In this document: piece after piece, positions 1 to 64,000 of the stretch
Numbering within the stretch: position 1 is the stretch's first letter
Layout of the letters: every line of letters starts with the position of its first letter
Made by a program: the position numbers and the translations under genes
From: Acidobacteriota bacterium
GTDB taxonomy: Bacteria > Acidobacteriota > Terriglobia > Acidiferrales > UBA7541
Direction: 5' to 3'
Assembly (NCBI GenBank): GCA_003223215.1
Contig: QHYH01000094.1
Coordinates: forward strand, 44,563 to 108,562
Length of the DNA: 64,000 nucleotides
The notes under the pieces: model-generated
The model's database searches: none
What the model was told of the DNA's origin: nothing
Seen by the model: the letters and a program-made list of their open reading frames with translations, nothing else

Positions 1-1
1 C

Positions 2-1945
2 GTTGCGTCGCAAACGCCCGCGGACGATCGAACGCTCGCTCACGCTAACGACAAAATGACCTGCTACTCCTGCCACACGTCGTGGGTACCAACTTGCTTT
101 GGCTGTCATCTGCAAATGACCGCGAATGCTCGGCGTCCGATGCTGCACAACGAAGGCCTGCTCACGAGAAATTACACGAGCTACAACTTCCAGGTTCTGC
201 GCGATGACATTTACATGCTCGGAATCGATGGCACGGTGACCGGGCATCGCGTCGCGCCCGCGCGCTCCTCTTGCGCGATTCTCGTCAGTTCGCAAAACGC
301 AAATCGCGAGTGGCTCTACTACACCCAGCAGACCATCTCCGCGCCGGGGTTTTCCGGGCAGGCGTTTTCCACTTTTGTCCCGCACACGGTGAGAGCCAGC
401 GAAACAAAGGTGTGCAGCGATTGCCACGTTTCCGCCCAAAACGATAACAACGCCTGGATGGCACAGCTTCTGCTGCAAGGCACGAACTTCATGAACTTTA
501 TGGGGCGCTATATTTACGTGGCAACCGGCAACAAAGGATTCGAAGCGATCGCCGTTGCCGAGCACGACGAACCGGAAGCGATTTACGGAAGCGACCTTCA
601 GCGCATCGCGTATCCGGATGATTTCAGGAAGTTCGTCGGGCGAGGCCGCGAGCTGCAGGCCGCGGCAGAGCACTCCGGTAAGGTCCTGGACATTCAAGCA
701 CGCGGGGAATATGCCTACGCGGCTACCGGCCCAGGCGGTCTCCGCGTCTACGACATCGCCAACATCGACAACAAAGGTTTCTCCGAAAAAATCATCACCG
801 CGCCGGTTTCTTCGCTTGGTCAGCGCTTCTTCGTTGCAACGAAGAACGCCGCGGCGGTTGCGTCACCTACCACGCTCGGCGTTGACCCGCTGCGCCGGCA
901 ACTGCCGGAAAACGAAGAGCAGCCGATTCATCTGGCTTACGGTTTTCTCTACGCCGCTGATAAAGAAGAAGGCTTGATCGTCGTCGGCGATCCAAACTTG
1001 AAATCGGACATCGCCGGCGTAAGCACGCTGCTCGACGGCAACCCGTCGAACAATTTTCTGAAGCGCGCGCTCACTTTCAATCCCGGTGGCATTCTGACCG
1101 GCGCGCGCCGCATTACCATTGCCGGCACATACGCATACGTTTTGACCGACAAAGCTCTGGTTGTGGTGGATCTCGACGATCCGCTCACCCCGCAGGTAAC
1201 CGCGACGATCGGTGCGCCTGCGCTGAACGAACCCCGCGGCATCGCCGTACAATTCCGCTACGCGTTCATCGTGGACCGCGACGGCATGAAAGTTTTGGAC
1301 GTCACCGATCTCTCGCAACCAAAGCCCGTCTCCAATGCGCTTGTCCCGCTCGAAGACGCGCGCAACGTTTATGTCGCGCGCACCTACGCCTATGTTTCCT
1401 CGGGCAAACAAGGTTTAGCGATCGTCGACGTGGAGAAACCGGACGCTCCCAAGCTCGACCAAGTGTTTAATGCTGGAGGCCAGCTCAACGACGTGAACGA
1501 CGTGAAAATTGGAATGGTCGCGGCGAGCGTGTTTGCTTTTGTCGCTGACGGCAAAAATGGCCTGCGCGTCCTCGAAATCATTTCCCCCTGGGACGACCCC
1601 GCGCATTTCTCCGGCTTCAGCCCGCGCCCAACGCCAAAACTGATCGCAACGGCGCGTACGCGAGGCCCTGCGCTGGCTATCTCCAAAGGAATCGACCGCG
1701 ACCGCGCCGTGGATGAATCCGGCAATCAGCTCGCCGTTTTTGGCCGCCGTGGCGCGCGCCCGCTCAATCGAACTGAGGCCCGGGCGGTTTACCTGCGCAA
1801 CGGTCAGCTCTACACCGTAACCGACGAACCCGCCGAGCACACCCAGGTCGGGCGGCCTGCCTCGGCTTCGCACACCTGGCTCAGAGATCTGAAGTCTTGG
1901 CTGTTTACCCCTCAGACGGTCAGAACTCGCCCGGCCGGACGCTAA
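2..1945 (+). CDS. Multihaem cytochrome c with C-terminal LVIVD beta-propeller (5' end outside window)
   Basis: The reading frame is open to the left edge of the window, so the true start lies outside; the first in-window ATG is at 56. Three CxxCH haem-binding motifs are visible, at residues 3-7, 14-18 and 120-124 counted from that ATG, so this is the haem-bearing tail of a periplasmic or outer-membrane multihaem cytochrome. From about residue 150 onward there are seven repeats of the type (I/A)YVA-x-G-x-x-GL-x-V-x-D, which is the LVIVD repeat and forms a beta-propeller. Cytochrome plus propeller suggests an extracytoplasmic electron-transfer or binding protein; the substrate is not deducible. 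More haem sites may lie upstream. The C-terminal tail after about residue 540 has no recognised motif. Haem binding is seen in the sequence; an electron-transfer role is inferred. Confidence 0.8.
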
Positions 1946-2237
1946 TCTCGCCTCCCCAGCCTTTCTCCATTTCTTTGCCATGGCTACCTCCTTCTGGAGC
2001 GGGCAATTTGTACACTGTTCTTCCCTTTTATACACGCATCTCCTTTCTTTCTAACCTCTTATCGCCGATGCGCATCTAAACCTTGGTGTAATGGATCGTT
2101 GACATCTTTCTCGCATCGCACCCATCAAAATAATTCGTGCGGGATTCTGGGGCCAATGCAGTTAAGGTGTTCACTCGAGGGGTGCAGGCGACGCGAGAGC
2201 CAACCCAGCGAAAAGGGCAGAAAAGGAGTACTAGGAC
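1946..2237. other. Intergenic region, no gene seen
   Basis: These 292 bases separate the cytochrome gene from the HAD gene. A TTGACA hexamer lies at 2099-2104, but no good -10 element sits 16-18 bases downstream, so I do not call a promoter. No RNA gene or hairpin stands out. Confidence 0.4.
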
Positions 2238-3047
2238 ATGGTGAAACGATATTTGCTAGCCAGCGACTTCGACCAGACGCTCAGCTTCAACGACTCTGGG
2301 GTCGTCCTGAGCGAGCTCATCGGCTTTCACGGGTTTCACGACAAGGTGAAAGGCCTGGCGGAGATCAACCTCGTGCAACAAGGCGCCGAGCTAAGCTATC
2401 TCATTCTGCATGACCCGGATTTCCGCCACGTCCGGCGCGAGCACCTCATCGAAACCGGCAAACGCATCCGCCTGAAGCACGACGTGGCGCTGTTCGCCCG
2501 CGCGCTCGATACCCTTGGCGAAGGTTACAAGTTCCACTTCAACGTGATCTCCGCCGCGCCGCAGGAGATCATTCAATCCGCGCTCGAAGGCATCGTTCCT
2601 CCGGATCACATCTTTGGCACGCGTTTCCGCTACAACGACGCGGGCGAAGTGGCTTCCATCATTCGCGCATCGGCGGGCTGGGGCAAAATCACCGTGCTCG
2701 AGGAACTTCGCGCGAAGCTCGGCATCAGCCACGATCAGATCATTTACATGGGCGACGGCAGCTCGGACTTGCCGGTGATGATGCACGTCAACCAGTACGA
2801 CGGCCTGACGATCGCGGTTAGCGAGGCCAAGTTCATCACGCGCGTCGCCAGGCGCACTGTGCTAAGCGACAACGCCATGAGCGTGCTCGTGCCGTTGATG
2901 GAAAAGGTCATGAATTGGGACTCGGCCAAAATTCGCAAGTTCTTTGCATCCAATGGGCTTACCTTGCTCGAGTGGGAAAAAGTACGCACCGACATGCTGA
3001 CGATCCAGGAATCGGCGGAGCCGATAGCTGCTACGCCGATGTCCTAG
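2238..3047 (+). CDS. HAD-superfamily phosphatase (phosphoserine-phosphatase-like)
   Basis: This 269-residue cytoplasmic protein has the complete set of haloacid dehalogenase motifs. Motif I is DFDQTL near residue 10 (nucleophile and general acid/base Asp), motif II has the Ser of NVISAAPQ near residue 113, and motif IV is [11 protein letters not shown] near residue 172. The cap and length fit the HAD-IB group (phosphoserine phosphatase and relatives) acting on a small phosphorylated metabolite; the exact substrate is unknown. A purine-rich AAAAGGAG lies upstream of the ATG at 2238. The gene is followed by a strong terminator before pfkA, so it is probably transcribed alone. Family assignment is secure, substrate is not. 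Confidence 0.85.
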
Positions 3048-3103
3048 CCCAACCTGGTAAGCGTTTCACTAGAAAAACCGCATTCGTTTCTCAAGTAAGG
3101 CAG

Positions 3104-3135
3104 AAAGGGCGGACTCCGGTCCGCCTTTTTTTTTT
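3104..3135 (+). terminator. Rho-independent terminator after the HAD gene
   Basis: A perfect 7-bp stem GGCGGAC/GTCCGCC (3108-3114 and 3119-3125) with a TCCG tetraloop is followed by ten T residues (3126-3135) and preceded by A residues that can extend the stem. It separates the HAD phosphatase from the phosphofructokinase gene. Confidence 0.93.
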
Positions 3136-3244
3136 GCATACATTCGTGCGAAAAAACGAATCGTTCTGCAAGCCCTTCCTAAATGCATCGCCAAAGTGGA
3201 TAATTCTCTGTTCGACATCCCGCGAAAGGGCGTTCTATCGACTC

Positions 3245-4453
3245 ATGGCAACCGTCAAGGCGAAAAAGGGGGTCATCGGCATCCTCACTGGAGGAGGGGA
3301 CGTCCCCGGCCTCAATCCTGCCATCCGCGCGGTCACGCTGCGCGCCCTGCGTGAAGGCTTTCAGGTCATTGGCATCCGCCACGGCTGGGCCGGCCTGGTC
3401 GACATGGTTCGCGAAAAGGATTACGACAATTCCGACAATTATTTCCTGCTCGATGAAGAAACCGTCGATCGCGCGGGCCGCACCGGAGGCACGTTTCTCC
3501 ATTCTTCGCGGACTAATCCTGGCCGTGTCGGCAAGTCTGCCGTCCCGGCGCACTTCAAAGACAAGTACACCGCGGAAAAGAACGACTTGACGCCCGAGGT
3601 TCTAAAGAATCTTTCCTGGCTCGGGATCGACACGCTCATTCCCATCGGCGGCGACGACACGCTGAGCTACGGAGTCCGCCTCCATAAAGAAGGCTTCCGC
3701 GTCATTGGCATCCCCAAGACCATGGACAACGACGTTCCGGGCACCGACTACTGCATCGGCTTCAGCACCTGCGTCACTCGCACCATTCAGATGGTCAATA
3801 GCCTGCGGACCTCCGCCGGCTCCCACGAGCGCTTCATGGTTCTGGAAGTTTTCGGCCGCTACGCAGGATTCACCGCCATGCTTCCTACCATGGCGGGGGC
3901 CGCCAATCGCTGCGTTATTCCAGAGTTTAAATTCAATATTGAGCGTCTGACCGAGCTGCTGGTCGACGACCGCCGCAAGAATCCCAGCCGCTACTCGATC
4001 GTTCTCGTTTCCGAAGGAGCCATGTTTGAAGGCGGCGAAATGGTCTTCGAAGGCGTTGAGGCAGACGCCTTCGGCCACAAAAAGCTCGGCGGCATCGGCG
4101 ACATCGTTGCCGAAAAGGTCCGCGACCTTTCCGCCAAGTTCAACGGTGGCAAGAGAATTGACGTCATCAACCAGAAACTCGGTTACCTTGTCCGCTGCGG
4201 CGATCCCGACGCCATTGACTCCATCGCTCCCATGGCCTACGGCAATCTGGCGCTCGATCTTCTTCTCAAAAATGTCGGCGGCCGCCTGGTGGTTCTGAAG
4301 AACGGCCACTATGACAACATTCCTCTCGAAACCGTCACCGCTTCCAAGAAAGTCGTCAACGTCGAGGAACAATACAACACCGACCGTCTGCGCCCGCACT
4401 ACAGCAGCTTCGATAAGCGTCCCCTCTTCATTATGACCAACGAAGTGACATAG
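3245..4453 (+). CDS. pfkA: 6-phosphofructokinase, pyrophosphate-type active site predicted
   Basis: The 402-residue protein phosphorylates fructose 6-phosphate to the 1,6-bisphosphate in glycolysis. The N-terminal GILTGGGDVPGLNPAIRA is the phosphofructokinase signature. Two residues that distinguish phosphoryl donors can be read: GGDD at 135-138 places Asp where ATP enzymes have Gly104, and PKTMDND places Lys158 where ATP enzymes have Gly124. The 20-residue spacing between them matches the family. Asp plus Lys is the pyrophosphate-dependent pattern, so PPi rather than ATP is the predicted donor and the reaction would be reversible. The ATG at 3245 is chosen because the family signature begins within ten residues; the open frame extends further upstream without homology. 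The donor is inferred from residues, not proven. Confidence 0.9.
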   Translation: MATVKAKKGVIGILTGGGDVPGLNPAIRAVTLRALREGFQVIGIRHGWAGLVDMVREKDYDNSDNYFLLDEETVDRAGRTGGTFLHSSRTNPGRVGKSAVPAHFKDKYTAEKNDLTPEVLKNLSWLGIDTLIPIGGDDTLSYGVRLHKEGFRVIGIPKTMDNDVPGTDYCIGFSTCVTRTIQMVNSLRTSAGSHERFMVLEVFGRYAGFTAMLPTMAGAANRCVIPEFKFNIERLTELLVDDRRKNPSRYSIVLVSEGAMFEGGEMVFEGVEADAFGHKKLGGIGDIVAEKVRDLSAKFNGGKRIDVINQKLGYLVRCGDPDAIDSIAPMAYGNLALDLLLKNVGGRLVVLKNGHYDNIPLETVTASKKVVNVEEQYNTDRLRPHYSSFDKRPLFIMTNEVT

Positions 4454-4585
4454 GCCGTTCGGTTCCGCTCAAACCACCTCTTCTAGGGGCGGCCTTGAGA
4501 CCGCCGTCGCGAACTCCCTTGCCAACGCTGCCGGGATAGATATGATGGTTCGCGCAGGTCTTTCCGGAAGTCCTCGGGGGGCTCC

Positions 4586-6094
4586 ATTCACGTTCTCGGA
4601 ATTGACGTCGGCACCGGCGGCACGCGCGCGGTCGTAATCGATCAAACTGGTCGGCTCGCCTCTGCGGCCACGGAAGATCATCGGCCCTTTGCCTCGCCGC
4701 AGATTGGCTGGGCCGAGCAACAGCCCGAGGACTGGTGGCGCGCTACCTGTGTCGCCGTGCGCAAAGCGCTGACGAGCGCGAATCTCACTGGCAAAGACAT
4801 CGCCTGTGTTGGCTTCTCCGGCCAGATGCACGGCGCGGTCCTTATCGATGAACGCGGGAATGTCGTTCGCCCCGCGCTCATCTGGTGCGACGTTCGCACC
4901 GAAAAACAATGCCGCGAACTCACGCGAGCCCTTGGCCTCGAGCGCCTGATTCAGCTCACCTCGAACCCCGCGCTTCCCAACTTCACTCTCACGAAAGTTC
5001 TCTGGGTCCGTGAAAACGAACCAGATCAATGGAACCGCGTGCGCTACCTTCTGCTCCCCAAGGACTACGTGCGCTTCTGCCTGACCGGCGTGCGCGCCAC
5101 CGACATGGCCGACGCTTCCGGGACGCTGTTGCTCGATGTTTCCCGTCGCCGCTGGTCGTCAGAAATGCTGGGCGCGGCCGCGCTAGAAGAAAGCCTCTTG
5201 CCCGCGCTCCACGAATCTCCCGACATTTGCGCGAAAGTTTCCGCGGAAGGTGCGGCCGCAAGCGGTCTCGCTCTCGGCACTCCAGTCGTCGCTGGCGCCG
5301 GCGATCAAGCCGCTGGCGCGGTCGGCATGGGAATTGTCTCGCGAGGCACGGTTAGCGCCACCATTGGCACCTCCGGCGTCGTCTTCGCAGCCACCGATCG
5401 CCCCGCGCTCGATCCCCGTGGCCGCGTTCACACCTTTTGCCACGCGATTCCCGGCCGCTGGCACGTCATGGGCGTAACGCAAGCTGCCGGCCTCTCGCTG
5501 CGCTGGTTTCGCGACACGTTCACTGCCAGTTCGACCGGCGCTCCGGAGTCCTATGACCACCTCACCGCCGAAGCCGCCAAAGTCCCTCCCGGCTCCGACG
5601 GACTTCTCTGGACGCCCTATCTCATGGGCGAGCGCACGCCCCATCTCGACGGCAGCGCGCGCGGCGCGCTGGTCGGCATCACTGCTTCGCACACGCGCGG
5701 CCACATCGTTCGCGCCATACTCGAAGGCGTCGCCTTCAGTCTTCGCGATACTTTCACTCTGTTTCAGGAGATGAACGTTCCCGTGCAATGCATCCGCCTG
5801 GGCGGCGGCGGCGCGCGCTCACCGCTTTGGCGCCAGATTCAGGCCGATGTCTACGGCCATGCAGTAGAAATCGTCGAAGCCGAAGAAGGCGCTGCGTACG
5901 GTGCCGCGCTTCTCGCTGCCGTTGGCGCTGGCGTGTGGCCCTCCGTAGATGCGGCTTGCGCCGCCGCGGTGCGCGTCGCCTCGCGGATTGACCCTGAGCC
6001 TCGAGGCATGGCCACTCTCAACGCCAGCTATGCAGCTTTTCGCCGCGTCTACCCTGCGACTCGGCAGGTCTTGACTCCATCTCCTTCGTCTTAA
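4586..6094 (+). CDS. xylB: Xylulokinase (FGGY family), start codon unclear
   Basis: This is an FGGY-family kinase that phosphorylates D-xylulose to xylulose 5-phosphate, feeding the pentose phosphate pathway. The N-terminal LGIDVGTGGTRAV phosphate-binding motif, GFSGQMHGAV, WCDVRT and the C-terminal GGGARS segment are all present, giving about 502 residues, the usual length. No ATG, GTG or TTG precedes the first motif in this frame. Either the rare ATT at 4586 is used (a G-rich stretch sits just upstream), or a base is missing from the six-G run at 4576-4581, which would join the ATG at 4542 in frame. The first standard start in this frame (GTG at 4757) would delete the ATP site and is unlikely. 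Product identity is firm; the start is not. Confidence 0.85.
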   Translation: MHVLGIDVGTGGTRAVVIDQTGRLASAATEDHRPFASPQIGWAEQQPEDWWRATCVAVRKALTSANLTGKDIACVGFSGQMHGAVLIDERGNVVRPALIWCDVRTEKQCRELTRALGLERLIQLTSNPALPNFTLTKVLWVRENEPDQWNRVRYLLLPKDYVRFCLTGVRATDMADASGTLLLDVSRRRWSSEMLGAAALEESLLPALHESPDICAKVSAEGAAASGLALGTPVVAGAGDQAAGAVGMGIVSRGTVSATIGTSGVVFAATDRPALDPRGRVHTFCHAIPGRWHVMGVTQAAGLSLRWFRDTFTASSTGAPESYDHLTAEAAKVPPGSDGLLWTPYLMGERTPHLDGSARGALVGITASHTRGHIVRAILEGVAFSLRDTFTLFQEMNVPVQCIRLGGGGARSPLWRQIQADVYGHAVEIVEAEEGAAYGAALLAAVGAGVWPSVDAACAAAVRVASRIDPEPRGMATLNASYAAFRRVYPATRQVLTPSPSS

Positions 6095-6279
6095 GGAACT
6101 TGTCGAAGATTTCTCCTTCATTCTTATTTCCGAGCGAAAGCTGGAATCTCTCTTCCAGCAAAAGCCTATCTCTCGCAGACAACCTTGCTTCGGATCCTCT
6201 CATCTGTGCCAAAATGTTCCGGATCTCAGTCTTGGCGCATCAAATAACTGTTACACTTAGGGTTTCGAGGACTTGCGTG

Positions 6280-7068
6280 ATGCTTTTTCGACTTTGCATT
6301 GCCTTTGCCCTCATCGCCTTCTCGTTGCTCGCCAGCCCGACACCGCAGCAAGTGGCGCCAGAACCGAGTCCTCTTGTGCCTCAGCCCGCGGCTTCCGCGC
6401 CCGCTGGCGCTATGACCGTCTATGTCAGCGATTTTGATTTGGACTTCGTTCGCCGCAAGCCATCTCCCAAACCGGCGCCTCGTATTTCCCCGCCCCCGAG
6501 GACTCGAAGCACCTCACGTTCTCCTTCCGGTGTCCCCAGACTAGGTCCCCCGGCTTCGACGTCCGAATCTTCGGAATCTCAAAGTTCCGACTCGTCAGAC
6601 GCTTCCACCGAAGAAACGCCCGCCGAGCAGGCCAACGCGCTGATCCACGCCGTTTCGGAAAACATCATCCGGGCTCTCATAGAAGCCGGCTACGATGTTC
6701 GCCGTCTCCCTGCGGGGGCTCCGCTTCCCCAGAGCGGACTCCGCATCCGCGGCGTTTTTGCCGAGGCCGATGAGCAAAATCGCGCGCGCCGCCTTCTCGT
6801 GGGGGGTGAACCAGTGGGCCCGAACATCATTCTTTATGTCGGCGTCAACAACCTCAAAACTCCCGGGCAGCCGCTCTACGAACTCGCAAGTCCCCCCGCT
6901 CCTGACCCTCGCCACGGTCCCGTCATCACCGTGACTTCCTACGTTCCCGCCGAGCGTTTTGAGCTGTCCCGCGACCCCTCCGGCGACGAACTCAAGAAAG
7001 TCGCCGCGAAAGTCGCCGCCGATCTCACTGCGCTCGTCAGCGCCAATCGCCTCTCCCTCACGCAATAG
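6280..7068 (+). CDS. Exported protein, DUF4410-like
   Basis: The likely start is ATG 6280 because it begins a classic signal peptide (MLFRLCIAFALIAFSLLASP); a GTG at 6277 is the alternative. The mature region opens with a Pro/Ser-rich disordered linker (about residues 20-100) and continues into a compact domain with VYVSDFDL before the linker and ALIHAVSENIIRALIEAGYDV and SGLRIRGVF after it. That pattern resembles DUF4410 proteins, periplasmic proteins or lipoproteins of unknown function. No lipobox cysteine is evident. Located between xylulokinase and a large membrane protein with no clear functional link. The DUF4410 assignment is from memory of the pattern and is moderate. Confidence 0.6.
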   Translation: MLFRLCIAFALIAFSLLASPTPQQVAPEPSPLVPQPAASAPAGAMTVYVSDFDLDFVRRKPSPKPAPRISPPPRTRSTSRSPSGVPRLGPPASTSESSESQSSDSSDASTEETPAEQANALIHAVSENIIRALIEAGYDVRRLPAGAPLPQSGLRIRGVFAEADEQNRARRLLVGGEPVGPNIILYVGVNNLKTPGQPLYELASPPAPDPRHGPVITVTSYVPAERFELSRDPSGDELKKVAAKVAADLTALVSANRLSLTQ

Positions 7069-7141
7069 GGACGTTGGAAAGGTACACCGCGTCGTCTTCA
7101 TCGGGCGCAAGAAAGATGTCGGCGCTCAAACAAGCGGGGCC

Positions 7142-7165
7142 GCACCTGCCCGCTCGGGCAGGTGC
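7142..7165. repeat. Perfect 10-bp inverted repeat (hairpin)
   Basis: GCACCTGCCC (7142-7151) and GGGCAGGTGC (7156-7165) form a perfect 10-bp stem with a 4-base loop between the DUF4410-like gene and the next gene. It has no T tract, so it is more likely a weak or factor-assisted terminator or an RNA-stability element than an intrinsic terminator. Confidence 0.6.
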
Positions 7166-7229
7166 AATTTCGGCTTCCGTTCTCCGGCAAAAACCTGGGA
7201 CCTAGGCCTATCGACCCTACAATGAAGTC

Positions 7230-9761
7230 ATGGCCCAGCCGTCGAAAGTCGGCCCCGTCATTCTGACCATTTTCGCCTTTCCTTTCCTGGGCGGTGGCCT
7301 CTTCTTCATTTTCGCCCTGACGGTTGCAAGCCGGAATTTCAAGCCCGCCGATCTCGCACTCCGCTTAGACATGGCTTCCTTCTTCTTCCTGGTCGGCGCG
7401 GGACTCCTCTTTGCCGCCTTCAAAGCGTACGGTTTTCTGAAGAAGCAAGCCGCGCTTCAGGAAGCAAATCCGCTTTCACCGTGGCTATGGCGGGCCGACT
7501 GGGCTGCGAGCCGCGCCGAAGGTGCGAACAAAAGGCGCTATATCAGCGCCTGGATCGCTGCGGTGTTCGTCAATCTCATCACCGCTCCTTTCATGTTTGG
7601 CAGGATCCCCGAGTTGCTTCGCCAAGGCGATCCCCGAGCTTTTATTTTGTTGGCCTTCTGTTCCTTTGGAGCCATCCTGACAATCAACGCCATCCGCGCG
7701 ACCATCCGTCACGGGCGCTTTGGCAGCTCCTATTTCGAATTCGATTCGCTACCCATTTGTCCCGGCCGGCGCATGACCGGCAGGATTCAACTGCGGTTTC
7801 AAACGCTAGCCGCGCACGGCATCGATTTGCGCCTGAGCTGCGTCCGCCGCATCGTCAGCGGCTCAGGGAATAGCCGTGCCGTGAGCAATGCGACGTTGTG
7901 CCAAGCAGACAAGAACGTTCCTTCGGGGGCCATCGAGCCCGGGCCGCTCGGTCGTGCCATCCCCGTGGATTTTGAAGTTCCCGCGGACGGCCTCATCACC
8001 GATCACAGCAATGCCGATGATCAGATTCTTTGGCTCCTCCACGCGCAAGCTGACGTTCCCGGCGCGGACTACTCCGACGATTTCGAGTTGCCGGTCTTTC
8101 GAACCGCCGACTCCCCCGAGCCCGCCAGCGATTCCGCCTCACAAGCTAACGCAAGCAGTCTCGGCTCCTTTGGTTTCGCCGCGGAGAAAAGCACCGACGC
8201 CGATTCCGGAGCCGTTGCGCAACCGGCGCGAACCAAAGTCGTCGTCTCCATGCATGATGGCGGCACTGAATTTTATTTCCCGCCTCTTCGCACGCCGGCC
8301 CGCGCGCTGCTGCTCTTTGTCGTCTCCGCGGCTTTTACGGGCGCTGTGTATGCCTTGCTTCACAACCGTGTTCCCCTGCTTTTCACGGCCATGTTTGCTT
8401 TAGGCGATCTCTTGGTACTTTTTGGATTTTTGCACGTAGCCTTCGGCAGCGCCCGGATTTTTGCCGGCAACGGAGAAATCCAGTCGCGGGGCGGCGTGCT
8501 CGGCTTCGGCGCGCTGCGGCGAACTCCGTTCGCCGAAATCGCCTCGATTCTCCCGGTGGCCGGGCCGTCGCAAGGCAGCGGCTCGGATAATTCGGTATAC
8601 TCCATTCAATTACGCACAAAAAGCGGCAAAAAGTTCACGCTCGCCGACGAAATCAGCAGCCGGCTCGAAGCACGCTGGATCGTTTCCCAGCTCGAAACGG
8701 TCGCCAGGCTGAAGCTGGACACCCACGTGGAAGTAAATCTGCCTCTCGGCGTCCGGGCACAGCCCGCACAATTACGGACTCCCCAGACCGGCATCCGCGT
8801 GCAAACCAGCGGCTCCTCCTGGGTGCCTTTCGCGGTTTTTGGCGCCTTCTTGCTCGCTCTTTTTGCTTGGCAGACCAACAGGTGGTCTGGCCGGAGCCGC
8901 AGCGTGCGCGCAAACAGCTCGCGGACGGCAACCTTGCCACGGCCAAGACCGGTTGCACCGCGTGTATTTTCCGGGCCGCTCACTGACGGCCACATCGAGC
9001 GCGTGCTCGCCTTGCCGGCACAAGCTCAGGCGGAGGAACTCTTCGAACGCGCCATTGGTCATGACGCACGCGCGCTGGAGATTTTTGGCCAGCAGGTCGA
9101 CGGCTGGATCGGGCACATCAACCGGAGTGACCGTGTGGCGCAACTGCTCGAGCGCGCACAATTCTCCAAAGACTTACGCATTCGCATCGCGCAAATGGAC
9201 TTGAGCCTGGCCGTCGAGGGCTTCCATGAAAACGAGCAGGCCGCCGATTCGCTGATCGCTCGCGCAAGCATGGATCCGCAACACCGTGCATGGGCTGTGT
9301 ATTACCTCGGAATGCTGGCCGGGCGTGGCGTGGACTACGATCGGATCCACAAGGTGCTGCTTGACTACGCGCGGAATGACCAAGAACCGAATGTGCGCCA
9401 GTGGGCGGTCGAAGGCTTGCGTTTCCTGGGCAAGGACGAAGTCGTCGACGAACTGTTCACTTCGTTCACGCAAGATCCTTCCATGAATGTCCGCGACCGC
9501 GCCGGCTGCAACATTTCCGACTGCGGAGTTTTCACTCGCAAGCAGCGCATGCGCATGGTTCCGAAATTCATCGAATTAGCGTCGCAGCCGAACCTCTCTC
9601 CGCAGATGCGCGGCTGGTGTTTCATGGCTCTCCGTGAAATCACGGACGAAAATCTTCCTTCTGACGCGGACGCTTGGAATCGCTGGCACGCCGATCACGG
9701 CGCGGAAAGAATGGCCGAGTTCGAACGCATCGAATGGTGGCAAGTCCGCGGCGACGAGTAG
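7230..9761 (+). CDS. Large membrane protein with C-terminal HEAT-like region, unknown function
   Basis: This 843-residue protein is not a family I recognise. Hydrophobic segments lie at about residues 8-30, 48-70, 105-125 and 137-155, another pair at about 355-410, and a single one at about 528-546. Between them is a soluble beta-rich region (about 160-345) and a second one (about 415-525). After residue 600 the chain is alpha-helical with repeated W-A-V-E/Y-x-L patterns such as RAWAVYYLGM and RQWAVEGLRFLG, typical of HEAT or Armadillo-like repeats. The topology suggests an inner-membrane scaffold with a soluble helical repeat domain. ATG 7230 is directly followed by the first membrane segment. 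No nearby gene suggests its role. Confidence 0.75.
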   Translation: MAQPSKVGPVILTIFAFPFLGGGLFFIFALTVASRNFKPADLALRLDMASFFFLVGAGLLFAAFKAYGFLKKQAALQEANPLSPWLWRADWAASRAEGANKRRYISAWIAAVFVNLITAPFMFGRIPELLRQGDPRAFILLAFCSFGAILTINAIRATIRHGRFGSSYFEFDSLPICPGRRMTGRIQLRFQTLAAHGIDLRLSCVRRIVSGSGNSRAVSNATLCQADKNVPSGAIEPGPLGRAIPVDFEVPADGLITDHSNADDQILWLLHAQADVPGADYSDDFELPVFRTADSPEPASDSASQANASSLGSFGFAAEKSTDADSGAVAQPARTKVVVSMHDGGTEFYFPPLRTPARALLLFVVSAAFTGAVYALLHNRVPLLFTAMFALGDLLVLFGFLHVAFGSARIFAGNGEIQSRGGVLGFGALRRTPFAEIASILPVAGPSQGSGSDNSVYSIQLRTKSGKKFTLADEISSRLEARWIVSQLETVARLKLDTHVEVNLPLGVRAQPAQLRTPQTGIRVQTSGSSWVPFAVFGAFLLALFAWQTNRWSGRSRSVRANSSRTATLPRPRPVAPRVFSGPLTDGHIERVLALPAQAQAEELFERAIGHDARALEIFGQQVDGWIGHINRSDRVAQLLERAQFSKDLRIRIAQMDLSLAVEGFHENEQAADSLIARASMDPQHRAWAVYYLGMLAGRGVDYDRIHKVLLDYARNDQEPNVRQWAVEGLRFLGKDEVVDELFTSFTQDPSMNVRDRAGCNISDCGVFTRKQRMRMVPKFIELASQPNLSPQMRGWCFMALREITDENLPSDADAWNRWHADHGAERMAEFERIEWWQVRGDE

Positions 9762-9867
9762 CTTCAATCAAATCCATTTTGGCGATCCATCCGCAATTAT
9801 ACCAGCGCGAAAATCTGCGTTCCGCAATCCTCGCGCCTGGATCTGCCAGATTTTGCTTTGCCCCGCG

Positions 9868-11190
9868 CTAGTCTGAGCTAAGCAACGGCTCTAAAGCGAG
9901 CGTCTCCCGCCGCGCAATATCGGAAGTTATCGTTCGCGATCCCGTATACAACACTCCCGCCAACACCGCCGAGAAAATGGGAATAATCAGCATGGCTTGT
10001 TGCAAACCAATCGCGCGAAAAGATTCCGTCACCGCCGACGAGCCCGCCAAGACCGCCGCGCGGTGAGCCAGCAAGTCGCTTATGCGGCCAGTCAACAGCG
10101 GCCCGAACGAAGCGCCGCACAGGTACATGGCCATGAAATAAATGGCCATGGTGATGCCGCGCTGATTGGGTGCCACGAGGTCTTGAATGGCGGAATACAC
10201 CAATCCGTAATAGCTGGTCAAAACAGCGTAGGTAAGCAGAAGGAAAATGATTCCTTTGAGCAGAGACCCGGGCGGCTGCAGGATGCCCAGACACGACAGT
10301 GGCACCGCCATAAGCGCCGCGATTGCGGCACACAGCATGCGCCCGTCCTTGCGTCGTTGGACGATGAAATCGCCGGCGTACCCCGCGCCCAAACCCCCAG
10401 CGAACCCTCCGACAAGAAAAACCACACCCGTCGCGATGCCCGAGGAGGCCAGCGAAAGCCCGTGAACCCGGCTCAGAAACGCCGGCAGGAATATAGCGAT
10501 GGCGTACATATTAAAGTTGAGAAAAACCCCGGAAGCAATGATCCACCACAGCGTCGGAAGGCGGAGCAAGCCGAGCGCCGATGTGCCGACTGCGGGAACG
10601 GGATGCGTTTCACTGGCGCCGCGCCGCGGTTCCTCGAGCATCAGCAATGTTGGAACAAGCACGAGCGCTGGCGCCGCCGCCACGACCATGGCTGCCCGCC
10701 AGCCGTGCGCCTGCGCCAGCGGACCGCTCGAGAAGTACGCCAGCGCCCCGCCAAATGGCACGCCCAACATGAACAACGCCAGCACGCGCGAGCGCTTGTC
10801 GGCCGGGAAAAGGTCCCCGAGCCAGCTCGTCGCCGCCGGAGCGCACGTTGCTTCTCCGAGTCCCACTCCCACGCGCGAAATCAGAAGAATCGAAAAATTT
10901 GTCGCGATCGCCGCGCACGCCGTCAGTGACGCCCACACGACCAATCCCCAGGCCAGCAGTTTTTTGCGGCTTCCGGAATCGGCGATGCGTCCCAGCGGCA
11001 CGCCCATAATCGCGTAGAGCCAGATAAACACGCTTCCCAGCAGGCCAATCTGCATATCGCTCAGATGGAATTCCCGGCGCATGGGCTCGACCAGCGCTCC
11101 CGGAACATGCCGGTCGTAAAAATTCAGAATGTTGATGGCAAATAAAACGAGGACAGCAAAAAACACACCCTTTTTCTTGGCGTTAGGCAT
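9868..11190 (-). CDS. MFS transporter (spinster-like)
   Basis: A 440-residue major facilitator superfamily permease with twelve predicted membrane segments. [14 protein letters not shown] in the first helix and [17 protein letters not shown] (the loop 2-3 MFS signature) support the family. [20 protein letters not shown] resembles helix 4-5 of the spinster-like group, whose members export or import small organic acids, lipids or sugars. The start is ATG 11190, one codon after an in-frame TTG at 11193. It is divergent from the ROK kinase gene across a short spacer, so a sugar substrate is possible, but nothing in the sequence fixes it. Its tail faces the HEAT protein with about 100 bases between. 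Confidence 0.85.
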
Positions 11191-11358
11191 CAAGGCCTCA
11201 AGATGCTACCACACCAACCTTTTCCCGCCCCCAAACGATTAAAGACGAGTCTAAAAAGACGAGTCTATCCGCGTCACCATTTCATCCCGCGAACTACGCC
11301 GCGCCACTGCACCAGCTTGCAGGATAGAATGCTCCCCGGTCGAAAGGGGACAGGCACG

Positions 11359-12282
11359 ATGGCTCTTCGAAAAGATGATTCCCTGCGCATTGGTGTGGAT
11401 CTCGGCGGCACAAAAATTGAGTTTGTCACCCTCGAGCGCGACGGAACCGAGCTGTACCGCCATCGCATTCCGACTCCACGCTTTGAATACGACGGAACGG
11501 TTCGCGCCATAGCAGACGGCGTAAAAGAAATGGAGAAGCAACTCGGGCGGACCGCAACTGTTGGTGTGGGGATCCCAGGCACGGTCTCCACGCGGACCAG
11601 ACTCGTGAAAAACGCCAACTCCACGTGGCTGAACGGCAAACCTTTCGATAAGGATTTAAGCCAAGCGCTCGGTCGCGAAGTCCGCTGCGCCAACGATGCG
11701 AACTGCCTGGCGGTTTCCGAAGCCACTGACGGCGCCGGAGTGGGCAGGCATGTCGTGTTTGCGGTGATTCTCGGAACAGGCTGCGGCGGAGGAATCGCCG
11801 TGGATGGACGCGTCCATGGCGGCTCGAACGGCGTCGCCGGAGAGTGGGGCCACAACACGCTGCCGTGGATGCGGGCAGAGGAATTTCCCGGCCCGCCGTG
11901 CTACTGCGGGAAAAACGGCTGCGTCGAAACGTGGATTTCCGGAACCGGATTGGAGAAAGACTTCGAGCGCGCCACAAGAGTTTCCTTGCGCGGCCCGGAG
12001 ATTATCGCGCGGAGCGAAGCAGGAGAACCTGACGCGCTCGACGCGCTCGAGCGATTCGAAGATCGCCTGGCGCGCGGGCTGGCAGGCGTCATCAATCTGC
12101 TCGATCCCGACGTGATTGTGATGGGCGGTGGAGCTTCGCAAATCCCGCGCATCTACAAAAACGTTCCGCCACGCCTAAAGGAATACGTTTTTGGAAAAGA
12201 GGCAGACACGCCGCTCGTGCCGGCAAAGCACGGCGACTCGAGCGGAGTGCGCGGCGCGGCCTGGCTCTGGCCGCTCGAATAG
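11359..12282 (+). CDS. ROK-family sugar kinase (fructokinase-like)
   Basis: A 307-residue cytosolic kinase of the ROK family. The phosphate-binding [12 protein letters not shown] is near residue 10, the catalytic region [11 protein letters not shown] is near residue 113, and the zinc-binding cluster [12 protein letters not shown] preceded by GEWGH is intact, as in fructokinase (Mak), glucokinase and N-acetylhexosamine kinases. No N-terminal helix-turn-helix is present, so it is an enzyme rather than a repressor. ATG 11359 is chosen over upstream in-frame starts because AGGGGA lies eight bases before it and the family begins there. A Mak-type fructokinase is the best guess; the sugar is not certain. 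Confidence 0.85.
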
Positions 12283-12400
12283 AATCTTGTCGCTGTTCTC
12301 TAATCCGCGATCGTCTTCGTCGAAAAACAGCTATGTTTGGGGTCAGGCGGAGGATATTCTTGCAAAATGAGATTCGGATAGGTTGCACGTGGAGGATTTG

Positions 12401-13273
12401 ATGACCGGGGCGCAGCCAACGGCAGCACCAGGAACCGTGCGAAACGTTTCCGATACCGCGCGATGGGCGGCGTATTTTCGCGCGCAGGAAACAGCGCGGC
12501 CGGACGCGCTCTTCCGCGATCGGTTTGCTGAGCGTTTGTGCGGCCAGCACGGGGTCGACATCGCGAACACGCTTCCCGACGGAAACAAGCACGCCTGGGC
12601 CTGGGTCACGCGAACTTACCTCTTCGACCATTTCATCAAACAGGAGCTGCAGCAGGGCGCGGACCTGGTGTTGAACCTTGCCGCGGGTCTCGATGCGCGG
12701 CCATACCGCTTGGAATTGCCGGCGTCTTTGCAATGGATCGAGGTCGATCTGCCGGAAATCCTCGCGTACAAAGAAGAGATTCTCACAAAAGAAAAGCCGA
12801 CCTGTGCGTTGGAACGCGTTCGTTTGGATTTGGCGGATTCCGACGCGCGCCGAACCTTTTTTGCCGCGCTCAACCGCCGTGCCAAGAAAGTTCTTGTGCT
12901 CACGGAAGGATTGCTCATTTATTTGAGCGAAGAAGAAGTCGCCGCACTGGCGCGGGACCTCGCGAACGCTGCAAGTTTCCAGCGCTGGATCATGGATTTC
13001 GGCTCGCCGGGACTCCTGAAAATGATGCAGAAGACTACTGGCAGGCATTTGAGCAAAGTCGGCGCGCCATTCAAATTCGCGCCGGCGGAAGGCTCAGCCT
13101 TTTTTAGGCCGTACGGCTGGGAGCCGGTGGAAGTAAAGGCCATACTACAGACCGCCGCAAAGTTTAAACGCCCTCCTTTTCTTCTGCGCTTGCTTGCACG
13201 CCTGCCCGAGAGAAAAGGGCCGGCGGGAAACCGGCCCTGGTCCGGCGTCTGCCTTTTCCGAAAATCTAATTGA
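12401..13273 (+). CDS. Class I SAM-dependent methyltransferase (Ppm1/leucine carboxyl methyltransferase family)
   Basis: A 290-residue enzyme of the family that includes leucine carboxyl methyltransferases and mycobacterial polyketide O-methyltransferases. Family marks are the early VSDTARWAAYFRAQET, the SAM-binding VLNLAAGLDARPYRL, EVDLPEI, and LVLTEGLLIYLSEEEV. ATG 12401 is chosen because GGAGG lies five bases before it; an in-frame TTG at 12383 is less likely. The natural substrate is unknown. The gene's 3' end overlaps the convergent NHL remnant by a few bases and also carries that gene's terminator hairpin on the opposite strand. Confidence 0.85.
   Translation: MTGAQPTAAPGTVRNVSDTARWAAYFRAQETARPDALFRDRFAERLCGQHGVDIANTLPDGNKHAWAWVTRTYLFDHFIKQELQQGADLVLNLAAGLDARPYRLELPASLQWIEVDLPEILAYKEEILTKEKPTCALERVRLDLADSDARRTFFAALNRRAKKVLVLTEGLLIYLSEEEVAALARDLANAASFQRWIMDFGSPGLLKMMQKTTGRHLSKVGAPFKFAPAEGSAFFRPYGWEPVEVKAILQTAAKFKRPPFLLRLLARLPERKGPAGNRPWSGVCLFRKSN
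13210..13238 (-). terminator. Terminator for the minus-strand NHL remnant, embedded in the methyltransferase gene
   Basis: Read on the minus strand, AGGGCCGG - TTTCCCG - CCGGCCCT forms an 8-bp perfect stem followed by TTTTCTCT. It lies about 30 bases past the TAG stop of the minus-strand gene and inside the 3' end of the methyltransferase coding sequence. Confidence 0.75.
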
Positions 13274-13769
13274 GAGAGTTCAGCGTATTGCTGGCGTCAT
13301 CGACGAACAGCACGCCGCGCAGCGGGTCGACGTCACGCCGAACAAAGTGCCATTGCCTGGGAAAAGCCGGAAGCAATCCCGGCCATGGATTTGATTTCTG
13401 GCATCCTGGCTCGTTGGTGACGAGAAGATGCGCACCATCTTCGCTGTCCGTCATATCCCAAGGACCGTTGATCATGGGATCGCTGAACGTTTCCACCACG
13501 TTCCCGGAGTTGTCCCGAACGAGCAAGCAACCCACTTGCGCGGTTCCGGAAGTCCCGCCCGACGTGGGCAAACTTCCAACTATCACCCATCCGGTGCGCA
13601 ACACGGTCAATGCCGTGGTCAAGCCAACCCCACCCGGACGCGGCCCGGGCAGTGTCGTCGCGTCGATTTGGGCAAAGGTGGTAATGGAACCATCGGGCGC
13701 AGCATCCATGATGGTCGTGCCGGTGCGCTGCAATACGCGGCCGTACGAGAAGTCGTATAACTGCTTCAT
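13266..13769 (-). pseudogene. Remnant of an NHL/beta-propeller protein with internal deletion
   Basis: The 167-residue frame (ATG 13769) contains propeller-type segments: GSITTFAQIDATTLPGP, then GGVGLTTALTVLRTGWVIVG, then SGNVVETFSDPMINGPWDMT. From memory, full-length members of this secreted family run to roughly 400 residues and end with a phrase like VDDxTNTLN. Here GVLFVDDASNTLNSLN follows almost directly after a short segment with no propeller pattern, so the middle and the signal-peptide end appear to be missing. I therefore call it a decayed or internally deleted gene. It overlaps the methyltransferase tail to tail. No function is assigned. Confidence 0.55.
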
Positions 13770-13821
13770 AAAAACAAGCAGGCCACTCTCTTCCTAAATT
13801 GGAAGGGTATGGCGAAAAATC

Positions 13822-16170
13822 CTAGCGTTTCCCAAAGCCTATTCCACTAATGCAGATCACACTCATCGCTGTCCGGTCGAATTTAAGCTTTATAGCGCTG
13901 AGCTTCCCTGGCGCGAACGGCTTTGCACCATTTGGCGGCTGAAAATCCGCCAACGGGATGCGCACCGTCTGGAAGACCGGCTCCCAATCTTTTTCGTACC
14001 CTTTTTCATCGATGACGGTAAGTTTTGTGAACTTCTCCTTGAAGGGTGGCGGAATCGCAACAAACTTGCTCACCAGCACATCGGGAGTTGCGCCTTCGCT
14101 CGTGACCAGTTCCACGGTGAAATCCGGCGACTCTCGTTCTTTCTTCTTTGACTTGTCCTCCTTTTTCCTTTCCTCCTCTTCCTTCTTCTTTTCTTCCTCC
14201 GTCCTCTTTCCCGGAAGAGAGGCATCTTCATCCATTGCCGCAACCGAAAGCTCGATCGTCGAGCCTTCACCAAGCTGCCATTTTGCCGCAGCCCCTTCGG
14301 GCAAAGTCAGCGTGTAGGTCGCGGCAGGAGCGCCCTTCGCTCGATGCCATCCGAGAAACACACCGTTGTAGTCGCGATTGCCGGCTCGCCAGGGAATGTG
14401 GCCCTCATGCCATACCGACAAATTTTCCCCCGCGATGCTTCCGCCCGGCGCCGTGGTCGAAGTCAGATCCGCGTCTTCCTGGAAAGAAGCCAGCGGCACG
14501 TAAGACGCGTCCTGATATCGATTCACATACAAAGTGTCCGGCAGCCAAGCGCGGCCTACTCGCCAGTCCTGGAATAGGGGAATGTATTCGCGGCGTTCAT
14601 GAAGAGTAGCTTCGAGGAATGCGGAAATGTAGATCTTGGAAATGCGCCGTTGCTCTTCGCCCGACATCAATGGCTTCAAATTCAAAAGCCAGCTCAGCGG
14701 CTCTCCCGCGTCCGTCCGCCCCCACACGGTGTTGAATTGCCCGTGGTTTGCGCGGTAACCATAGATCTCCGCCTTGAACCATGGCCCCGGCTGCGTGTAC
14801 TTCACATGGTCCCATTGCCGGCTCCCCATGAACGACGAAACATCCGCGTCTTGCGCGCCCTGCAATGTCAGATAGCTCACATCGGAAATCCAGCGGTGTT
14901 GCTCCGCAGGTTTGTACTGGCCATCTGCGGGCGCAATCGCCACGACCGCTTTGATCGCGAACCCGTAATCGAATTGGATATTGGCGTCCTCCGGATAATA
15001 TTTCATTCGATTAAAAGCTGCCGCGGTCGCCGCCGCCTCGCCGCCTCGCGAGTGTCCCATCAACGCGATGCGCGACATGTCCACTTTGCCTTGAAAGGGA
15101 TTCCCCGCTGCCTGATTCCACTCTTTCCACAATTTCAAATGCTCGAGCAACAACCATCCTCGTGCCGCACTGCCGGGCTTCAAGGGTGGGTCGTGAAAGA
15201 GCCCGCCATTCAGGAAATTTTCGTCAATCGAAGCGAGAATGAACCCGCGGCTCGCCAGCAATTCTCCCAGGTACGCGTAACCCGGATCGGAAAAGTCCGA
15301 CATGTTGTGATTGCCATGGACGATCAATACCAAGGGAAACGGCCCCGGCCCTTCCGGATACCATACCCGCGCATTCAGGGGCAGTTTGTCGACGTCAAAT
15401 CCCCAATATTTCTTGCGCGTCCAGCGCTGCCATCCTTTGAAATCCTTGAAGAAGTCCGACGCATCCACCGTTCTCGTTTTTAACGCAACGCTTGCGCGGT
15501 ATTCCGGCCGCCGGATGTCGTTTCCCACTCCATAGTAAAGTCGCTGCACGCGGTACGGTCCATTGGCACTCGGATTCTCCGCCGCCAGCTTCGCCGGCAT
15601 CGATTCCTCGGGCGGTTTCCACGCAATGATCTTCTCCAGCGAACCCGCATGCGCAAGGAGCCACACGAAGTACACATTGCCCGCAACTCCGCCGACGAAG
15701 AGCAAGGAAACGAGAATTTTTTTGCGCAACGCTGCCTGCGCAAAGCTTCCGGCAACCAACGTCGCTATCGTCGCTCCCAAAACTCCTTCCACCACCCCCA
15801 CGACAATGGCAATAGGAATTCCCAGCACCGGAGGGCCCCACAGCATCATTACCACCGCCCAGGAGCCGACGATGATTCCCGTGGCGAGCCGCGGCAGGTT
15901 GCGCGCAATCGTCAGCAAAAGCATTACGCCAAGCATGGCCAACGGGATGCACAGCGCGGCGAAGAAAATCGCAAAAACAAAATCGAAGGCGTAGCCGAAT
16001 CCTGTCTTTAAGCAAAGCCCGGCGATGACCACGCACGCGGTGGCCGCTGCGAGCGCTCCCCACACCCCTCCCCGCCACGCTTCCGGACCCGGACGAATTA
16101 AAATCCAGTTCCGGTTCCACCATTCTTTGATCCTCAACCACACGTTTTCTGCGCGAGTCCACAGGGACAT
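13822..16170 (-). CDS. Membrane-anchored alpha/beta hydrolase
   Basis: A 782-residue protein. The N-terminal 200 residues hold about five hydrophobic helices (for example residues 35-58, 60-80 and 90-110). A soluble alpha/beta hydrolase domain follows: VWYPEGPGPFPLVLIVHGNH carries the oxyanion region, and RIALMGHSRGGEAA is the nucleophile elbow with the catalytic Ser, as in chlorophyllase or PET-hydrolase-like esterases. After about residue 600 there is a jelly-roll-like region interrupted by a highly charged Lys/Glu stretch (coded around 14130-14220). The substrate is unknown. No signal peptide precedes the membrane segments, so an inner-membrane protein is predicted; which side the hydrolase domain faces is unclear. 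Confidence 0.8.
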   Translation of the reverse strand: MSLWTRAENVWLRIKEWWNRNWILIRPGPEAWRGGVWGALAAATACVVIAGLCLKTGFGYAFDFVFAIFFAALCIPLAMLGVMLLLTIARNLPRLATGIIVGSWAVVMMLWGPPVLGIPIAIVVGVVEGVLGATIATLVAGSFAQAALRKKILVSLLFVGGVAGNVYFVWLLAHAGSLEKIIAWKPPEESMPAKLAAENPSANGPYRVQRLYYGVGNDIRRPEYRASVALKTRTVDASDFFKDFKGWQRWTRKKYWGFDVDKLPLNARVWYPEGPGPFPLVLIVHGNHNMSDFSDPGYAYLGELLASRGFILASIDENFLNGGLFHDPPLKPGSAARGWLLLEHLKLWKEWNQAAGNPFQGKVDMSRIALMGHSRGGEAAATAAAFNRMKYYPEDANIQFDYGFAIKAVVAIAPADGQYKPAEQHRWISDVSYLTLQGAQDADVSSFMGSRQWDHVKYTQPGPWFKAEIYGYRANHGQFNTVWGRTDAGEPLSWLLNLKPLMSGEEQRRISKIYISAFLEATLHERREYIPLFQDWRVGRAWLPDTLYVNRYQDASYVPLASFQEDADLTSTTAPGGSIAGENLSVWHEGHIPWRAGNRDYNGVFLGWHRAKGAPAATYTLTLPEGAAAKWQLGEGSTIELSVAAMDEDASLPGKRTEEEKKKEEEERKKEDKSKKKERESPDFTVELVTSEGATPDVLVSKFVAIPPPFKEKFTKLTVIDEKGYEKDWEPVFQTVRIPLADFQPPNGAKPFAPGKLSAIKLKFDRTAMSVICISGIGFGKR

Positions 16171-16321
16171 GTCACCCCCCCCATCCTGTCACTACGATTC
16201 TAGGGCCTCCCAGGTTCGCCATGGGTCAGTAATCACTCTCCGAACCGCATCTCGCCATGAGTTCGCTTAGTGTTTTGACGACGCCGGAGTCCAGGAGTCT
16301 GTTACGCGCCTTCGAATTGCC

Positions 16322-16361
16322 AAAAAAGAAGAAGGCCTCCCGGGCGCGACCCGAGAGGCCT
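16322..16361 (-). terminator. Rho-independent terminator of the VOC gene
   Basis: On the minus strand AGGCCTCTCGGG and CCCGGGAGGCCT pair over 11 of 12 positions around a 5-base loop and are followed by TTCTTCTTTTTT. It lies about 25 bases past the VOC stop codon. Confidence 0.92.
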
Positions 16362-16387
16362 TTCCTAGCTCGTTGCACTGGAAGCGG

Positions 16388-16882
16388 TTAGCTTTGGCTC
16401 GCTGCAGCGGCCTTGGCCATCTTTGCGGCAAACTCCTGGGAGCGCCGCTTCATTTCTTCGGGAGCAACGTCTTCCACGTGCTGCGCCAGGCCCCAATTGT
16501 GGCCAAACGGATCGGTGATTTTGCCATAGCGGTCGCCCCAAAACTGATCGGCGAGCGGCATTTCCACGCTGGCGCCGGCGGCCACGGCGCGATTAAAAGT
16601 CGCGTCCACATTTTCCAGATAAAGGAAGATTCCGCAGGCGTTCTTGACTCCCGGCGTGGGGGCGCTGTTCATGCCGGGAAACTCGTCGGCAAGAAAGATG
16701 AGCGAGTCGCCGATCTTCAATTCGGCGTGACCGACTTTGCCGTCGGGGCCGGTCATTCGCGTGATTTCCGTGGCGCCAAACACTGACTTGTAAAAATCAA
16801 TGGCCTTCGCCGAGTTTTTGCAGGTCAGATAAGGTGTAACGGTGTGATATCCCTCAGGGATTGCACGGACAGGATTCGACAT
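16388..16882 (-). CDS. VOC-family protein (glyoxalase/PhnB-like)
   Basis: A 164-residue vicinal-oxygen-chelate protein. GYHTVTPYLTCKNSAKAIDF, GHAELKIGDSLIFLADE and the final ITDPFGHNWGLAQHVED are the PhnB-type arrangement of two beta-alpha-beta-beta-beta modules. Such proteins bind a divalent metal or act as resistance or isomerase-like proteins; the function here is unknown. AGGAGG lies six bases before ATG 16882. The terminator downstream shows it is a single-gene unit. Confidence 0.85.
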   Translation of the reverse strand: MSNPVRAIPEGYHTVTPYLTCKNSAKAIDFYKSVFGATEITRMTGPDGKVGHAELKIGDSLIFLADEFPGMNSAPTPGVKNACGIFLYLENVDATFNRAVAAGASVEMPLADQFWGDRYGKITDPFGHNWGLAQHVEDVAPEEMKRRSQEFAAKMAKAAAASQS

Positions 16883-17426
16883 GATTGCCTCCTAGCAGAT
16901 TTGGATGAGCGCACAGAAACGGAAGGGAGTTCTGTAGAGCCGTGCGCAAACCTGTTGATACTCCTGTGGGCGAGCCATGTCAACGGGAATGAGGTCAACA
17001 AACCGTAAATGAGCGATAAACACACCGTTCGCTTGCGCTTGACAGAAGAAGAAGCGCAAGGTCGGTTGGCGGAACTCCTCGACCTCTGGTTGCCTTCGTG
17101 GCAAACGTCTTAAACAAGGCGTAGCAAAAGGTTCCGTCGACCTCCGTGGCCCGGTACCGCTCGGCAGTGCCTTTGTCCCGGGCCCGTTGACCGATGAGCA
17201 CCGGTCTCCCTCATCTTAGCCTCCGTATCGGCGTCTAGATCTTTATGCCCTGCGCGCGAAGGAAGACGATCAACCGGCCGACAAGCAGCGCCGTTACAAA
17301 GTTATAGCTGCGAAACTGCCCGGAACACTGACCGCACCTCGGGTGCGGCAGCGCTTCGGGCCGAAAGTGTGAAAATGCGATATTGGCCTCCGCCTTTACG
17401 GATCAAAAGAAGACTCGCTGCCCGTC
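16883..17426. other. 544-base region without a recognisable gene
   Basis: The region has short open frames on both strands but none with a family motif, convincing ribosome site or start. A small hairpin, CCGCACC-TCG-GGTGCGG (17332-17348), is the only structure noted. It may be decayed coding sequence next to the broken DoxX gene. Confidence 0.4.
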
Positions 17427-17824
17427 TCATTGTTTCATCCGCCGAAAGGGGCGTTCAAGACTGAAGCGTCCCGACCCCTTCGCGGCGACGTAGAGAAAGA
17501 AAAAGCAGTAAAACACGGCGCGTTCGCCGCCGTTCCGAATCGGCCAGAATCCGTGAGGCGCGTGAGCCTGGAAGTAGGCAACGGCCATTTCGCCGCTCGC
17601 GACGAAGGCGGCAATACCGGCAAATAAGCCGAGGGCGATGAGCGATCCTCCAAAAAATTCGATGATTCCGGCGAGCAAACCTTGCGGATCATGAGTGCTC
17701 GCGTGCCGCCGAGAACTCCAAACAATTTCTGTGCGCCATGGCATGCATACAAAAAGCCGATCACAAATCGAGTTACTGGATAAATGCGGTCCTCATACTG
17801 CCCAAGGAATGTGGACACGGCCAT
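17427..17824 (-). pseudogene. DoxX-family membrane protein, frameshifted
   Basis: The 5' half (from ATG 17824, or more likely GTG 17818, which stands at proper distance from AAAGGAG) reads RFVIGFLYACHGAQKLFGVLGG. The rest of a DoxX protein continues in another frame as HDPQGLLAGIIEFFGGSLIA, then SGEMAVAYFQAHAPHGFWP, ending at the stop at 17427. Joining the two frames near 17690-17700 gives a normal DoxX protein of about 130 residues with four membrane helices. One base inserted, or two lost, at the junction would restore it. DoxX proteins are small quinone-linked or stress-related membrane proteins of mostly unknown role. Either a true frameshift or a sequence error. Confidence 0.75.
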
Positions 17825-17851
17825 GCTCCTTTCCGCTGGTCCGGTGGCAAG

Positions 17852-18531
17852 TCAATGCGTCAAACGGATTTGGTCGAAAGTCGATTCGCAGCCAGCTCCT
17901 TCGGGCGAACAGCACATGATGCCGGCATCGACGGAAGCTGGCATAGGAAGATAGCCGAGGCGCGTGGAGATGAAGTCTTTGCCGTCGAAAGAGCAAAAAC
18001 TTCGAGGGAAGAGTCTTTTCGAACGATGCGCCACCACAGCGGTTCTCTCGTGGTGATGCCGCGAATGGTGGACCAATCGGAGAACTCGCGTGTAAGGACG
18101 ACGCTGGCGTGACCGATATGATCGACGAGTTCGAGGCCGCACTTCAGCCAGTTGCTGCTGTCGATCCGCACCATCAGCCCTGCCTGATCGTAAAGCGCGC
18201 CGTATTTTCCGGCGACACAGCTTTCTAGCGCGAAATCGCCGATGACGGGCAAGAAGAAAAAATGGCCGTTGTCGGTGACGTAATCATAGAAAGTCTTGCG
18301 CCAGTAATCGGTCTTGGGTTTCGTCCTGACCACAAGTTGATCGCCGGATTGCGTGGCGGATGCCGGCTCGTTGAACCATTTCATCTTGGCGAAAAGCGCT
18401 TTGCCGAATAGTTCCTCGGGCCAAGCGACGGTCGCTAGGAGGTCCTTGGGCGCGGCAGTCGACGTGCAAAGGGCACCCGAACCGAGTGCTCGAGCAGCGC
18501 GGGTCAGAAATTCGCGACGATTGGAAGGCAT
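17852..18531 (-). pseudogene. DUF1349 protein with Tat-like leader, frameshifted near C-terminus
   Basis: From ATG 18531 (GGAGAC five bases upstream) the protein begins with NRREFLTRAARALGSG, a twin-arginine-like leader. It carries the DUF1349 core (KWFNEPASATQSGDQLVVRT, YDQAGLMVRIDSSNWLKCG), a concanavalin-like lectin fold found in secreted carbohydrate-related proteins. In this frame the end is unlike the family. After the five-A run at 17995-17999 the neighbouring frame gives SFDGKDFISTRLGYLP, then MCCSPEGAGCESTFDQIRLT, the proper C-terminus, stopping at 17852. One base missing in the homopolymer explains it. It lies just upstream of the equally frameshifted DoxX gene. Confidence 0.75.
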
Positions 18532-18595
18532 GCTGTCTCCGCGAGAAGGCTTTCCCGATGGAACGAAGAGCATATCAGCTTTGGCAGGATTTCAC

Positions 18596-18621
18596 GCGAG
18601 GCCTCTTGGTAGAGGCCTCGC
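18596..18621. repeat. Perfect 10-bp inverted repeat between divergent genes
   Basis: GCGAGGCCTC and GAGGCCTCGC flank a 6-base loop in the spacer between the divergent DUF1349 (start 18531) and DinB (start 18725) genes. There is no T tract. It could be an operator or a 5'-leader hairpin. Confidence 0.55.
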
Positions 18622-18724
18622 ACACCGCGTTCCAGGACGCACCGCTACCGTAGGGCCTGATTGACGCGTGGATGAGCGGGAGAGAGAATGCGCGGCGAAG
18701 CAGCGGACGAGCGAGGAGGCGCGC

Positions 18725-19339
18725 ATGCAATACGACTTCATGGTGGAAACGTACGAGACCGAGCGCATAAAGGTACTGAGCGTGTGGAGCGAGTTTCGCG
18801 ACGAAGATTTGCCGGAGCGGCCGAACGCCAAGGATCCGCGAGGTCGCAGCGTGCGCGAGCAGATGGTTCATCAGTGCGTCAGCGAGAATCTGTGGTTCCT
18901 GAACATGCTGGGAATCGACGTGGGCGCGTCACCTCTGCCGGCAAAGGAGTTGCGCCTGGAATTCATCCAGAAATATGCGGAGGACAGCTGGAAGCGGCTC
19001 GAGGCCCTCAAGGCGAAGGAGGAGCCCTGGTGGGAAGGAAAGACGAGATTCTTTGACGTGCCGCGGTCACGGGCGTGGGTGATGGTGAGAAGAATCGCGC
19101 ACACCGCGCATCACCGCGGCCAGCAGATGGCCATGCTGCGGATGCTGGGACGGGATTTGCACAGCAATTACGGCCCGACCGCGGACACCGGCGGGCTAAT
19201 GCAAAATCAAGCGCCAACGATCTATGCCTACGATAGCGTGGCGGCTTTGCTCGCGGGCGAATCGGCAGGCGGCGCGAAAAGGAAGCTTCCCGGCGCCGCA
19301 GGAAAACCGGTAACCGAGCGGCCGGATGGAAAGCTTTAA
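18725..19339 (+). CDS. DinB-superfamily protein
   Basis: A 204-residue four-helix-bundle protein of the DinB/YfiT superfamily, whose members bind a divalent metal through three His and often act as thiol-dependent transferases. The candidate ligands are the His of MVHQCVSEN near residue 43 and the pair in AHTAHHRGQQMAMLRML near residue 125. ATG 18725 is chosen over an upstream GTG or ATG because AGGAGG stands six bases before it. The last 50 residues are a disordered tail. Substrate unknown. Confidence 0.82.
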   Translation: MQYDFMVETYETERIKVLSVWSEFRDEDLPERPNAKDPRGRSVREQMVHQCVSENLWFLNMLGIDVGASPLPAKELRLEFIQKYAEDSWKRLEALKAKEEPWWEGKTRFFDVPRSRAWVMVRRIAHTAHHRGQQMAMLRMLGRDLHSNYGPTADTGGLMQNQAPTIYAYDSVAALLAGESAGGAKRKLPGAAGKPVTERPDGKL

Positions 19340-19462
19340 GTCACAAGTTTTGCGTAGAAGCAAAGACTCCTCGCGGAGCGGATGCGTTAGCCGTTTCGCC
19401 AATGGGAGTGAGGGAAGTTTGGCCTTGCCGGACCTCGGGCGCGTGTTTCGAACGGCGGACTT

Positions 19463-20155
19463 TTATCGTTTGTAAAGATCGGGGAAGTCTTTTTTCAGGT
19501 TTTCGAGCTTGGGCAGGTCGTTGTAGACGATGTACGGATTTGTGGGATTGCGCACCAGAAAATCCTGGTGATACTCCTCGGCAGGATAAAAGGCCTTAAA
19601 AGCTTCGACTTTGGTGACGATGGATCGGGAATAAACCTTGGCAGCGTCAAGTTGGGCGATGTAAGCCTCGGCGATCCGCTTTTGTTCATCGCCCGTGTAG
19701 AAAATTACCGAGCGGTATTGCGAACCGGTATCCGGGCCCTGGCGATTCCACTGCGTCGGATCGTGCGCGACAGAAAAGAAAACCATCAAGAGCCGGCCGT
19801 AGGTGATTTTCGATGGATCGAAAGTGATGCTAACGGATTCGGCGTGGCCGGTGACGCCCATACTGACGGTTTCATAGGAGGGCGACTTGATGAAACCGCC
19901 GGAGTAGCCGGAGGTGACAGATTTGACGCCCTTCAAACGTTCGAAGACGGCCTGCACTCCCCAGAAACAGCCGCCCGCGAGGACGGCGGTGTCATGGGAC
20001 TTGGCGGAAGCCAATGGCGCATCGACGGCGGGCGCCGGGATTGGAAATTTGGGAGTTTCCGGCGGGCGCGCGCCCAACGCGCGGACGGCCGTCCAAGCGA
20101 TGACCGCGAGGATCACGGCATAGGCAAGACCGCGTCCGACGAAGGAGCTTTTCAT
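19463..20155 (-). CDS. msrA: Peptide methionine sulfoxide reductase MsrA, membrane-anchored or exported
   Basis: The 230-residue protein reduces methionine-S-sulfoxide in oxidised proteins. The catalytic motif GGCFWG has its Cys at residue 63, followed by the family's GVKSVTSGYSGG and GHAESVSITFDP. An N-terminal hydrophobic segment (AYAVILAVIAWTAVRALG, residues 11-28) acts as a signal peptide or anchor, so repair is expected in the periplasm. ATG 20155 is chosen for GGAGGG five bases upstream and because it begins the signal region. No msrB lies next to it. Confidence 0.93.
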   Translation of the reverse strand: MKSSFVGRGLAYAVILAVIAWTAVRALGARPPETPKFPIPAPAVDAPLASAKSHDTAVLAGGCFWGVQAVFERLKGVKSVTSGYSGGFIKSPSYETVSMGVTGHAESVSITFDPSKITYGRLLMVFFSVAHDPTQWNRQGPDTGSQYRSVIFYTGDEQKRIAEAYIAQLDAAKVYSRSIVTKVEAFKAFYPAEEYHQDFLVRNPTNPYIVYNDLPKLENLKKDFPDLYKR

Positions 20156-20358
20156 GTGGCCCTCCCGCAAACTGCCTGACCAGGCTCTTGCTAGCTTGCG
20201 CTCGAACAGACAGATTGGATGCGCGAGGGAGGCTTTCGGGTCGCTTCCGGCGGGCAATAGAAGTTGGCAGCTTACAGGAAGGGCGTCGTTGAACCCAACA
20301 GCGAGAATAGGGCATCCTACAAGAGCAACCTTAACTTCAATTCCAGAGAGGTTGGCGA

Positions 20359-21555
20359 ATGCGTTTGAAGACTCCTTTTTGTTTAGCCGCTGGCTTAGCG
20401 ATGGCGGCCTGTTTGCCGGCGCAGGTGACGCACGGGCAAAGGGCCAAACTGCCTGCGCCGTTTGCGACGAGGTCGGCGGGCAATGGACCGGACCGCGTCA
20501 AACCGCCGGATGGATTTCTGCCTACCGTGCCGGCAGGATTTCGCGTGAATGTGTTTGCTACCGGATTTAAGAGGCCGCGCTTTCTGAAGGTGGCGCCGAA
20601 CCAAGACATTTTCCTTGCCGACACTACAGGGTCCGGCCAAATCATCGTGCTTCGCGACCCGAAGGACACCGGCGGCGCGCAGGAGCGCGAAGTATTTGTC
20701 GACGGGATGAACCGGCCGTTTGGGATCGTTTTCCATGACGACTACGTGTATGTAGGCAACATGAACGAATTGGTTCGTTTCAAGTACGATCCCAAAACTT
20801 CAAAAAGGCTGGGAGAGAAAGAGCATCTGATGAGCCTCCCGGCGGGCGGACACGATACGCGCACGCTGGCCTTTTCGCCGGATGGCAAGCATCTGTTTAT
20901 CGCGGTGGGTTCGGCTTCGAATATCAACACCGGCGAGCCCGCCGTTCGTGCCGCGGTAACGATTTGTGATCCGGGTGGGAAGAATGCGCGGCAGTATGCA
21001 ACAGGGCTGCGGAATCCGGTGGGGCTGGCTTTTAATCCGGCGACGGGAGAACTTTGGACTAGCGTCAACGAGAGAGACGAACTCGGCGACGACTTGCCTC
21101 CGGACTATTTCACCTCCCTCAAAGACGGCGGATTCTATGGATGGCCGTACAGCTACATCGGCGACAACGTCGATTCGCGTGTCAAACAGGAGCATCCGGA
21201 GTTGGTGAAGCGCGCGATTATTCCCGACGTGCTGCTGGGAGCGCATGTGGCGCCGCTCGAATTCGCGTTTTACAGCGGGAAGCAGTTTCCGGAGAGCTAC
21301 TGGGGCGGAGCGTTCATCGCCGAGCACGGCTCGTGGAATCGCGCGGCGCGCTCGGGATACCAAGTGGCGTTTGTGGCGTTCCAAGACGGCAAGCCGTCAG
21401 CAGATCCTGTGCCGTTCCTGACAGGCTTGGTGCCAGATCCCAGCGGGTCGGATGTGTACGGGCGGCCGGTCGGAGTGGCGGTTGCGCCGGACGGCGCGCT
21501 GCTGGTGTCGGATGATGGCGCGGACGTGGTGTATCGGGTGTCGGTGGCTAAGTGA
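20359..21555 (+). CDS. Secreted sorbosone-dehydrogenase-like beta-propeller (PQQ-type sugar dehydrogenase family)
   Basis: A 398-residue protein with a signal peptide (LAAGLAMAACLPAQ) and the soluble glucose/sorbosone dehydrogenase propeller. Family segments are PAGFRVNVFATGFKRPRFL, GHDTRTLAFSPDGKHLFIAV, NERDELGDDLPPDYFT, GFYGWPYSYIG and AEHGSWNRA. These enzymes oxidise sugars or sugar aldehydes with PQQ in the periplasm; the acceptor is usually a cytochrome c. ATG 20359 follows a GAGAGG site. Possible substrates are sugars or lactones; this cannot be resolved from sequence. Confidence 0.85.
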   Translation: MRLKTPFCLAAGLAMAACLPAQVTHGQRAKLPAPFATRSAGNGPDRVKPPDGFLPTVPAGFRVNVFATGFKRPRFLKVAPNQDIFLADTTGSGQIIVLRDPKDTGGAQEREVFVDGMNRPFGIVFHDDYVYVGNMNELVRFKYDPKTSKRLGEKEHLMSLPAGGHDTRTLAFSPDGKHLFIAVGSASNINTGEPAVRAAVTICDPGGKNARQYATGLRNPVGLAFNPATGELWTSVNERDELGDDLPPDYFTSLKDGGFYGWPYSYIGDNVDSRVKQEHPELVKRAIIPDVLLGAHVAPLEFAFYSGKQFPESYWGGAFIAEHGSWNRAARSGYQVAFVAFQDGKPSADPVPFLTGLVPDPSGSDVYGRPVGVAVAPDGALLVSDDGADVVYRVSVAK

Positions 21556-21900
21556 TGGAAAATGCTTTGGCTACGGGCTCGCTTGGGGGCTTCTTGTGCT
21601 GCTCCTTTTGCGCCCGATATTCAGAAAGACTGGCTCGTTAAGGCGGGAGGCTCGTGCTGGCTATGGAAGCTTCTTGAGTTAGTGCGGTGGTCAAGACCGG
21701 GGATTGGTTTTGTGCCGAAGGCTGAGATCCAGCCTTTGCTGCGGCTCTCGATGCCGCCGCCACAAAGTGAGCGGCCCAGCCGTCCTGTGGGCTTGCTGCA
21801 CTGATTTACCGCCCCGTTCCTGGCTGGTCACGCTGGCTTACCCCGGCTGAGGGTCTAACGCGAATACGCGCGGGGGCGGTTGGTCATAACGTCCGGACGC
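21556..21900. other. 345-base intergenic region, no gene seen
   Basis: The region separates convergent genes (propeller, Gfo/Idh/MocA). Short open frames have no motif. I see no clear terminator or RNA gene. Confidence 0.4.
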
Positions 21901-23073
21901 TCAAACAGATGATTTCGCTGGCCAGGCGACGGAGCCGCCGCGGTGGTAGGCGAGGTTGGCAATTTGGCCGGCGCGCGCGGCAGCAACGCCGGTTTCAACC
22001 GGCGCATTTGGCTCTTTGCGGGACCGGACACAATCAAAAAAGTTTTGCATGTGGTCGATGGTGCCGTCGCGAAAGCTGTCGGCCTTCACCACGGGATTCT
22101 CTCTTCCTGACACGCTTTCGTGATAAACGCCGAAGCCGCTGCGGTTGATCTTTAAGGTTGCCTCCGTGCCGCGGAACTCGAGGCCGCCGTCGTCGATCGA
22201 GGAGGCCATCATCCCCTCGTACACGACATCGAATCCGGGGTAGCGGAATGCCGCTTGCACGGTGTCCGGGCAATCCCACTGCGGGAAGATGGACTTATCA
22301 GCAAGCATCTGCGCGTTGGTGGGCTGATCGGATTTCATGGCCCAATGGGCGACATCGATCCAATGGGTAAAGAGATCGGTCATGGCGCCGCCGCCAAAGT
22401 TCCAAAACCAGCGCCAGCGGTAGAACTTTTCTTCGCTAAAGGGCTGGTCGGGAGCGTTGCCGAGCCACTGCTTCCAATCGAGCGCCTGGACTTCGATGGC
22501 GTTGTGTTCGCGCCACGCCAGATAGTTCTGCCACCAATAGGTGCGGACCTGGGGAACGCGGCCGAGGCTGCCGCCCTGAATCAGATCCACGGCATCGCGG
22601 AAATGGCTCCAACTGCGCTGCTGCATGCCGCATTGCAGGATTTGTTTGCTGGAGCGGACCGCGCGGGCGAGCGTCGCGCCTTCTTCGATGGTGTGGGTAA
22701 CCGGCTTTTCCAGATAGACGTCTTTACCGGCGGCGATGGCGTCGACGGCCATGCGCACATGCCAGTGGTCGGGGGAGGCGATGATCACTGCATCGAGTTT
22801 CTGCTCGAGCAGTTCGCGATAATCGGTGTGCGTGGTGGCGGTGCCTTTGGAGCGTTCTTTGATGGTGTCGCGGCGCGGGGCATAGACATCGCAAGCGGCG
22901 ACCACCTGATAATTGCCGACTCTGTCGGCGGCGTTGAGGAGGTCATTCATGCGGCCGCCGGTGCCGATGACGCCGACGCGGAGCGTGTCATTGGCGCCGA
23001 GAACTCGGGTCGAGGCAAGAGCGGTCAGTCCCCCAGCGATAAGAAAAGTGCGGCGATCCAGGTGGTGTGTCAT
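21901..23073 (-). CDS. Gfo/Idh/MocA-family oxidoreductase with Tat-like leader
   Basis: A 390-residue NAD(P)-dependent oxidoreductase of the glucose-fructose oxidoreductase/inositol dehydrogenase family. The leader DRRTFLIAGGLTALAST is Tat-like, so periplasmic export is likely. The Rossmann motif is RVGVIGTGGRMND, the catalytic lysine motif is YLEKPVTHT (consensus EKP), and WRWFWNFGGGAMTDLFTHW is typical of the secreted oxidoreductase subgroup common in Acidobacteriota and Planctomycetes. The start may be ATG 23073 or ATG 23082; neither has a strong ribosome site. Probable substrate: a sugar or polyol, unspecified. Confidence 0.87.
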   Translation of the reverse strand: MTHHLDRRTFLIAGGLTALASTRVLGANDTLRVGVIGTGGRMNDLLNAADRVGNYQVVAACDVYAPRRDTIKERSKGTATTHTDYRELLEQKLDAVIIASPDHWHVRMAVDAIAAGKDVYLEKPVTHTIEEGATLARAVRSSKQILQCGMQQRSWSHFRDAVDLIQGGSLGRVPQVRTYWWQNYLAWREHNAIEVQALDWKQWLGNAPDQPFSEEKFYRWRWFWNFGGGAMTDLFTHWIDVAHWAMKSDQPTNAQMLADKSIFPQWDCPDTVQAAFRYPGFDVVYEGMMASSIDDGGLEFRGTEATLKINRSGFGVYHESVSGRENPVVKADSFRDGTIDHMQNFFDCVRSRKEPNAPVETGVAAARAGQIANLAYHRGGSVAWPAKSSV

Positions 23074-23289
23074 GGAGAGCATCTTAGCGGGTCAGGGCCA
23101 ACGGGGGAAGTGGCAGGACCGAGATTCGCCATACGGAAAATACTCCCGCTCCGGCGACGTGCACAGAGCGCAGAACCCGCGCCTCAGGCTGGTAGAAGAC
23201 CGCGGCCTGAGGGTCAGGACGACAGGAGGCGGGGCACGGGATGCGGGCCACGGGTCCAGCCTCCACGGAGTTCCAGACCGTCTTCGATC

Positions 23290-24099
23290 CTAGCTGGGAG
23301 TCCAGTGAGGATGACGGCTAAAGAGGCCGTTCAGGAAGCCGACGTGGTAACAGATAAAAATCCCAAAACACAGGCTGACCAGGCCCGAGCCAAGGACAAG
23401 GCTGCGATCAAGCCAAGCGAAGCGGTGGCCGGCAAAAGAGAAAGGCAGGGCCAGGGCGGCGGTAATCAGCATCATGCCGGCAATCGTGCCCAACCCGAAA
23501 ATCAGCAGATAGAGCAGCGCCCACTTCGGCTCGCGAATGGTGCTTAAAACGAGCAGGGCAATAGCAGCGGATCCGGCAAGGCCGTGCACGATGCCGACCA
23601 GAACAGGACGAAGGGCGTGAAAGAGGCCGAGGCGCGCCCAGGGTTTCGGCAGCCAGGCCGGGGTGGCGAGGCTATCGCCGTGATGCTCCTGGACGGCCGG
23701 GTGAGAGTGCCAGTGAAAATGCAAGTGGTGGTTATGCTCATGGATGTGCGCATGCGTTCCGGTGACGCGCGGGTGAGTAGGGGAGAATTTTTCGCTGAGC
23801 CATTTCATGGATCCGGTGAGATTGAGAACGCCGAGCAAGATCAGCATCAGGCCCACGGAGAATTCCATGGTTAAGCCTGCGCGGGGGGGGATGACGACAC
23901 CGAAGAGAACGATGGCGCTGCCGACAATGGCAATCGTCAGCGTATGACCACAGCCCCAGAAGATGCCAATCAAACCGGCTTTCAGGACGGAACGCTCCCG
24001 GCTGACGATGGTGGAAACGGCAATGACGTGATCAGGATCGGTGGCGTGGCGCATCCCGAGAAGAAAACCAATCAAAAGAATGGCGAGTCCGCTAGTCAC
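23290..24099 (-). CDS. NicO/UreH-type nickel/cobalt transporter with His-rich loop
   Basis: A 269-residue membrane protein with six hydrophobic helices. RHATDPDHVIAVSTIV in the first helix corresponds to the metal-selecting signature of nickel/cobalt permeases (consensus HAxDxDHI). A cytosolic loop is very rich in His (HAHIHEHNHHLHFHWHSH), likely buffering or sensing metal. The start is GTG 24099. It is not adjacent to urease, hydrogenase or cobalamin genes, so whether it imports or exports nickel or cobalt is open. Confidence 0.82.
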   Translation of the reverse strand: MTSGLAILLIGFLLGMRHATDPDHVIAVSTIVSRERSVLKAGLIGIFWGCGHTLTIAIVGSAIVLFGVVIPPRAGLTMEFSVGLMLILLGVLNLTGSMKWLSEKFSPTHPRVTGTHAHIHEHNHHLHFHWHSHPAVQEHHGDSLATPAWLPKPWARLGLFHALRPVLVGIVHGLAGSAAIALLVLSTIREPKWALLYLLIFGLGTIAGMMLITAALALPFSFAGHRFAWLDRSLVLGSGLVSLCFGIFICYHVGFLNGLFSRHPHWTPS

Positions 24100-24188
24100 T
24101 TGCGCACACCTGCCGATTCGAACGTGACAAATTCAAATCAGCAGCATACCTGAGAAAATCGCTCTTGAAAAACTGCGGACGGACAGAG

Positions 24189-25079
24189 TCAGACAGGGCT
24201 CACTCGCTCTCCGCGGAGGATGCGCATGAGTTCGGCGGAGGCGAATGGAAGGCGCGCGCCACGGCGTGAAATGAGGTAAACGTGGCGAGGGATATTGAGC
24301 TGGCGAATCTTTACTTCTTTCATCCAGCCGCGCTCGATTTCCCACTGCACGCACATGCGCGGGACGATGGCCACGCCCATGCCCATTTGCACGAAGCGCT
24401 TGATGCTTTCGATGGTGGGCATTTCGATGGGCATGTTGAGCGCGGCGCGATGACGCGCGAACAATTCGATGACGCGCCGGCGAAAAGGCGATTCGACAAT
24501 ATGGGCGATGAAGGTTTCGCTGGCAAGGTCGGAGACGTCGACTTCGTGTTTCTTTGCAAGCGCATGCTTTGGCGGCACCACTAGCGTCAACTCGTCCTTC
24601 AAGATCTCGGTGGCCTGGAGGTGGGGATCGCGCGGCACAAAGGAAATGGCGCCGAGATCGAGGCGGTAGTTCAGGACCTCGTGGGGAATATCGCGGGAAA
24701 ACATGCGGTGAACGCGCACGTGGACCCCGGGATGCAATTCGCGAAATTTGGCAAGGGCGGGAAGAAGGGCGTGAATGGAGCTTTCGTTGACACCGAGCGA
24801 AAGTTCACCGCGGTTGAGGCCCTCGAGTTCGTTGAGTCCCTTTTTGACTTCGTCGCGGAGGTTGATGAGACGCTCGGCGTAATCTCGGAGAAGTGTGCCG
24901 GCATCGGTCAGGCGCACAGGGCGAGCGCCACGAATGAAGAGCGGCTGGCCGAGGGAGTCCTCGAGCTTGCGGATAGCCAGACTGATGGCCGGCTGCGTGC
25001 GGTAAAGACGCTCGGCAGCGCGAGAGAAGCTGCCTTCCTTTGCGACGGTCAGAAACACCTGGAGCTCCGCGAGATCCAC
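24189..25079 (-). CDS. LysR-family transcriptional regulator
   Basis: A 296-residue regulator with an N-terminal winged helix-turn-helix (ELQVFLTVAKEGSFSRAAER, then TQPAISLAIRKLE) and a periplasmic-binding-protein-like effector domain. GTG 25079 is chosen because GGGAGG lies about four bases upstream and the family begins there; the open frame continues upstream only as an antiparallel shadow of leuA. It is divergently transcribed from leuA, the usual arrangement for a LysR regulator and its target, so it may control leucine synthesis in response to an intermediate. Confidence 0.9.
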   Translation of the reverse strand: MDLAELQVFLTVAKEGSFSRAAERLYRTQPAISLAIRKLEDSLGQPLFIRGARPVRLTDAGTLLRDYAERLINLRDEVKKGLNELEGLNRGELSLGVNESSIHALLPALAKFRELHPGVHVRVHRMFSRDIPHEVLNYRLDLGAISFVPRDPHLQATEILKDELTLVVPPKHALAKKHEVDVSDLASETFIAHIVESPFRRRVIELFARHRAALNMPIEMPTIESIKRFVQMGMGVAIVPRMCVQWEIERGWMKEVKIRQLNIPRHVYLISRRGARLPFASAELMRILRGERVSPV

Positions 25080-25286
25080 ACGTCCTCCCGGCTTCGCGTT
25101 TCTGCTGAGGCAAGCAGCGACGCACCAAGGCGCGCCCGGCCAAGGACCCGCGGCGGCAAAGACTGACAAGCGATTCGGTCGGCGCGACAGCGGCGGCCTA
25201 GTATAAAACGAAATTATCAAAAGCAGAATAAAGATAAATTGGACCGCACCACGCCGGGCGTGCGTTACTAGAGGCTGGGGGACTTT
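25080..25286. promoter_or_regulatory. Divergent control region between LysR gene and leuA
   Basis: The 207-base spacer contains an AT-rich stretch (about 25199-25245) that contrasts with its GC-rich surroundings and is the likely site of overlapping promoters and LysR-type operators. I cannot point to one unambiguous T-N11-A box or a leader peptide with leucine codons. Confidence 0.45.
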
Positions 25287-26483
25287 ATGGACACGGTACG
25301 GATCTTTGACACGACGCTCCGTGACGGCGAGCAATCGCCGGGTTTTTCGATGAATACCGGCGAAAAGCTGAGGATGGCCCGGCAGCTTGCCGCGCTGAAC
25401 GTGGACGTGATCGAAGCCGGTTTTCCCATCGCCTCGCGAGGCGATCTGGAAGCCGTGCAGACGGTGGCGAAAGAAATCCGCGACGTGCCGATTGCGGCCC
25501 TGGCCCGCGCCAAGAAAGACGACGTGAGCGCGGCGCTCGAAGCACTCGAGCCGGCGGCAGCGCCAAGATTGCACGTCTTTCTGGCCACTTCTGATTTGCA
25601 CCTGCGCGTGAAGTTGAACATGACGCGCGAACAGGCTCTGGAAGCCATCGCGGCGATGATCCGCTACGGGCGCCAGCATGTAGATGTCGTGGAATTCTCG
25701 GCGGAAGACGCGGGGCGGACGGATATTGATTTCTTGTGTCAGGTTTGCCGCGTGGCGGTGGATGCCGGCGCGACGGTGTTGAACCTGCCGGACACCGTGG
25801 GGTACGCGGTGCCGGAAGAATACGGTGCGATGTTCAGCAAGGTGCGCGAATCTCTGGGCGATCCGGACGGCATCACGCTGAGCGCGCACTGCCACGATGA
25901 CCTGGGCCTGGCGGTGGCGAACTCGCTGGCGGCGGTCCGCGCCGGCGTACGGCAAATTGAGTGCACGATCAACGGCATCGGCGAGAGAGCAGGAAACGCC
26001 TCGCTGGAAGAAGTCGTCGTGGCGCTGGCGGTACGCAAAGAGAACTTCGGCGTAACGACAGGCATTCGGCTGGATCAGCTCTTCCCTGCTAGCCGTCTCC
26101 TTACCGAAATTACGGGAGCGCAGGTGGCGCCGAACAAGGCGGTGGTGGGCGCGAACGCGTTTGCACATGAAGCAGGCATCCACCAGGATGGGATCATCAA
26201 GAACCCGCTGACCTACGAAATCATTTCGCCGCAGACGGTTGGCGTACCCAATCGCTCCCTGGTGGTGGGCAAGCATTCGGGCCGCCATGCCTTGCGCATG
26301 ACGCTGAAAGACTTGGGTTATGAGGCGAGTGACACGGAACTCGCGGAGATTTACAGAAGGGTGACTACACTAGCCGACCAGGCGAAGCAAGTACGAGCCC
26401 GCGACATCGTGGGCATCGCGCACGAGGTGATCCGTCGACGTCCCGCGGCGGTGGCAACGGAATCGTCCTCCATTGATGCCTGA
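25287..26483 (+). CDS. leuA: 2-isopropylmalate synthase, short form without regulatory domain
   Basis: The 398-residue enzyme condenses acetyl-CoA with 2-oxoisovalerate, the first committed step of leucine synthesis. RIFDTTLRDGEQSPGFSM is the HMGL-like/LeuA signature and SAHCHDDLGLAVANSL holds the metal-binding His residues; NGIGERAGNASLEEVV is also conserved. Typical LeuA is about 510 residues with a C-terminal leucine-sensing domain. Here the chain ends just after the linker helices, and leuB begins only about 85 bases later, so the regulatory domain is absent rather than frameshifted. A related role (citramalate synthase) is possible, but leuB next door favours leucine. Confidence 0.85.
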   Translation: MDTVRIFDTTLRDGEQSPGFSMNTGEKLRMARQLAALNVDVIEAGFPIASRGDLEAVQTVAKEIRDVPIAALARAKKDDVSAALEALEPAAAPRLHVFLATSDLHLRVKLNMTREQALEAIAAMIRYGRQHVDVVEFSAEDAGRTDIDFLCQVCRVAVDAGATVLNLPDTVGYAVPEEYGAMFSKVRESLGDPDGITLSAHCHDDLGLAVANSLAAVRAGVRQIECTINGIGERAGNASLEEVVVALAVRKENFGVTTGIRLDQLFPASRLLTEITGAQVAPNKAVVGANAFAHEAGIHQDGIIKNPLTYEIISPQTVGVPNRSLVVGKHSGRHALRMTLKDLGYEASDTELAEIYRRVTTLADQAKQVRARDIVGIAHEVIRRRPAAVATESSSIDA

Positions 26484-26568
26484 TTCACTCGCTGCAACCG
26501 AGATCGCGAAGCGGCAGGCCCAGCTTTCAGCGGAGTTTTCCACAGGTCCTCTCGCAGCGGAGGATGGT

Positions 26569-27693
26569 ATGAGCTCGGGGATGACCATGAAGAAGAAGAT
26601 CGTTTTGCTCCCGGGAGACGGCATCGGGCCTGAAGTCACGCGGGCTGCGGCAACCGTTTTGCGGGAAACGGCTCACGAGTTCAATCACGAATTTGAATTT
26701 GTCGAACTTCCGCTGGGCGGCGCAGCCATTGACGCCGCGGGAACGCCTCTGCCCCCTGAGACGCTGGAGGTTTGCCGGAAAGTCGACGCTGTCTTTTTGG
26801 GCGCGGTTGGCGGGCCCAAATGGGATGCCCTGCCGGTCGGGAAGCGGCCAGAGAGCGGACTGCTTGGCCTGCGCAAGGGCATGGAGCTCTTCGTCAACGT
26901 GCGCCCGGTGAAACTCATTGAGCCGCTGCGCGGGCTGTCGCCGCTGAAGCAGGAAAGGCTGGGCGACTTGGACCTGGAAATCGTTCGCGAGCTTTCCGGA
27001 GGAATGTACTTTGGAGAGCGCGGCAACGTGGCGGAAAACGGCGTGGAGCGGGCATGGGACACAGAGTCCTATTCGACCCCGGAGATCGAGCGGATTGCCG
27101 CGTTTGCCTACAGGCGAGCGGAAAGCCGCACGCGGCGACTGTGCTCCGTGGACAAGGCCAATGTTCTAACCAGTTCGCAGCTCTGGCGGCGAACGGTGAC
27201 GGCCATGAACGCGGTGTACCCTTCCGTGAAGCTTGAACATATGTACGTGGACAATGCGGCGATGCAATTAACGCTGAAGCCGTCGCAATTTGACGTGATG
27301 CTGTGCAGCAACATGTTCGGGGACATTTTGAGCGACGCGGCGGCGGCCCTGGTCGGCTCGATCGGGCTCATTCCCTCGGCGAGTTTTGGGGATAGGGCGC
27401 CGCTGTTTGAACCGATTCATGGTTCCGCGCCTTCCCTGGTGGGGACGGACAGCGCGAATCCTATCGGTTCGATTCTCAGCGCCACGATGATGCTGCGGGA
27501 CGCCTTCGGACTGTCGCTCGAAGCGGATTGGGTGGAACAATCGCTGACGCGCGTTCTCTCCGCAGGCTATCGCACCCCAGACATCGCTGAACCCAAAGCG
27601 CGCGTGGTGGGCGGGTCGGTCTTCACGGAAATTTTGAGAGAAGAGATGCAGCGGACGTTTGAACACGCCGAACGGTATGGCTGGGGCGTTTAG
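26569..27693 (+). CDS. leuB: 3-isopropylmalate dehydrogenase
   Basis: A 374-residue NAD-dependent enzyme that oxidises and decarboxylates 3-isopropylmalate, the third step of leucine synthesis. IVLLPGDGIGPEV, GAVGGPKWD, RELSGGMYFG and the metal-binding NMFGDILSDAAAALVGSIGL are diagnostic. ATG 26569 has GGAGG five bases before it; an ATG at 26581 gives a slightly shorter protein. An open frame reaching back to 26473 overlaps leuA but lacks homology. leuC and leuD are not in the window. Confidence 0.95.
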   Translation: MSSGMTMKKKIVLLPGDGIGPEVTRAAATVLRETAHEFNHEFEFVELPLGGAAIDAAGTPLPPETLEVCRKVDAVFLGAVGGPKWDALPVGKRPESGLLGLRKGMELFVNVRPVKLIEPLRGLSPLKQERLGDLDLEIVRELSGGMYFGERGNVAENGVERAWDTESYSTPEIERIAAFAYRRAESRTRRLCSVDKANVLTSSQLWRRTVTAMNAVYPSVKLEHMYVDNAAMQLTLKPSQFDVMLCSNMFGDILSDAAAALVGSIGLIPSASFGDRAPLFEPIHGSAPSLVGTDSANPIGSILSATMMLRDAFGLSLEADWVEQSLTRVLSAGYRTPDIAEPKARVVGGSVFTEILREEMQRTFEHAERYGWGV

Positions 27694-28017
27694 CCATCCC
27701 TCCCCGCCGCCGAGCTTTTGCGCAATGAAAGGAAGTGAGCCTACTTTTCGAGGATGAAACTTTCCGCCGATAGAGCCGCAGCAAGCCACGAATCTTACCA
27801 ATCTTCACCTTGCCTTGCGGGAAGGCCTTGAGAATGCTACCTTTACCTTTCTTAAGCAGCCTGGTTAGAGAGCCGGGCAATCTGGTCGTGTGAAAAACAG
27901 CAGGCTGCGATTCCGTCCAAGAACCGTTTGATTGCAAAATGAGAACGTCTCAAAGGATCACGTTTTTCAAAGAACCTTGTGAGGAACGGACCGGTGCGCG
28001 CTAGCCGCGAACAAGCG
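27694..28017. other. Spacer between leuB and the lipid cluster
   Basis: About 320 bases without a convincing gene. It probably holds the promoter of the acyl-reductase operon, but no clean -35/-10 pair or terminator is evident. Confidence 0.4.
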
Positions 28018-30384
28018 ATGACCAGCGGTGTTTCCAAGTCGGATCAAACCCTCCTCTCGGCGACCGGCGGAAAGACCAGTTTTTGGCGAGTGGAAGGATC
28101 CCTGATGGAGCTGGGTGCCCTGCGGCCGGTAGGCTTCTTCACCTGGAATGCGCGAAGCTTCTCCGAGCGCTGGGCGCGACGCGCCGGGATGGCGGGGATG
28201 GCCCTGGCCCGGCCGTTTGCCTATGCGGCAAGCCGCACTTTCGCCACGCGGTTTTTGCACTTGTTACTCCGAGGCGTGAGCCGCGACCGCTTGGACCTGC
28301 TCGGCGAAGAGTATTTCCACTACGTGCTGAAGCCGCAACTGCGGCAAGGGGCCGTGGAAAAGATCGTCGCTGCGGCGCGCGAGGGAGGACATGTCGTACT
28401 GGTCGGGCAACTGCTCGAAAACATTCTTCGCCCGCTGGCACATCATCTCGGAGCGGAAGCGTTTATCGCAAACAGGCTGGAGTACCGCAATGGCCAGGCA
28501 ACGGGTCGGTTGCTCGATCCCGTGGTGCGCCCGCGGGGACCTCTGGCGCGGCTGGCGAGCAGTCCGGTGGATGGACGAATTCCTCGAGAAAGGCTGTTGA
28601 GCCAGCTTGGTTGGACCGAGAAGCCGGAACTTCTGGAAGAAGGCATCCAGCCGACGGCCCGGCCGAAGTCTTCGATTAAGAAGCCGGTGGCGGTTTTTGG
28701 GGCGGCGCCGCGTGTTGAGGGCTTCTCCGTGCGCGAAGCCTTGGCGAACCGGCACATTCTGCTTGTCGGGGTCACCGGTTTCATTGGCAAAGTCTGGCTC
28801 GTGGATTTACTCGAAAAGATTCCGAACATCGGCAAAATCACGCTGCTCATTCGGCGCAACCGCACTACTTCGGCGCAACGGCGATTCGAGAAAATCGTCG
28901 AGGAGTCCCCGGCGTTTGATACGCTCGACAAACAACACGGCCGAAAGCTTGGCGCCTTCCTGAGCGAAAAGGTGGAGGTAGCCGAAGGAGACGTGAGCCT
29001 GCCCGGTCTGGGCCTAGATGAGGCTACGCAAGCGCGACTGGAAAGATCGCTCGACCTGATCGTAAACAGCGCCGGCCTGACGGATTTCAACCCGGATTTG
29101 CGCGATGCTCTCTCCTCAAATGTGGATTCAACGCTTCATTTGCTCGGATTTCTGCGGAAATGCAAGCATTCCGGGCTGATGCACCTTTCGACCTGTTACG
29201 CGGCGGGCATGCGCGACGGGCGCGTCGAGGAACAGTTGCAAGACAATTACAATCTGGCGAAAGACTCACATTTCGATGCGGAAAATGAGATTGCCTCGCT
29301 GCGCGAGCGGATCCGGCGTATCGAAGCGCGCGCGGAGAGTCCCGAATTGAGCAAAGCGCTTCGCCGGCACGTTCTGGGGCGAGGCGGGGACGAAACTGCG
29401 GCGCCTGCGGCGGAACTCGAGGGCGTTCTCCGCCGCAACCGCGCGCGCTGGGTGCGCAACCGTCTGACCCACGTAGGCCTGCGCCGCGCGCAACACTTGG
29501 GTTGGCCCAACACTTATACGTTCACGAAGAGCCTGGGCGAATCGATTCTGGCGCGGCAGGGCAAGGACCTTCCGATTGCCATTGTGCGCCCATCGATCGT
29601 GGAGAGCTCGGAGCGCTCGCCGTTTACCGGGTGGAACGAGGGCATCAACACGTCGGGGCCGCTGTCGTACCTACTCGGCACAAACTTCCGCCAGCTTCCC
29701 TCGAATGAGCGGAAATGCCTGGATGTGATTCCCGTGGACATGGTGAGCCGCGGGATGACCCTGATTGCCGGCGCGCTCGTGACGCGGCGGCACGCGCGGC
29801 TATACCAGTTGGCAACTTCGGCCATCAATCCGGTCAACATGGGACGCAGTATTGAGCTGACGGGACTGGCGCACCGCAAGCATTACCGCAGCTCGCAGAC
29901 GATTGAAAACTGGTTAAAGGTGAAGTTCGAGACCATTCCCGTATCGAAGCAACGCTACGAGCGGCTGTCGATTCCCATGCAGAAAGCCGTGGTCTCTGGT
30001 ATCAATCGCGTGGCCGCAACCCTGCGCCTGAAGAAAGCGCCGTTTGCCAAGGCTGAGCGGGATCTGATTCGAGCGCAAAAACTCATCGAGCTTTATGAGC
30101 CCTTCATTCTGCACAACGAGCACGTTTTCGAATGCGAAAACGCGCGGCTGCTTTCCGCCGCGCTGCCGCCGGGGGAGCGGGAGCTTTTCGATTTCACGCC
30201 GGAAGCCGTGGACTGGTGGGATTACTGGATTAACGTGCACATCCCCGCCTTGCGGCGTTGGTGCTACCCGCTGATGGAAGGGCGGCCGCTAGAAGCGCGC
30301 GAGCCGCGCGCCCTCGAGTGGAACGGCAACGGCCAGCCTGCAGAGCATGCGGCTCTTTCCAAAGCGGCGCCGTCGTCCGATTGA
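28018..30384 (+). CDS. Fatty acyl-CoA reductase fused to a degenerate HAD domain
   Basis: A 788-residue fusion. Residues about 20-200 align with HAD-IB phosphatases, but the catalytic Asp is gone: the family's DVEGTL is RVEGSL here (Arg24). The motif II Ser/Thr region reads [16 protein letters not shown], and no GDxxxD motif IV follows, so this domain should be catalytically dead. Residues about 245-560 are a Rossmann reductase of the fatty acyl-CoA reductase type: GVTGFIGK near 251 for NADPH, and the catalytic YTFTK at 500-504. The tail resembles the male-sterility C-terminal domain. Expected reaction: acyl-thioester to fatty alcohol. ATG 28018 is a best guess; a GTG lies at 27979. It heads the lipid cluster. 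Confidence 0.82.
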
Positions 30385-30386
30385 CC

Positions 30387-31541
30387 ATGGCGACCTTCGT
30401 AACCGGCGCGACCGGCTATTTGGGCAGCTACGTGGCGGCGGGGCTCCTCACCGGGCATCGCGACCAGCTGAATTTGCTGGTTCGCGCGAAAACGGAACAA
30501 GAAGCGCGCGAGCGGTTGTGGACCTCCCTGCAACTGCACTTTAATTTTCCGGAATTCCTCGAATACCTCGACGCGCGCGTGCGCATTTTCCGCGGGGATT
30601 TGACCGCGGAAGAATTCGGCTTGCCCGGTGAGGAATATCGCGCGCTGGTGGATACGACCGATTCGCTGATTCATTGCGCGGCTTCGTTGAACCGCAAATC
30701 GGAGAAGCAGTGCCTGAATGTGAACCTGCGCGGCACCCTCGAAGTGATTCAACTTGCGCGTCGGGCCCATGACCGCCACGGTTTGCGCAGGTATTCACAC
30801 GTTTCTACGGTGGCAGTCGCGGGAAAAAGGAAAGATGCTTTGGTGACGGAGGAACATGCGATCGACTGGGAACGTTCCGACTACGATCCTTACGCGCGCA
30901 CAAAAAAGTTTTGCGAGCACATGGCGAACCGCTGGCTACCCGAAGTGCCGAAGACGATCTTCCGCCCCGCCATTGTGCTGGGAGACAGCAGGCGGCCCGA
31001 GACGTCACAATTCGATATGGTGCAAGCGGTGCACTTGCTCGCGAGGTTGCCAGTGCTTCCCCTGCGGCCTCACGATCGAATCGACATCGTGCCGGCGAAC
31101 TACGTAGGTAAAGCGGTGGTAACCATTCATCAAAAAGATGCGCCCGTGCATGGCATCTATCACCTGTCGTCTGGAAGGGGATCCGAGACGTACCTGGAAA
31201 TAACCGATGCGATCGCCAAGGCGGGCGGAATGCGCAGGCCTTTGTTCTGGCCGTGGCTCGGCGGACCGTTTTCTCGAGCGGTGAATTGGACGGCAAATCG
31301 CCGCGGGGCGGTCGGGCACGCGGCTTCCCGGCTGAAAGTATTTTGGCCGTATTTGGATTGGAATACGGTGTTCGACAATTCGCGCGTGGTCGCGGAACTG
31401 GGCGAGGCGCCCGCAAAGTTTTCAACGTATGCCGCAGGGCTCCTAAAATTCAGCCGGGAAAATCATTTTCGTTATCCGGCAAAGCCCTGGCCAGGCAATT
31501 CGAGCGTGCAGAGGACCGCGGTGGGGAGAGCAAGCGCATGA
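30387..31541 (+). CDS. Extended SDR / thioester-reductase-like NAD(P)-dependent oxidoreductase
   Basis: A 384-residue protein of the NAD_binding_4 (male-sterility) type. [18 protein letters not shown] is the nucleotide-binding motif, and the catalytic Tyr-Lys pair is in [28 protein letters not shown] supplies the Ser. Such proteins reduce acyl-thioesters or act as epimerases or dehydrogenases. The ATG comes two bases after the stop of the fatty acyl reductase gene, so the two are translationally coupled. A role in the same acyl or alcohol pathway is inferred from the operon; the exact substrate is unknown. Confidence 0.82.
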
Positions 31542-32977
31542 CCGATTTTCTTCTCGTCGCATGGCTGAGCGCGCTCGTCGAGCTGCGGCGCTTTGGCTGG
31601 ATGCTCGGTCTCGGCAAGCCCTGGAGCGCCGGCGAAAAACTGAAGCTGCTCTTCGCGGGCTACAACGGCACGCGGAACACCGGCAGCGACGTGCGCGTTC
31701 AGGAAATGTTGCGGCAGCTGCGGCACGTGCTCGGAGCGGACAACGTCGACTTCAGCGTGATGACGCAGGATTTTGGGCGAACCAAAGGCTACTTTGAAGG
31801 CACGCGGCAGGTCTATCTGCCCGACGTTTTTCCGCCGTTCTTGTTTCACGAGGTGCGGCCGAACCACGGCGTCATCGCGTGCGAAGGCTCGATGTTCAAA
31901 AGCAAGTTCGCCAACGCGTTGACAACGATGATGATCGGTTCGCTGGGGCTGGCCTCCGCCGAAAACAAACTTTCGATTGGCTACGGCGGCGAGGCGGGGC
32001 AGATGGACGGCTTGGTCGAATCCATGTGCCGGCGGTACGTCAAGGACTCGCTGGTCATCACACGCAACTTGGAATCCCAGCAACTGTTGAGTTCGCTCGG
32101 GATCCCCACCGAGCTCGGCACCGACACCGCGTGGACCTTTGAGCCGCACCCGGCAGAATACGCGCGAAAGACGCTGCGCCAGGCGGGCTGGGATGAAAAG
32201 ACGCCGATTCTCGTTTTATGTCCTATCCACCCCTATGTTTGGCCGGTGAAAGCTTCGATCGCTAAATACCTTGCACGCCGGACGACCGGCGCCTTCAAGG
32301 ATAGTCAGTATCGCACCGTCTACTTTTTCCAGTCCGGAGCGGAGGTGCAAAGGAAATACGGGCAATACATCAACGGCTTCAGCAAAGCGACACAAGCTTT
32401 CTTGCAACGGCACCGGGTATTTCCGATCCTCGTGGCCATGGAGCGGCTCGACGCCGATGCCTGCCGCAAGATCGCCGAGCAGCTCCCTGGCACTCCGGTA
32501 TTTGACCCCGACGACTATGACATGTTCCAGCTGGTTTCCATCTTGCGAGCGTGTTCCTACATGGTATCCTCGCGCTACCACGGCATCGTGACCTCCATGC
32601 CGAGCCTGGTAGCCTCGGCGGGGGTGACCATGGACGAGCGCATCCAGAACCTAATGCGCGAACGCGGCCATCAAAGTCTATTGCTGACCGTGGATGATCC
32701 TGAACTCGAATCGAAGCTGCTCGAGGTGATGGAAGCGCTGGTGAAGGAAGCGGAGGGCGTTCGCGAAGGCATCGGGCGGACGGTGGTGCGCAATCTCAAA
32801 GTGATGGCGCGCATGGGCACGTTTCTCGAAAACGCCGTGCATCGCCAGTATCCGGGCTTCCCCATCCGCAGCGGGGTCCTTTCCTGGGAAGACTACCTGC
32901 CGCCGCTCGGCGAGAACCTTCTTCACCTCCTGGAACGTTATGACGCGTCTGCGGGCACGCTGGCCGCGGCTCACTGA
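31538..32977 (+). CDS. Polysaccharide pyruvyl transferase-family protein
   Basis: A 479-residue protein whose ATG overlaps the preceding stop (ATGA). The pattern [53 protein letters not shown] and [11 protein letters not shown] matches the polysaccharide pyruvyl transferase fold, a GT-B-like enzyme family that transfers pyruvyl or related groups to sugars. A short hydrophobic stretch at the N-terminus may contact the membrane. Inside a lipid operon it may modify a lipid-linked sugar or head group; this is inference. Confidence 0.8.
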
Positions 32978-32983
32978 TCGTTC

Positions 32984-34675
32984 ATGGCAAATTTTCTTGA
33001 AAGTCTTTTCGCGCAGTTGAACAGGGCAGATGACCGCGTCGTGCTGCGGGAGATTCGCGGCGAGCAATTTTTGAGTGTAGCCGGAAGCGAATTGCTTGAG
33101 CAAGTAGGAAAAGTGCGGGCGTTCCTGCGCCATTCCGGCATCCAGCCCGGAGACCGCTGCGCTTTGCTGGCGCCCAATTCCATCGCCTGGGTTGCGATCG
33201 ATCTGGCAATGATGGCCGAGGGCGTAATCGTGGTGCCCCTTTATGCCCGCCAGGCGGCGGACGAACTCGCGGGCATGATGAAAGATTGCCGGCCGCGACT
33301 GCTTTTTGTGGGCGATGCTGCACCCGGAGAAGCGCTCGCGCAGGCGTGGCACGACGCGCCACCGCGAGTCACGCTCGACCAAGCACTGAACGAAAATGTG
33401 TCCAAAGCCGCCGGTCCCGGCGGGGCTGTTGCGCGCGCGGACTCCGAAATCGTCACGATCATTTACACGTCCGGCACTTCCGGGGAGCCGAAAGGCGTGT
33501 GCCTCAATGTGGGAAACCTGAACTATATGCTCGGGCGAACCACCGAACGCCTCGGACAACTGATGACTGCCACGGGCGGAGGAGGACCGGACCGCGTTTT
33601 TCACTACCTGCCCTTTAATTTTGCGGCGTCGTGGCTGCTTCTGCTTTCCTGCCTGACGCGCGAGACGACACTTACGCTTTCAACCGACCTGAACCGGCTC
33701 GCGGATGAAATCCGTCTATCGTCGCCGAACTACTTCCTGAACGTACCCACACTGCTGGAACGCGTGCGTCGCGGCGTGGAAGAAGCGCTTTCCAAGCGCG
33801 CTGCGCCGATTCAGTTGCTCGATGGGAAATCACGCGCGGCGTGGCAGCGCCAAAAAGCCGCCAGCGCTAGCGCCACGGACAGACTTTGGCTCTGGCTTGC
33901 GAAGAAACTCATCTTCAGCAAAATCAAGGCGCGTTTTGGCCACGACCTGCGCGCTCTGATTTGCGGTTCAGCGCCGCTTGCTCCCGAGACGCAACAATTT
34001 TTCCAGATGCTGGGCATTCCCGTCTTACAGGCGTACGGACTCACGGAGACCACAGGCATCTGCACGATGGATGATCCGCGGGAACCCGCGGAACCAGGTT
34101 ATGTTGGCTCCGCAATTCCTGGAATGGAGATGAACGTCGGCGAAAACGAAGAAATCGTCACCCGCGGGCCGCATATTTTCCCTGGCTACTGGAACCGTCC
34201 CGAAGAAACGGCGCGGGTGCTTCAGGATGGTTGGTTCCACACCGGCGATCAGGGCGAGAGGAACGCTCGCGGGAAATGGCGCATCAGCGGGCGGATTAAA
34301 AACCTGATTGTTCTGAACTCGGGACATAAGGTTGCGCCGGAGCCGATGGAAGAGAAAATTGCCGGGCTCCTTCCCGCGGCCCAGCAAGTGGTGATTGTCG
34401 GGAACGGGCGCAGCTGCCTTTGCGCGCTCATTGCGGGAGGAGTCGAGCCTGTTGAGGTTCAGGCAGCGATCGACGAGGTGAATCGCGAACTTCCGCATTA
34501 CCGCCAGATCAGAAATTTTAAGCTAATCGGCAATGCGTTCACGCCGGAGAGCGGGCTGCTGACTTTAAATGGCAAGCTTCGCCGCGACGCCGTCAGCGCG
34601 CGCTTCGCCTCCGAAATCTACGCCATGTACGAAGAGAAAAAAGAACGCGAGGCGGTCAGCAGGCAGCACGCATGA
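32984..34675 (+). CDS. Acyl-activating AMP-dependent ligase (acyl-CoA synthetase-like) 1
   Basis: A 563-residue ANL-superfamily enzyme that adenylates a carboxylic acid, probably a fatty acid, and loads it on CoA or an acyl carrier protein. Core motifs: IIYTSGTSGEPKGV (ATP loop), QAYGLTETTG, FHTGDQGERNARGKWRISGR and the C-terminal catalytic Lys in TLNGKLRRD. It begins six bases after the pyruvyl-transferase-family gene and ends overlapping the crotonase start. With an ACP encoded 1.2 kb downstream, acyl-ACP loading is plausible. Confidence 0.87.
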   Translation: MANFLESLFAQLNRADDRVVLREIRGEQFLSVAGSELLEQVGKVRAFLRHSGIQPGDRCALLAPNSIAWVAIDLAMMAEGVIVVPLYARQAADELAGMMKDCRPRLLFVGDAAPGEALAQAWHDAPPRVTLDQALNENVSKAAGPGGAVARADSEIVTIIYTSGTSGEPKGVCLNVGNLNYMLGRTTERLGQLMTATGGGGPDRVFHYLPFNFAASWLLLLSCLTRETTLTLSTDLNRLADEIRLSSPNYFLNVPTLLERVRRGVEEALSKRAAPIQLLDGKSRAAWQRQKAASASATDRLWLWLAKKLIFSKIKARFGHDLRALICGSAPLAPETQQFFQMLGIPVLQAYGLTETTGICTMDDPREPAEPGYVGSAIPGMEMNVGENEEIVTRGPHIFPGYWNRPEETARVLQDGWFHTGDQGERNARGKWRISGRIKNLIVLNSGHKVAPEPMEEKIAGLLPAAQQVVIVGNGRSCLCALIAGGVEPVEVQAAIDEVNRELPHYRQIRNFKLIGNAFTPESGLLTLNGKLRRDAVSARFASEIYAMYEEKKEREAVSRQHA

Positions 34676-35475
34676 AGAGCTTCAAGGGCAAGACGCTGCG
34701 CTGGGAATGGCGCGAAGGGTGCATCGAACTGACACTCGACCATGAACCTGCCAATGAAATTGGCACGGCCATGCTCGAGGAGCTGGAAATATTCGCTGGC
34801 GGCTTTGGCACGCTCGCCCCCGAGACTTCCGCCTGCATTATCTCGAGCGCCAGAAAATCTGTTTTTTCTGCAGGCGGAGACCTGCGCGAACTCTATCATC
34901 ATGCAATGTCGATTCCTGAGGGAGAACGCCTAAAAGGAATTCGCCGCTTTCTGGAGCGCATTCACGCGGTTATGAACGCAATCGACGCGACCCCATTTGT
35001 CACCATTGCGGCGGTTCACGGAGCTTGCTTTGGCGGGGGACTTGAGCTCGCCCTCGCTTGCGACATCATCGTCGCCGACAAAATGGCGCGCTTTGCTTTT
35101 CCGGAGCTGCGCCTGGGGTTTATTCCCGGATTTGGAGGCGTCCCGCGTCTGAAACGCGACCTGGGCAACGCAGTCGTGCGGGATCTGCTGTTTACGGGCC
35201 GCACCCTTAATGCCAGTCGCGCACATGCCTTGGGGCTCGTGGCACAGCTTGCCGGTGAAGGAGAAGCTCTTCGCGTCGCCCGGTCCACGGCCACCCAGGT
35301 GTCAAAATATGATCCGGTGGCGCGCGCGGCCGCCAAGGAGTTCATGAAACCAGTTCCGCACGAGGAGTTGCGGGAGGAAATTGACATTTTCTGCGAACTT
35401 TTCACCCGGCCCGAAGTCATGGCTGCCCTCAAGAAATTCGTCGAAGACTCTGGCCCCATGCCATATCTGCCTTAG
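34672..35475 (+). CDS. Enoyl-CoA hydratase/isomerase (crotonase family)
   Basis: A 267-residue crotonase. The oxyanion-hole loops are SARKSVFSAGGDLRELY and HGACFGGGLELALACD. Both acidic residues of true hydratases can be matched: Glu in GGGLEL and Glu in FPELRLGFIPG. Hydration of an enoyl-thioester, or a related reaction in chain tailoring, is expected. The start ATG overlaps the ligase stop (ATGA), so it is in the same operon. Confidence 0.87.
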   Translation: MKSFKGKTLRWEWREGCIELTLDHEPANEIGTAMLEELEIFAGGFGTLAPETSACIISSARKSVFSAGGDLRELYHHAMSIPEGERLKGIRRFLERIHAVMNAIDATPFVTIAAVHGACFGGGLELALACDIIVADKMARFAFPELRLGFIPGFGGVPRLKRDLGNAVVRDLLFTGRTLNASRAHALGLVAQLAGEGEALRVARSTATQVSKYDPVARAAAKEFMKPVPHEELREEIDIFCELFTRPEVMAALKKFVEDSGPMPYLP

Positions 35476-35488
35476 CTTGGAACATCTG

Positions 35489-35878
35489 ATGAAAGTTCCA
35501 GGCACGGATCACGTACAGCTGGCCATGTCAAAAGGAAGTGAAGACCGCGTACGCGGTTTCTATAGCAAAGTGCTCGGCATGAAAGAGACGACAAAACCGC
35601 AAGCGCTGGCCGGACGTCGCGGTTGCTGGTTCGCCTCGGGAGCGGCGCAGGTGCACCTCGGGGTTGCGTACTCCGCCTTGGTCGGCGAAGCATTGGACGA
35701 GATTCTCGCGAAATGCCAAGCCGCTTTGTCTGCCCACTAGACCGGATGCGGACAGGGACGGGCGCCGCCGCGTGCGCGTCTTCGAGCCTTTTGGGGTCGT
35801 CTCGAGTGGATGGAAGCCAGCCACGGCGGAAGCGGGCTGAACCGACACGGCGGGTTTTTCTTCTTTCCGGGAGAGTGA
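35489..35878 (+). pseudogene. VOC/glyoxalase-like gene with two frameshifts
   Basis: From ATG 35489 the protein reads VPGTDHVQLAMSKGSEDRVR, then FYSKVLGMKET and AQVHLGVAY, a VOC domain. At about 35725-35740 the frame breaks. The next segment, RPDADRDGRRRVRVFEPFG, continues the domain in another frame, and after the G run at 35793-35796 the last strand RLEWMEA continues in a third frame to a stop at 35876-35878. At least two indels are therefore needed to break a normal protein of about 130 residues. It sits between the crotonase and the acyl carrier protein and is probably a dead passenger. Confidence 0.7.
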
Positions 35879-35894
35879 TAAATTCTGGGGGGAT

Positions 35895-36137
35895 ATGCGC
35901 ACGCTCGAACAAACGACCCGGGAGGTGCTCGATCTGGCGGCCAAGCATTTTCAATTGCCGGCGGGCTCGCTCGCGCCAGAAGACGATTTTTTCAAAAAGC
36001 TGGGTATTGACAGCCTGCAAACCCTGGAGATGCTTTCGCGCCTGGAGAATCATTTCGGTATCGAGCTGCCCGATTACGAGGTTCAAGGCGTGAGCGACTT
36101 CAAGACCCTAGCCGAACGCATTCAGTCCCGCCTGTGA
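35895..36137 (+). CDS. Acyl carrier protein
   Basis: An 80-residue acidic protein with the phosphopantetheine attachment motif LGIDSLQTLEM (Ser40) and the usual helix pattern of acyl carrier proteins. It carries acyl or hydroxyacyl intermediates as thioesters. A G-rich site precedes ATG 35895. It lies between the crotonase and the second AMP ligase, which implies a dedicated carrier for this cluster rather than the housekeeping AcpP, whose usual fab neighbours are absent. Confidence 0.92.
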   Translation: MRTLEQTTREVLDLAAKHFQLPAGSLAPEDDFFKKLGIDSLQTLEMLSRLENHFGIELPDYEVQGVSDFKTLAERIQSRL

Positions 36138-36556
36138 GCGAGCCGCTTCAGCCACAGAGTCACAGAGAGACGGCGATCGTGAGAAGACCCTTGGCTGAAT
36201 CCACAGCGCGCGGCGAGTATTTGACTGGCAGAGTCATTGCCTGCCCGATCGAGCTTCATCGACGTCCTGGCCCCGCCCTCGCGGAATCGATTTACCCATC
36301 GGCGCTGGCAGTTAATTCACGGACGCATGGAATCCGATACCAACGTCAGGCCGCGGTTCCCGCCAATGACCGGGGAAAGGTCATTGGCGCTCACAAACTG
36401 GATTTTATCGCAGGGAACACTGTCGCGTTGGGGCCGCTAGGCGACGTCCCTTACCGTTTATTACGCGAGGGCGTCAAGAGATCATTCTCTGAAACTTATT
36501 TGTCCGCTGCTTCCGCCTCTCCATGGCTGACTTGTTTTCGCCAATGCTGGATCTGA
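36134..36556 (+). pseudogene. Remnant of a GxxExxY-family protein
   Basis: The open frame encodes IELHRRPGPALAESIYPSAL, followed by GIRYQRQAAVPANDRGKVIG and HKLDFI. These track the GxxExxY protein pattern (IExHRxLGPGxxExxY ... Q...YkG), but the diagnostic Gly is changed to Ala and the C-terminal VELK part is missing. The GTG at its start overlaps the ACP stop and its end overlaps the next gene by about 35 bases. I read it as a decayed gene inside the operon. Confidence 0.5.
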
Positions 36557-38253
36557 GCAAATATCCGTCCATCGGAGCGGCGTTGAAGGACGCTCTAGAC
36601 CGCTTCGCAGCCGAAGTGTGTTTGATTGAGGCCGACCGCGAGCGCGAGAAGGAACGCCTGACGTATCGCGATTTCAAGTCGCGCGCCCATCAGCTGGCGA
36701 AAGCTTTCGAGGATGCAGGCTTCTCCTCGGGAGATCGCGCCAGCATCATCATGACGAATCAGTCTAGGTGGCTGATTTCGGCATATGCCATCTTCTTTCG
36801 AGGGGGCGTGCTGGTGCCGCTCGACTATAAGCTCACGCCCGATGAACAGTGGCAGCTCCTCAAACATTCTGGCGCTTCGGTGCTGGTTACCGAATATCCT
36901 ATCTGGCGGCAACTCGGGGCCTCCGGGGGACGCGCATCGACGAACGTGCAAACCGTTCTTGTGACCGAAGCTCCGCCCAACGCGGAACTCGCAGGCGCGC
37001 TGCGCTGGGAAGAATTTCGCGCAACGGGCGAGCCGGTACTCGTTCCACGCGCACGCAGAGACACCGCTTGCATCGTGTACTCTTCGGGAACTGGCGGCCG
37101 GCCCAAGGGCTGCATGATGACGCACGAAAATTATTTGGAGCAGTGCGTCGCCTTGACTTCGCTCTACCCCTTTTGGCCTGGCGTCCGCTACCTCAGCATT
37201 CTGCCGACCAACCACGCCATCGATTTCATGGTGGGATTTCTTGGACCTTTCACTTGCGGCGCTGCTGTCGTACATCTGCGCACGCTGCGACCCGAATATG
37301 TGCGCGACGCTTTTCCGAAGTATAAGATCACGTACGTCAGCCTTGTGCCTTTGGTCCTGAAGAATTTGCAGAAAGGCCTGGAGGCGCGCCTTGATGCTCT
37401 GCCCGCGGGCAAACGCCGACTTTTCAATGCGCTCGTGGCCATCAACAAAGCGGTGACCAAAGGTCGGCCACGCCCGCAGATCAGCCGTCTGCTGTTAAAG
37501 CAAGTGCACGAAGCGTTTGGCGGCGAATTGCGCGCCATCATTGTGGGTGGGGCATTCAGCGAGCCGCACACGTTGCAGTTCTTCTACAACCTTGGGATTC
37601 CCGTGGCCAATGGCTATGGGCTGACCGAGGCGGGCACCGCCATCACCGTCAATGATCTCAAACCGTTTCGCGCGGATACTGTTGGCAAACCGCTGCCCGG
37701 GATGGAGGTGCGCATCGTGAACGCCGCCAGTGATGGCATTGGCGAAGTCGCCGTCCGCAGCAAAACGGTGATGAACGGTTATCTCAACGATCCGGAACTC
37801 ACCGCGGAGACGATTGTTGACGGCTGGCTGATGACCGGCGACCTGGGAAGATTCGACGAGCACGGCCACTTGCAGCTCGCCGGGCGCAAGAAAAACATGA
37901 TCGTCACCGAGGAGGGCAAAAATATCTACCCCGAAGACATTGAAGGCGTTTTCGAGGGCCTGCCCGTAAAGGAATTCTGCATTTTTGCGGCCAACTACAT
38001 CTGGCCCAAGCGTTCCATGACCGGAGAACAGCTTGTGCTCGCGCTTCATTTGGAACCAGGCCAACGACTTAATAACGAGCTCCGCGCCGAAATCAGCGCG
38101 CGCAACCAGCGCCTGCTAAACTATAAGCGGATTCACGGGGTCGTTCTTCTCGAGGAGGATTTTCCTCGAACGGCTTCTCTGAAGATCAAGAGAAATGTCC
38201 TGGCCGAGCGTCTCGCGAAGCTGGACCGAGCGGCTGCAATTCTGCCCTTGTGA
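36523..38253 (+). CDS. Acyl-activating AMP-dependent ligase (long-chain acyl-CoA synthetase-like) 2
   Basis: A 576-residue ANL enzyme. [20 protein letters not shown] is the ATP loop, [12 protein letters not shown] the second, [20 protein letters not shown] the hinge region, and the catalytic Lys is in [10 protein letters not shown]. It differs clearly from the first ligase of the cluster, so the two probably load different acids or different carriers (CoA and ACP). The start could be ATG 36523 or ATG 36544; neither has a strong ribosome site. Downstream is the diacylglycerol-kinase-family gene. Confidence 0.87.
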
Positions 38254-38314
38254 CTCTTCGTGCCGGTTCGGCCGAGAATTCTGTGTTTCCGGAGACAAAG
38301 CTCCTCATTCAGGC

Positions 38315-39223
38315 ATGCACCAAACACAACGCTTTTTCGCCATCGTGAACCCCGCTGCCGGCGGCGGCCGCTCCGCGAAACTCGCTGGGCCGGCGCTTGC
38401 GCGTTTGCGTCAAAACAACTTGCAAGTGGACAGCGTGGCGTCGACGTGCCCGGGACACGCTGTCGAGCTTGCCCGCGAGGCCTACGATCAGGGCTATCGC
38501 CAGTTTCTTGCGGTCGGCGGAGACGGAACGACACACGAAATCTTGAACGGCGTGTTTGCGGGCCGCAAGTCCGTCGAGCGCGTCACCCTCGGATTCCTTC
38601 CCCTAGGGACCGGCAATTCCTTCCTGCGCGATTTCTCGAACAACGGGGCGGAGGCTTCCGCTCAGGCGATTTTGGAGAATCGCAAGCGTGTCATTGATCT
38701 GATTCGCCTAAATCATGCCACCGGCGAAGTTTTTTCCTTCAACCTTTTGAGCGTCGGCTTTACCGCCGATGTCGCGGCGCTGACCAACCGCGCGTTCAAG
38801 GCCTTCGGACCTCTGGGCTACCTGCTTGGGGTATTCGTCCGGGTGGTGCAGTTGCACCGCCGTTCCTTCGCGCTGCGCTGCGACGAAGACCAGGAATGGG
38901 ACGAACGGTGTTCGCTCTTTCTTACGTTCAACAACAGCAAGTACACGGGTGGCACCATGCTGATTGCGCCGCAAGCCGATCCGGCAGATGGGTTGATCGA
39001 ATTTGTCCGCTGGGGGCCGATTGGGCGGCTGGGTCTGCTGCGCAACTTGCCTCGGCTCTACGATGGCTCGCATGTCCACCATCCGCTCGCTTCGCGGCGC
39101 GCGGTGCGCCACGTGGAATTCAACGTGGCCGAGCCGGTGGACATCATGATCGACGGCGAGGTTGCGAGACTGGAATGCCGGTCGCTCGATATTATTCCCT
39201 CAGCGCTTGATGTGTTCCTATGA
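38315..39223 (+). CDS. Diacylglycerol kinase-family lipid kinase
   Basis: A 302-residue protein of the DAGK catalytic family. AIVNPAAGGGRS and VGGDGTTHEILNG form the nucleotide site, and FLPLGTGNSFLRDF matches the third motif. Such enzymes phosphorylate diacylglycerol, sphingoid or undecaprenol-type lipids at the membrane. ATG 38315 is chosen from homology; the upstream frame has none. Its stop overlaps the plsC start (ATGA), coupling lipid phosphorylation and acylation. The preferred lipid is not known. Confidence 0.87.
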   Translation: MHQTQRFFAIVNPAAGGGRSAKLAGPALARLRQNNLQVDSVASTCPGHAVELAREAYDQGYRQFLAVGGDGTTHEILNGVFAGRKSVERVTLGFLPLGTGNSFLRDFSNNGAEASAQAILENRKRVIDLIRLNHATGEVFSFNLLSVGFTADVAALTNRAFKAFGPLGYLLGVFVRVVQLHRRSFALRCDEDQEWDERCSLFLTFNNSKYTGGTMLIAPQADPADGLIEFVRWGPIGRLGLLRNLPRLYDGSHVHHPLASRRAVRHVEFNVAEPVDIMIDGEVARLECRSLDIIPSALDVFL

Positions 39224-40005
39224 AAACGGCCTGGTTCGTTCTGCGCAGCGTCCTTCTTTGGATTGCCAGCGGTTTGCACTTCTTTCTGGCGGTGCCCGTG
39301 CTTGTTTTTCTGGGAATTTTTCTCGACGCTCGCAAACACGATAGCCTTCAGCGGGGTTTGTGCCGGCGAATCGCTTTTCTTTCCGGAGCGAAGGTCGAGG
39401 TTCGCCGTTCACCTGGCTTCGACGCGAACCGCACTTCGTTCTTTTTTTCGAACCACGTCAACCTCTTTGATCCGTTCATGCTTTACTGCGCCATTCCGCA
39501 GTTTGTGCGCGGCTGGGAACTGGAATCACACTTCAAGATCCCTGCGTACGGCCCGCTCATGAAACGCTTTGGGAACGTTCCCGTACCGAACATACGGCGT
39601 CCCTCGGATTTAAAACGGATGTGGCGACTCACGCTGGAAGCCATTAACACCGGCACCAGCTTGGTCATTTTTCCAGAGGCCAAGCGAACTCGCGACGGTC
39701 ATGTCCTCGAATTCCAGGATGGCGGCTTTCGCGTCGCGCAGCAGCTCGGCGTTCCCATCGTCCCGGTGAGCCTTGTCGGCTCATTTCAGCATTTCCGCAC
39801 TGGGCACTGGATGCTCTGGCCGGGAAAAATCACCGTCTACTTGCACGATACCATCGAGACGAAAGGTCTCGGCAAAGAGGACGTGCCCGCACTACGCGAC
39901 CGCGTGCGCGAAATTATCTCTGCGCCGGTGGAAGAAGCGCTCAAAGCGCAAAGCAGACACCCGAGCCGCAGTTTGGAGGTTCGAGTGAGAGGCGGGAACC
40001 TGTAA
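39220..40005 (+). CDS. PlsC-type 1-acyl-glycerol-3-phosphate acyltransferase
   Basis: A 261-residue acyltransferase with an N-terminal membrane segment (LHFFLAVPVLVFLGIFLD). The catalytic NHVNLFDPF is the HX4D motif, and FPEAKRTRDG is the FPEGTRS-type substrate motif with two changes (Gly to Ala, Thr to Lys). It transfers an acyl group to a glycerol-phosphate or related lipid. Overlap with the preceding lipid kinase gene shows translational coupling. The altered motif III may indicate an unusual acceptor. Confidence 0.87.
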   Translation: MKTAWFVLRSVLLWIASGLHFFLAVPVLVFLGIFLDARKHDSLQRGLCRRIAFLSGAKVEVRRSPGFDANRTSFFFSNHVNLFDPFMLYCAIPQFVRGWELESHFKIPAYGPLMKRFGNVPVPNIRRPSDLKRMWRLTLEAINTGTSLVIFPEAKRTRDGHVLEFQDGGFRVAQQLGVPIVPVSLVGSFQHFRTGHWMLWPGKITVYLHDTIETKGLGKEDVPALRDRVREIISAPVEEALKAQSRHPSRSLEVRVRGGNL

Positions 40006-40103
40006 GGGTCCTTGTTGGCCCCCTTGCGCCCCTTCCCCTTTTCCCAACAGCGTCTTTGCTTTGAGCTCAACAATAGGCATGAGCCATAGAAGCAGCCGCG
40101 AAG

Positions 40104-40721
40104 TTACAGCGAAAGCTTGATTCCGGGCAAGGTACGCCCGGCCTTGGTTTCCTGCCAGGTGAAAACAATGCGGTGAATCACGGTGATGGTTGACACGACC
40201 GCAATCACCCACAACACCGGCCCCATGCGATTGAAGAGTCCACCAATGATGAGCAGCACCAGCCGCTCTGGACGCTCCATGAATCCGACTTTGCACAGCG
40301 GAATCAGCGATTCGGCGCGGGCTCGTGCATAGCTCACCATCACCGAACCCGCGGTCGCCACCGCCGCAAGTATCACGTACGGCGTGTGCCCGCTCACGGA
40401 GTAGTACACCAGCAGGCCCATGTACAGCGCCATGTCCGCGTAACGGTCGAGCGTCGAATCGTAAAACGCGCCGAACGCTGTCACGCGGTTCTGTTTCCGC
40501 GCCACCTGACCGTCCAGCATGTCCAGAAACCCCGCGCAAAAAATGATGATGGCCCCGGTGCGAAATCCGCCGATGGCAAAAAAGGCCGCAGCTCCAAAGT
40601 TCACCACCAACCCTAGAAAAGTGAGGATGTTTGGATTGATTCCCGTTGCCGCAATGGCTCCGACGATCTTATCGAGCAGCCACTTGCTTCCAATGCCAAT
40701 TGCCCCGGTGAAGGTAGCCAT
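40104..40721 (-). CDS. CDP-alcohol phosphatidyltransferase
   Basis: A 205-residue membrane enzyme with the full CDP-alcohol signature DG-x2-AR-x8-G-x3-D-x3-D, read here as DGQVARKQNRVTAFGAFYDS followed by TLDRYAD. It makes phospholipids from CDP-diacylglycerol and an alcohol such as glycerol phosphate or inositol phosphate. VGFMERPERLVLL is reminiscent of the phosphatidylinositol-phosphate-synthase-like group, but I do not claim the alcohol. It faces the plsC gene tail to tail and extends the lipid theme on the other strand. Confidence 0.88.
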   Translation of the reverse strand: MATFTGAIGIGSKWLLDKIVGAIAATGINPNILTFLGLVVNFGAAAFFAIGGFRTGAIIIFCAGFLDMLDGQVARKQNRVTAFGAFYDSTLDRYADMALYMGLLVYYSVSGHTPYVILAAVATAGSVMVSYARARAESLIPLCKVGFMERPERLVLLIIGGLFNRMGPVLWVIAVVSTITVIHRIVFTWQETKAGRTLPGIKLSL

Positions 40722-41044
40722 ATGCAGTGAATAGTCTCTCAGACTGACTTCATTTTGCGAAATGGGCGCGAGCGTTCAAAAGCGGGCGGCATCGTACACC
40801 ACCGGGAGTTGGCATCGCAAATTTTGGATTTCGAAAACCCAGCGTCTCGTTTGCTTTCGGCCAAACGAGAAGCTTACAATTGTGCGCGTCTCAAAAGATT
40901 CCGCCCGGCGGGCACCTCATTGACCCGGCGGTCTATGTACAAAACCATTTTGGTTCTGAGTTCTCTGCGGAAGCGACCAAGAATTCCTTGACGCTTGTTT
41001 TCTCTCCGCTTACATTCGCAGAGTCATAATTGAGGTTCGAAGAA
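40722..41044. other. 323-base divergent spacer
   Basis: This region lies between the CDP-alcohol phosphatidyltransferase and the GMC dehydrogenase operon. It contains the promoter described separately at 40988-41016. No gene is evident. Confidence 0.5.
40988..41016 (+). promoter_or_regulatory. Sigma70-like promoter for the GMC dehydrogenase operon
   Basis: TTGACG (40988-40993) and TACATT (41011-41016) are separated by exactly 17 bases, close to the TTGACA/TATAAT consensus. The predicted transcription start is about 20 bases before ATG 41045, giving a short leader with a GAGG site. Confidence 0.65.
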
Positions 41045-41716
41045 ATGGATGCATCCGTCAGCCGTCGTCGTTTCCTGGCTCAAGGAGCCGGGGGGCTTTC
41101 TTCCGTCTGGGTTTCCGCGCACTGGCCTGCGCTCCTGGCGGCCGCCACACACGCACGCCACGCCGCGCAATCGGCTGTGGCTGCCAAATTCGAATTCTTC
41201 GGTGCGGAAGAAGCCAAAGAGGTTGACGCCGTCACCTCCCGCATTATTCCCAGCGACGAGACGCCGGGAGCGCACGAAGCCGGCGTGGTTTACTTCATCG
41301 ATCGCGCCCTTACCACTTTTGGCATCGACGATCAAAAGACCTACCGCGAGGGCTTGCCGGAGTTGCAAGCCAGGGTCGCAGAGATGTTCCCCGGCACTTC
41401 CAGATTCTCCGCGCTGGCGCCCGAACAGCAGGACGAAGTGCTGCATTCTTTCGACGAGCAAAGTCCACACGGGCGGCAGCGCAGGTTCCGCACGAGTCCG
41501 GGCGCGCAAAACTTTTTTGAAACGCTTCGCCAGCACACCATCGCGGGATTCTTGATCGACCCCGATTACGGCGGCAACCGTGATGGCGCCGGCTGGAAAG
41601 TAATAGGCCGCGCACGCGAATACATGTTTCAGCCGCCGTTTGGCTATTACGACAAGGGCTATCCCGGTTGGGAAGTAGCGGCGAAAGAAGAAATGAAAGA
41701 AGCAGAGAAGAAATGA
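41045..41716 (+). CDS. Gluconate 2-dehydrogenase subunit 3-family protein, Tat-exported
   Basis: A 223-residue protein beginning with SRRRFLAQGAGGLSSVWVSA, a twin-arginine leader. The mature part (EAKEVDAVTSRIIPSDETPG, and GFLIDPDYGGNRDGAGWKVI) is the gluconate 2-dehydrogenase subunit 3 pattern, a small partner that carries the FAD subunit through the Tat system. Its stop overlaps the start of the GMC flavoprotein gene (ATGA). ATG 41045 is chosen as the start of the leader. Confidence 0.88.
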   Translation: MDASVSRRRFLAQGAGGLSSVWVSAHWPALLAAATHARHAAQSAVAAKFEFFGAEEAKEVDAVTSRIIPSDETPGAHEAGVVYFIDRALTTFGIDDQKTYREGLPELQARVAEMFPGTSRFSALAPEQQDEVLHSFDEQSPHGRQRRFRTSPGAQNFFETLRQHTIAGFLIDPDYGGNRDGAGWKVIGRAREYMFQPPFGYYDKGYPGWEVAAKEEMKEAEKK

Positions 41717-43377
41717 CCGTGGACCAGCCCAAGTACAAGACTTCGGACGAAGTGGATTTCGTGATCGTCGGCTCCGGCGCTGCCGGCGGCGTTCTGGCTA
41801 AAGAGCTTTCTACGAACGGTTTTCGCGTCGTGGTCCTTGAGCAGGGCCCTTACCTGAGCGAAGCCGATTTCACGCACAACGAAATCGAAATTTTGGCGCT
41901 GGACAAGCTCACCAATCATCCCAAGCAGCAACCGACGACGGTTCGCAAAACGCCCGACGAAAAGGCCAAGCCCCAGCGCGCACTTGTTTATGGCCGCTGC
42001 GTGGGCGGGACCAGCGTGCATTTCACGGCAAACTTCTGGCGGTTCCATGAAATTGATTTCATCGAGCGCAGCAAAGTGGGATCGATTCCCGGGTCAACCC
42101 TCGTCGATTGGCCCATCGCCTACGCGGACCTCGAGCCCTATTACACGAAGGTGGAATGGGAGATTGGCGTTTCCGGCTTGGCCGGCGCAAGTCCGTTCGA
42201 TCCTCCTCGCTCGAAGCCTTATCCCATGCCGCCGCTGCCGGTGAAATCTTCGGGAGTGCTCTTTGAACGCGCCGCCCGAAAGCTGGGCTGGCATCCGTTC
42301 CCGGCCCCCATGGCGATTCTTTCCCAGCCGCGGCCCGGCCGCAGCGCCTGTGTCCAGTGCGGTTTTTGTCTCGGCTTCGGCTGCGAGGTCGGCGCAAAAT
42401 CCAGCTCGCTCGTGGCTGCGATTCGCGTGGCCGAGCGCACCGGCCGTTGCGAGATTCGCCCGAATTCCTACGTGCATCGGATCGAACTGAACTCCAACGG
42501 GCGCGCCATCGGCGCAGTCTATTTTGATGAAAAGCGCAACACGCATCTGCAAAGGGCAAAGGCCGTAGCGGTTTGCGCGAACGGGGCTGAAACGCCCCGC
42601 TTGCTCCTGCTTTCCGCGAACAAGCAATTTCCGGATGGTCTTGCGAACTCCAGCGGCTTGGTCGGCAAAAACCTGATGTTCAACAGCGGCGGCACCGTCA
42701 CTGGTGTTTACGAGCAGCCGCTCAACGACTACAAAGGTTACTGCGTCAGCCGCGTGCTGCATGATTTTTACGAACTCAACCATGAGAAGGTGGGCTTCTA
42801 CGGCGGAGGCGGTCTCGACGCCCGTTACGACTTCACTCCTATTTCCTTTGCTTTCGGGGGAATCCCGCCGGAAACCCCGCGCTGGGGCAAGGAATTCAAA
42901 GCCACTCTGGCACACAACTTCACGCGAACTATGGAGATTTTCTGTCACGGCACTTCTCTGCCGGTCGAGAACAATTCCTTTTCGTTGGATCCAGACCTGA
43001 AGGACGCCTGGGGATTGCCCGCTCTGCGGCTAACCTACAAGGACCACCCCGACGACCTGAAACTCTCCAACTGGCTCTTTGAGCGCGCCCAAGCCATTCA
43101 CGAAGCCGCTGGCGCCGTCAAAAAGTGGAGTTTCCCGGCCCAGGAGCAGCAGTTTGGCGTGCATCTTCTCGGCACCTGCCGCATGGGCAACGATCCGAAA
43201 AGTTCAGTGATTAATCTCGGTCATCGCACACACGACGTGAAGAACCTATTCTTGTGCGACGGCAGCAGTCTGGTCACTTCCGGCCGCGGCCAGCCCACCA
43301 TGACGATCATGGCGCTCGCTTTCCGCGCCGCCGACCGCATCACTGCACTAGCCAAGCGCGGGGAACTCGGCGCATAG
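41713..43377 (+). CDS. GMC-family FAD oxidoreductase (gluconate/sugar dehydrogenase large subunit type)
   Basis: A 554-residue flavoprotein. DFVIVGSGAAGGVLAKEL binds FAD, VYGRCVGGTSVHF matches the second GMC motif, and VHLLGTCRMGNDPKSS plus TSGRGQPTMTIMALAFRAAD form the C-terminal active-site region. A cysteine-rich segment, ACVQCGFCLGFGCEVGAKSS, is typical of membrane-linked gluconate, sorbitol and alcohol dehydrogenase subunits. It has no leader of its own and is expected to be exported with the preceding Tat protein. It oxidises a sugar, sugar acid or alcohol; electrons probably pass to the cytochrome encoded downstream. Confidence 0.9.
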   Translation: MTVDQPKYKTSDEVDFVIVGSGAAGGVLAKELSTNGFRVVVLEQGPYLSEADFTHNEIEILALDKLTNHPKQQPTTVRKTPDEKAKPQRALVYGRCVGGTSVHFTANFWRFHEIDFIERSKVGSIPGSTLVDWPIAYADLEPYYTKVEWEIGVSGLAGASPFDPPRSKPYPMPPLPVKSSGVLFERAARKLGWHPFPAPMAILSQPRPGRSACVQCGFCLGFGCEVGAKSSSLVAAIRVAERTGRCEIRPNSYVHRIELNSNGRAIGAVYFDEKRNTHLQRAKAVAVCANGAETPRLLLLSANKQFPDGLANSSGLVGKNLMFNSGGTVTGVYEQPLNDYKGYCVSRVLHDFYELNHEKVGFYGGGGLDARYDFTPISFAFGGIPPETPRWGKEFKATLAHNFTRTMEIFCHGTSLPVENNSFSLDPDLKDAWGLPALRLTYKDHPDDLKLSNWLFERAQAIHEAAGAVKKWSFPAQEQQFGVHLLGTCRMGNDPKSSVINLGHRTHDVKNLFLCDGSSLVTSGRGQPTMTIMALAFRAADRITALAKRGELGA

Positions 43378-43450
43378 GTTCCGCGGCACCCATTGGCCTG
43401 CTGCAACCAGGTCGCGAGCGCTTTCGTCATAACCTGCGAGGGTTGAATCC

Positions 43451-44614
43451 ATGAATGCCTACTATTGGAAGGCGTGGTTTTCTGTCGGCGGGATGTCGTT
43501 GCTCACGCTGCTGATGATTGCCGGAGCGCGCGCGCAGTCGACTCCGGCAAAAGGTTCGTCCGAAGGAGCAACCGCAACTTCGCCGAAGCTTGCGGAAGAA
43601 GAATACAAGAATATTCAGGCATTAAAGGGAATCCCGGCCGATCAGGTCATTCCGTCGATGCAGTTCATCGCCGCGTCGCTGGGCGTCGAATGCGAATACT
43701 GTCACCTCGCTCGCGCTTTTGAGAAAGACGACAAGAAGCCGAAACTCACGGCGCGCAAGATGATCGGCATGATGATGGCCATCAACAAGGAGAACTTCGA
43801 GGGCCATCGCGAAGTTACCTGCTACTCCTGCCATCGCGGCTCGCCGGACCCGGTGGCAACGCCGATGATCGCGGCCGAAGAGCCGAGGCGAGAAGCGGCA
43901 GAAGCCGCCAAGGCCGGTGAACCCAAACCGGTTTTTCCGCCAGCCGATCAGCTTCTCGACAAATACGTCGGCGCCATTGGCGGAGCCGAAGCTCTGCAAA
44001 AGGTCACCAGCCGAGTGGAAAAAGGGATCCTCACTGCGTTCGGCGGCCAGCATTTCCCGGTTGACGTTTATTCCAAGGCCCCCGACAAACGCCTCTCGGT
44101 CATGCATCTCCCCAATGGCGATAGCCTCACCGCTTTCGACGGCACGCAGGGCTGGCTAAGCGTTCCGGGACGCGTGCACAGGATGTCCACGGCAGAAAAT
44201 GCCGCGGCGCGCATCGATGCCGACCTATATTTCCCGCTGCACGTGAAAACGCTTTACGAAAGATTTCGCGTGAACGCGGGCGAAAAGATCGACGGCCATG
44301 ATACCTATCTTGTCGTGGGCCTCAAGGAAGGGCAACCTCCGCTCCTCCTCTACTTCGACAAGGAGTCCGGCCTATTGCTTCGCCTAGTCCGCTATGCCGA
44401 AACCCCACTCGGCCGCAATCCCACGCAGATCGATTATGCGGATTATCGCGAAGCGAATGGCTTGAAGGCTCCGTTTCGCTGGACTCTATCACGCCCAGGA
44501 AACCAGTTCACCATTCAGGTGGAACAGCTCCAGCAGAATGTCCCTGTGGACGATGCCAAGTTTGCGCCGCCTCCGGAACCGCCTCCGGCGGCGCAAAAGC
44601 GTGCCGCGCCTTAG
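43451..44614 (+). CDS. Exported dihaem cytochrome c (photosynthetic-reaction-centre-cytochrome-like) with C-terminal lipoprotein-sorting-like domain
   Basis: A 387-residue protein with an N-terminal signal segment (MSLLTLLMIAGARAQ). Haem sites are CEYCH (81-85) and CYSCH (124-128), within the pattern LGVECEYCH...TARKMIGMMMAIN common in Acidobacteriota cytochromes of the reaction-centre cytochrome c type. From about residue 160 a second domain (VGAIGGAEALQKVTSRVEKG) resembles LolA-like or outer-membrane lipoprotein-sorting folds. Located 73 bases after the GMC gene, it is the likely electron acceptor of that dehydrogenase. Confidence 0.87.
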   Translation: MNAYYWKAWFSVGGMSLLTLLMIAGARAQSTPAKGSSEGATATSPKLAEEEYKNIQALKGIPADQVIPSMQFIAASLGVECEYCHLARAFEKDDKKPKLTARKMIGMMMAINKENFEGHREVTCYSCHRGSPDPVATPMIAAEEPRREAAEAAKAGEPKPVFPPADQLLDKYVGAIGGAEALQKVTSRVEKGILTAFGGQHFPVDVYSKAPDKRLSVMHLPNGDSLTAFDGTQGWLSVPGRVHRMSTAENAAARIDADLYFPLHVKTLYERFRVNAGEKIDGHDTYLVVGLKEGQPPLLLYFDKESGLLLRLVRYAETPLGRNPTQIDYADYREANGLKAPFRWTLSRPGNQFTIQVEQLQQNVPVDDAKFAPPPEPPPAAQKRAAP

Positions 44615-44634
44615 CCCTTCTGTTGCTCGACTTT

Positions 44635-45297
44635 CTAGAAATGGAAGGCCAGCCCCGCCAGGAAATTCCCACGATGCTGGTATTGCGACACCTTGGCGGT
44701 GTAGCAACCGTAGTAGGGAGAGCAGTAAGTTGCCAGACCGGAATTCGCATAGGTCGGCATATAGCGTGCGTCTCCCCGAAAAGACAGATAGTGTGTCAGC
44801 GTATATTTCACGCCCCCGCCAATGCCGTAGGAAAAGTCCAGCCGCGTCGGGTTACCCCCGCTGTTGAATTCATGGGTAAAGCCCAGGCTCCCCGCAAAGT
44901 ACGGCCGCCACTTGTGCTCATCTCCAAGAAACATATAAAGGGCGCCAAATTGATACTGGTCCACGGTCGAATCGTAGGCCTTCGTATACGGAGCGCCCGG
45001 AGTTGGCTGCAAGCTGTAGGAAGTCAGATTGCGATCCCAGAGGAACTCAAACTGAGAGTTGGAAGTGAGCGAATATCCGATGAACGTCCCAAAACTGGTC
45101 GCGCCGTTAATGCGCAGGTCGTTTACGAATACCGTGGTTGACGTGGGACTAAGTGGATAAGAACCGCTTGTCTCATAGCCAACGAATGGCGTGAATTCCC
45201 ATTTTTCGAGTCTGCTGCCCCCGTACTGCGCCATAGCTGGCGCACTCATGACCAGGCAGATCACTCCTCCGAGCAGGCCTATCATCCCAGCTTGCAT
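44635..45297 (-). CDS. Outer-membrane beta-barrel protein
   Basis: A 220-residue protein with a signal peptide (GMIGLLGGVICLVMSAPAMA) and alternating hydrophobic strands, ending in GNFLAGLAFHF with the terminal Phe typical of BamA-inserted barrels. An eight-stranded OmpA-like or OmpW-like barrel is expected from length. ATG 45297 is chosen for GGGAG upstream and the signal peptide. It converges on the cytochrome gene with 20 bases between stops. Function unknown. Confidence 0.8.
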   Translation of the reverse strand: MQAGMIGLLGGVICLVMSAPAMAQYGGSRLEKWEFTPFVGYETSGSYPLSPTSTTVFVNDLRINGATSFGTFIGYSLTSNSQFEFLWDRNLTSYSLQPTPGAPYTKAYDSTVDQYQFGALYMFLGDEHKWRPYFAGSLGFTHEFNSGGNPTRLDFSYGIGGGVKYTLTHYLSFRGDARYMPTYANSGLATYCSPYYGCYTAKVSQYQHRGNFLAGLAFHF

Positions 45298-45565
45298 TTC
45301 TTCTCCCTCTTCTTCCGTCTGAACGAATGTTACGATCAAGCGTGCATGCCAACCTACTCAAGTTAGGATGCACTTGGCCTTTCTCGCGTTTCAGCCTCTC
45401 CCTCAGGGACGGAACTGCAACCACGCGATCGAGAGCCGGAAGGGGAAGCCGAAACCTGAAGGCTGAAAACCCTTGCAACTGCGCCCCCAAAAAAAACGCA
45501 ATCGAAGCCCCGCAGGGCAAATTTCTTTGCTAACAACTCATGACTAATAACTGAGAACCGGTAAT

Positions 45566-45610
45566 TGGTGGGCCTGGGTGGACTTGAACCACCGACCTCG
45601 CCCTTATCAG
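45566..45610 (-). tRNA. 3' half of a tRNA-Ile(GAU) gene, partial (possible att site)
   Basis: Read on the minus strand this 45-base stretch is the 3' half of tRNA-Ile: anticodon loop CTGATAA, variable region AGGTC, T arm GGTGG-TTCAAGT-CCACC, acceptor strand CAGGCCC and terminal ACCA. The expected 5' half (acceptor strand GGGCCTG, D arm, 5' anticodon stem) is not present upstream; the match breaks exactly at the anticodon loop. It cannot make a functional tRNA. A truncated tRNA 3' end is typical of an attachment-site duplicate left by tRNA-integrating elements. Confidence 0.75.
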
Positions 45611-45892
45611 TATTGAGGCCACTGGTCCCTCGGCCAGGAATTAGATTTTCGTGCCATGGGTCGCACGGAATTGCTTGTCTAACGACTGCGTCGTGAAAAC
45701 TCGAACACCGGACGTCGGGAAGAGTTTGCCTTCGCCTGCGGCTTGCAAGCGCAGAGCGATCACACGCATTTGTCTCGGATGAGAAACGTCGGGCTACCGT
45801 GGCAAACCCCCTGCCGTATGAGCCGCGTCGGGAAAAGAAACCCGCTTTCGTCGGTAATCGGCAAACACGAAGCGACGCCGAGACCATAACCC
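45611..45892. other. Spacer between tRNA fragment and VapC gene
   Basis: About 280 bases with no recognised gene, RNA or integrase remnant. Confidence 0.35.
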
Positions 45893-46288
45893 TCAAGGAA
45901 GCTCAAAGCCGGGAAGCCGCAGCGCCTTCTGGTCGAATGTCAAAGTGAGGGAACAGCCCATTCGCGCACCTAGTGCCGCGATGAGAGCATCGGAGAACGA
46001 ACCTTGCCCTGCCCTGAGAGCGATCAAAGCGGTGAAAACCTCCTGCTCGTTTTCAACAGCCAGCACCTCGGTTTGAAGAATGCGCTCGACAGCCGCAGCG
46101 ATTTCACGGGCTCCCAGCCCGTAGGCACGATCAAGCACCCAGACAATCTCGGCCATCGCGACAATGCTGACGAAACCGGGGTTCGCCTCGGTGAGCCGCC
46201 GTTCAATGATCTCATTAGCCTTCGGCGACTGAATCGGGTCGTCTTGCGTCAGGTAACGGACAAGGATGTTGGTGTCAAGCCCAATCAT
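45893..46288 (-). CDS. vapC: VapC-family PIN-domain toxin
   Basis: A 131-residue PIN-domain ribonuclease. IGLDTNILVRYLTQDD supplies the first acidic residues of the metal site, MAEIVWVLDRAY the conserved Glu, and FSDALIAALGARMG plus LTFDQKALRL the later Asp residues, so the active site is complete. Its start overlaps the stop of the antitoxin gene (ATGA), the standard toxin-antitoxin order. It likely cleaves RNA (often initiator tRNA or rRNA) when the antitoxin is lost. Confidence 0.88.
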   Translation of the reverse strand: MIGLDTNILVRYLTQDDPIQSPKANEIIERRLTEANPGFVSIVAMAEIVWVLDRAYGLGAREIAAAVERILQTEVLAVENEQEVFTALIALRAGQGSFSDALIAALGARMGCSLTLTFDQKALRLPGFELP

Positions 46289-46542
46289 CGGTTCGTAGCG
46301 CGCCTCGCGACACCGGCGGCGGCCTCAGCAGCAGCCTTGTTCATCTCTGCGATGCTCACCGCTCTCAGGCGGCGGGACTTGACAATGCCGCGTAAAGCGC
46401 CAGCAGGAAGCTTGGGCAGAAGAACCACACTGCCATCGGGATGAAGGAAAAACTTAACGCGATCACCAGGCTTCAACCCGAGATGCTCGCGTATCGCTTT
46501 CGGGATGGTCGCTTGACCCTTGACGGTGATTGCCGATTCCAT
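46285..46542 (-). CDS. AbrB/MazE-type antitoxin of the VapC toxin
   Basis: An 85-residue protein whose N-terminal ITVKGQATIPKAIREHLGLK is the SpoVT/AbrB swapped-hairpin DNA-binding domain; the C-terminal half should neutralise VapC. It is encoded first and overlaps vapC by four bases. Autoregulation is expected through the inverted repeat just upstream. Confidence 0.88.
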   Translation of the reverse strand: MESAITVKGQATIPKAIREHLGLKPGDRVKFFLHPDGSVVLLPKLPAGALRGIVKSRRLRAVSIAEMNKAAAEAAAGVARRATNR

Positions 46543-46572
46543 GGTGCACCATTACAATTTCAGGAATGTAAT
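46541..46572 (-). promoter_or_regulatory. Candidate operator of the toxin-antitoxin operon
   Basis: Two palindromes adjoin the antitoxin start codon: ATGGTGCACCAT (46541-46552, perfect, including part of the start codon) and ATTACA-N10-TGTAAT (46551-46572). AbrB-type antitoxins bind such symmetric sites to repress their own operon. Symmetry is seen; the role is inferred. Confidence 0.5.
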
Positions 46573-46691
46573 ACCATAACTTGCCTCCGACGTCAATGAG
46601 GATAGTCCTGGTCCTTCTGGTCCTGGACAGTCACTCCAGTCACTCCGCGCTGCTTTCCTTTATGGTTCATGGAGGTAGGAAGGGTGGGGCG

Positions 46692-49170
46692 ATGATAACT
46701 CGACAGTTCCTTGAAATCTTCCTGCAGGATCTTCGCTATGCCATCAGGATGCTGCTCCGCAGCCCAGGATTTACGGCCACAGCGATCGCGGCCCTGGCGC
46801 TCGGGATCGGGGCCAACACTGCCATCTTTAGCGTGGTCAATACGGTGCTGCTGCAGCCACTCGCATATCCGGAACCGGACCGCCTGGTGCAACTGGAGCT
46901 GAGCTCACCGCAAGGAAATGGAAACATTACGTCGATCCCGAAGTTCATGGTGTGACAGGAGCAAAGGCAAGTGTTCCAGGACGTGGCCGCGTACGATCTC
47001 GGTGGTCCGGGCGTAAACCTGACCGGGGGAGACCGCCCGGAACAGCTCAAGGGCATCCGGCTATCGGGGGATTTTTTCCGATTATTCGGAGCACGCGTGA
47101 TCGCAGGGCGGACGTTTTCCGCCGAAGAGGACCGCCCGGGAGGGCCGCCTTCGGTGGTGCTCTCAAGTGGGCTATGGCGACGGCGATTCGGCTCCGACCC
47201 CAACCTTGTGGGCAAAAGCATCGATCTTGGCGGCGAACCACATACCGTGGTCGGGATACTCGATCCCACTTTCACGTCCGATCCGCCTGCGGATATATAT
47301 CTTCCACTCAAAGCAGATCCGAATAGCACTGACCAGGCGCACTACCTGCGCGCAGCAGCACGTCTGAAGCCCGGCGTTACGCTGCAACAAGCCAAGGCGG
47401 CGATGAACCTAGCCGCTGAGCAATTCAAACAAAATTTCGTGATCAGCTGGGTCCACAAGAAGGCTTTACGGCGGAGCCGCTGAGGGACACGGTAGTGGGC
47501 GATGTGCGGAAAGCGCTGCTGGTCTTGCTTGGCGCCGTCAGCTTTGTGCTGCTGATCGCGTGCGCCAACGTCGCAAACCTCTTGCTGGCGCGAGCGACGA
47601 TACGAAAGCGCGAGATCGCGATTCGGGCGGCAATCGGTGCCGGACGCGGACGAATCATTCGGCAACTGCTGACAGAAAGCGTTTTGTTGTCACTCGTGGC
47701 AGGTTTGCTTGGTTTGGGTCTTGGATATTTCGGAGTGCGCGGGCTGCTCTCGCTCAATCCCGGTGATGTCCCGCGAGTTGGAGAGCATGGATCTGCCGTG
47801 GCGCTGGATTGGCGGGTGCTGGCGTTCACCCTAGGCGTGTCCGTCATCACGGGAATTCTGTTCGGGCTGATCCCGGCGTTCAACGCGTCGCGAACGGATC
47901 TGAACTTGACGCTGAAGGAGAGCGGTCTGCGCTCCGGCAGCGGTGTGCGACAAAACAAGGCGCGGGCGATCCTTGTGTTCACCGAGATGGTGCTGGCGCT
48001 CGTCCTGCTCGTAGGTGCGGCATTGCTGATTCGCACGTTCAGCGTGCTGCGAAACGTCGACCCGGGTTTCGATGCGCATAACGTGCTTACGATGGAGATG
48101 TCGCTCACAGGGACGCGGTTCAACAAAACGGCTGGAGTGAATCAGTTGGTGCGCGAGGCGCAACGCCGGATGGAAAGTTTGCCGGGGGTGACTGCACTCG
48201 CGTCGACATGTTGCCTTCCTCTGCAAGGAGGATTTGGATTGCCGTTCGTGATCGAAGGGCGCCCGCTCACCGAGGGTCCGGCGCATGGCGGCGCAAGCTG
48301 GCGGACGGTTTCACCGCGGTACTTCGATGTGTTCAAAATCCCCGCTGATCCGCGGGCGGATGTTCACGGATCGCGATGATGGGAGCGCACCGGGAGTAGT
48401 GCTGATCAACGAGGGGCTGGCAAAGCAGTTCTGGCCAAACAGCGATCCAGTCGGGCAGCGCATCACCATCGGCAAAGGTGTGGGGCCGGAGTTCGAGGAA
48501 CCTCCGCGCGAAATTATCGGAATTGTAGGCGACGTACGGAATCAGGGACTCGACAACAAACCCGACCCGATCATGTACATTCCGGTGGCGCAGGTGAAAC
48601 GATGGAGTGACGGCGCTGAACAACAGCATCATTCCCATCACCTGGGTGATCCGCACCAGGGTAGAGCCCTACTCGCTGAGCAAAGAAATTCAAGACGAGC
48701 TACGCATGGCGAGCGGCGGGTTGCCCGTTGCGCATATCCGATCGATGGAACAAGTGAGGGGAGAATCCACTGCGCGCACGGACTTCAATATGACGCTGTT
48801 GATGATTTTCGCGGGCGTCGCACTGCTGCTGGCCGCGATTGGTATCTATGGGCTGATGGCGTACTCCGTCCAGCAACGGACACAGGAAATTGGGATTCGC
48901 ATCGCGCTGGGAGCGAGCGCGCATGACGTACGGAAGATGATCGTGAGGCAAGGTATGGCACTGGCCTTGGCTGGAGTTTTCATCGGCGTGGCGGCGGCGC
49001 TTGGGCTAACCCGTTTGATGGCAAGCCTGCTCTACGGCGTCACGGCGAGAGATCCGATAGCGATGACATCGGTGGCATTGCTGCTTATCGGAGTCGCTCT
49101 GGCCGCCACATACATTCCGGCGCGCCGAGCGTCGCGCGTCGATCCGGTTGTGTCGTTGCGGTACGAATAG
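46692..49170 (+). pseudogene. ABC-type permease (MacB/FtsX-like, acidobacterial duplicated orphan permease), inactivated
   Basis: Assembled across frames this is an approximately 825-residue permease: [20 protein letters not shown] begins the first FtsX unit, [20 protein letters not shown] the central helices, and LLMIFAGVALLLAAIGIYGL and VQQRTQEIGIRIALGA the last unit. It lacks an ATPase, as these orphan permeases do. Lesions: an in-frame TGA at 46953-46955 where PKFMV-W is expected, a frameshift near 47440-47465, an extra base in the C run 48340-48343, and an extra A in 48597-48599. ATG 46692 starts it. Four lesions argue for a real pseudogene. Confidence 0.88.
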
Positions 49171-49802
49171 TAAATGGGCATCCTGTTCGGAGGAGGAATC
49201 GGAGGGTGGCTGCCACCTCCTGATTTTAACGGTCTAACCGGAGAAGTTGCTTCCCGTACCCAGACGGATCTGAGCGCAGAACAATCCACTTGGACGAAAA
49301 CGCGCAATCTGGAGAAGTGTCATTCCCGTGAGGGAGTCATTCCAACTTGAACAGAGTGTGGGTTTGCGACTCCGACCATGTCAGTGGATGGAGACGGAGT
49401 GGCAGCGATGCGCGGAACGCCACGATTGCGTCTGTATCAGTTCGCCCGGATTTTGGCAAATTTTGGCAAACCACTTTTTTTGAGGGTAATTGCGGCAGGC
49501 GTCACAATTTGAGAATGACCGCATAAACACTGGGGACTTATGGTGGGCCGTAGTTGACGACCTTAGAACTTTTGCACCATTGGCTCGAGCGACCGTTCCG
49601 GCCCCAAACTCTCTCTAACCAGGGCCGTGCCGAACTCAGCGATTGGCTGGCGGTGGAGACCTGGAAAAAGCGTCCTGGGGGAACCGGCTTGTACCTCGAT
49701 CTGTTCAGAGGGCGTGTCGGAAGGCCCGAACTTGATTTAGGGCTTCGAACACGTAGGGACAAACTCGGCTATGGTGGATCGCTACATTACTCTTTACGGG
49801 CT
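49171..49802. other. 632-base region with no supported gene
   Basis: It begins with an imperfect hairpin (49201-49227, GGAGGGTGG/CCACCTCC then TGATTTT), a weak terminator for the broken permease. A tandem 10-bp repeat ATTTTGGCAA occurs twice at about 49450-49469. An 86-codon open frame (49554-49814, plus) has no recognisable motif and overlaps the end of the response-regulator gene, so I do not call it. Confidence 0.45.
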
Positions 49803-50204
49803 TCACGCTCCTAGTGACGGGCGATGGGAAACGTGCGTTTGCCCCTGAAGGACCTCCCGGATCGCAGCAACAAGCTCAGCGCCCGCATCACTCTTTAACA
49901 CATATCCGGATGCGCCAGCGTCAAGAGCCTCGCTAGCAAAGGCTGGGTCCGTGTACATCGTCACAAGAATGATCTTGGATCGTGTATTCATCTCCCGCAG
50001 CTTGCGAGTCGCTTCCATCCCATTGAGCACCGGCATCGATAAATCCATCACAATTACATCAGGTTGGAGTTGCCGCTCGGCCGCCAGCGCTTCTTCACCG
50101 TTTGTGGCCGTACCCACTACCTCAAAATGACGGCTCAGAATGGAGCACAGGCCCTCCAGGAACATCCTGTGGTCATCTACCAGCAGAACTCGCGGGAGAC
50201 TCAT
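49803..50204 (-). CDS. Response regulator, receiver domain only
   Basis: A 133-residue NarL-type receiver: VLLVDDHRMF acidic pocket, phosphoacceptor Asp54 in VIVMDLSMPVLNG, and the switch Lys in SGYVLKSDAG. NarL-family regulators normally continue into a LuxR helix-turn-helix after about residue 140; here a stop follows VSHRPSLGA, so output is either lost or by protein contact. Its start overlaps the 3' end of the hybrid kinase gene by 32 bases, so it is the cognate partner. Confidence 0.87.
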   Translation of the reverse strand: MSLPRVLLVDDHRMFLEGLCSILSRHFEVVGTATNGEEALAAERQLQPDVIVMDLSMPVLNGMEATRKLREMNTRSKIILVTMYTDPAFASEALDAGASGYVLKSDAGAELVAAIREVLQGQTHVSHRPSLGA

Positions 50205-53200
50205 CGCTATCCTTTTTCAGGGGGATCAGGGCTTCAACCACGGTCCCGTGAGCCGCTTTGGACTTGAAAACCAAACTGCCTCCGACCAGACGTACTCGCT
50301 CTTGCATGCTGATTAAGCCCAATCCTTCCCTTGGCTTTGCCGATTCGACGTCGAAGCCCTTTCCGAAATCCTCCACCTTTAGATCGATTGCCTGGTCCGA
50401 GGCTTTCACCGTCACATCAACTTTTTTCGATTCCGCGTGTTTCCAAATATTTTGCAAAGCCTCCTGCGTGACGCGATAAAGACAAAGCCCGATCTCTTCC
50501 GGCAGATCCTTGGGGATGTTTTCCGCCGAAAAATTGACCACCGTGCCGTTTTGACTAGCATACGACTTGCATTCAGCTCGCAGTGCTGCCGCCAATCCCA
50601 TTTCCCGGAGAGTAGCGGGGTGAAGTACCCTCGCAAAGTCCTGGATTTCCCGCGCCACATTTCCGAATTCTTCTTGACAGTTACGCAACTTTTCGGCTGC
50701 CACATCAGGCTGAGCGGGAATGAGCAGGGCGATCTCGGCGAGGCGCAGATTGAGCAAAGCCAGCTTTTGTCCAAAAGCGTCGTGCAACTCGCGCGCCAAA
50801 TTTTTCTTTTCATTCTCTGCAGAGACCAGCAAACGGGCTGAGAGCATCTGGAGTTCGCGCTTGCTGAGATACAATTCGGCCTCGGCCCGCTTCCGCGCGG
50901 TGATGTCCTCGATGGCCAAAAGAACCTTCTGTAACCCGAGTCCCTCCTGGTGGAGCTCACGAGCATTGAGCAGCATGGTCTTCCGTCCGATCTTTGGGAA
51001 TTCCTGCTCCACCTCGAAATTTATAATTTCATTCTTCTCACGCACCACCCTCTCCAGCAATTCGCGCAGCCTGGGAATATTCCATTGGCCCTGGCCAAGT
51101 TCATAGAGAGATCGGTTTTCTGTTTCTTCATGCTTAACCTGAAATATCTGGTAAAAAGCCCGATTGGCGGAGACCACACGTAACTGCGAGTCTAAAACAA
51201 GAAGTGACTCGCCCATGGCCCCGACAATCGCGCTTGAAAGCTGCTTTGCGTCGTTAATATCGGAGATTGAGATCAAAAGCCCTTCTACCTCGTCGTTTCC
51301 TATCCGATAAGGCCGCATTCGCAAGAGATACCAATATCCGTTTTGATCTCGCACCTCTGCTTCCACGGGGCGCTCGGTTCGGATCACTCCGGAAGCCATC
51401 TGATCGAGGTCCGGTAAGTCCAGGTTCGACCGGATTTGACCGATGGGACGTCCCGCATCCGCTGCGATCAGATTCAGCAATTTCGCGGCCGACGGAGTAA
51501 ACCGTCGAATGCGCCGATCCGCTCCCAGGATCACAATGGGAACCTCAACTGTGTTTAGCAAATTGTTCAACTCGCCAGCCGTCTGGGTCAGTTCGAGGTT
51601 CCGGCTCTGCAATTCGTCGTTCAGCGTCGTCAATTCTTCATTGGAGGATTGCAACTCTTCCTTAGCCGTCTCCAACTCCTCGTTCGTGCTCTGGAGCTCC
51701 TCGTTGCTGGAAAGAATCTCCTCGTTGGCTGCCCTCAGCTCTTCAGAAGCAGCTTCCTGGTCTTCAACGAGAGCACGCAGGTTCTCCTGTGTGGCGACCA
51801 GTTCTCGCTCCAGCTGTTGTATCTCTTTGGCTTGTTCTGAACTTCTTGATATACGTTCAACCTTGCTACGTTGTTTCTTGTCAGGCACCTGACGACGTAG
51901 ATTCTGGAAGAGCACCACGAAGTCCGAGTCTTTCGTTAGCCGGCCCGCGATCGGTACCACTTCCACATCGACTAGGATTGATTCGCCGTCGCGCTTGAAG
52001 CAAACGTTCTCGCGGCGAGCCGCCCCGGACCTCTTCGCCTTTTGGACGGCCGCGCGGATCTGTAGCATCAAATCCGGCCTGGCCAGCTTCAGTAGACTGA
52101 AGCTGGCCTCTCCCAGCGCCGGCTTGAGAAAGGGGCTTGTGTCGCCTTGGAAGAAAAGTACCTGTAAACTCGGATCCACTACAAGGGCCGGCGGAGCATA
52201 CCGTTCTAAGACGATCCGCTCCGCCTCTTTCCGCAGGTCAAACGCAGGTGGCTGCAACAACGCGGCGGCAGGGGCCATTGTCTTGAATTCCGGCTCAGCC
52301 GCCGCACGGAATTCAGTTACCACCTGCCCAGGCGACATCACCCGTGTATAAACGTTCGCTCTGCGGTCGCTCAGCGAGAACAGGGCGGGCGCAGCGCCGA
52401 CGCTTTCTGACTTGCCCAGGAGCAGAAATCCCGTTGGCTTGAGAGCGTAGTGAAAATAGCCCAGAACCTTCCTTTGGAGAGGGGTGGTAAAATAAATCAG
52501 CAGGTTCCGGCAACTGATCAGATCCATCCGCGAAAAGGGAGGGTCCCTGGTCACATCGTGCCGGGCGAACACACATAGTTCACGAAGCTCTTTGATGATT
52601 TGGTAGCCACCCTCGATCTTGGTGAAGAACCGGCGCAATTGCTCCCGTGAAAGGTCGGCCGTCAAGGATTCGGAATAAACCGCCGCCCTCGCCTTCTGAA
52701 TGTCTTTGTCACTGATGTCGGTAGCGAAGATCTGAATTCTGGTCTGAGCGGCACTGTCGCCCAAGAACTCACTCAGCGCCATGGCGATGGAATGGACTTC
52801 CTCACCACGGGAGCATCCGGGCACCCAGATCCGGACGGGTTCCCCTGGCTCCAGGAGTGAGAATATTTGTGGAAAGACGGAGGTCTTCAGATACTCAAAT
52901 GCTCCCGGATCTCGGAAGAAGCCGGTGACATGAATTAGCGCGTCTTCGAACAAAGCTTTCACTTCGTCCGGGTGCTCCCCAACGTACTTGGCGTAATCGG
53001 GTAATGTGTCGCATCGTCGAACCAGCATTCTTCGGGCAATCCGTCGCCGGACGGTCGTCTGCTTGTAATTCGCGAAATCCACTCCGGTTGCGGTCCGGAG
53101 AAGGCGAAAGATTTTGCGCAGACCGCCATTTTCTACGGGAGAAGTTTCCGGTGCAACCGCTTCCGCCGCGATTTCCAGATACGGGTGCCGGATCAACCGA

Positions 53201-53931
53201 GCCAATTCCCGCGCTAGCCTCTCTGGCGGAAGTACGAGATCCACACACCCTGCAGCCACTGCGGTTAGCGGCATTGCTGGATACTTTGCACTTGCTTCAT
53301 CCTGCGCGAAGGTAATGCCTCCCTCGGCCTTGATGGCCTGCAATCCCTTGGTTCCATCCGACCCAATCCCAGACAGAATTATGCCGATCGCTTTGGTCTT
53401 CTGATCTTCTGCAAGAGAGCACAGGAAGGTGTCGATCGGGGTGTGCCGAATGGACCCGGTGGGTCGAATCATCAATTTCAAAAGCCCGCCTCGAATTGTC
53501 GCTTCGGTATTGGGAGCGATTACATAGACACGGTTCGGCTCTACATCCATGCCGTCCACTATCTGCGTAACGTTCATCGCAGTATCTTTCGCCAGCAGCC
53601 GGTTCAACATGCTTTCGTGCGTCGGGTCCATGTGCTGGATCAGCACAAAGGCCATGCCCGTGTCCGCAGGCAACGCTTTGAGAAAAGCTGTGAAAGCTTC
53701 CAGGCCACCCGCCGACGCGCCGATGCCAACGATAGGAAAAGGCTTCGACGCGGAGGGCTCAGCAGCTTGAGCGGTGAGCGCAGATTCGGCCGCCGACGCA
53801 TCCGTCGAGCGAGTTTCCTTATTCTTTTCCGGCGAAGTGGTCAGAACTTCCTCGTCGGAAGGCCCTGTCCCTTTTTGCAGCAATAGCTGACCGCCCTGCG
53901 GCCTTCCTGGGCCAGATTCTTTCTTGGCCAT
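50173..53931 (-). CDS. CheB-CheR-PAS-histidine kinase hybrid
   Basis: A 1252-residue multidomain signalling protein. Residues about 65-250 are a CheB methylesterase (catalytic Ser73 in GIGASAGGLEA and His100 in LIQHMDPTH). About 270-530 is a CheR methyltransferase (TGFFRDPGAFEYL, PVRIWVPGCSRGEE). A long coiled coil rich in EELxxxNEEL follows, then two PAS-like domains, then a HisKA_3 dimerisation helix with the phospho-His in ARELHDAFGQKLALLNLRL, and an ATPase domain (VTQEALQNIWKHAESK, EGLGLISMQERV). It probably senses an intracellular cue and phosphorylates the receiver encoded downstream. ATG 53931 follows GGGAG. No CheA or chemoreceptors are nearby, so a non-flagellar role is likely. Confidence 0.9.
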   Translation of the reverse strand: MAKKESGPGRPQGGQLLLQKGTGPSDEEVLTTSPEKNKETRSTDASAAESALTAQAAEPSASKPFPIVGIGASAGGLEAFTAFLKALPADTGMAFVLIQHMDPTHESMLNRLLAKDTAMNVTQIVDGMDVEPNRVYVIAPNTEATIRGGLLKLMIRPTGSIRHTPIDTFLCSLAEDQKTKAIGIILSGIGSDGTKGLQAIKAEGGITFAQDEASAKYPAMPLTAVAAGCVDLVLPPERLARELARLIRHPYLEIAAEAVAPETSPVENGGLRKIFRLLRTATGVDFANYKQTTVRRRIARRMLVRRCDTLPDYAKYVGEHPDEVKALFEDALIHVTGFFRDPGAFEYLKTSVFPQIFSLLEPGEPVRIWVPGCSRGEEVHSIAMALSEFLGDSAAQTRIQIFATDISDKDIQKARAAVYSESLTADLSREQLRRFFTKIEGGYQIIKELRELCVFARHDVTRDPPFSRMDLISCRNLLIYFTTPLQRKVLGYFHYALKPTGFLLLGKSESVGAAPALFSLSDRRANVYTRVMSPGQVVTEFRAAAEPEFKTMAPAAALLQPPAFDLRKEAERIVLERYAPPALVVDPSLQVLFFQGDTSPFLKPALGEASFSLLKLARPDLMLQIRAAVQKAKRSGAARRENVCFKRDGESILVDVEVVPIAGRLTKDSDFVVLFQNLRRQVPDKKQRSKVERISRSSEQAKEIQQLERELVATQENLRALVEDQEAASEELRAANEEILSSNEELQSTNEELETAKEELQSSNEELTTLNDELQSRNLELTQTAGELNNLLNTVEVPIVILGADRRIRRFTPSAAKLLNLIAADAGRPIGQIRSNLDLPDLDQMASGVIRTERPVEAEVRDQNGYWYLLRMRPYRIGNDEVEGLLISISDINDAKQLSSAIVGAMGESLLVLDSQLRVVSANRAFYQIFQVKHEETENRSLYELGQGQWNIPRLRELLERVVREKNEIINFEVEQEFPKIGRKTMLLNARELHQEGLGLQKVLLAIEDITARKRAEAELYLSKRELQMLSARLLVSAENEKKNLARELHDAFGQKLALLNLRLAEIALLIPAQPDVAAEKLRNCQEEFGNVAREIQDFARVLHPATLREMGLAAALRAECKSYASQNGTVVNFSAENIPKDLPEEIGLCLYRVTQEALQNIWKHAESKKVDVTVKASDQAIDLKVEDFGKGFDVESAKPREGLGLISMQERVRLVGGSLVFKSKAAHGTVVEALIPLKKDSDESPASSAGR

Positions 53932-54068
53932 CGGACAATTCTCCCAAACGTCCACGCAGTTTAGCAGTTTAAAACTCAATTCTCAAAGGTGAAAGCTAGC
54001 AAAGCTAGCAAAGGCGTATATAGTGGCTGCTTATTGAGAACGCAAACAGGGAGATACAGATAGTATAG
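53932..54068. other. Spacer with tandem 9-bp repeat
   Basis: The spacer between the kinase gene and the chimeric scar contains AAAGCTAGC twice in tandem (53992-54009) and a third partial copy. Its role is unknown; it could be part of the kinase promoter. Confidence 0.45.
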
Positions 54069-54177
54069 ATGGCGGAGATTATCGTAGAGCAACTGGAGCA
54101 CTCGCCGTGGAGCTAGAGGTCGAGCTCGTCGAGCGAAAAGGCAAGGGGCATCCAGACTCGATATGCGACGGTATTGC
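54069..54177 (+). pseudogene. N-terminal fragment of an archaeal-type S-adenosylmethionine synthetase
   Basis: From ATG 54069 the frame reads MAEIIVEQLEHSP; after one missing G (the CCGTGG near 54104-54109) it continues as ELEVELVERKGKGHPDSICD, the hallmark N-terminus of the PF01941-type SAM synthetase. Only about 36 codons remain before the sequence passes into an unrelated hydrolase. A GGGAG ribosome site is still present upstream. Clearly a remnant. Confidence 0.7.
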
Positions 54178-54804
54178 GAAAGCGGGTGGAGGCGACGGTT
54201 GTCCTTTCCATCGATGCGTGGGGAACGGGAGAAACCAGAGTCGACACGGATGTGAACAGCCGGGAATTCGACCACTATTTCGGGGACTTTAACGACATCA
54301 TGACAGCGCTTCTTGTCGGCAAGACCATGGCAGGAATGCGCGCTTTAGACATCTCGCGTGGCGTCGATGTTCTCACATCGCGCAAGGGGGTCGATCCAAA
54401 TCAAGTCTATGGATACGGAAAAGACGAGGGCGCTTTGCCGTTGCTTTACGCCGCGGTGCTTGATGGCAAGATCCGAAGGGTAATGTTGGACGGAATGCTG
54501 GTTTCCTACGAGTCGGTTGTGAGCAGCCGGGTCCATCGGCGCATCCGAGAAGGCGTTTCTCCCGGGATGTTGAAATACTACGATTTGCAGGATTTGGTAG
54601 CCGCCCTAGCGCCAATGTCTGGATGTGAATGGTACCGACCCACTGGGACATGAATTGCCTGCCAGTGAGGTCACAAAGGAATACGGTCGAGCGCTCGAAT
54701 CGTTCAGTCAACAGGGGCCAACCCAAGCCATCCATATAAAAGATCGCAGGCCTGGTCAGGACACCGCTACCTTCTACGGTGAATTCACGGCAGCCGTCAG
54801 GTAG
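54178..54804 (+). pseudogene. C-terminal half of an alpha/beta hydrolase (acetyl-xylan-esterase-like), frameshifted
   Basis: The frame encodes VVLSIDAWGTGETRVDTD, GKTMAGMRALDISRGVDVL, DPNQVYGYGKDEGALPLLYA and KYYDLQDLVAALAP, typical of the C-terminal half of secreted alpha/beta hydrolases; the nucleophile elbow appears as GYGKD, where a Ser is replaced. Near 54612-54618 the frame shifts and the end continues as PLGHELPASEVTKEYGRALE, then HIKDRRPGQDT to a TAG at 54802. The N-terminal half is missing and replaced by the SAM synthetase fragment. Confidence 0.7.
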
Positions 54805-55014
54805 GGAGCGGCAGAGCGGCTCAGCCGAGCGCGTTCTCAAAGGCAGAGACTGTTGTCAGGTTGGCGGAAGTCTCCAAAATGTAGCATGCAGGACCCCGCG
54901 AGGCCTCGACGAATCTCCATTCCCCGAAAACCGTCCTTCTTTACGCTTTTTTGGATACTCGCTACAATCGCGGAGCTACATAGTCATGCGCTAAGATGGA
55001 CTGTAGGAAGAGGC

Positions 55015-56166
55015 ATGGGGCGAAGAACAATCACAATTGCGTTTTGTTTGACTTTCGTGACGATCCCCGTTTTATGTGTTCACTCAAAGCACGTCAGAGC
55101 TGGTGAGACCTCTCAAGTTACACTGCTTCGCACGCCGCACGAAGGAATTCAGCCACAAACTGTGTTGGACCGCGACGGTGTGCTGCACATGATCTATTTC
55201 AACGGGGATGCGTCGGGCGGGGATATCGAATACGTTTCGCGTAAGCCCAACGGAAAGGACTTCTGGGAACCGATTCGCGTTAATAGTCAGCCAGGCCGCG
55301 CGATCGCAATTGGCACTGTGCGAGGGCCACAACTCGCCGTCGGGCGCAACGGGCGAGTCTACGTGATCTGGTTTGGCTCGCAGGCCGGCTCGGGCGATCC
55401 CTCCAACTCGATGGCGGTGTTTTTCTCGCGGCTCAATGATTCGCACGCAGCTTTCGAGCCCCAGCGCAACTTGATGCAATACGCCACAGGCGGCGATGGC
55501 GGGATATCTATAGCCGCGGACGCGCGCGGCGACGTTTATGCTGTCTGGCACGCGGCGGGTGCAGAGCCGGGTGAGAGTCATCGTCGCGTCTATCTGGCGC
55601 GTTCTACAGATGAAGGCAAGACGTTTGCGCGCGAGATGCCGATCTCGCCAGCTTCACTTGGGGCATGCGGATGCTGCGGTATGCGCGCCTTTGCGTACCG
55701 AGCAGCAACGGAAAGTGTGCATCGAGACATGACCCTCCTTGCTTCGACAGACCAAGGGCAAACCTTTCGCACCACCAGAGTTGGGCCTTGGGAACTCAAC
55801 GCCTGTCCCATGAGCACAGCCTATCTGAGTGAAGGTGGACACCGCCTCCTTGCCGCCTGGGAGACTGCGGGGCAGGTTTACTTCAGCTCGATTGACCCCA
55901 TATCGTTGCGCCTTTCTGCCGCCACCCCCGCGCCTGGCGAAAGCAACAAACGAAAGCACCCTGCGGTCACAGCAAGCGTTAACGGGCAGGTGCTGTTAGC
56001 TTGGACGGAAGGAACAGGTTGGTCGAAAGGGGGCTCGCTCGCATGGCAGCTCTTTGACGGTACCGGCAAGGCAGCAGGCGGACAACATAGCGCATCGGGA
56101 GTTCCTGTGTGGGGATTACCAAGTATCTTTGTCGATCATCAAGGTAATTTCACGATTTTCTATTGA
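55015..56166 (+). CDS. Secreted BNR/sialidase-like beta-propeller protein
   Basis: A 383-residue protein with a signal peptide (TITIAFCLTFVTIPVLCV). It contains BNR (Asp-box) repeats such as ARSTDEGKTFAREM, LASTDQGQTFRTT and SRLNDSHAAFEPQ, so a six-bladed sialidase-like propeller is expected. A CGCCG motif around residue 217 is unusual and might bind metal or form disulfides. ATG 55015 follows AGGAAGAGG; an open frame extends upstream without homology. True sialidase activity is not supported: the catalytic Arg triad cannot be assigned. It opens the exported-protein cluster. Confidence 0.75.
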   Translation: MGRRTITIAFCLTFVTIPVLCVHSKHVRAGETSQVTLLRTPHEGIQPQTVLDRDGVLHMIYFNGDASGGDIEYVSRKPNGKDFWEPIRVNSQPGRAIAIGTVRGPQLAVGRNGRVYVIWFGSQAGSGDPSNSMAVFFSRLNDSHAAFEPQRNLMQYATGGDGGISIAADARGDVYAVWHAAGAEPGESHRRVYLARSTDEGKTFAREMPISPASLGACGCCGMRAFAYRAATESVHRDMTLLASTDQGQTFRTTRVGPWELNACPMSTAYLSEGGHRLLAAWETAGQVYFSSIDPISLRLSAATPAPGESNKRKHPAVTASVNGQVLLAWTEGTGWSKGGSLAWQLFDGTGKAAGGQHSASGVPVWGLPSIFVDHQGNFTIFY

Positions 56167-56655
56167 TTCGCTTCGACTTGACAGCGCGGATGTTGTTCGT
56201 AGTGCGGGGGATTGAATTCCTAAAGCGGGGACTCAGGAATGCAAAGCATTTTCCGTAGCAGGTCGTTGTCATCACCCAACAGTATCCGATGTCAAATCCT
56301 CAAGCGCGTAGATCGAGGAGCCTAGGCGGGCGAGCGGTTGAACTTCTGGACTACTCCGGATCTGGAAGTGCCCGCTATTTTCTCATTCCCAAGCGCGCCA
56401 AGTTCCCGTCCCTGCAGTCGTGGCACTGCATGACCTCGGAGGCTTTTATTACTGGGGAAGGGAAAGCTGATTGAAACCGATATTGCCTTCCGGAATACTC
56501 TCCGCTCGGGATTTGCCTTGGGGCGGCAATGCTCGTCTGGCGGTTCGACACACTGTTTTTCAACGGCCCTCACAAGTTTCCGCTCCAGGCCCAGCGGAAA
56601 ATGATCGACTCGTTCGATCGCTGGGTTTGAGCACAGGAAATAGAAGGAGAGAATC
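56167..56655. other. 489-base region, possible hydrolase tail remnant
   Basis: No intact gene. Around 56548-56628 one frame reads DTLFFNGPHKFPLQAQRKMI, then DSFDRWV and a stop, which resembles the last helix of an alpha/beta hydrolase, but the upstream sequence in that frame has no support. The rest shows no motif. Confidence 0.35.
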
Positions 56656-57612
56656 ATGTCCAACGAACTCTCGCGACGAGATTTTCTCGGAGCATGCTCT
56701 GCAGCGGCTTGCGCTGTAACCCTAAGTCTGGCCGAATCTTCAGGGTCGCCTCCCGGCGCTGCCTATACCGGGACTCTTTGCCTCTTCTCGAAGCCACTGC
56801 CAGGGATGGATTGGCGTCGTCTCGCTCAAGCCGCCAAGAGTCTGGGATTCGGCGGAATTGACCTGACGGTACGCAGGGGAGGACATGTACAGCCTGAGCG
56901 CGCTGCCGAAGATCTTCCTAAAGCGGTGGTCGCTATCCGCGAAGAAGGGTTAGATGTTCCTATGATCACTACTGAGCTCACTTCTGCGGACGACCCGGCA
57001 GCGCGCGTAATCTTCTCGACAGCGGCCAAGCTTTCGATCCCATTCTTCAAGCCGGGTTATTACCAGTATAAGATGGTCAACGTGCGGCGAGAACTCGAAG
57101 AGGCAGCCGGTCAGTTCCGCGGCCTGGTCACGCTCAGCAAACAATATGGAATCCAGGCGGGTTACCACAATCATGAAGAGTACATCGGAGCACAGGTTTG
57201 GGACATGGCCTCGGTGATCGACGCCCTTGATCCTAAGTGGGCTGGCTTCTACTTCGACGCACGTCATGCCGTGGCCGAAGGCGGAGTGGGCGGCTGGAAG
57301 ATCGCAACGAACCTGGTGATGCCTCGCTTAAGGATGGTGGCGGTCAAGGACTTTCGATGGGAGAAGCTGGAGAACGTTTGGACAGCCAAAAACTGTCCAC
57401 TGGGAGAAGGCATGGTGGATTGGAGGTATTTTGCGAATGCGCTGGCCGCGGGTGGTTTTCAAGGCCCCATTTCGCTGCACCTCGAGTACGACGTGCCGGG
57501 GGAAACTGCGGCGGCAAGAGAGGAGAACATTGTCGCTGCTCTCCGGCGAGATCTCCAATTCCTGAAGGCACGCTTGCGTGAAGGCTACGGAGCGATACCA
57601 GGTGAGCGCTAA
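56656..57612 (+). CDS. Tat-exported sugar phosphate isomerase/epimerase-like TIM barrel
   Basis: A 318-residue protein starting with [20 protein letters not shown], a twin-arginine leader. The body is an AP-endonuclease-2-like xylose isomerase TIM barrel: [38 protein letters not shown] and [10 protein letters not shown] contain the usual His, Glu and Asp metal ligands. Secreted members isomerise or epimerise sugars or hydroxy compounds. The stop overlaps the next gene by 35 bases, so they are coupled. Confidence 0.85.
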
Positions 57613-59092
57613 GAACCAGCGGCGACTCCAGAAACGCAACCAACTCAGCCGGCGGGAATTCTTGTGCACCGCGCCTTTGGCCTCGCTTTCAGTCCCTCTT
57701 GCGTTCCGGCGCTGGAATACGTTCTACACTTTGACGACAAAGCCAACTGGCATCCGAATCGATGACGTGTCATACGACTACGATGAGTTTCGGTATCGCA
57801 CTCCTTACAAGTTCGCTGGCAAAGAAGTGGACCGCGCCACAATCTTGAATGTGCGGTGCGTCGCGCACGTCACAAACGGCCGCTCGGCTCATGGTTTTGG
57901 CTCAATGCCGATGGGGAACATCTGGTCATTCCCTTCGGAGCGGATGTCTTACGACAAGACGCTCGGAGCAATGAAAGCGCTGGCCAAACGTGTTAGAAAT
58001 ATCACAGCGGACTTCAAGGAGACCGCCCACCCGATCGACATCAACGGGGCCCTGGAACCAGAATACATGACAGCAGCAGATGAAGTTTCGCGCCGCCTGC
58101 AACTCGAAGAGCCCATTCCGAAACTGTGCGTGCTGGTTACAGCCAGCGCCTTTGATGCGGCCCTTCACGATGCCTTCGGAAAAGTTCATGGCCTCAGCTC
58201 GTACCATACGTATGGACGTGATTTCATGACGCACGATCTGTCGCATTACCTGGGGCCGGAATTCAAAAGCGAATACCTGGACCGATATCTGTTGATGGAG
58301 CCGAGCGCACGCCTGGCCCTCTACCATTCGGTTGGAGCCTCGGATGCAATCGAAGATTCGGATATCAGAAAACCGACGGACGACGGCTTACCTGAGACTT
58401 TGTCGGGTTGGATTCGTTACAACGGCCTGACCCACATTAAGATCAAATTGGCCGGCGACGATTTGGAGTGGGACCTCGACCGCGTCGTACGGATCGACCG
58501 CACAACGACTGAGGTTCAAACACAGCGCAGGGTAATAACTTGGGCGTACTCTCTTGACTTTAACGAGCGATGTCCCAACGTAGGCTATTTGCTGGAATTT
58601 CTCCGCCGTCTGAAGGAGAAGGCGCCGCAGGGTTTCGAAAAGATTCGATACATTGAACAACCCACGGCGCGAGATTTGGAGAAACACCGAGAGAATACCA
58701 TGCATGAAGCGGCCAAGTTGAGACCGGTCGTGATTGACGAATCGCTGACAGGGCTCGACAGGCTGATGCTAGCACGGGAGCTGGGCTATACGGGGGTGGC
58801 GCTCAAAGCTTGCAAGGGACATAGCCAAGCGCTACTCATGGCTGCCGCTGCGCAGAAATACAAGATGTTTCGCTGCGTTCAAGATCTGACCTGTCCCGGC
58901 GCATCCCTCGTACACTCGGTTGGACTCGCGGCGCGCGTGCCGGGCGTGACGGCAGTCGAGGCGAATGCCCGGCAGTACGTGCCGATAGCGAACAAGGCTT
59001 GGCAGGAGAAGTTCCCAGGAGTCTTCCTTGTCAAGGATGGAATGATTCGCACCACGAACCTAAATGGACCTGGTCTGGGAGCACTGACATAG
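57578..59092 (+). CDS. Tat-exported enolase-superfamily protein
   Basis: A 504-residue protein starting at GTG 57578, with the leader [19 protein letters not shown]. The body resembles enolase-superfamily dehydratases and epimerases (mandelate racemase or muconate lactonising type): [12 protein letters not shown] at the capping domain, [18 protein letters not shown] carrying a catalytic Lys (KIK), then [11 protein letters not shown] and [13 protein letters not shown] with the metal Glu and Asp residues, and [20 protein letters not shown]. An acid-sugar dehydratase or epimerase acting in the periplasm is plausible; the substrate is unknown. Confidence 0.8.
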
Positions 59093-59162
59093 ACGCTCGC
59101 CACGCGATTCCTTTGCGAAATCGCCTTTCCTCACCAGGGGATGGGGAGGATATCGCCGGTTG

Positions 59163-61538
59163 ATGAAGACCCCGACTAACGCGCAACAATCGTGCTTTTT
59201 CCAGCGCTCGTCCGCATCTCGAGTTGCGAGGTCTCTGATTGACTTGGTTGTTTTGAGCGCGGTGTCGGTAGTCGCGCAGAATACTCCAACTACGCCCTCA
59301 AATGTGAGGGAAAGCACGAGAATATACGCACAACTGTGCGCAGGTTGCCATGGCGCTGATGCCCATGGGACAGACAATGCCCCCGGGCTTGCGGGAAACC
59401 AAGGGTTACGTGAACGTTCTGTTCAGGACTTGCGGGACCTGATACGCAAGGGCGTTCCGCGCTCGGGGATGCCTGGTTTCGACTTGTCGCCTCACGAGCT
59501 CGATGCCCTCGTAGCATTGGTGCGCTCCCTGAATGCTCCGTCCGCGGAAAGCACCGTGGGCGGCGACCCGACAGCAGGAGAGTCATTTTTCTTTGGTAAG
59601 GGACAGTGCGCTTCGTGTCACATGATTTCCGGCGCCGGAGCGGCGATAGGTCCTGACTTATCGAACGTGGGCCGGGAAATGACCGTCGACGAAATTCAAG
59701 CGAAGCTGGTGAATCCGAATTCACGAATCGCGCCCGGTTACGAACTCGCTAACGCTCAACTGCGGAATGGAAGCACCATTCGGGGATTTGTGAGGAATCG
59801 CAGTAATTTTGATATCCGGCTGCAGGATCTAACCGGGCAGCTCCACCTTATTCAACAGGGAGAGATCTCAGCAATTACGGAAGAAAAGCAATCGATAATG
59901 CCGCCTGTCAAAGCCAGCCCTGAAGAGCTACAGCATCTAATAGCTTATTTGTGCAAGCGGACGGGCGTCGGCGTTGGAAGCCCTAAGTCTCAGCCGTCCA
60001 AGGTGGCGGGAATCGACTTTGCGAGAATCTCAAATCCGAAGCCGGGGGAGTGGCTGACCTACAATGGTAAGCTGAGCGGAAACCGCTACAGCGAACTTAC
60101 TCAAATCAACAAAACAAATGTGCACGACCTGACTCTGAAGTGGATCTTCTCTGTTCCTTTATGGAAGAACTCGCTGCCCGATACAAACTATTTCGTTGAG
60201 AACATGCGCTACTTCGGACTCGAAACGACGCCTGTCGTTGCCGACGGCATCATGTACGTGACCGGCCCAAATGCCGCCTTTGCGCTGGATCCGCTCACAG
60301 GCCGCGAGATTTGGGGGTATTCGCGCCCGCGTACTCGCGAACTCGTTGGAGACGCGGCTTTGGGTACGAACCGTGGCGTGGCTGTCCTCGTCGACAAAGT
60401 ATTCATGGTGACGGATAGTGCGCATCTGATTGCCTTGAACCGGACCACGGGGCATGTGATGTGGGAAGTCGTAATGCCAGATGAACCTCAGCACTATGGT
60501 TCGACACTGGCCCCGCTTATCGTCAAAGATCTGGTGATTGCGGGGGTTTCTGGCGCTGATTGGGGCATTCGTGGATTTGTTGCTGCTTACAAAGCTTCGA
60601 CTGGCGAACGCGTGTGGCGGTTCTGGACAATTCCAAGTAAAGGGGAACCAGCTCTTGAGACCTGGGGAAGCAAAGAACCTGCACTTGGCGGCGGCTCAAC
60701 CTGGCTGACCGGTTCTTATGATCCAGAGACGGATACTCTGTACTGGTCCACTGGCAACCCTTTCCCCGATTCCGACGATCGCGACCGGTCTGGCGACAAC
60801 CTCTATACGAATTGCATCCTCGCGTTGAACCCTGATACCGGCAAGTTGAAATGGCATTACCAGGTCACTCCCCATGACGTCCACGACTGGGACGCAAATG
60901 CGCCGCTGGTGCTGGTTGACACGAAGTATCAGGGCAGCGATCGAAAACTCCTGCTACACGCCGACAAGAACGGCTTTTTCTACGTGCTTGACCGGACTGA
61001 TGGCCGCGTTCTGACGGCTAGGAACTTCGTTCGTACGACTTGGGCTAGCGGTATTGGTCCTGACGGCCGTCCACAGCGCGCCAAAGAGGAGGATTTTGTC
61101 TGTCCGGAAGTCGGCACAAATTGGAATGCCACTGCGTTCAGCCCTGTTACGCGTCTCTATTACGTCGTCGCTCTGGAAAAGTGCGAGGCAAAACTGACCT
61201 CCAGCGGAGCAAAAAAAAGCGAGACCGACCAGGAGCCTGGAAAGAAATATCTCCGTGCATTCGATATTGAAACTGGAAAGATTGTTTGGGAGGCCCCGCA
61301 AATCGGCCCGGTCGATGGTAAGAGAAACGCAGGAGTGCTGGCCACGGCCGGAGGCATCATCTTCTATGGAGACCCGAGCGGAGATGTAATCGCCCTCGAC
61401 GAGCGCGACGGGAAGGCGTTGTGGCATTTTCCGACGAACGGAATAAACAAAGCCTCGCCGATGACCTACATGGTCGGCGGCAAGCAATTTGTGGCGCTTG
61501 CGGTAGGCCCCAATATCCTGTGCTTCGGTTTGCCGTGA
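59163..61538 (+). CDS. PQQ-dependent dehydrogenase with two N-terminal cytochrome c domains
   Basis: A 791-residue exported protein. After a signal segment (SLIDLVVLSAVSVVAQ) come two haem c sites, CAGCH (59-63) and CASCH (149-153), each with a downstream Met as axial ligand candidate. From about residue 285 a PQQ eight-bladed propeller begins (NRYSELTQINKTNVHDLTLK, and tryptophan-docking repeats such as DPLTGREIWGYSRP, DPDTGKLKWHYQVTPHDVHD). Quinohaemoprotein alcohol dehydrogenases have the same parts in reverse order (PQQ first, haem last). Here haems lead. GGAGG lies upstream; ATG 59163 is used, though a TTG at 59160 is adjacent. Confidence 0.88.
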   Translation: MKTPTNAQQSCFFQRSSASRVARSLIDLVVLSAVSVVAQNTPTTPSNVRESTRIYAQLCAGCHGADAHGTDNAPGLAGNQGLRERSVQDLRDLIRKGVPRSGMPGFDLSPHELDALVALVRSLNAPSAESTVGGDPTAGESFFFGKGQCASCHMISGAGAAIGPDLSNVGREMTVDEIQAKLVNPNSRIAPGYELANAQLRNGSTIRGFVRNRSNFDIRLQDLTGQLHLIQQGEISAITEEKQSIMPPVKASPEELQHLIAYLCKRTGVGVGSPKSQPSKVAGIDFARISNPKPGEWLTYNGKLSGNRYSELTQINKTNVHDLTLKWIFSVPLWKNSLPDTNYFVENMRYFGLETTPVVADGIMYVTGPNAAFALDPLTGREIWGYSRPRTRELVGDAALGTNRGVAVLVDKVFMVTDSAHLIALNRTTGHVMWEVVMPDEPQHYGSTLAPLIVKDLVIAGVSGADWGIRGFVAAYKASTGERVWRFWTIPSKGEPALETWGSKEPALGGGSTWLTGSYDPETDTLYWSTGNPFPDSDDRDRSGDNLYTNCILALNPDTGKLKWHYQVTPHDVHDWDANAPLVLVDTKYQGSDRKLLLHADKNGFFYVLDRTDGRVLTARNFVRTTWASGIGPDGRPQRAKEEDFVCPEVGTNWNATAFSPVTRLYYVVALEKCEAKLTSSGAKKSETDQEPGKKYLRAFDIETGKIVWEAPQIGPVDGKRNAGVLATAGGIIFYGDPSGDVIALDERDGKALWHFPTNGINKASPMTYMVGGKQFVALAVGPNILCFGLP

Positions 61539-61591
61539 CAGCTTGCAAATGTGTCCTGACGAACCGGCGTTATATTCTCAGCACCGCGAAG

Positions 61592-62707
61592 CTAGAACTG
61601 CAAATCACGGACGGCTACCCAACCTTCTACAGACTTGCTGTGGGTGACAGCGCGAACCACAGTTTCGGAAACGAGATCTGCCGCCAACGCGCCGATAACG
61701 GAAATTCCGAGGTCGGAACTTATTCTGTTGGTGGAGACCGCGAAAGTGGAGTCACCGTCGCCGTTCGTGTGATAGGGATTGATGGCTCGCGCAACTCCGG
61801 TTGAAGCCATCATCGCAATCTTGGTCAGCTCGGTCTTTGTGAAAGACACATTGGTTGCAACCACAACGAGCGTTGTACTCCGCAGAGGTACATCGCTGAT
61901 GTTTAAGGTAGAGGAACGCGCGCTCGCGGCGAGTTTTCTTAGCGTTTCGCTAATATTGGCAAACCCCTTGCCGTCATGCCGGAGCGCTCCGGCAACGATT
62001 TTTCCTGTTTGCCGGTCCAGGATGTCGCCGACCGAATTCGCCACAACCAGCGCGCCGATAATGACGTCACCAAGCCGAAGGCTGGAAGTGGCGAGGCCGG
62101 ACTTCATTCCGTTGTAACCCTTGCTCCTAAGCATTTTCCCCACGGTCGCTCCCGCACCGACACCCACGTTGCCTTCCTCAAGTTGGCCTGCGGAGGCCGT
62201 CTGGCAAGCCTTGTAAGCGGCATCCGCGTCCGGGCGAATTCGCGCATCGCCCAGGGCCAAGTCGTCGATTACAGCTCCCACAACGATCGGAATACGAACG
62301 TTGGGAATTCCCCAATCGAATCCCGTCTTGTGCTCTTCCAAGTAGCGAACTGCTCCTGCGACCGCCGACAGGCCCATGGGTCCTCCGCCCGTCAGCAGAA
62401 GTCCGTGGATGGTGTCTATTGGACTCACGGGTTGAAGGAGGACTCCCAAATGCGAGCCGGGCGCGGAGCCGTCGTAATCGACGCCTGCGGTACCTTTGCC
62501 TTCGAAAAGCAATGCGGTACAACCTGTGGGCCGCCGTGAGTCGGTGTAGTGACCCGCTTTGATGCCCGGAACGTCGGCGATAGATCCGGCCCAAGTCTGC
62601 TGTTGGTTCGCTTGGGACGCCCTATTCCCAACAACATCGCGCGCCCAAACCGATCCAACGGATGCCATCAGGGTGCGATTGAATTGACGCCGGGTAAAAG
62701 TCGACAT
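61592..62707 (-). CDS. P1-family (DmpA-like) N-terminal nucleophile aminopeptidase with Tat-like leader
   Basis: A 371-residue protein starting at ATG 62707 (GGAGG seven bases before). The leader STFTRRQFNRTLMASVG is Tat-like. SIADVPGIKAGHYTDSRRPT, GTAGVDYDGSAPG and GGGPMGLSAVAGAVRYLE are P1-family (peptidase S58) marks. The self-cleavage site is expected at the Ser/Thr of LRSTTLVVVATN near residue 274, which would become the catalytic N-terminus. Such enzymes hydrolyse D- or beta-amino-acid amides and peptides. Convergent to the PQQ gene. Confidence 0.87.
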   Translation of the reverse strand: MSTFTRRQFNRTLMASVGSVWARDVVGNRASQANQQQTWAGSIADVPGIKAGHYTDSRRPTGCTALLFEGKGTAGVDYDGSAPGSHLGVLLQPVSPIDTIHGLLLTGGGPMGLSAVAGAVRYLEEHKTGFDWGIPNVRIPIVVGAVIDDLALGDARIRPDADAAYKACQTASAGQLEEGNVGVGAGATVGKMLRSKGYNGMKSGLATSSLRLGDVIIGALVVANSVGDILDRQTGKIVAGALRHDGKGFANISETLRKLAASARSSTLNISDVPLRSTTLVVVATNVSFTKTELTKIAMMASTGVARAINPYHTNGDGDSTFAVSTNRISSDLGISVIGALAADLVSETVVRAVTHSKSVEGWVAVRDLQF

Positions 62708-62874
62708 GGCCAACCTCCATGATTGGGGCATCTGACATTACCTCATTTTCTGAAGTCGAACTACGACACTCCCCGCGAGGAGACAACTGGCCGCATAGGT
62801 TTCGGGCTTGTTGCGTTTTCCGTCTTCCCGGTTCGATTTCGCTCTGATTTTGCGGCGCTTTGGCGCAGGAGAAA

Positions 62875-63864
62875 TTACACCCAGAAAAGTTCGAGGGCGG
62901 CGGTGGGGCCGTCGAGGTGGCCGGAGAGGCGATGCTCGAGGCCATCGCGAGACGGCGTGAGCTGCTGGCGGAGACGGTCCATCTCGTGCTTTGTTAATGG
63001 AGAGAAATTTCTGGTGATAGTGGTGTTGCGCTCGAGCATGGCGAGAGTGGGCATGCCCACGACAGCAGTGGTTACGGGTAAGCTCATGGAATAGCGCAGC
63101 AGTGAATCGATGTCGGCTTTGCCGGCAGCGTTGCCGAGAAGAAATTCCTGGCCGGTGACCTTCATGGCGATAATGCCGAGATTCTTGGCATTGGCGGCAG
63201 GAAGCGCGAGCTCTTCAAAGCGGCCGTTGCGCGATGCGTTCAGCGCCATCTGCACGCAATCGAGATCGTGGCGCTGAATGGCCGTGGCAAGGATTTCGCC
63301 ATTTGTGTGGCTGGTCACGCCGATGAAGCGCGCGAGTTTCTGCTCGCGAGCCTCCAGCAAGCCCTTGAGCGCGCCATCGGGGGCTTCGATTTTTTCGAGA
63401 TCCTCGGCCTGGCCGAGGCTGTGGATGTGCACAAGATCCACGTGATCGGTTTGCAGGCGCGTTAGGCTGCTTTCGAGGCGCCGAAGGAAGGCGTCGCGCG
63501 TGCGATCGGGAATTTTTGTGGCCATCCAGACGTCCTTGCGGCGCGTGGCCGTGACCTTGCCGACACGGCTCTCGCTCTTGCCGTCGCCATAGGCGTAAGC
63601 GGTGTCGAGGTAAGTGATGCCTAGGTCGATCGCATGATTCAGCGCAGCAATGGCTTTTTCCTCGTCTTCGTACATGAGGAAGCGGCTGCCACAGCCGAAG
63701 GCGAGAATAGAGACTTTCGCGTTGGTGCGGCCTAATGTGCGCTTGGGTAGCGAGGCGATAGCAGTATAGGCTTCCGCCGCGTCGGGGAAAAGCGAAAGGC
63801 CAACTCCAGCGGTCGTGAGGCCAACGCGTTCCAGGAATTTTCTGCGGGATAAGTCTTTCCTCAT
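62875..63864 (-). CDS. Aldo/keto reductase with Tat leader
   Basis: A 329-residue protein starting at ATG 63864 (AGGAGG six bases upstream) with the leader DLSRRKFLERVGLTTAGVGL. The AKR catalytic tetrad can be read: Asp and Tyr in YLDTAYAYGDGKSES, Lys in VWMATKIPD, and His in VDLVHIHSLG. It reduces aldehydes or keto sugars using NAD(P)H; a Tat-exported form is common in Acidobacteriota and may use a bound cofactor. It is in tandem with the P1 peptidase gene but 167 bases apart. Confidence 0.88.
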   Translation of the reverse strand: MRKDLSRRKFLERVGLTTAGVGLSLFPDAAEAYTAIASLPKRTLGRTNAKVSILAFGCGSRFLMYEDEEKAIAALNHAIDLGITYLDTAYAYGDGKSESRVGKVTATRRKDVWMATKIPDRTRDAFLRRLESSLTRLQTDHVDLVHIHSLGQAEDLEKIEAPDGALKGLLEAREQKLARFIGVTSHTNGEILATAIQRHDLDCVQMALNASRNGRFEELALPAANAKNLGIIAMKVTGQEFLLGNAAGKADIDSLLRYSMSLPVTTAVVGMPTLAMLERNTTITRNFSPLTKHEMDRLRQQLTPSRDGLEHRLSGHLDGPTAALELFWV

Positions 63865-64000
63865 GGGCACCTCCTGGCACGAAGGAATGATTGTAGCGCT
63901 GAACCGCGGAAGAGACGAGGCTCGCCGCGCGCCGGGCAGGGTGAATTCGTCCAGCCAGCTAACGGCCATAAGGCTTAAACGGTTATAGATTTTTCTGGAC
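63865..64000. other. Upstream region of the aldo/keto reductase gene
   Basis: The last 136 bases hold the reductase's ribosome site and probably its promoter. No other gene begins before the window ends. Confidence 0.4.

Follow-up and report, generated by a model that had tools for sequence, protein, structure and literature searches.

A compact lipid gene cluster in an Acidobacteriota genome is predicted to activate fatty acids, to reduce them to alcohols and, likely, to build precursors of alkyl-glycerol ether phospholipids; it is related to the elb operon, in a split and rearranged form. Alkyl-glycerol ether synthesis is to our mind the best reading of the cluster and we give it a probability of about one half, the product being a prediction only. 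The cluster lies in a stretch of 64,000 nucleotides of contig QHYH01000094.1, hereafter the window. The branched tetraether lipids, which serve as proxies for past temperature and pH, raise the question, still unsettled, of ether-bond formation in Acidobacteriota (PMC10087280, PMC11868695, PMC13274423), and the elb cluster or AGPS homologues are reported only from some subdivision 4 genomes (PMC11868695). If true, the predicted pathway would form ether lipids without two of the known types of ether-forming enzymes, AGPS and PlsA/Ger, neither of which was found in the window's genome. Carriers of the cluster include records named gp1, gp2, Ca. Acidiferrum, Ca. Sulfotelmatobacter and Terriglobales, and the cluster therefore provides a concrete candidate gene set for abundant lineages; among the records carrying names no cultured host was found, all of them being uncultured lineages. 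Because AGPS was not found in the cluster hosts, the bond-forming step can be searched for within a handful of genes. Our literature search, which did not reach most subscription papers, returned no prior description of this cluster.

Gene content of the locus

A Pfam profile search recovered in place all the genes that a preliminary description of this DNA had named (Table 1): nine genes follow one another on the forward strand and the CDP-alcohol phosphatidyltransferase gene is opposed to them. The several ATGA overlaps then reported correspond to three gene joins, at 31538-31541, 34672-34675 and 39220-39223. In our reading, the intergenic stretches flanking the acyl carrier protein (ACP) gene hold pieces that look decayed, and the second of them gives a Pfam match to PDDEXK_3. 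Promoter and terminator scans of the locus gave a signal no higher than that of shuffled sequences, base composition did not set the cluster region apart from its surroundings, and no relatives of the cluster SDR were found in viral contigs.

Table 1. Genes of the predicted lipid cluster and their Pfam domains (positions in the window)
Gene	Position	Strand	Pfam domains
HAD-FAR	28018..30384 (ATG 28018; alternative GTG start 27979)	+	PF12710 (HAD), PF07993 (NAD_binding_4), PF03015 (Sterile)
SDR, like terminal thioester reductases	30387..31541	+	PF07993 (NAD_binding_4)
PYT, polysaccharide pyruvyl transferase family protein	31538..32977	+	PF04230 (PS_pyruv_trans)
Ligase 1, AMP-forming acyl ligase	32984..34675	+	PF00501 (AMP-binding), PF23562
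Crotonase / enoyl-CoA hydratase	34672..35475	+	PF00378 (ECH_1)
Acyl carrier protein (ACP)	35895..36137	+	PF00550 (PP-binding)
Ligase 2, AMP-forming acyl ligase	36523..38253	+	PF00501 (AMP-binding)
YegS-type lipid kinase	about 38315..39223 (start inferred, frame open from 38195)	+	PF00781 (DAGK_cat), PF19279 (YegS_C)
PlsC-type acyltransferase	39220..40005	+	PF01553 (Acyltransferase)
CDP-alcohol phosphatidyltransferase	40104..40721	-	PF01066 (CDP-OH_P_transf)

Conservation of the cluster across Acidobacteriota

The neighbourhood check proposed with the preliminary description came out in its favour, since the cluster gene order is common to 80 fetched loci of other Acidobacteriota belonging to several families, without any real break; the single break flagged among them (locus L125) reflects the FAR query cross-hitting the SDR and not a rearrangement. 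The order is also kept in seven loci of other families. Against five relatives, dN/dS of the cluster genes ranges from 0.01 to 0.15, and the alignment rows show that the catalytic residues of the cluster enzymes are kept across relatives, the HAD nucleophile excepted. Such conservation across families is more like that of a core function. The later cluster genes were not found in three of the 80 loci (L098, L106 and L114), although 2.4-7.5 kb of sequence follows, and likewise in L055, L060 and L062 despite 2.4-7.5 kb following. The lipid kinase is present in 56/80 loci and PlsC in 29/80, the latter being missing from 26 loci in which more than 1.5 kb extends beyond the kinase; outside the window's genus and some loci near it, the CDP-alcohol gene was not seen next to the cluster. 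Neither PlsC nor the CDP-alcohol enzyme, the neighbour of one lineage only, can thus be regarded as a fixed part of the cluster, and we consider both as optional.

Predicted functions of the cluster enzymes

The first gene product is, as judged from its sequence, a degenerate elbB-like HAD domain fused to a fatty acyl reductase (FAR) of the alcohol-forming type. Its FAR half shares 36% identity with the ElbD-type protein of an Acidobacteriota locus (L173; 535 residues aligned, E=2e-98), a figure that refers to this protein and not to the ElbD of M. xanthus, and it matches a solved FAR structure at E=3.1e-43; the predicted model of the whole protein has a mean pLDDT of 70.9. The HAD domain is 31% identical over 153 residues to an elbB-like HAD (one pair compared), and such an elbB-like HAD lies close by in 11 of 12 ElbD loci. 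It lacks both motif IV and the nucleophile Asp of motif I, the position being occupied by Arg in 80 of 82 ungapped rows and by Ser in the two others, which rules out an active phosphatase.

The best solved match of the SDR is the terminal thioester reductase MxaA (E=3.1e-21) and its YxxxK motif is kept in 93/93 rows. Both catalytic Glu residues of the crotonase are present, kept in 83/83 ungapped and 84/84 rows, and solved hydratases are matched. The ACP Ser is conserved in all 74 rows, the Asp of the kinase GGDGT motif in 66/66 and the HX4D motif of PlsC in 35/35. The CDP-alcohol enzyme is nearest to inositol-phosphate transferases, its NF040950 score of 166.6 bits lying below the cut-off of 180.

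The PYT belongs to PF04230 (34.3 bits for a cut-off of 25.3) and falls far under the CsaB equivalog cut-off (56.4 bits vs 213.1); its predicted model has a mean pLDDT of 80.6. An R-x-H motif followed by an Arg 20 residues on, found by motif and spacing rather than by alignment to CsaB, is kept in 94/94 rows. K328 of CsaB lies 20 residues from H308 (PMC10435577). The PYT belongs to the same family as the CsaB-type ketal pyruvyl transferases and, judged by the R-x-H motif and the spacing to the Arg, may have comparable PEP-site residues, but would carry Arg in the place of K328 of CsaB, misses the CsaB equivalog cut-off and sits within a lipid cluster. No pyruvyl transferase structure occurs among the 50 structural matches listed, and we do not count this as evidence.

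A possible route to ether lipids and its alternatives

In the pathway that we propose, one ligase would load a fatty acid onto ACP or CoA, and the FAR half of HAD-FAR, for which homology and preserved residues make the activity plausible, would reduce it to the alcohol, while the dead HAD half might serve in binding or assembly. Since neither AGPS nor the PlsA/Ger marker was found in the window's genome, the cluster itself leaves HAD-FAR, the crotonase and the PYT as candidates for forming the C-O bond. The other partner, of three carbons, may be handled by the SDR together with the remaining ligase. Phosphorylation of the resulting alkylglycerol would fall to the lipid kinase and its acylation to PlsC, where present; in the window's lineage the CDP-alcohol enzyme would add a head group. 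In favour of this even-odds reading we count the preserved order, the low dN/dS, the kept residues, the kinship of FAR and HAD to elb, the ElbD-type domain set recovered by Pfam, a kinase near the FAR in half of the related loci, the finding of AGPS in none of the cluster genomes searched and the strong effect of elbD disruption in M. xanthus. Against it we count that the SDR and the acyltransferase are not the best elb matches, that the ligase link is weak, that PYT and crotonase are unexplained, the incomplete loci, the absence of PlsC from many loci, the occurrence of PF09989 in some cluster genomes and the other uses of FARs.

The alcohol made by the FAR might instead enter a glycolipid or a pyruvylated lipid devoid of glycerol ether; the substrate of the PYT would then be a sugar or a head group, and the enzyme would work either by ketal pyruvyl transfer or in a glycosyltransferase-like manner. 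We regard this as unlikely, albeit deserving consideration: there is no other sugar enzyme within the nine genes, HAD-FAR is related to elb, and in half of the ElbD or stand-alone-FAR loci (10/20, a raw count with no chance level set against it) a YegS-type kinase is found no more than 2.5 kb from the FAR. A secreted or membrane-bound natural product would also be compatible with the pair of ligases, the dedicated ACP, the crotonase and the SDR closest to MxaA: the ligases would load the ACP, the crotonase would work at a beta position, and release as aldehydes or alcohols would be the task of the two reductases. We hold it rather improbable, since Pfam detects neither a ketosynthase nor any module of PKS or NRPS type in the cluster genes, most loci carry the lipid kinase and the cross-family conservation speaks for a core function. 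It is tempting, yet quite speculative, to imagine a further glycerol-ether route in which the cluster itself would form the C-O bond: the PYT would supply a three-carbon unit derived from PEP, the crotonase would add the fatty alcohol at the double bond of an acid carried by ACP or CoA, and the SDR, similar to thioester reductases, would turn the O-alkyl three-carbon acid into the alkylglycerol for the kinase.

FARs also work in wax and other alcohol pathways, and the alcohol-forming type of the cluster FAR, with its match to a solved FAR, would fit the feeding of its fatty alcohols into wax esters or other storage lipids; we deem this very improbable, since no cluster gene has a wax synthase domain in Pfam and ACP, PYT, SDR and kinase would be without role in wax synthesis. 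That the cluster is an accidental run of unrelated lipid genes, for which nothing speaks beyond the variable PlsC and CDP-alcohol genes, is ruled out for practical purposes by the order kept in the 80 loci and in the seven of other families, together with the ATGA overlaps.

Comparison with known ether-lipid systems

Alkyl-glycerol ether synthesis would resemble the AGPS route in drawing on a FAR-made fatty alcohol, but a search at E 1e-25, with a query that matches solved AGPS at 7.6e-111, found AGPS in none of the 20 cluster genomes; among ElbD genomes 2 of 11 have it. The ester-to-ether reductases PlsA/Ger likewise lead to ether glycerolipids but are unrelated to the cluster enzymes. Their marker, which we take to be PF09989, is absent from the window's genome and was detected in 6/20 cluster genomes, in 0/3 ElbD genomes searched and in the positive control Thermotoga maritima.

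In M. xanthus, ether lipids are reported to fall strongly on disruption of elbD and no more than slightly when the AGPS gene is disrupted (PMC9131029). The elb operon of Myxococcus comprises elbA-E, with FAR, ACS, ACP and acyltransferase united in ElbD; here, these functions stand on separate genes. For the comparison we used Acidobacteriota operons that have the architecture reported for M. xanthus (PMC9131029), rather than the M. xanthus proteins themselves. Single-protein ElbD types do occur in other Acidobacteriota, and Pfam recovered the ElbD-type domain set in both proteins scanned (L173 and L183). The preliminary description had proposed a split-gene version of ElbD that might also transfer chains to glycerol phosphate: the homologous FAR, the related HAD domain and the presence of all four ElbD functions as separate genes support the split-gene view, but the HAD domain is dead and several parts do not correspond. 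The ElbE of L173 hits another SDR first in 5/5 genomes, which excludes the cluster SDR as ElbE. Similarly, among seven genomes searched the cluster PlsC is the best match of the ElbD acyltransferase domain in none of the five that have it, and in the window's genome ranks sixth of six, so that it is rejected as the ElbD acyltransferase. Ligase 2 is closer than ligase 1 to the ElbD ligase domain and found ElbD first in 8/11 genomes; in the reverse search ligase 2 came out best in 3/7 cluster genomes, one of them a near tie, and the putative link is weak.

The PYT occupies the place of the LarA-like gene of elb. In the ElbC position of the Acidobacteriota elb-type loci scanned we found a LarA-like neighbour in seven and a zinc alcohol dehydrogenase in two, and a LarA-type gene occurs somewhere in 8/20 cluster genomes, including the window's, vs 11/11 ElbD genomes; a replacement of LarA by the PYT is suggestive only. 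In a sample of 297 genomes, 34 had an ElbD match in a frame of 1440-1573 residues and none of the nine PYT genomes was among them; since chance alone would give about one genome in common and scoring covered only three candidates in each genome, we do not conclude that ElbD and PYT exclude each other.

Like elb, the cluster combines a FAR of the same family, a related HAD domain, an SDR and ligase, ACP and acyltransferase functions, here separate; unlike elb, its HAD is fused to the FAR and devoid of the catalytic Asp, it has an extra ligase and a crotonase, and neither PYT nor crotonase has a counterpart in the elb-type operons examined. With FAR and HAD related, the HAD inactive, the ligase link weak, acyltransferase and SDR not the best matches and the LarA-like position taken by a PYT, the cluster is therefore, on sequence grounds, a split and rearranged relative of elb and not an elb operon.

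Layout and conservation of the cluster

The preliminary description had reported a co-directional run of lipid genes with ATGA overlaps, and this was borne out: nine genes lie on the plus strand, with three such overlaps, and leuA and leuB stand upstream. The first encodes an elbB-like HAD domain fused to a fatty acyl reductase (HAD-FAR); PYT designates a polysaccharide pyruvyl transferase family protein. The gaps flanking the ACP gene, which differ in length among relatives' loci, contain two apparently decayed pieces in the window, and the VOC-like one has a match in the same gap of locus L082.

Location of the features discussed in the text
Feature	Location	Strand	Remarks
Nine-gene run	27979/28018 to 40005	+	HAD-FAR, SDR, PYT, ligase 1, crotonase, ACP, ligase 2, YegS-type lipid kinase, PlsC
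CDP-alcohol phosphatidyltransferase	40104-40721		Facing the nine-gene run
VOC-like piece	35505-35740		Gap beside ACP gene; judged by reading the sequence, no Pfam match
PDDEXK_3 piece	36134-36556		Gap beside ACP gene; PDDEXK_3 match
CheB-CheR-PAS-histidine kinase fusion	50173-53979	-	1268 residues
LarA-like (nickel-pincer) protein	L173:7505-9097; L174:12458-14053; L182, L185, L186, L038, L040		Near elbB-like HAD and ElbD, or stand-alone FAR
Second, distant PYT	L061:8485-10074 (genome G118)		34% identity; no other cluster genes beside it

HAD-FAR is present in 36/36 genomes of the window's genus (only partially in G015), and matches at 1e-20 were obtained in 52 of 61 relatives, a count that includes distant FARs. 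In the GTDB collection, the PYT pattern matched 332 stretches, and in 305 of them the encoded protein is related to PYT at E 1e-3. Among the best 80 of these 305 (62-88% identity), HAD-FAR occurs in 76, SDR in 80, PYT in 80, ligase 1 in 79, crotonase in 71, ACP in 64, ligase 2 in 62, the kinase in 56 and PlsC in 29. The first seven genes are found together in 60 of the 80 loci, the first eight in 54 and all nine in 29; these counts leave out a cross-hit of the FAR query on the SDR in L125, with which HAD-FAR rises to 77, the first seven genes to 61 and the first eight to 55. Missing genes mostly coincide with contig ends. The same gene order was recovered in families elsewhere in the class or order (L031-L037): five of seven loci have all nine genes in order, L035 has eight and lacks PlsC, and L033 has five up to the end of its contig. 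An even sample of the phylum, with PYT in 9 of its 297 genomes (that of the window among them), gave seven further cluster loci: L056 with nine genes, L057, L058 and L059 with eight each, and L062, L060 and L055 with seven, five and four, these last three with leftover sequence. Among the 80 loci, the later genes were not found in L098, L106 and L114 despite 2.4, 6.3 and 6.1 kb more sequence, respectively; in these three as in L055, L060 and L062 the cluster seemingly ends early, loss, relocation and assembly error not being distinguished. Titles among the 80 records include Acidobacteria gp1 and gp2, Ca. Acidiferrum, Ca. Sulfotelmatobacter, Terriglobales, a Blastocatellia bacterium and a Chloracidobacterium. 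A locus titled Betaproteobacteria (L091; PYT 79% identity) also has the cluster and is perhaps a mislabelled bin.

Over the 94 loci given, each gene being counted only where scored, PYT R176, R346, H348 and R368 are kept in 94/94, Tyr and Lys of the FAR in 87/87 ungapped rows and of the SDR in 93/93, the ACP Ser in 74/74, the kinase Asp in 66/66 and the ligase 2 Lys in 64/65 ungapped rows. Against five relatives, dN/dS of the cluster genes is 0.01-0.15, saturation leaving one PlsC value undefined.

ElbD-type loci and other ether-lipid routes

Searching with the HAD-FAR profile picked out 34 of the 297 genomes, each with a frame of 1440-1573 residues whose N-terminal part is a FAR; many of the 34 also have separate HAD genes. 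Fifteen such or related loci were fetched; 12 encode an ElbD-size protein matching FAR, ligase and acyltransferase profiles, with an elbB-like HAD nearby in 11, and both ElbD-type proteins scanned with Pfam contain FAR, ligase, ACP and acyltransferase domains. Compared on the published description, these loci have the layout given for M. xanthus elbB-elbE in PMC9131029, where elbC is of unknown function. According to PMC10087280, several subdivision 4 genomes hold the whole elb operon. In seven of the loci scanned, a neighbouring protein of 531-627 residues is LarA-like, and that of L173 exceeds the LarAH14/15/16 model cut-off; in L183 and L184 this position is taken by a zinc alcohol dehydrogenase. 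In L038, L041, L042, L185 and L186 a stand-alone FAR lies no further than 2.5 kb from a lipid kinase gene; all but L186 have an SDR-like gene too, and these loci represent another uncharacterised FAR neighbourhood.

The query for AGPS, run at 1e-25, was a protein of 553 residues that is encoded in L197 of genome G316 and matches solved AGPS at 7.6e-111. AGPS was found in none of the 20 cluster genomes, which are incomplete (97.65% for the window's). Two of the 11 ElbD genomes have it: G106 and the query's own, G316. The partial match seen in G140 (6e-26) probably represents a related oxidase. The window's genome encodes two FAD-oxidase_C proteins, and the one compared fits solved lactate/hydroxyglutarate dehydrogenase-type oxidoreductases better than AGPS. 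PF09989, which we take to be the mark of the PlsA/Ger ester-to-ether reductases, was not detected in the window's 97.65% complete genome or in three ElbD genomes searched; it occurs in 6/20 cluster genomes, and the positive controls, Thermotoga maritima and three others, match. With incomplete genomes, absence of AGPS or PF09989 is no proof. PMC10087280 describes Ca. Solibacter usitatus as an ether-lipid producer, reportedly without ElbD, for which the use of PlsAR homologues is proposed.

Proposed function and comparison with elb

Alongside its observed genes, order, homologies and kept residues, we propose that the cluster may activate a fatty acid and reduce the activated chain to an alcohol, and that an alkylglycerol would then be phosphorylated and acylated. 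In 10/20 ElbD or stand-alone-FAR loci (a raw count), a kinase gene is found no more than 2.5 kb from the FAR, which fits a kinase acting on the product. Because PYT and crotonase are absent from the elb-type operons examined, and the nearest solved structure to the SDR is a terminal thioester reductase, it is tempting to imagine that the cluster forms the ether C-O bond itself, PYT providing a PEP-derived three-carbon unit, the crotonase adding the fatty alcohol to a double bond of the carrier-bound acid, and the SDR converting the resulting O-alkyl acid into an alkylglycerol; we consider this quite unlikely.

The cluster had been described as a split-gene version of the elb system, a claim that stands for two of its parts: the window FAR shares 36% identity over 535 residues with that of the ElbD-type protein of L173, and the fused HAD is 31% identical, across 153 residues, to the HAD encoded next to that protein. 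In a FAR tree of 39 rows, fused FARs form one group (99/100), stand-alone FARs one (100/100) and ElbD FARs two; as the root falls on long branches, no sister relation is claimed. ElbD has served as screening query at 30% identity (PMC11868695), and such screens could score HAD-FAR as an ElbD homologue.

The other comparisons do not extend the claim. The catalytic Asp of elbB-like HADs is replaced in the fused HAD by Arg in 80/82 ungapped rows and by Ser in two, and motif IV is lacking. PlsC was rejected as the ElbD acyltransferase, the L184 ElbD domain finding better matches in all five of the genomes searched in which the cluster includes PlsC, and the SDR as ElbE, that of L173 being better matched by other proteins in 5/5 genomes. 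With ligase 2 as query, ElbD was the top hit in 8 of 11 ElbD genomes and ranked second in the other three; in the reverse search with the ElbD ligase domain, ligase 2 was the top hit in 3 of 7 cluster genomes (nearly tied in G284), the fetched stretch of G183 ending with its contig and containing no ligase 2. HAD-FAR is thus elb-related, and the remaining parts of the cluster are similar to elb in kind.
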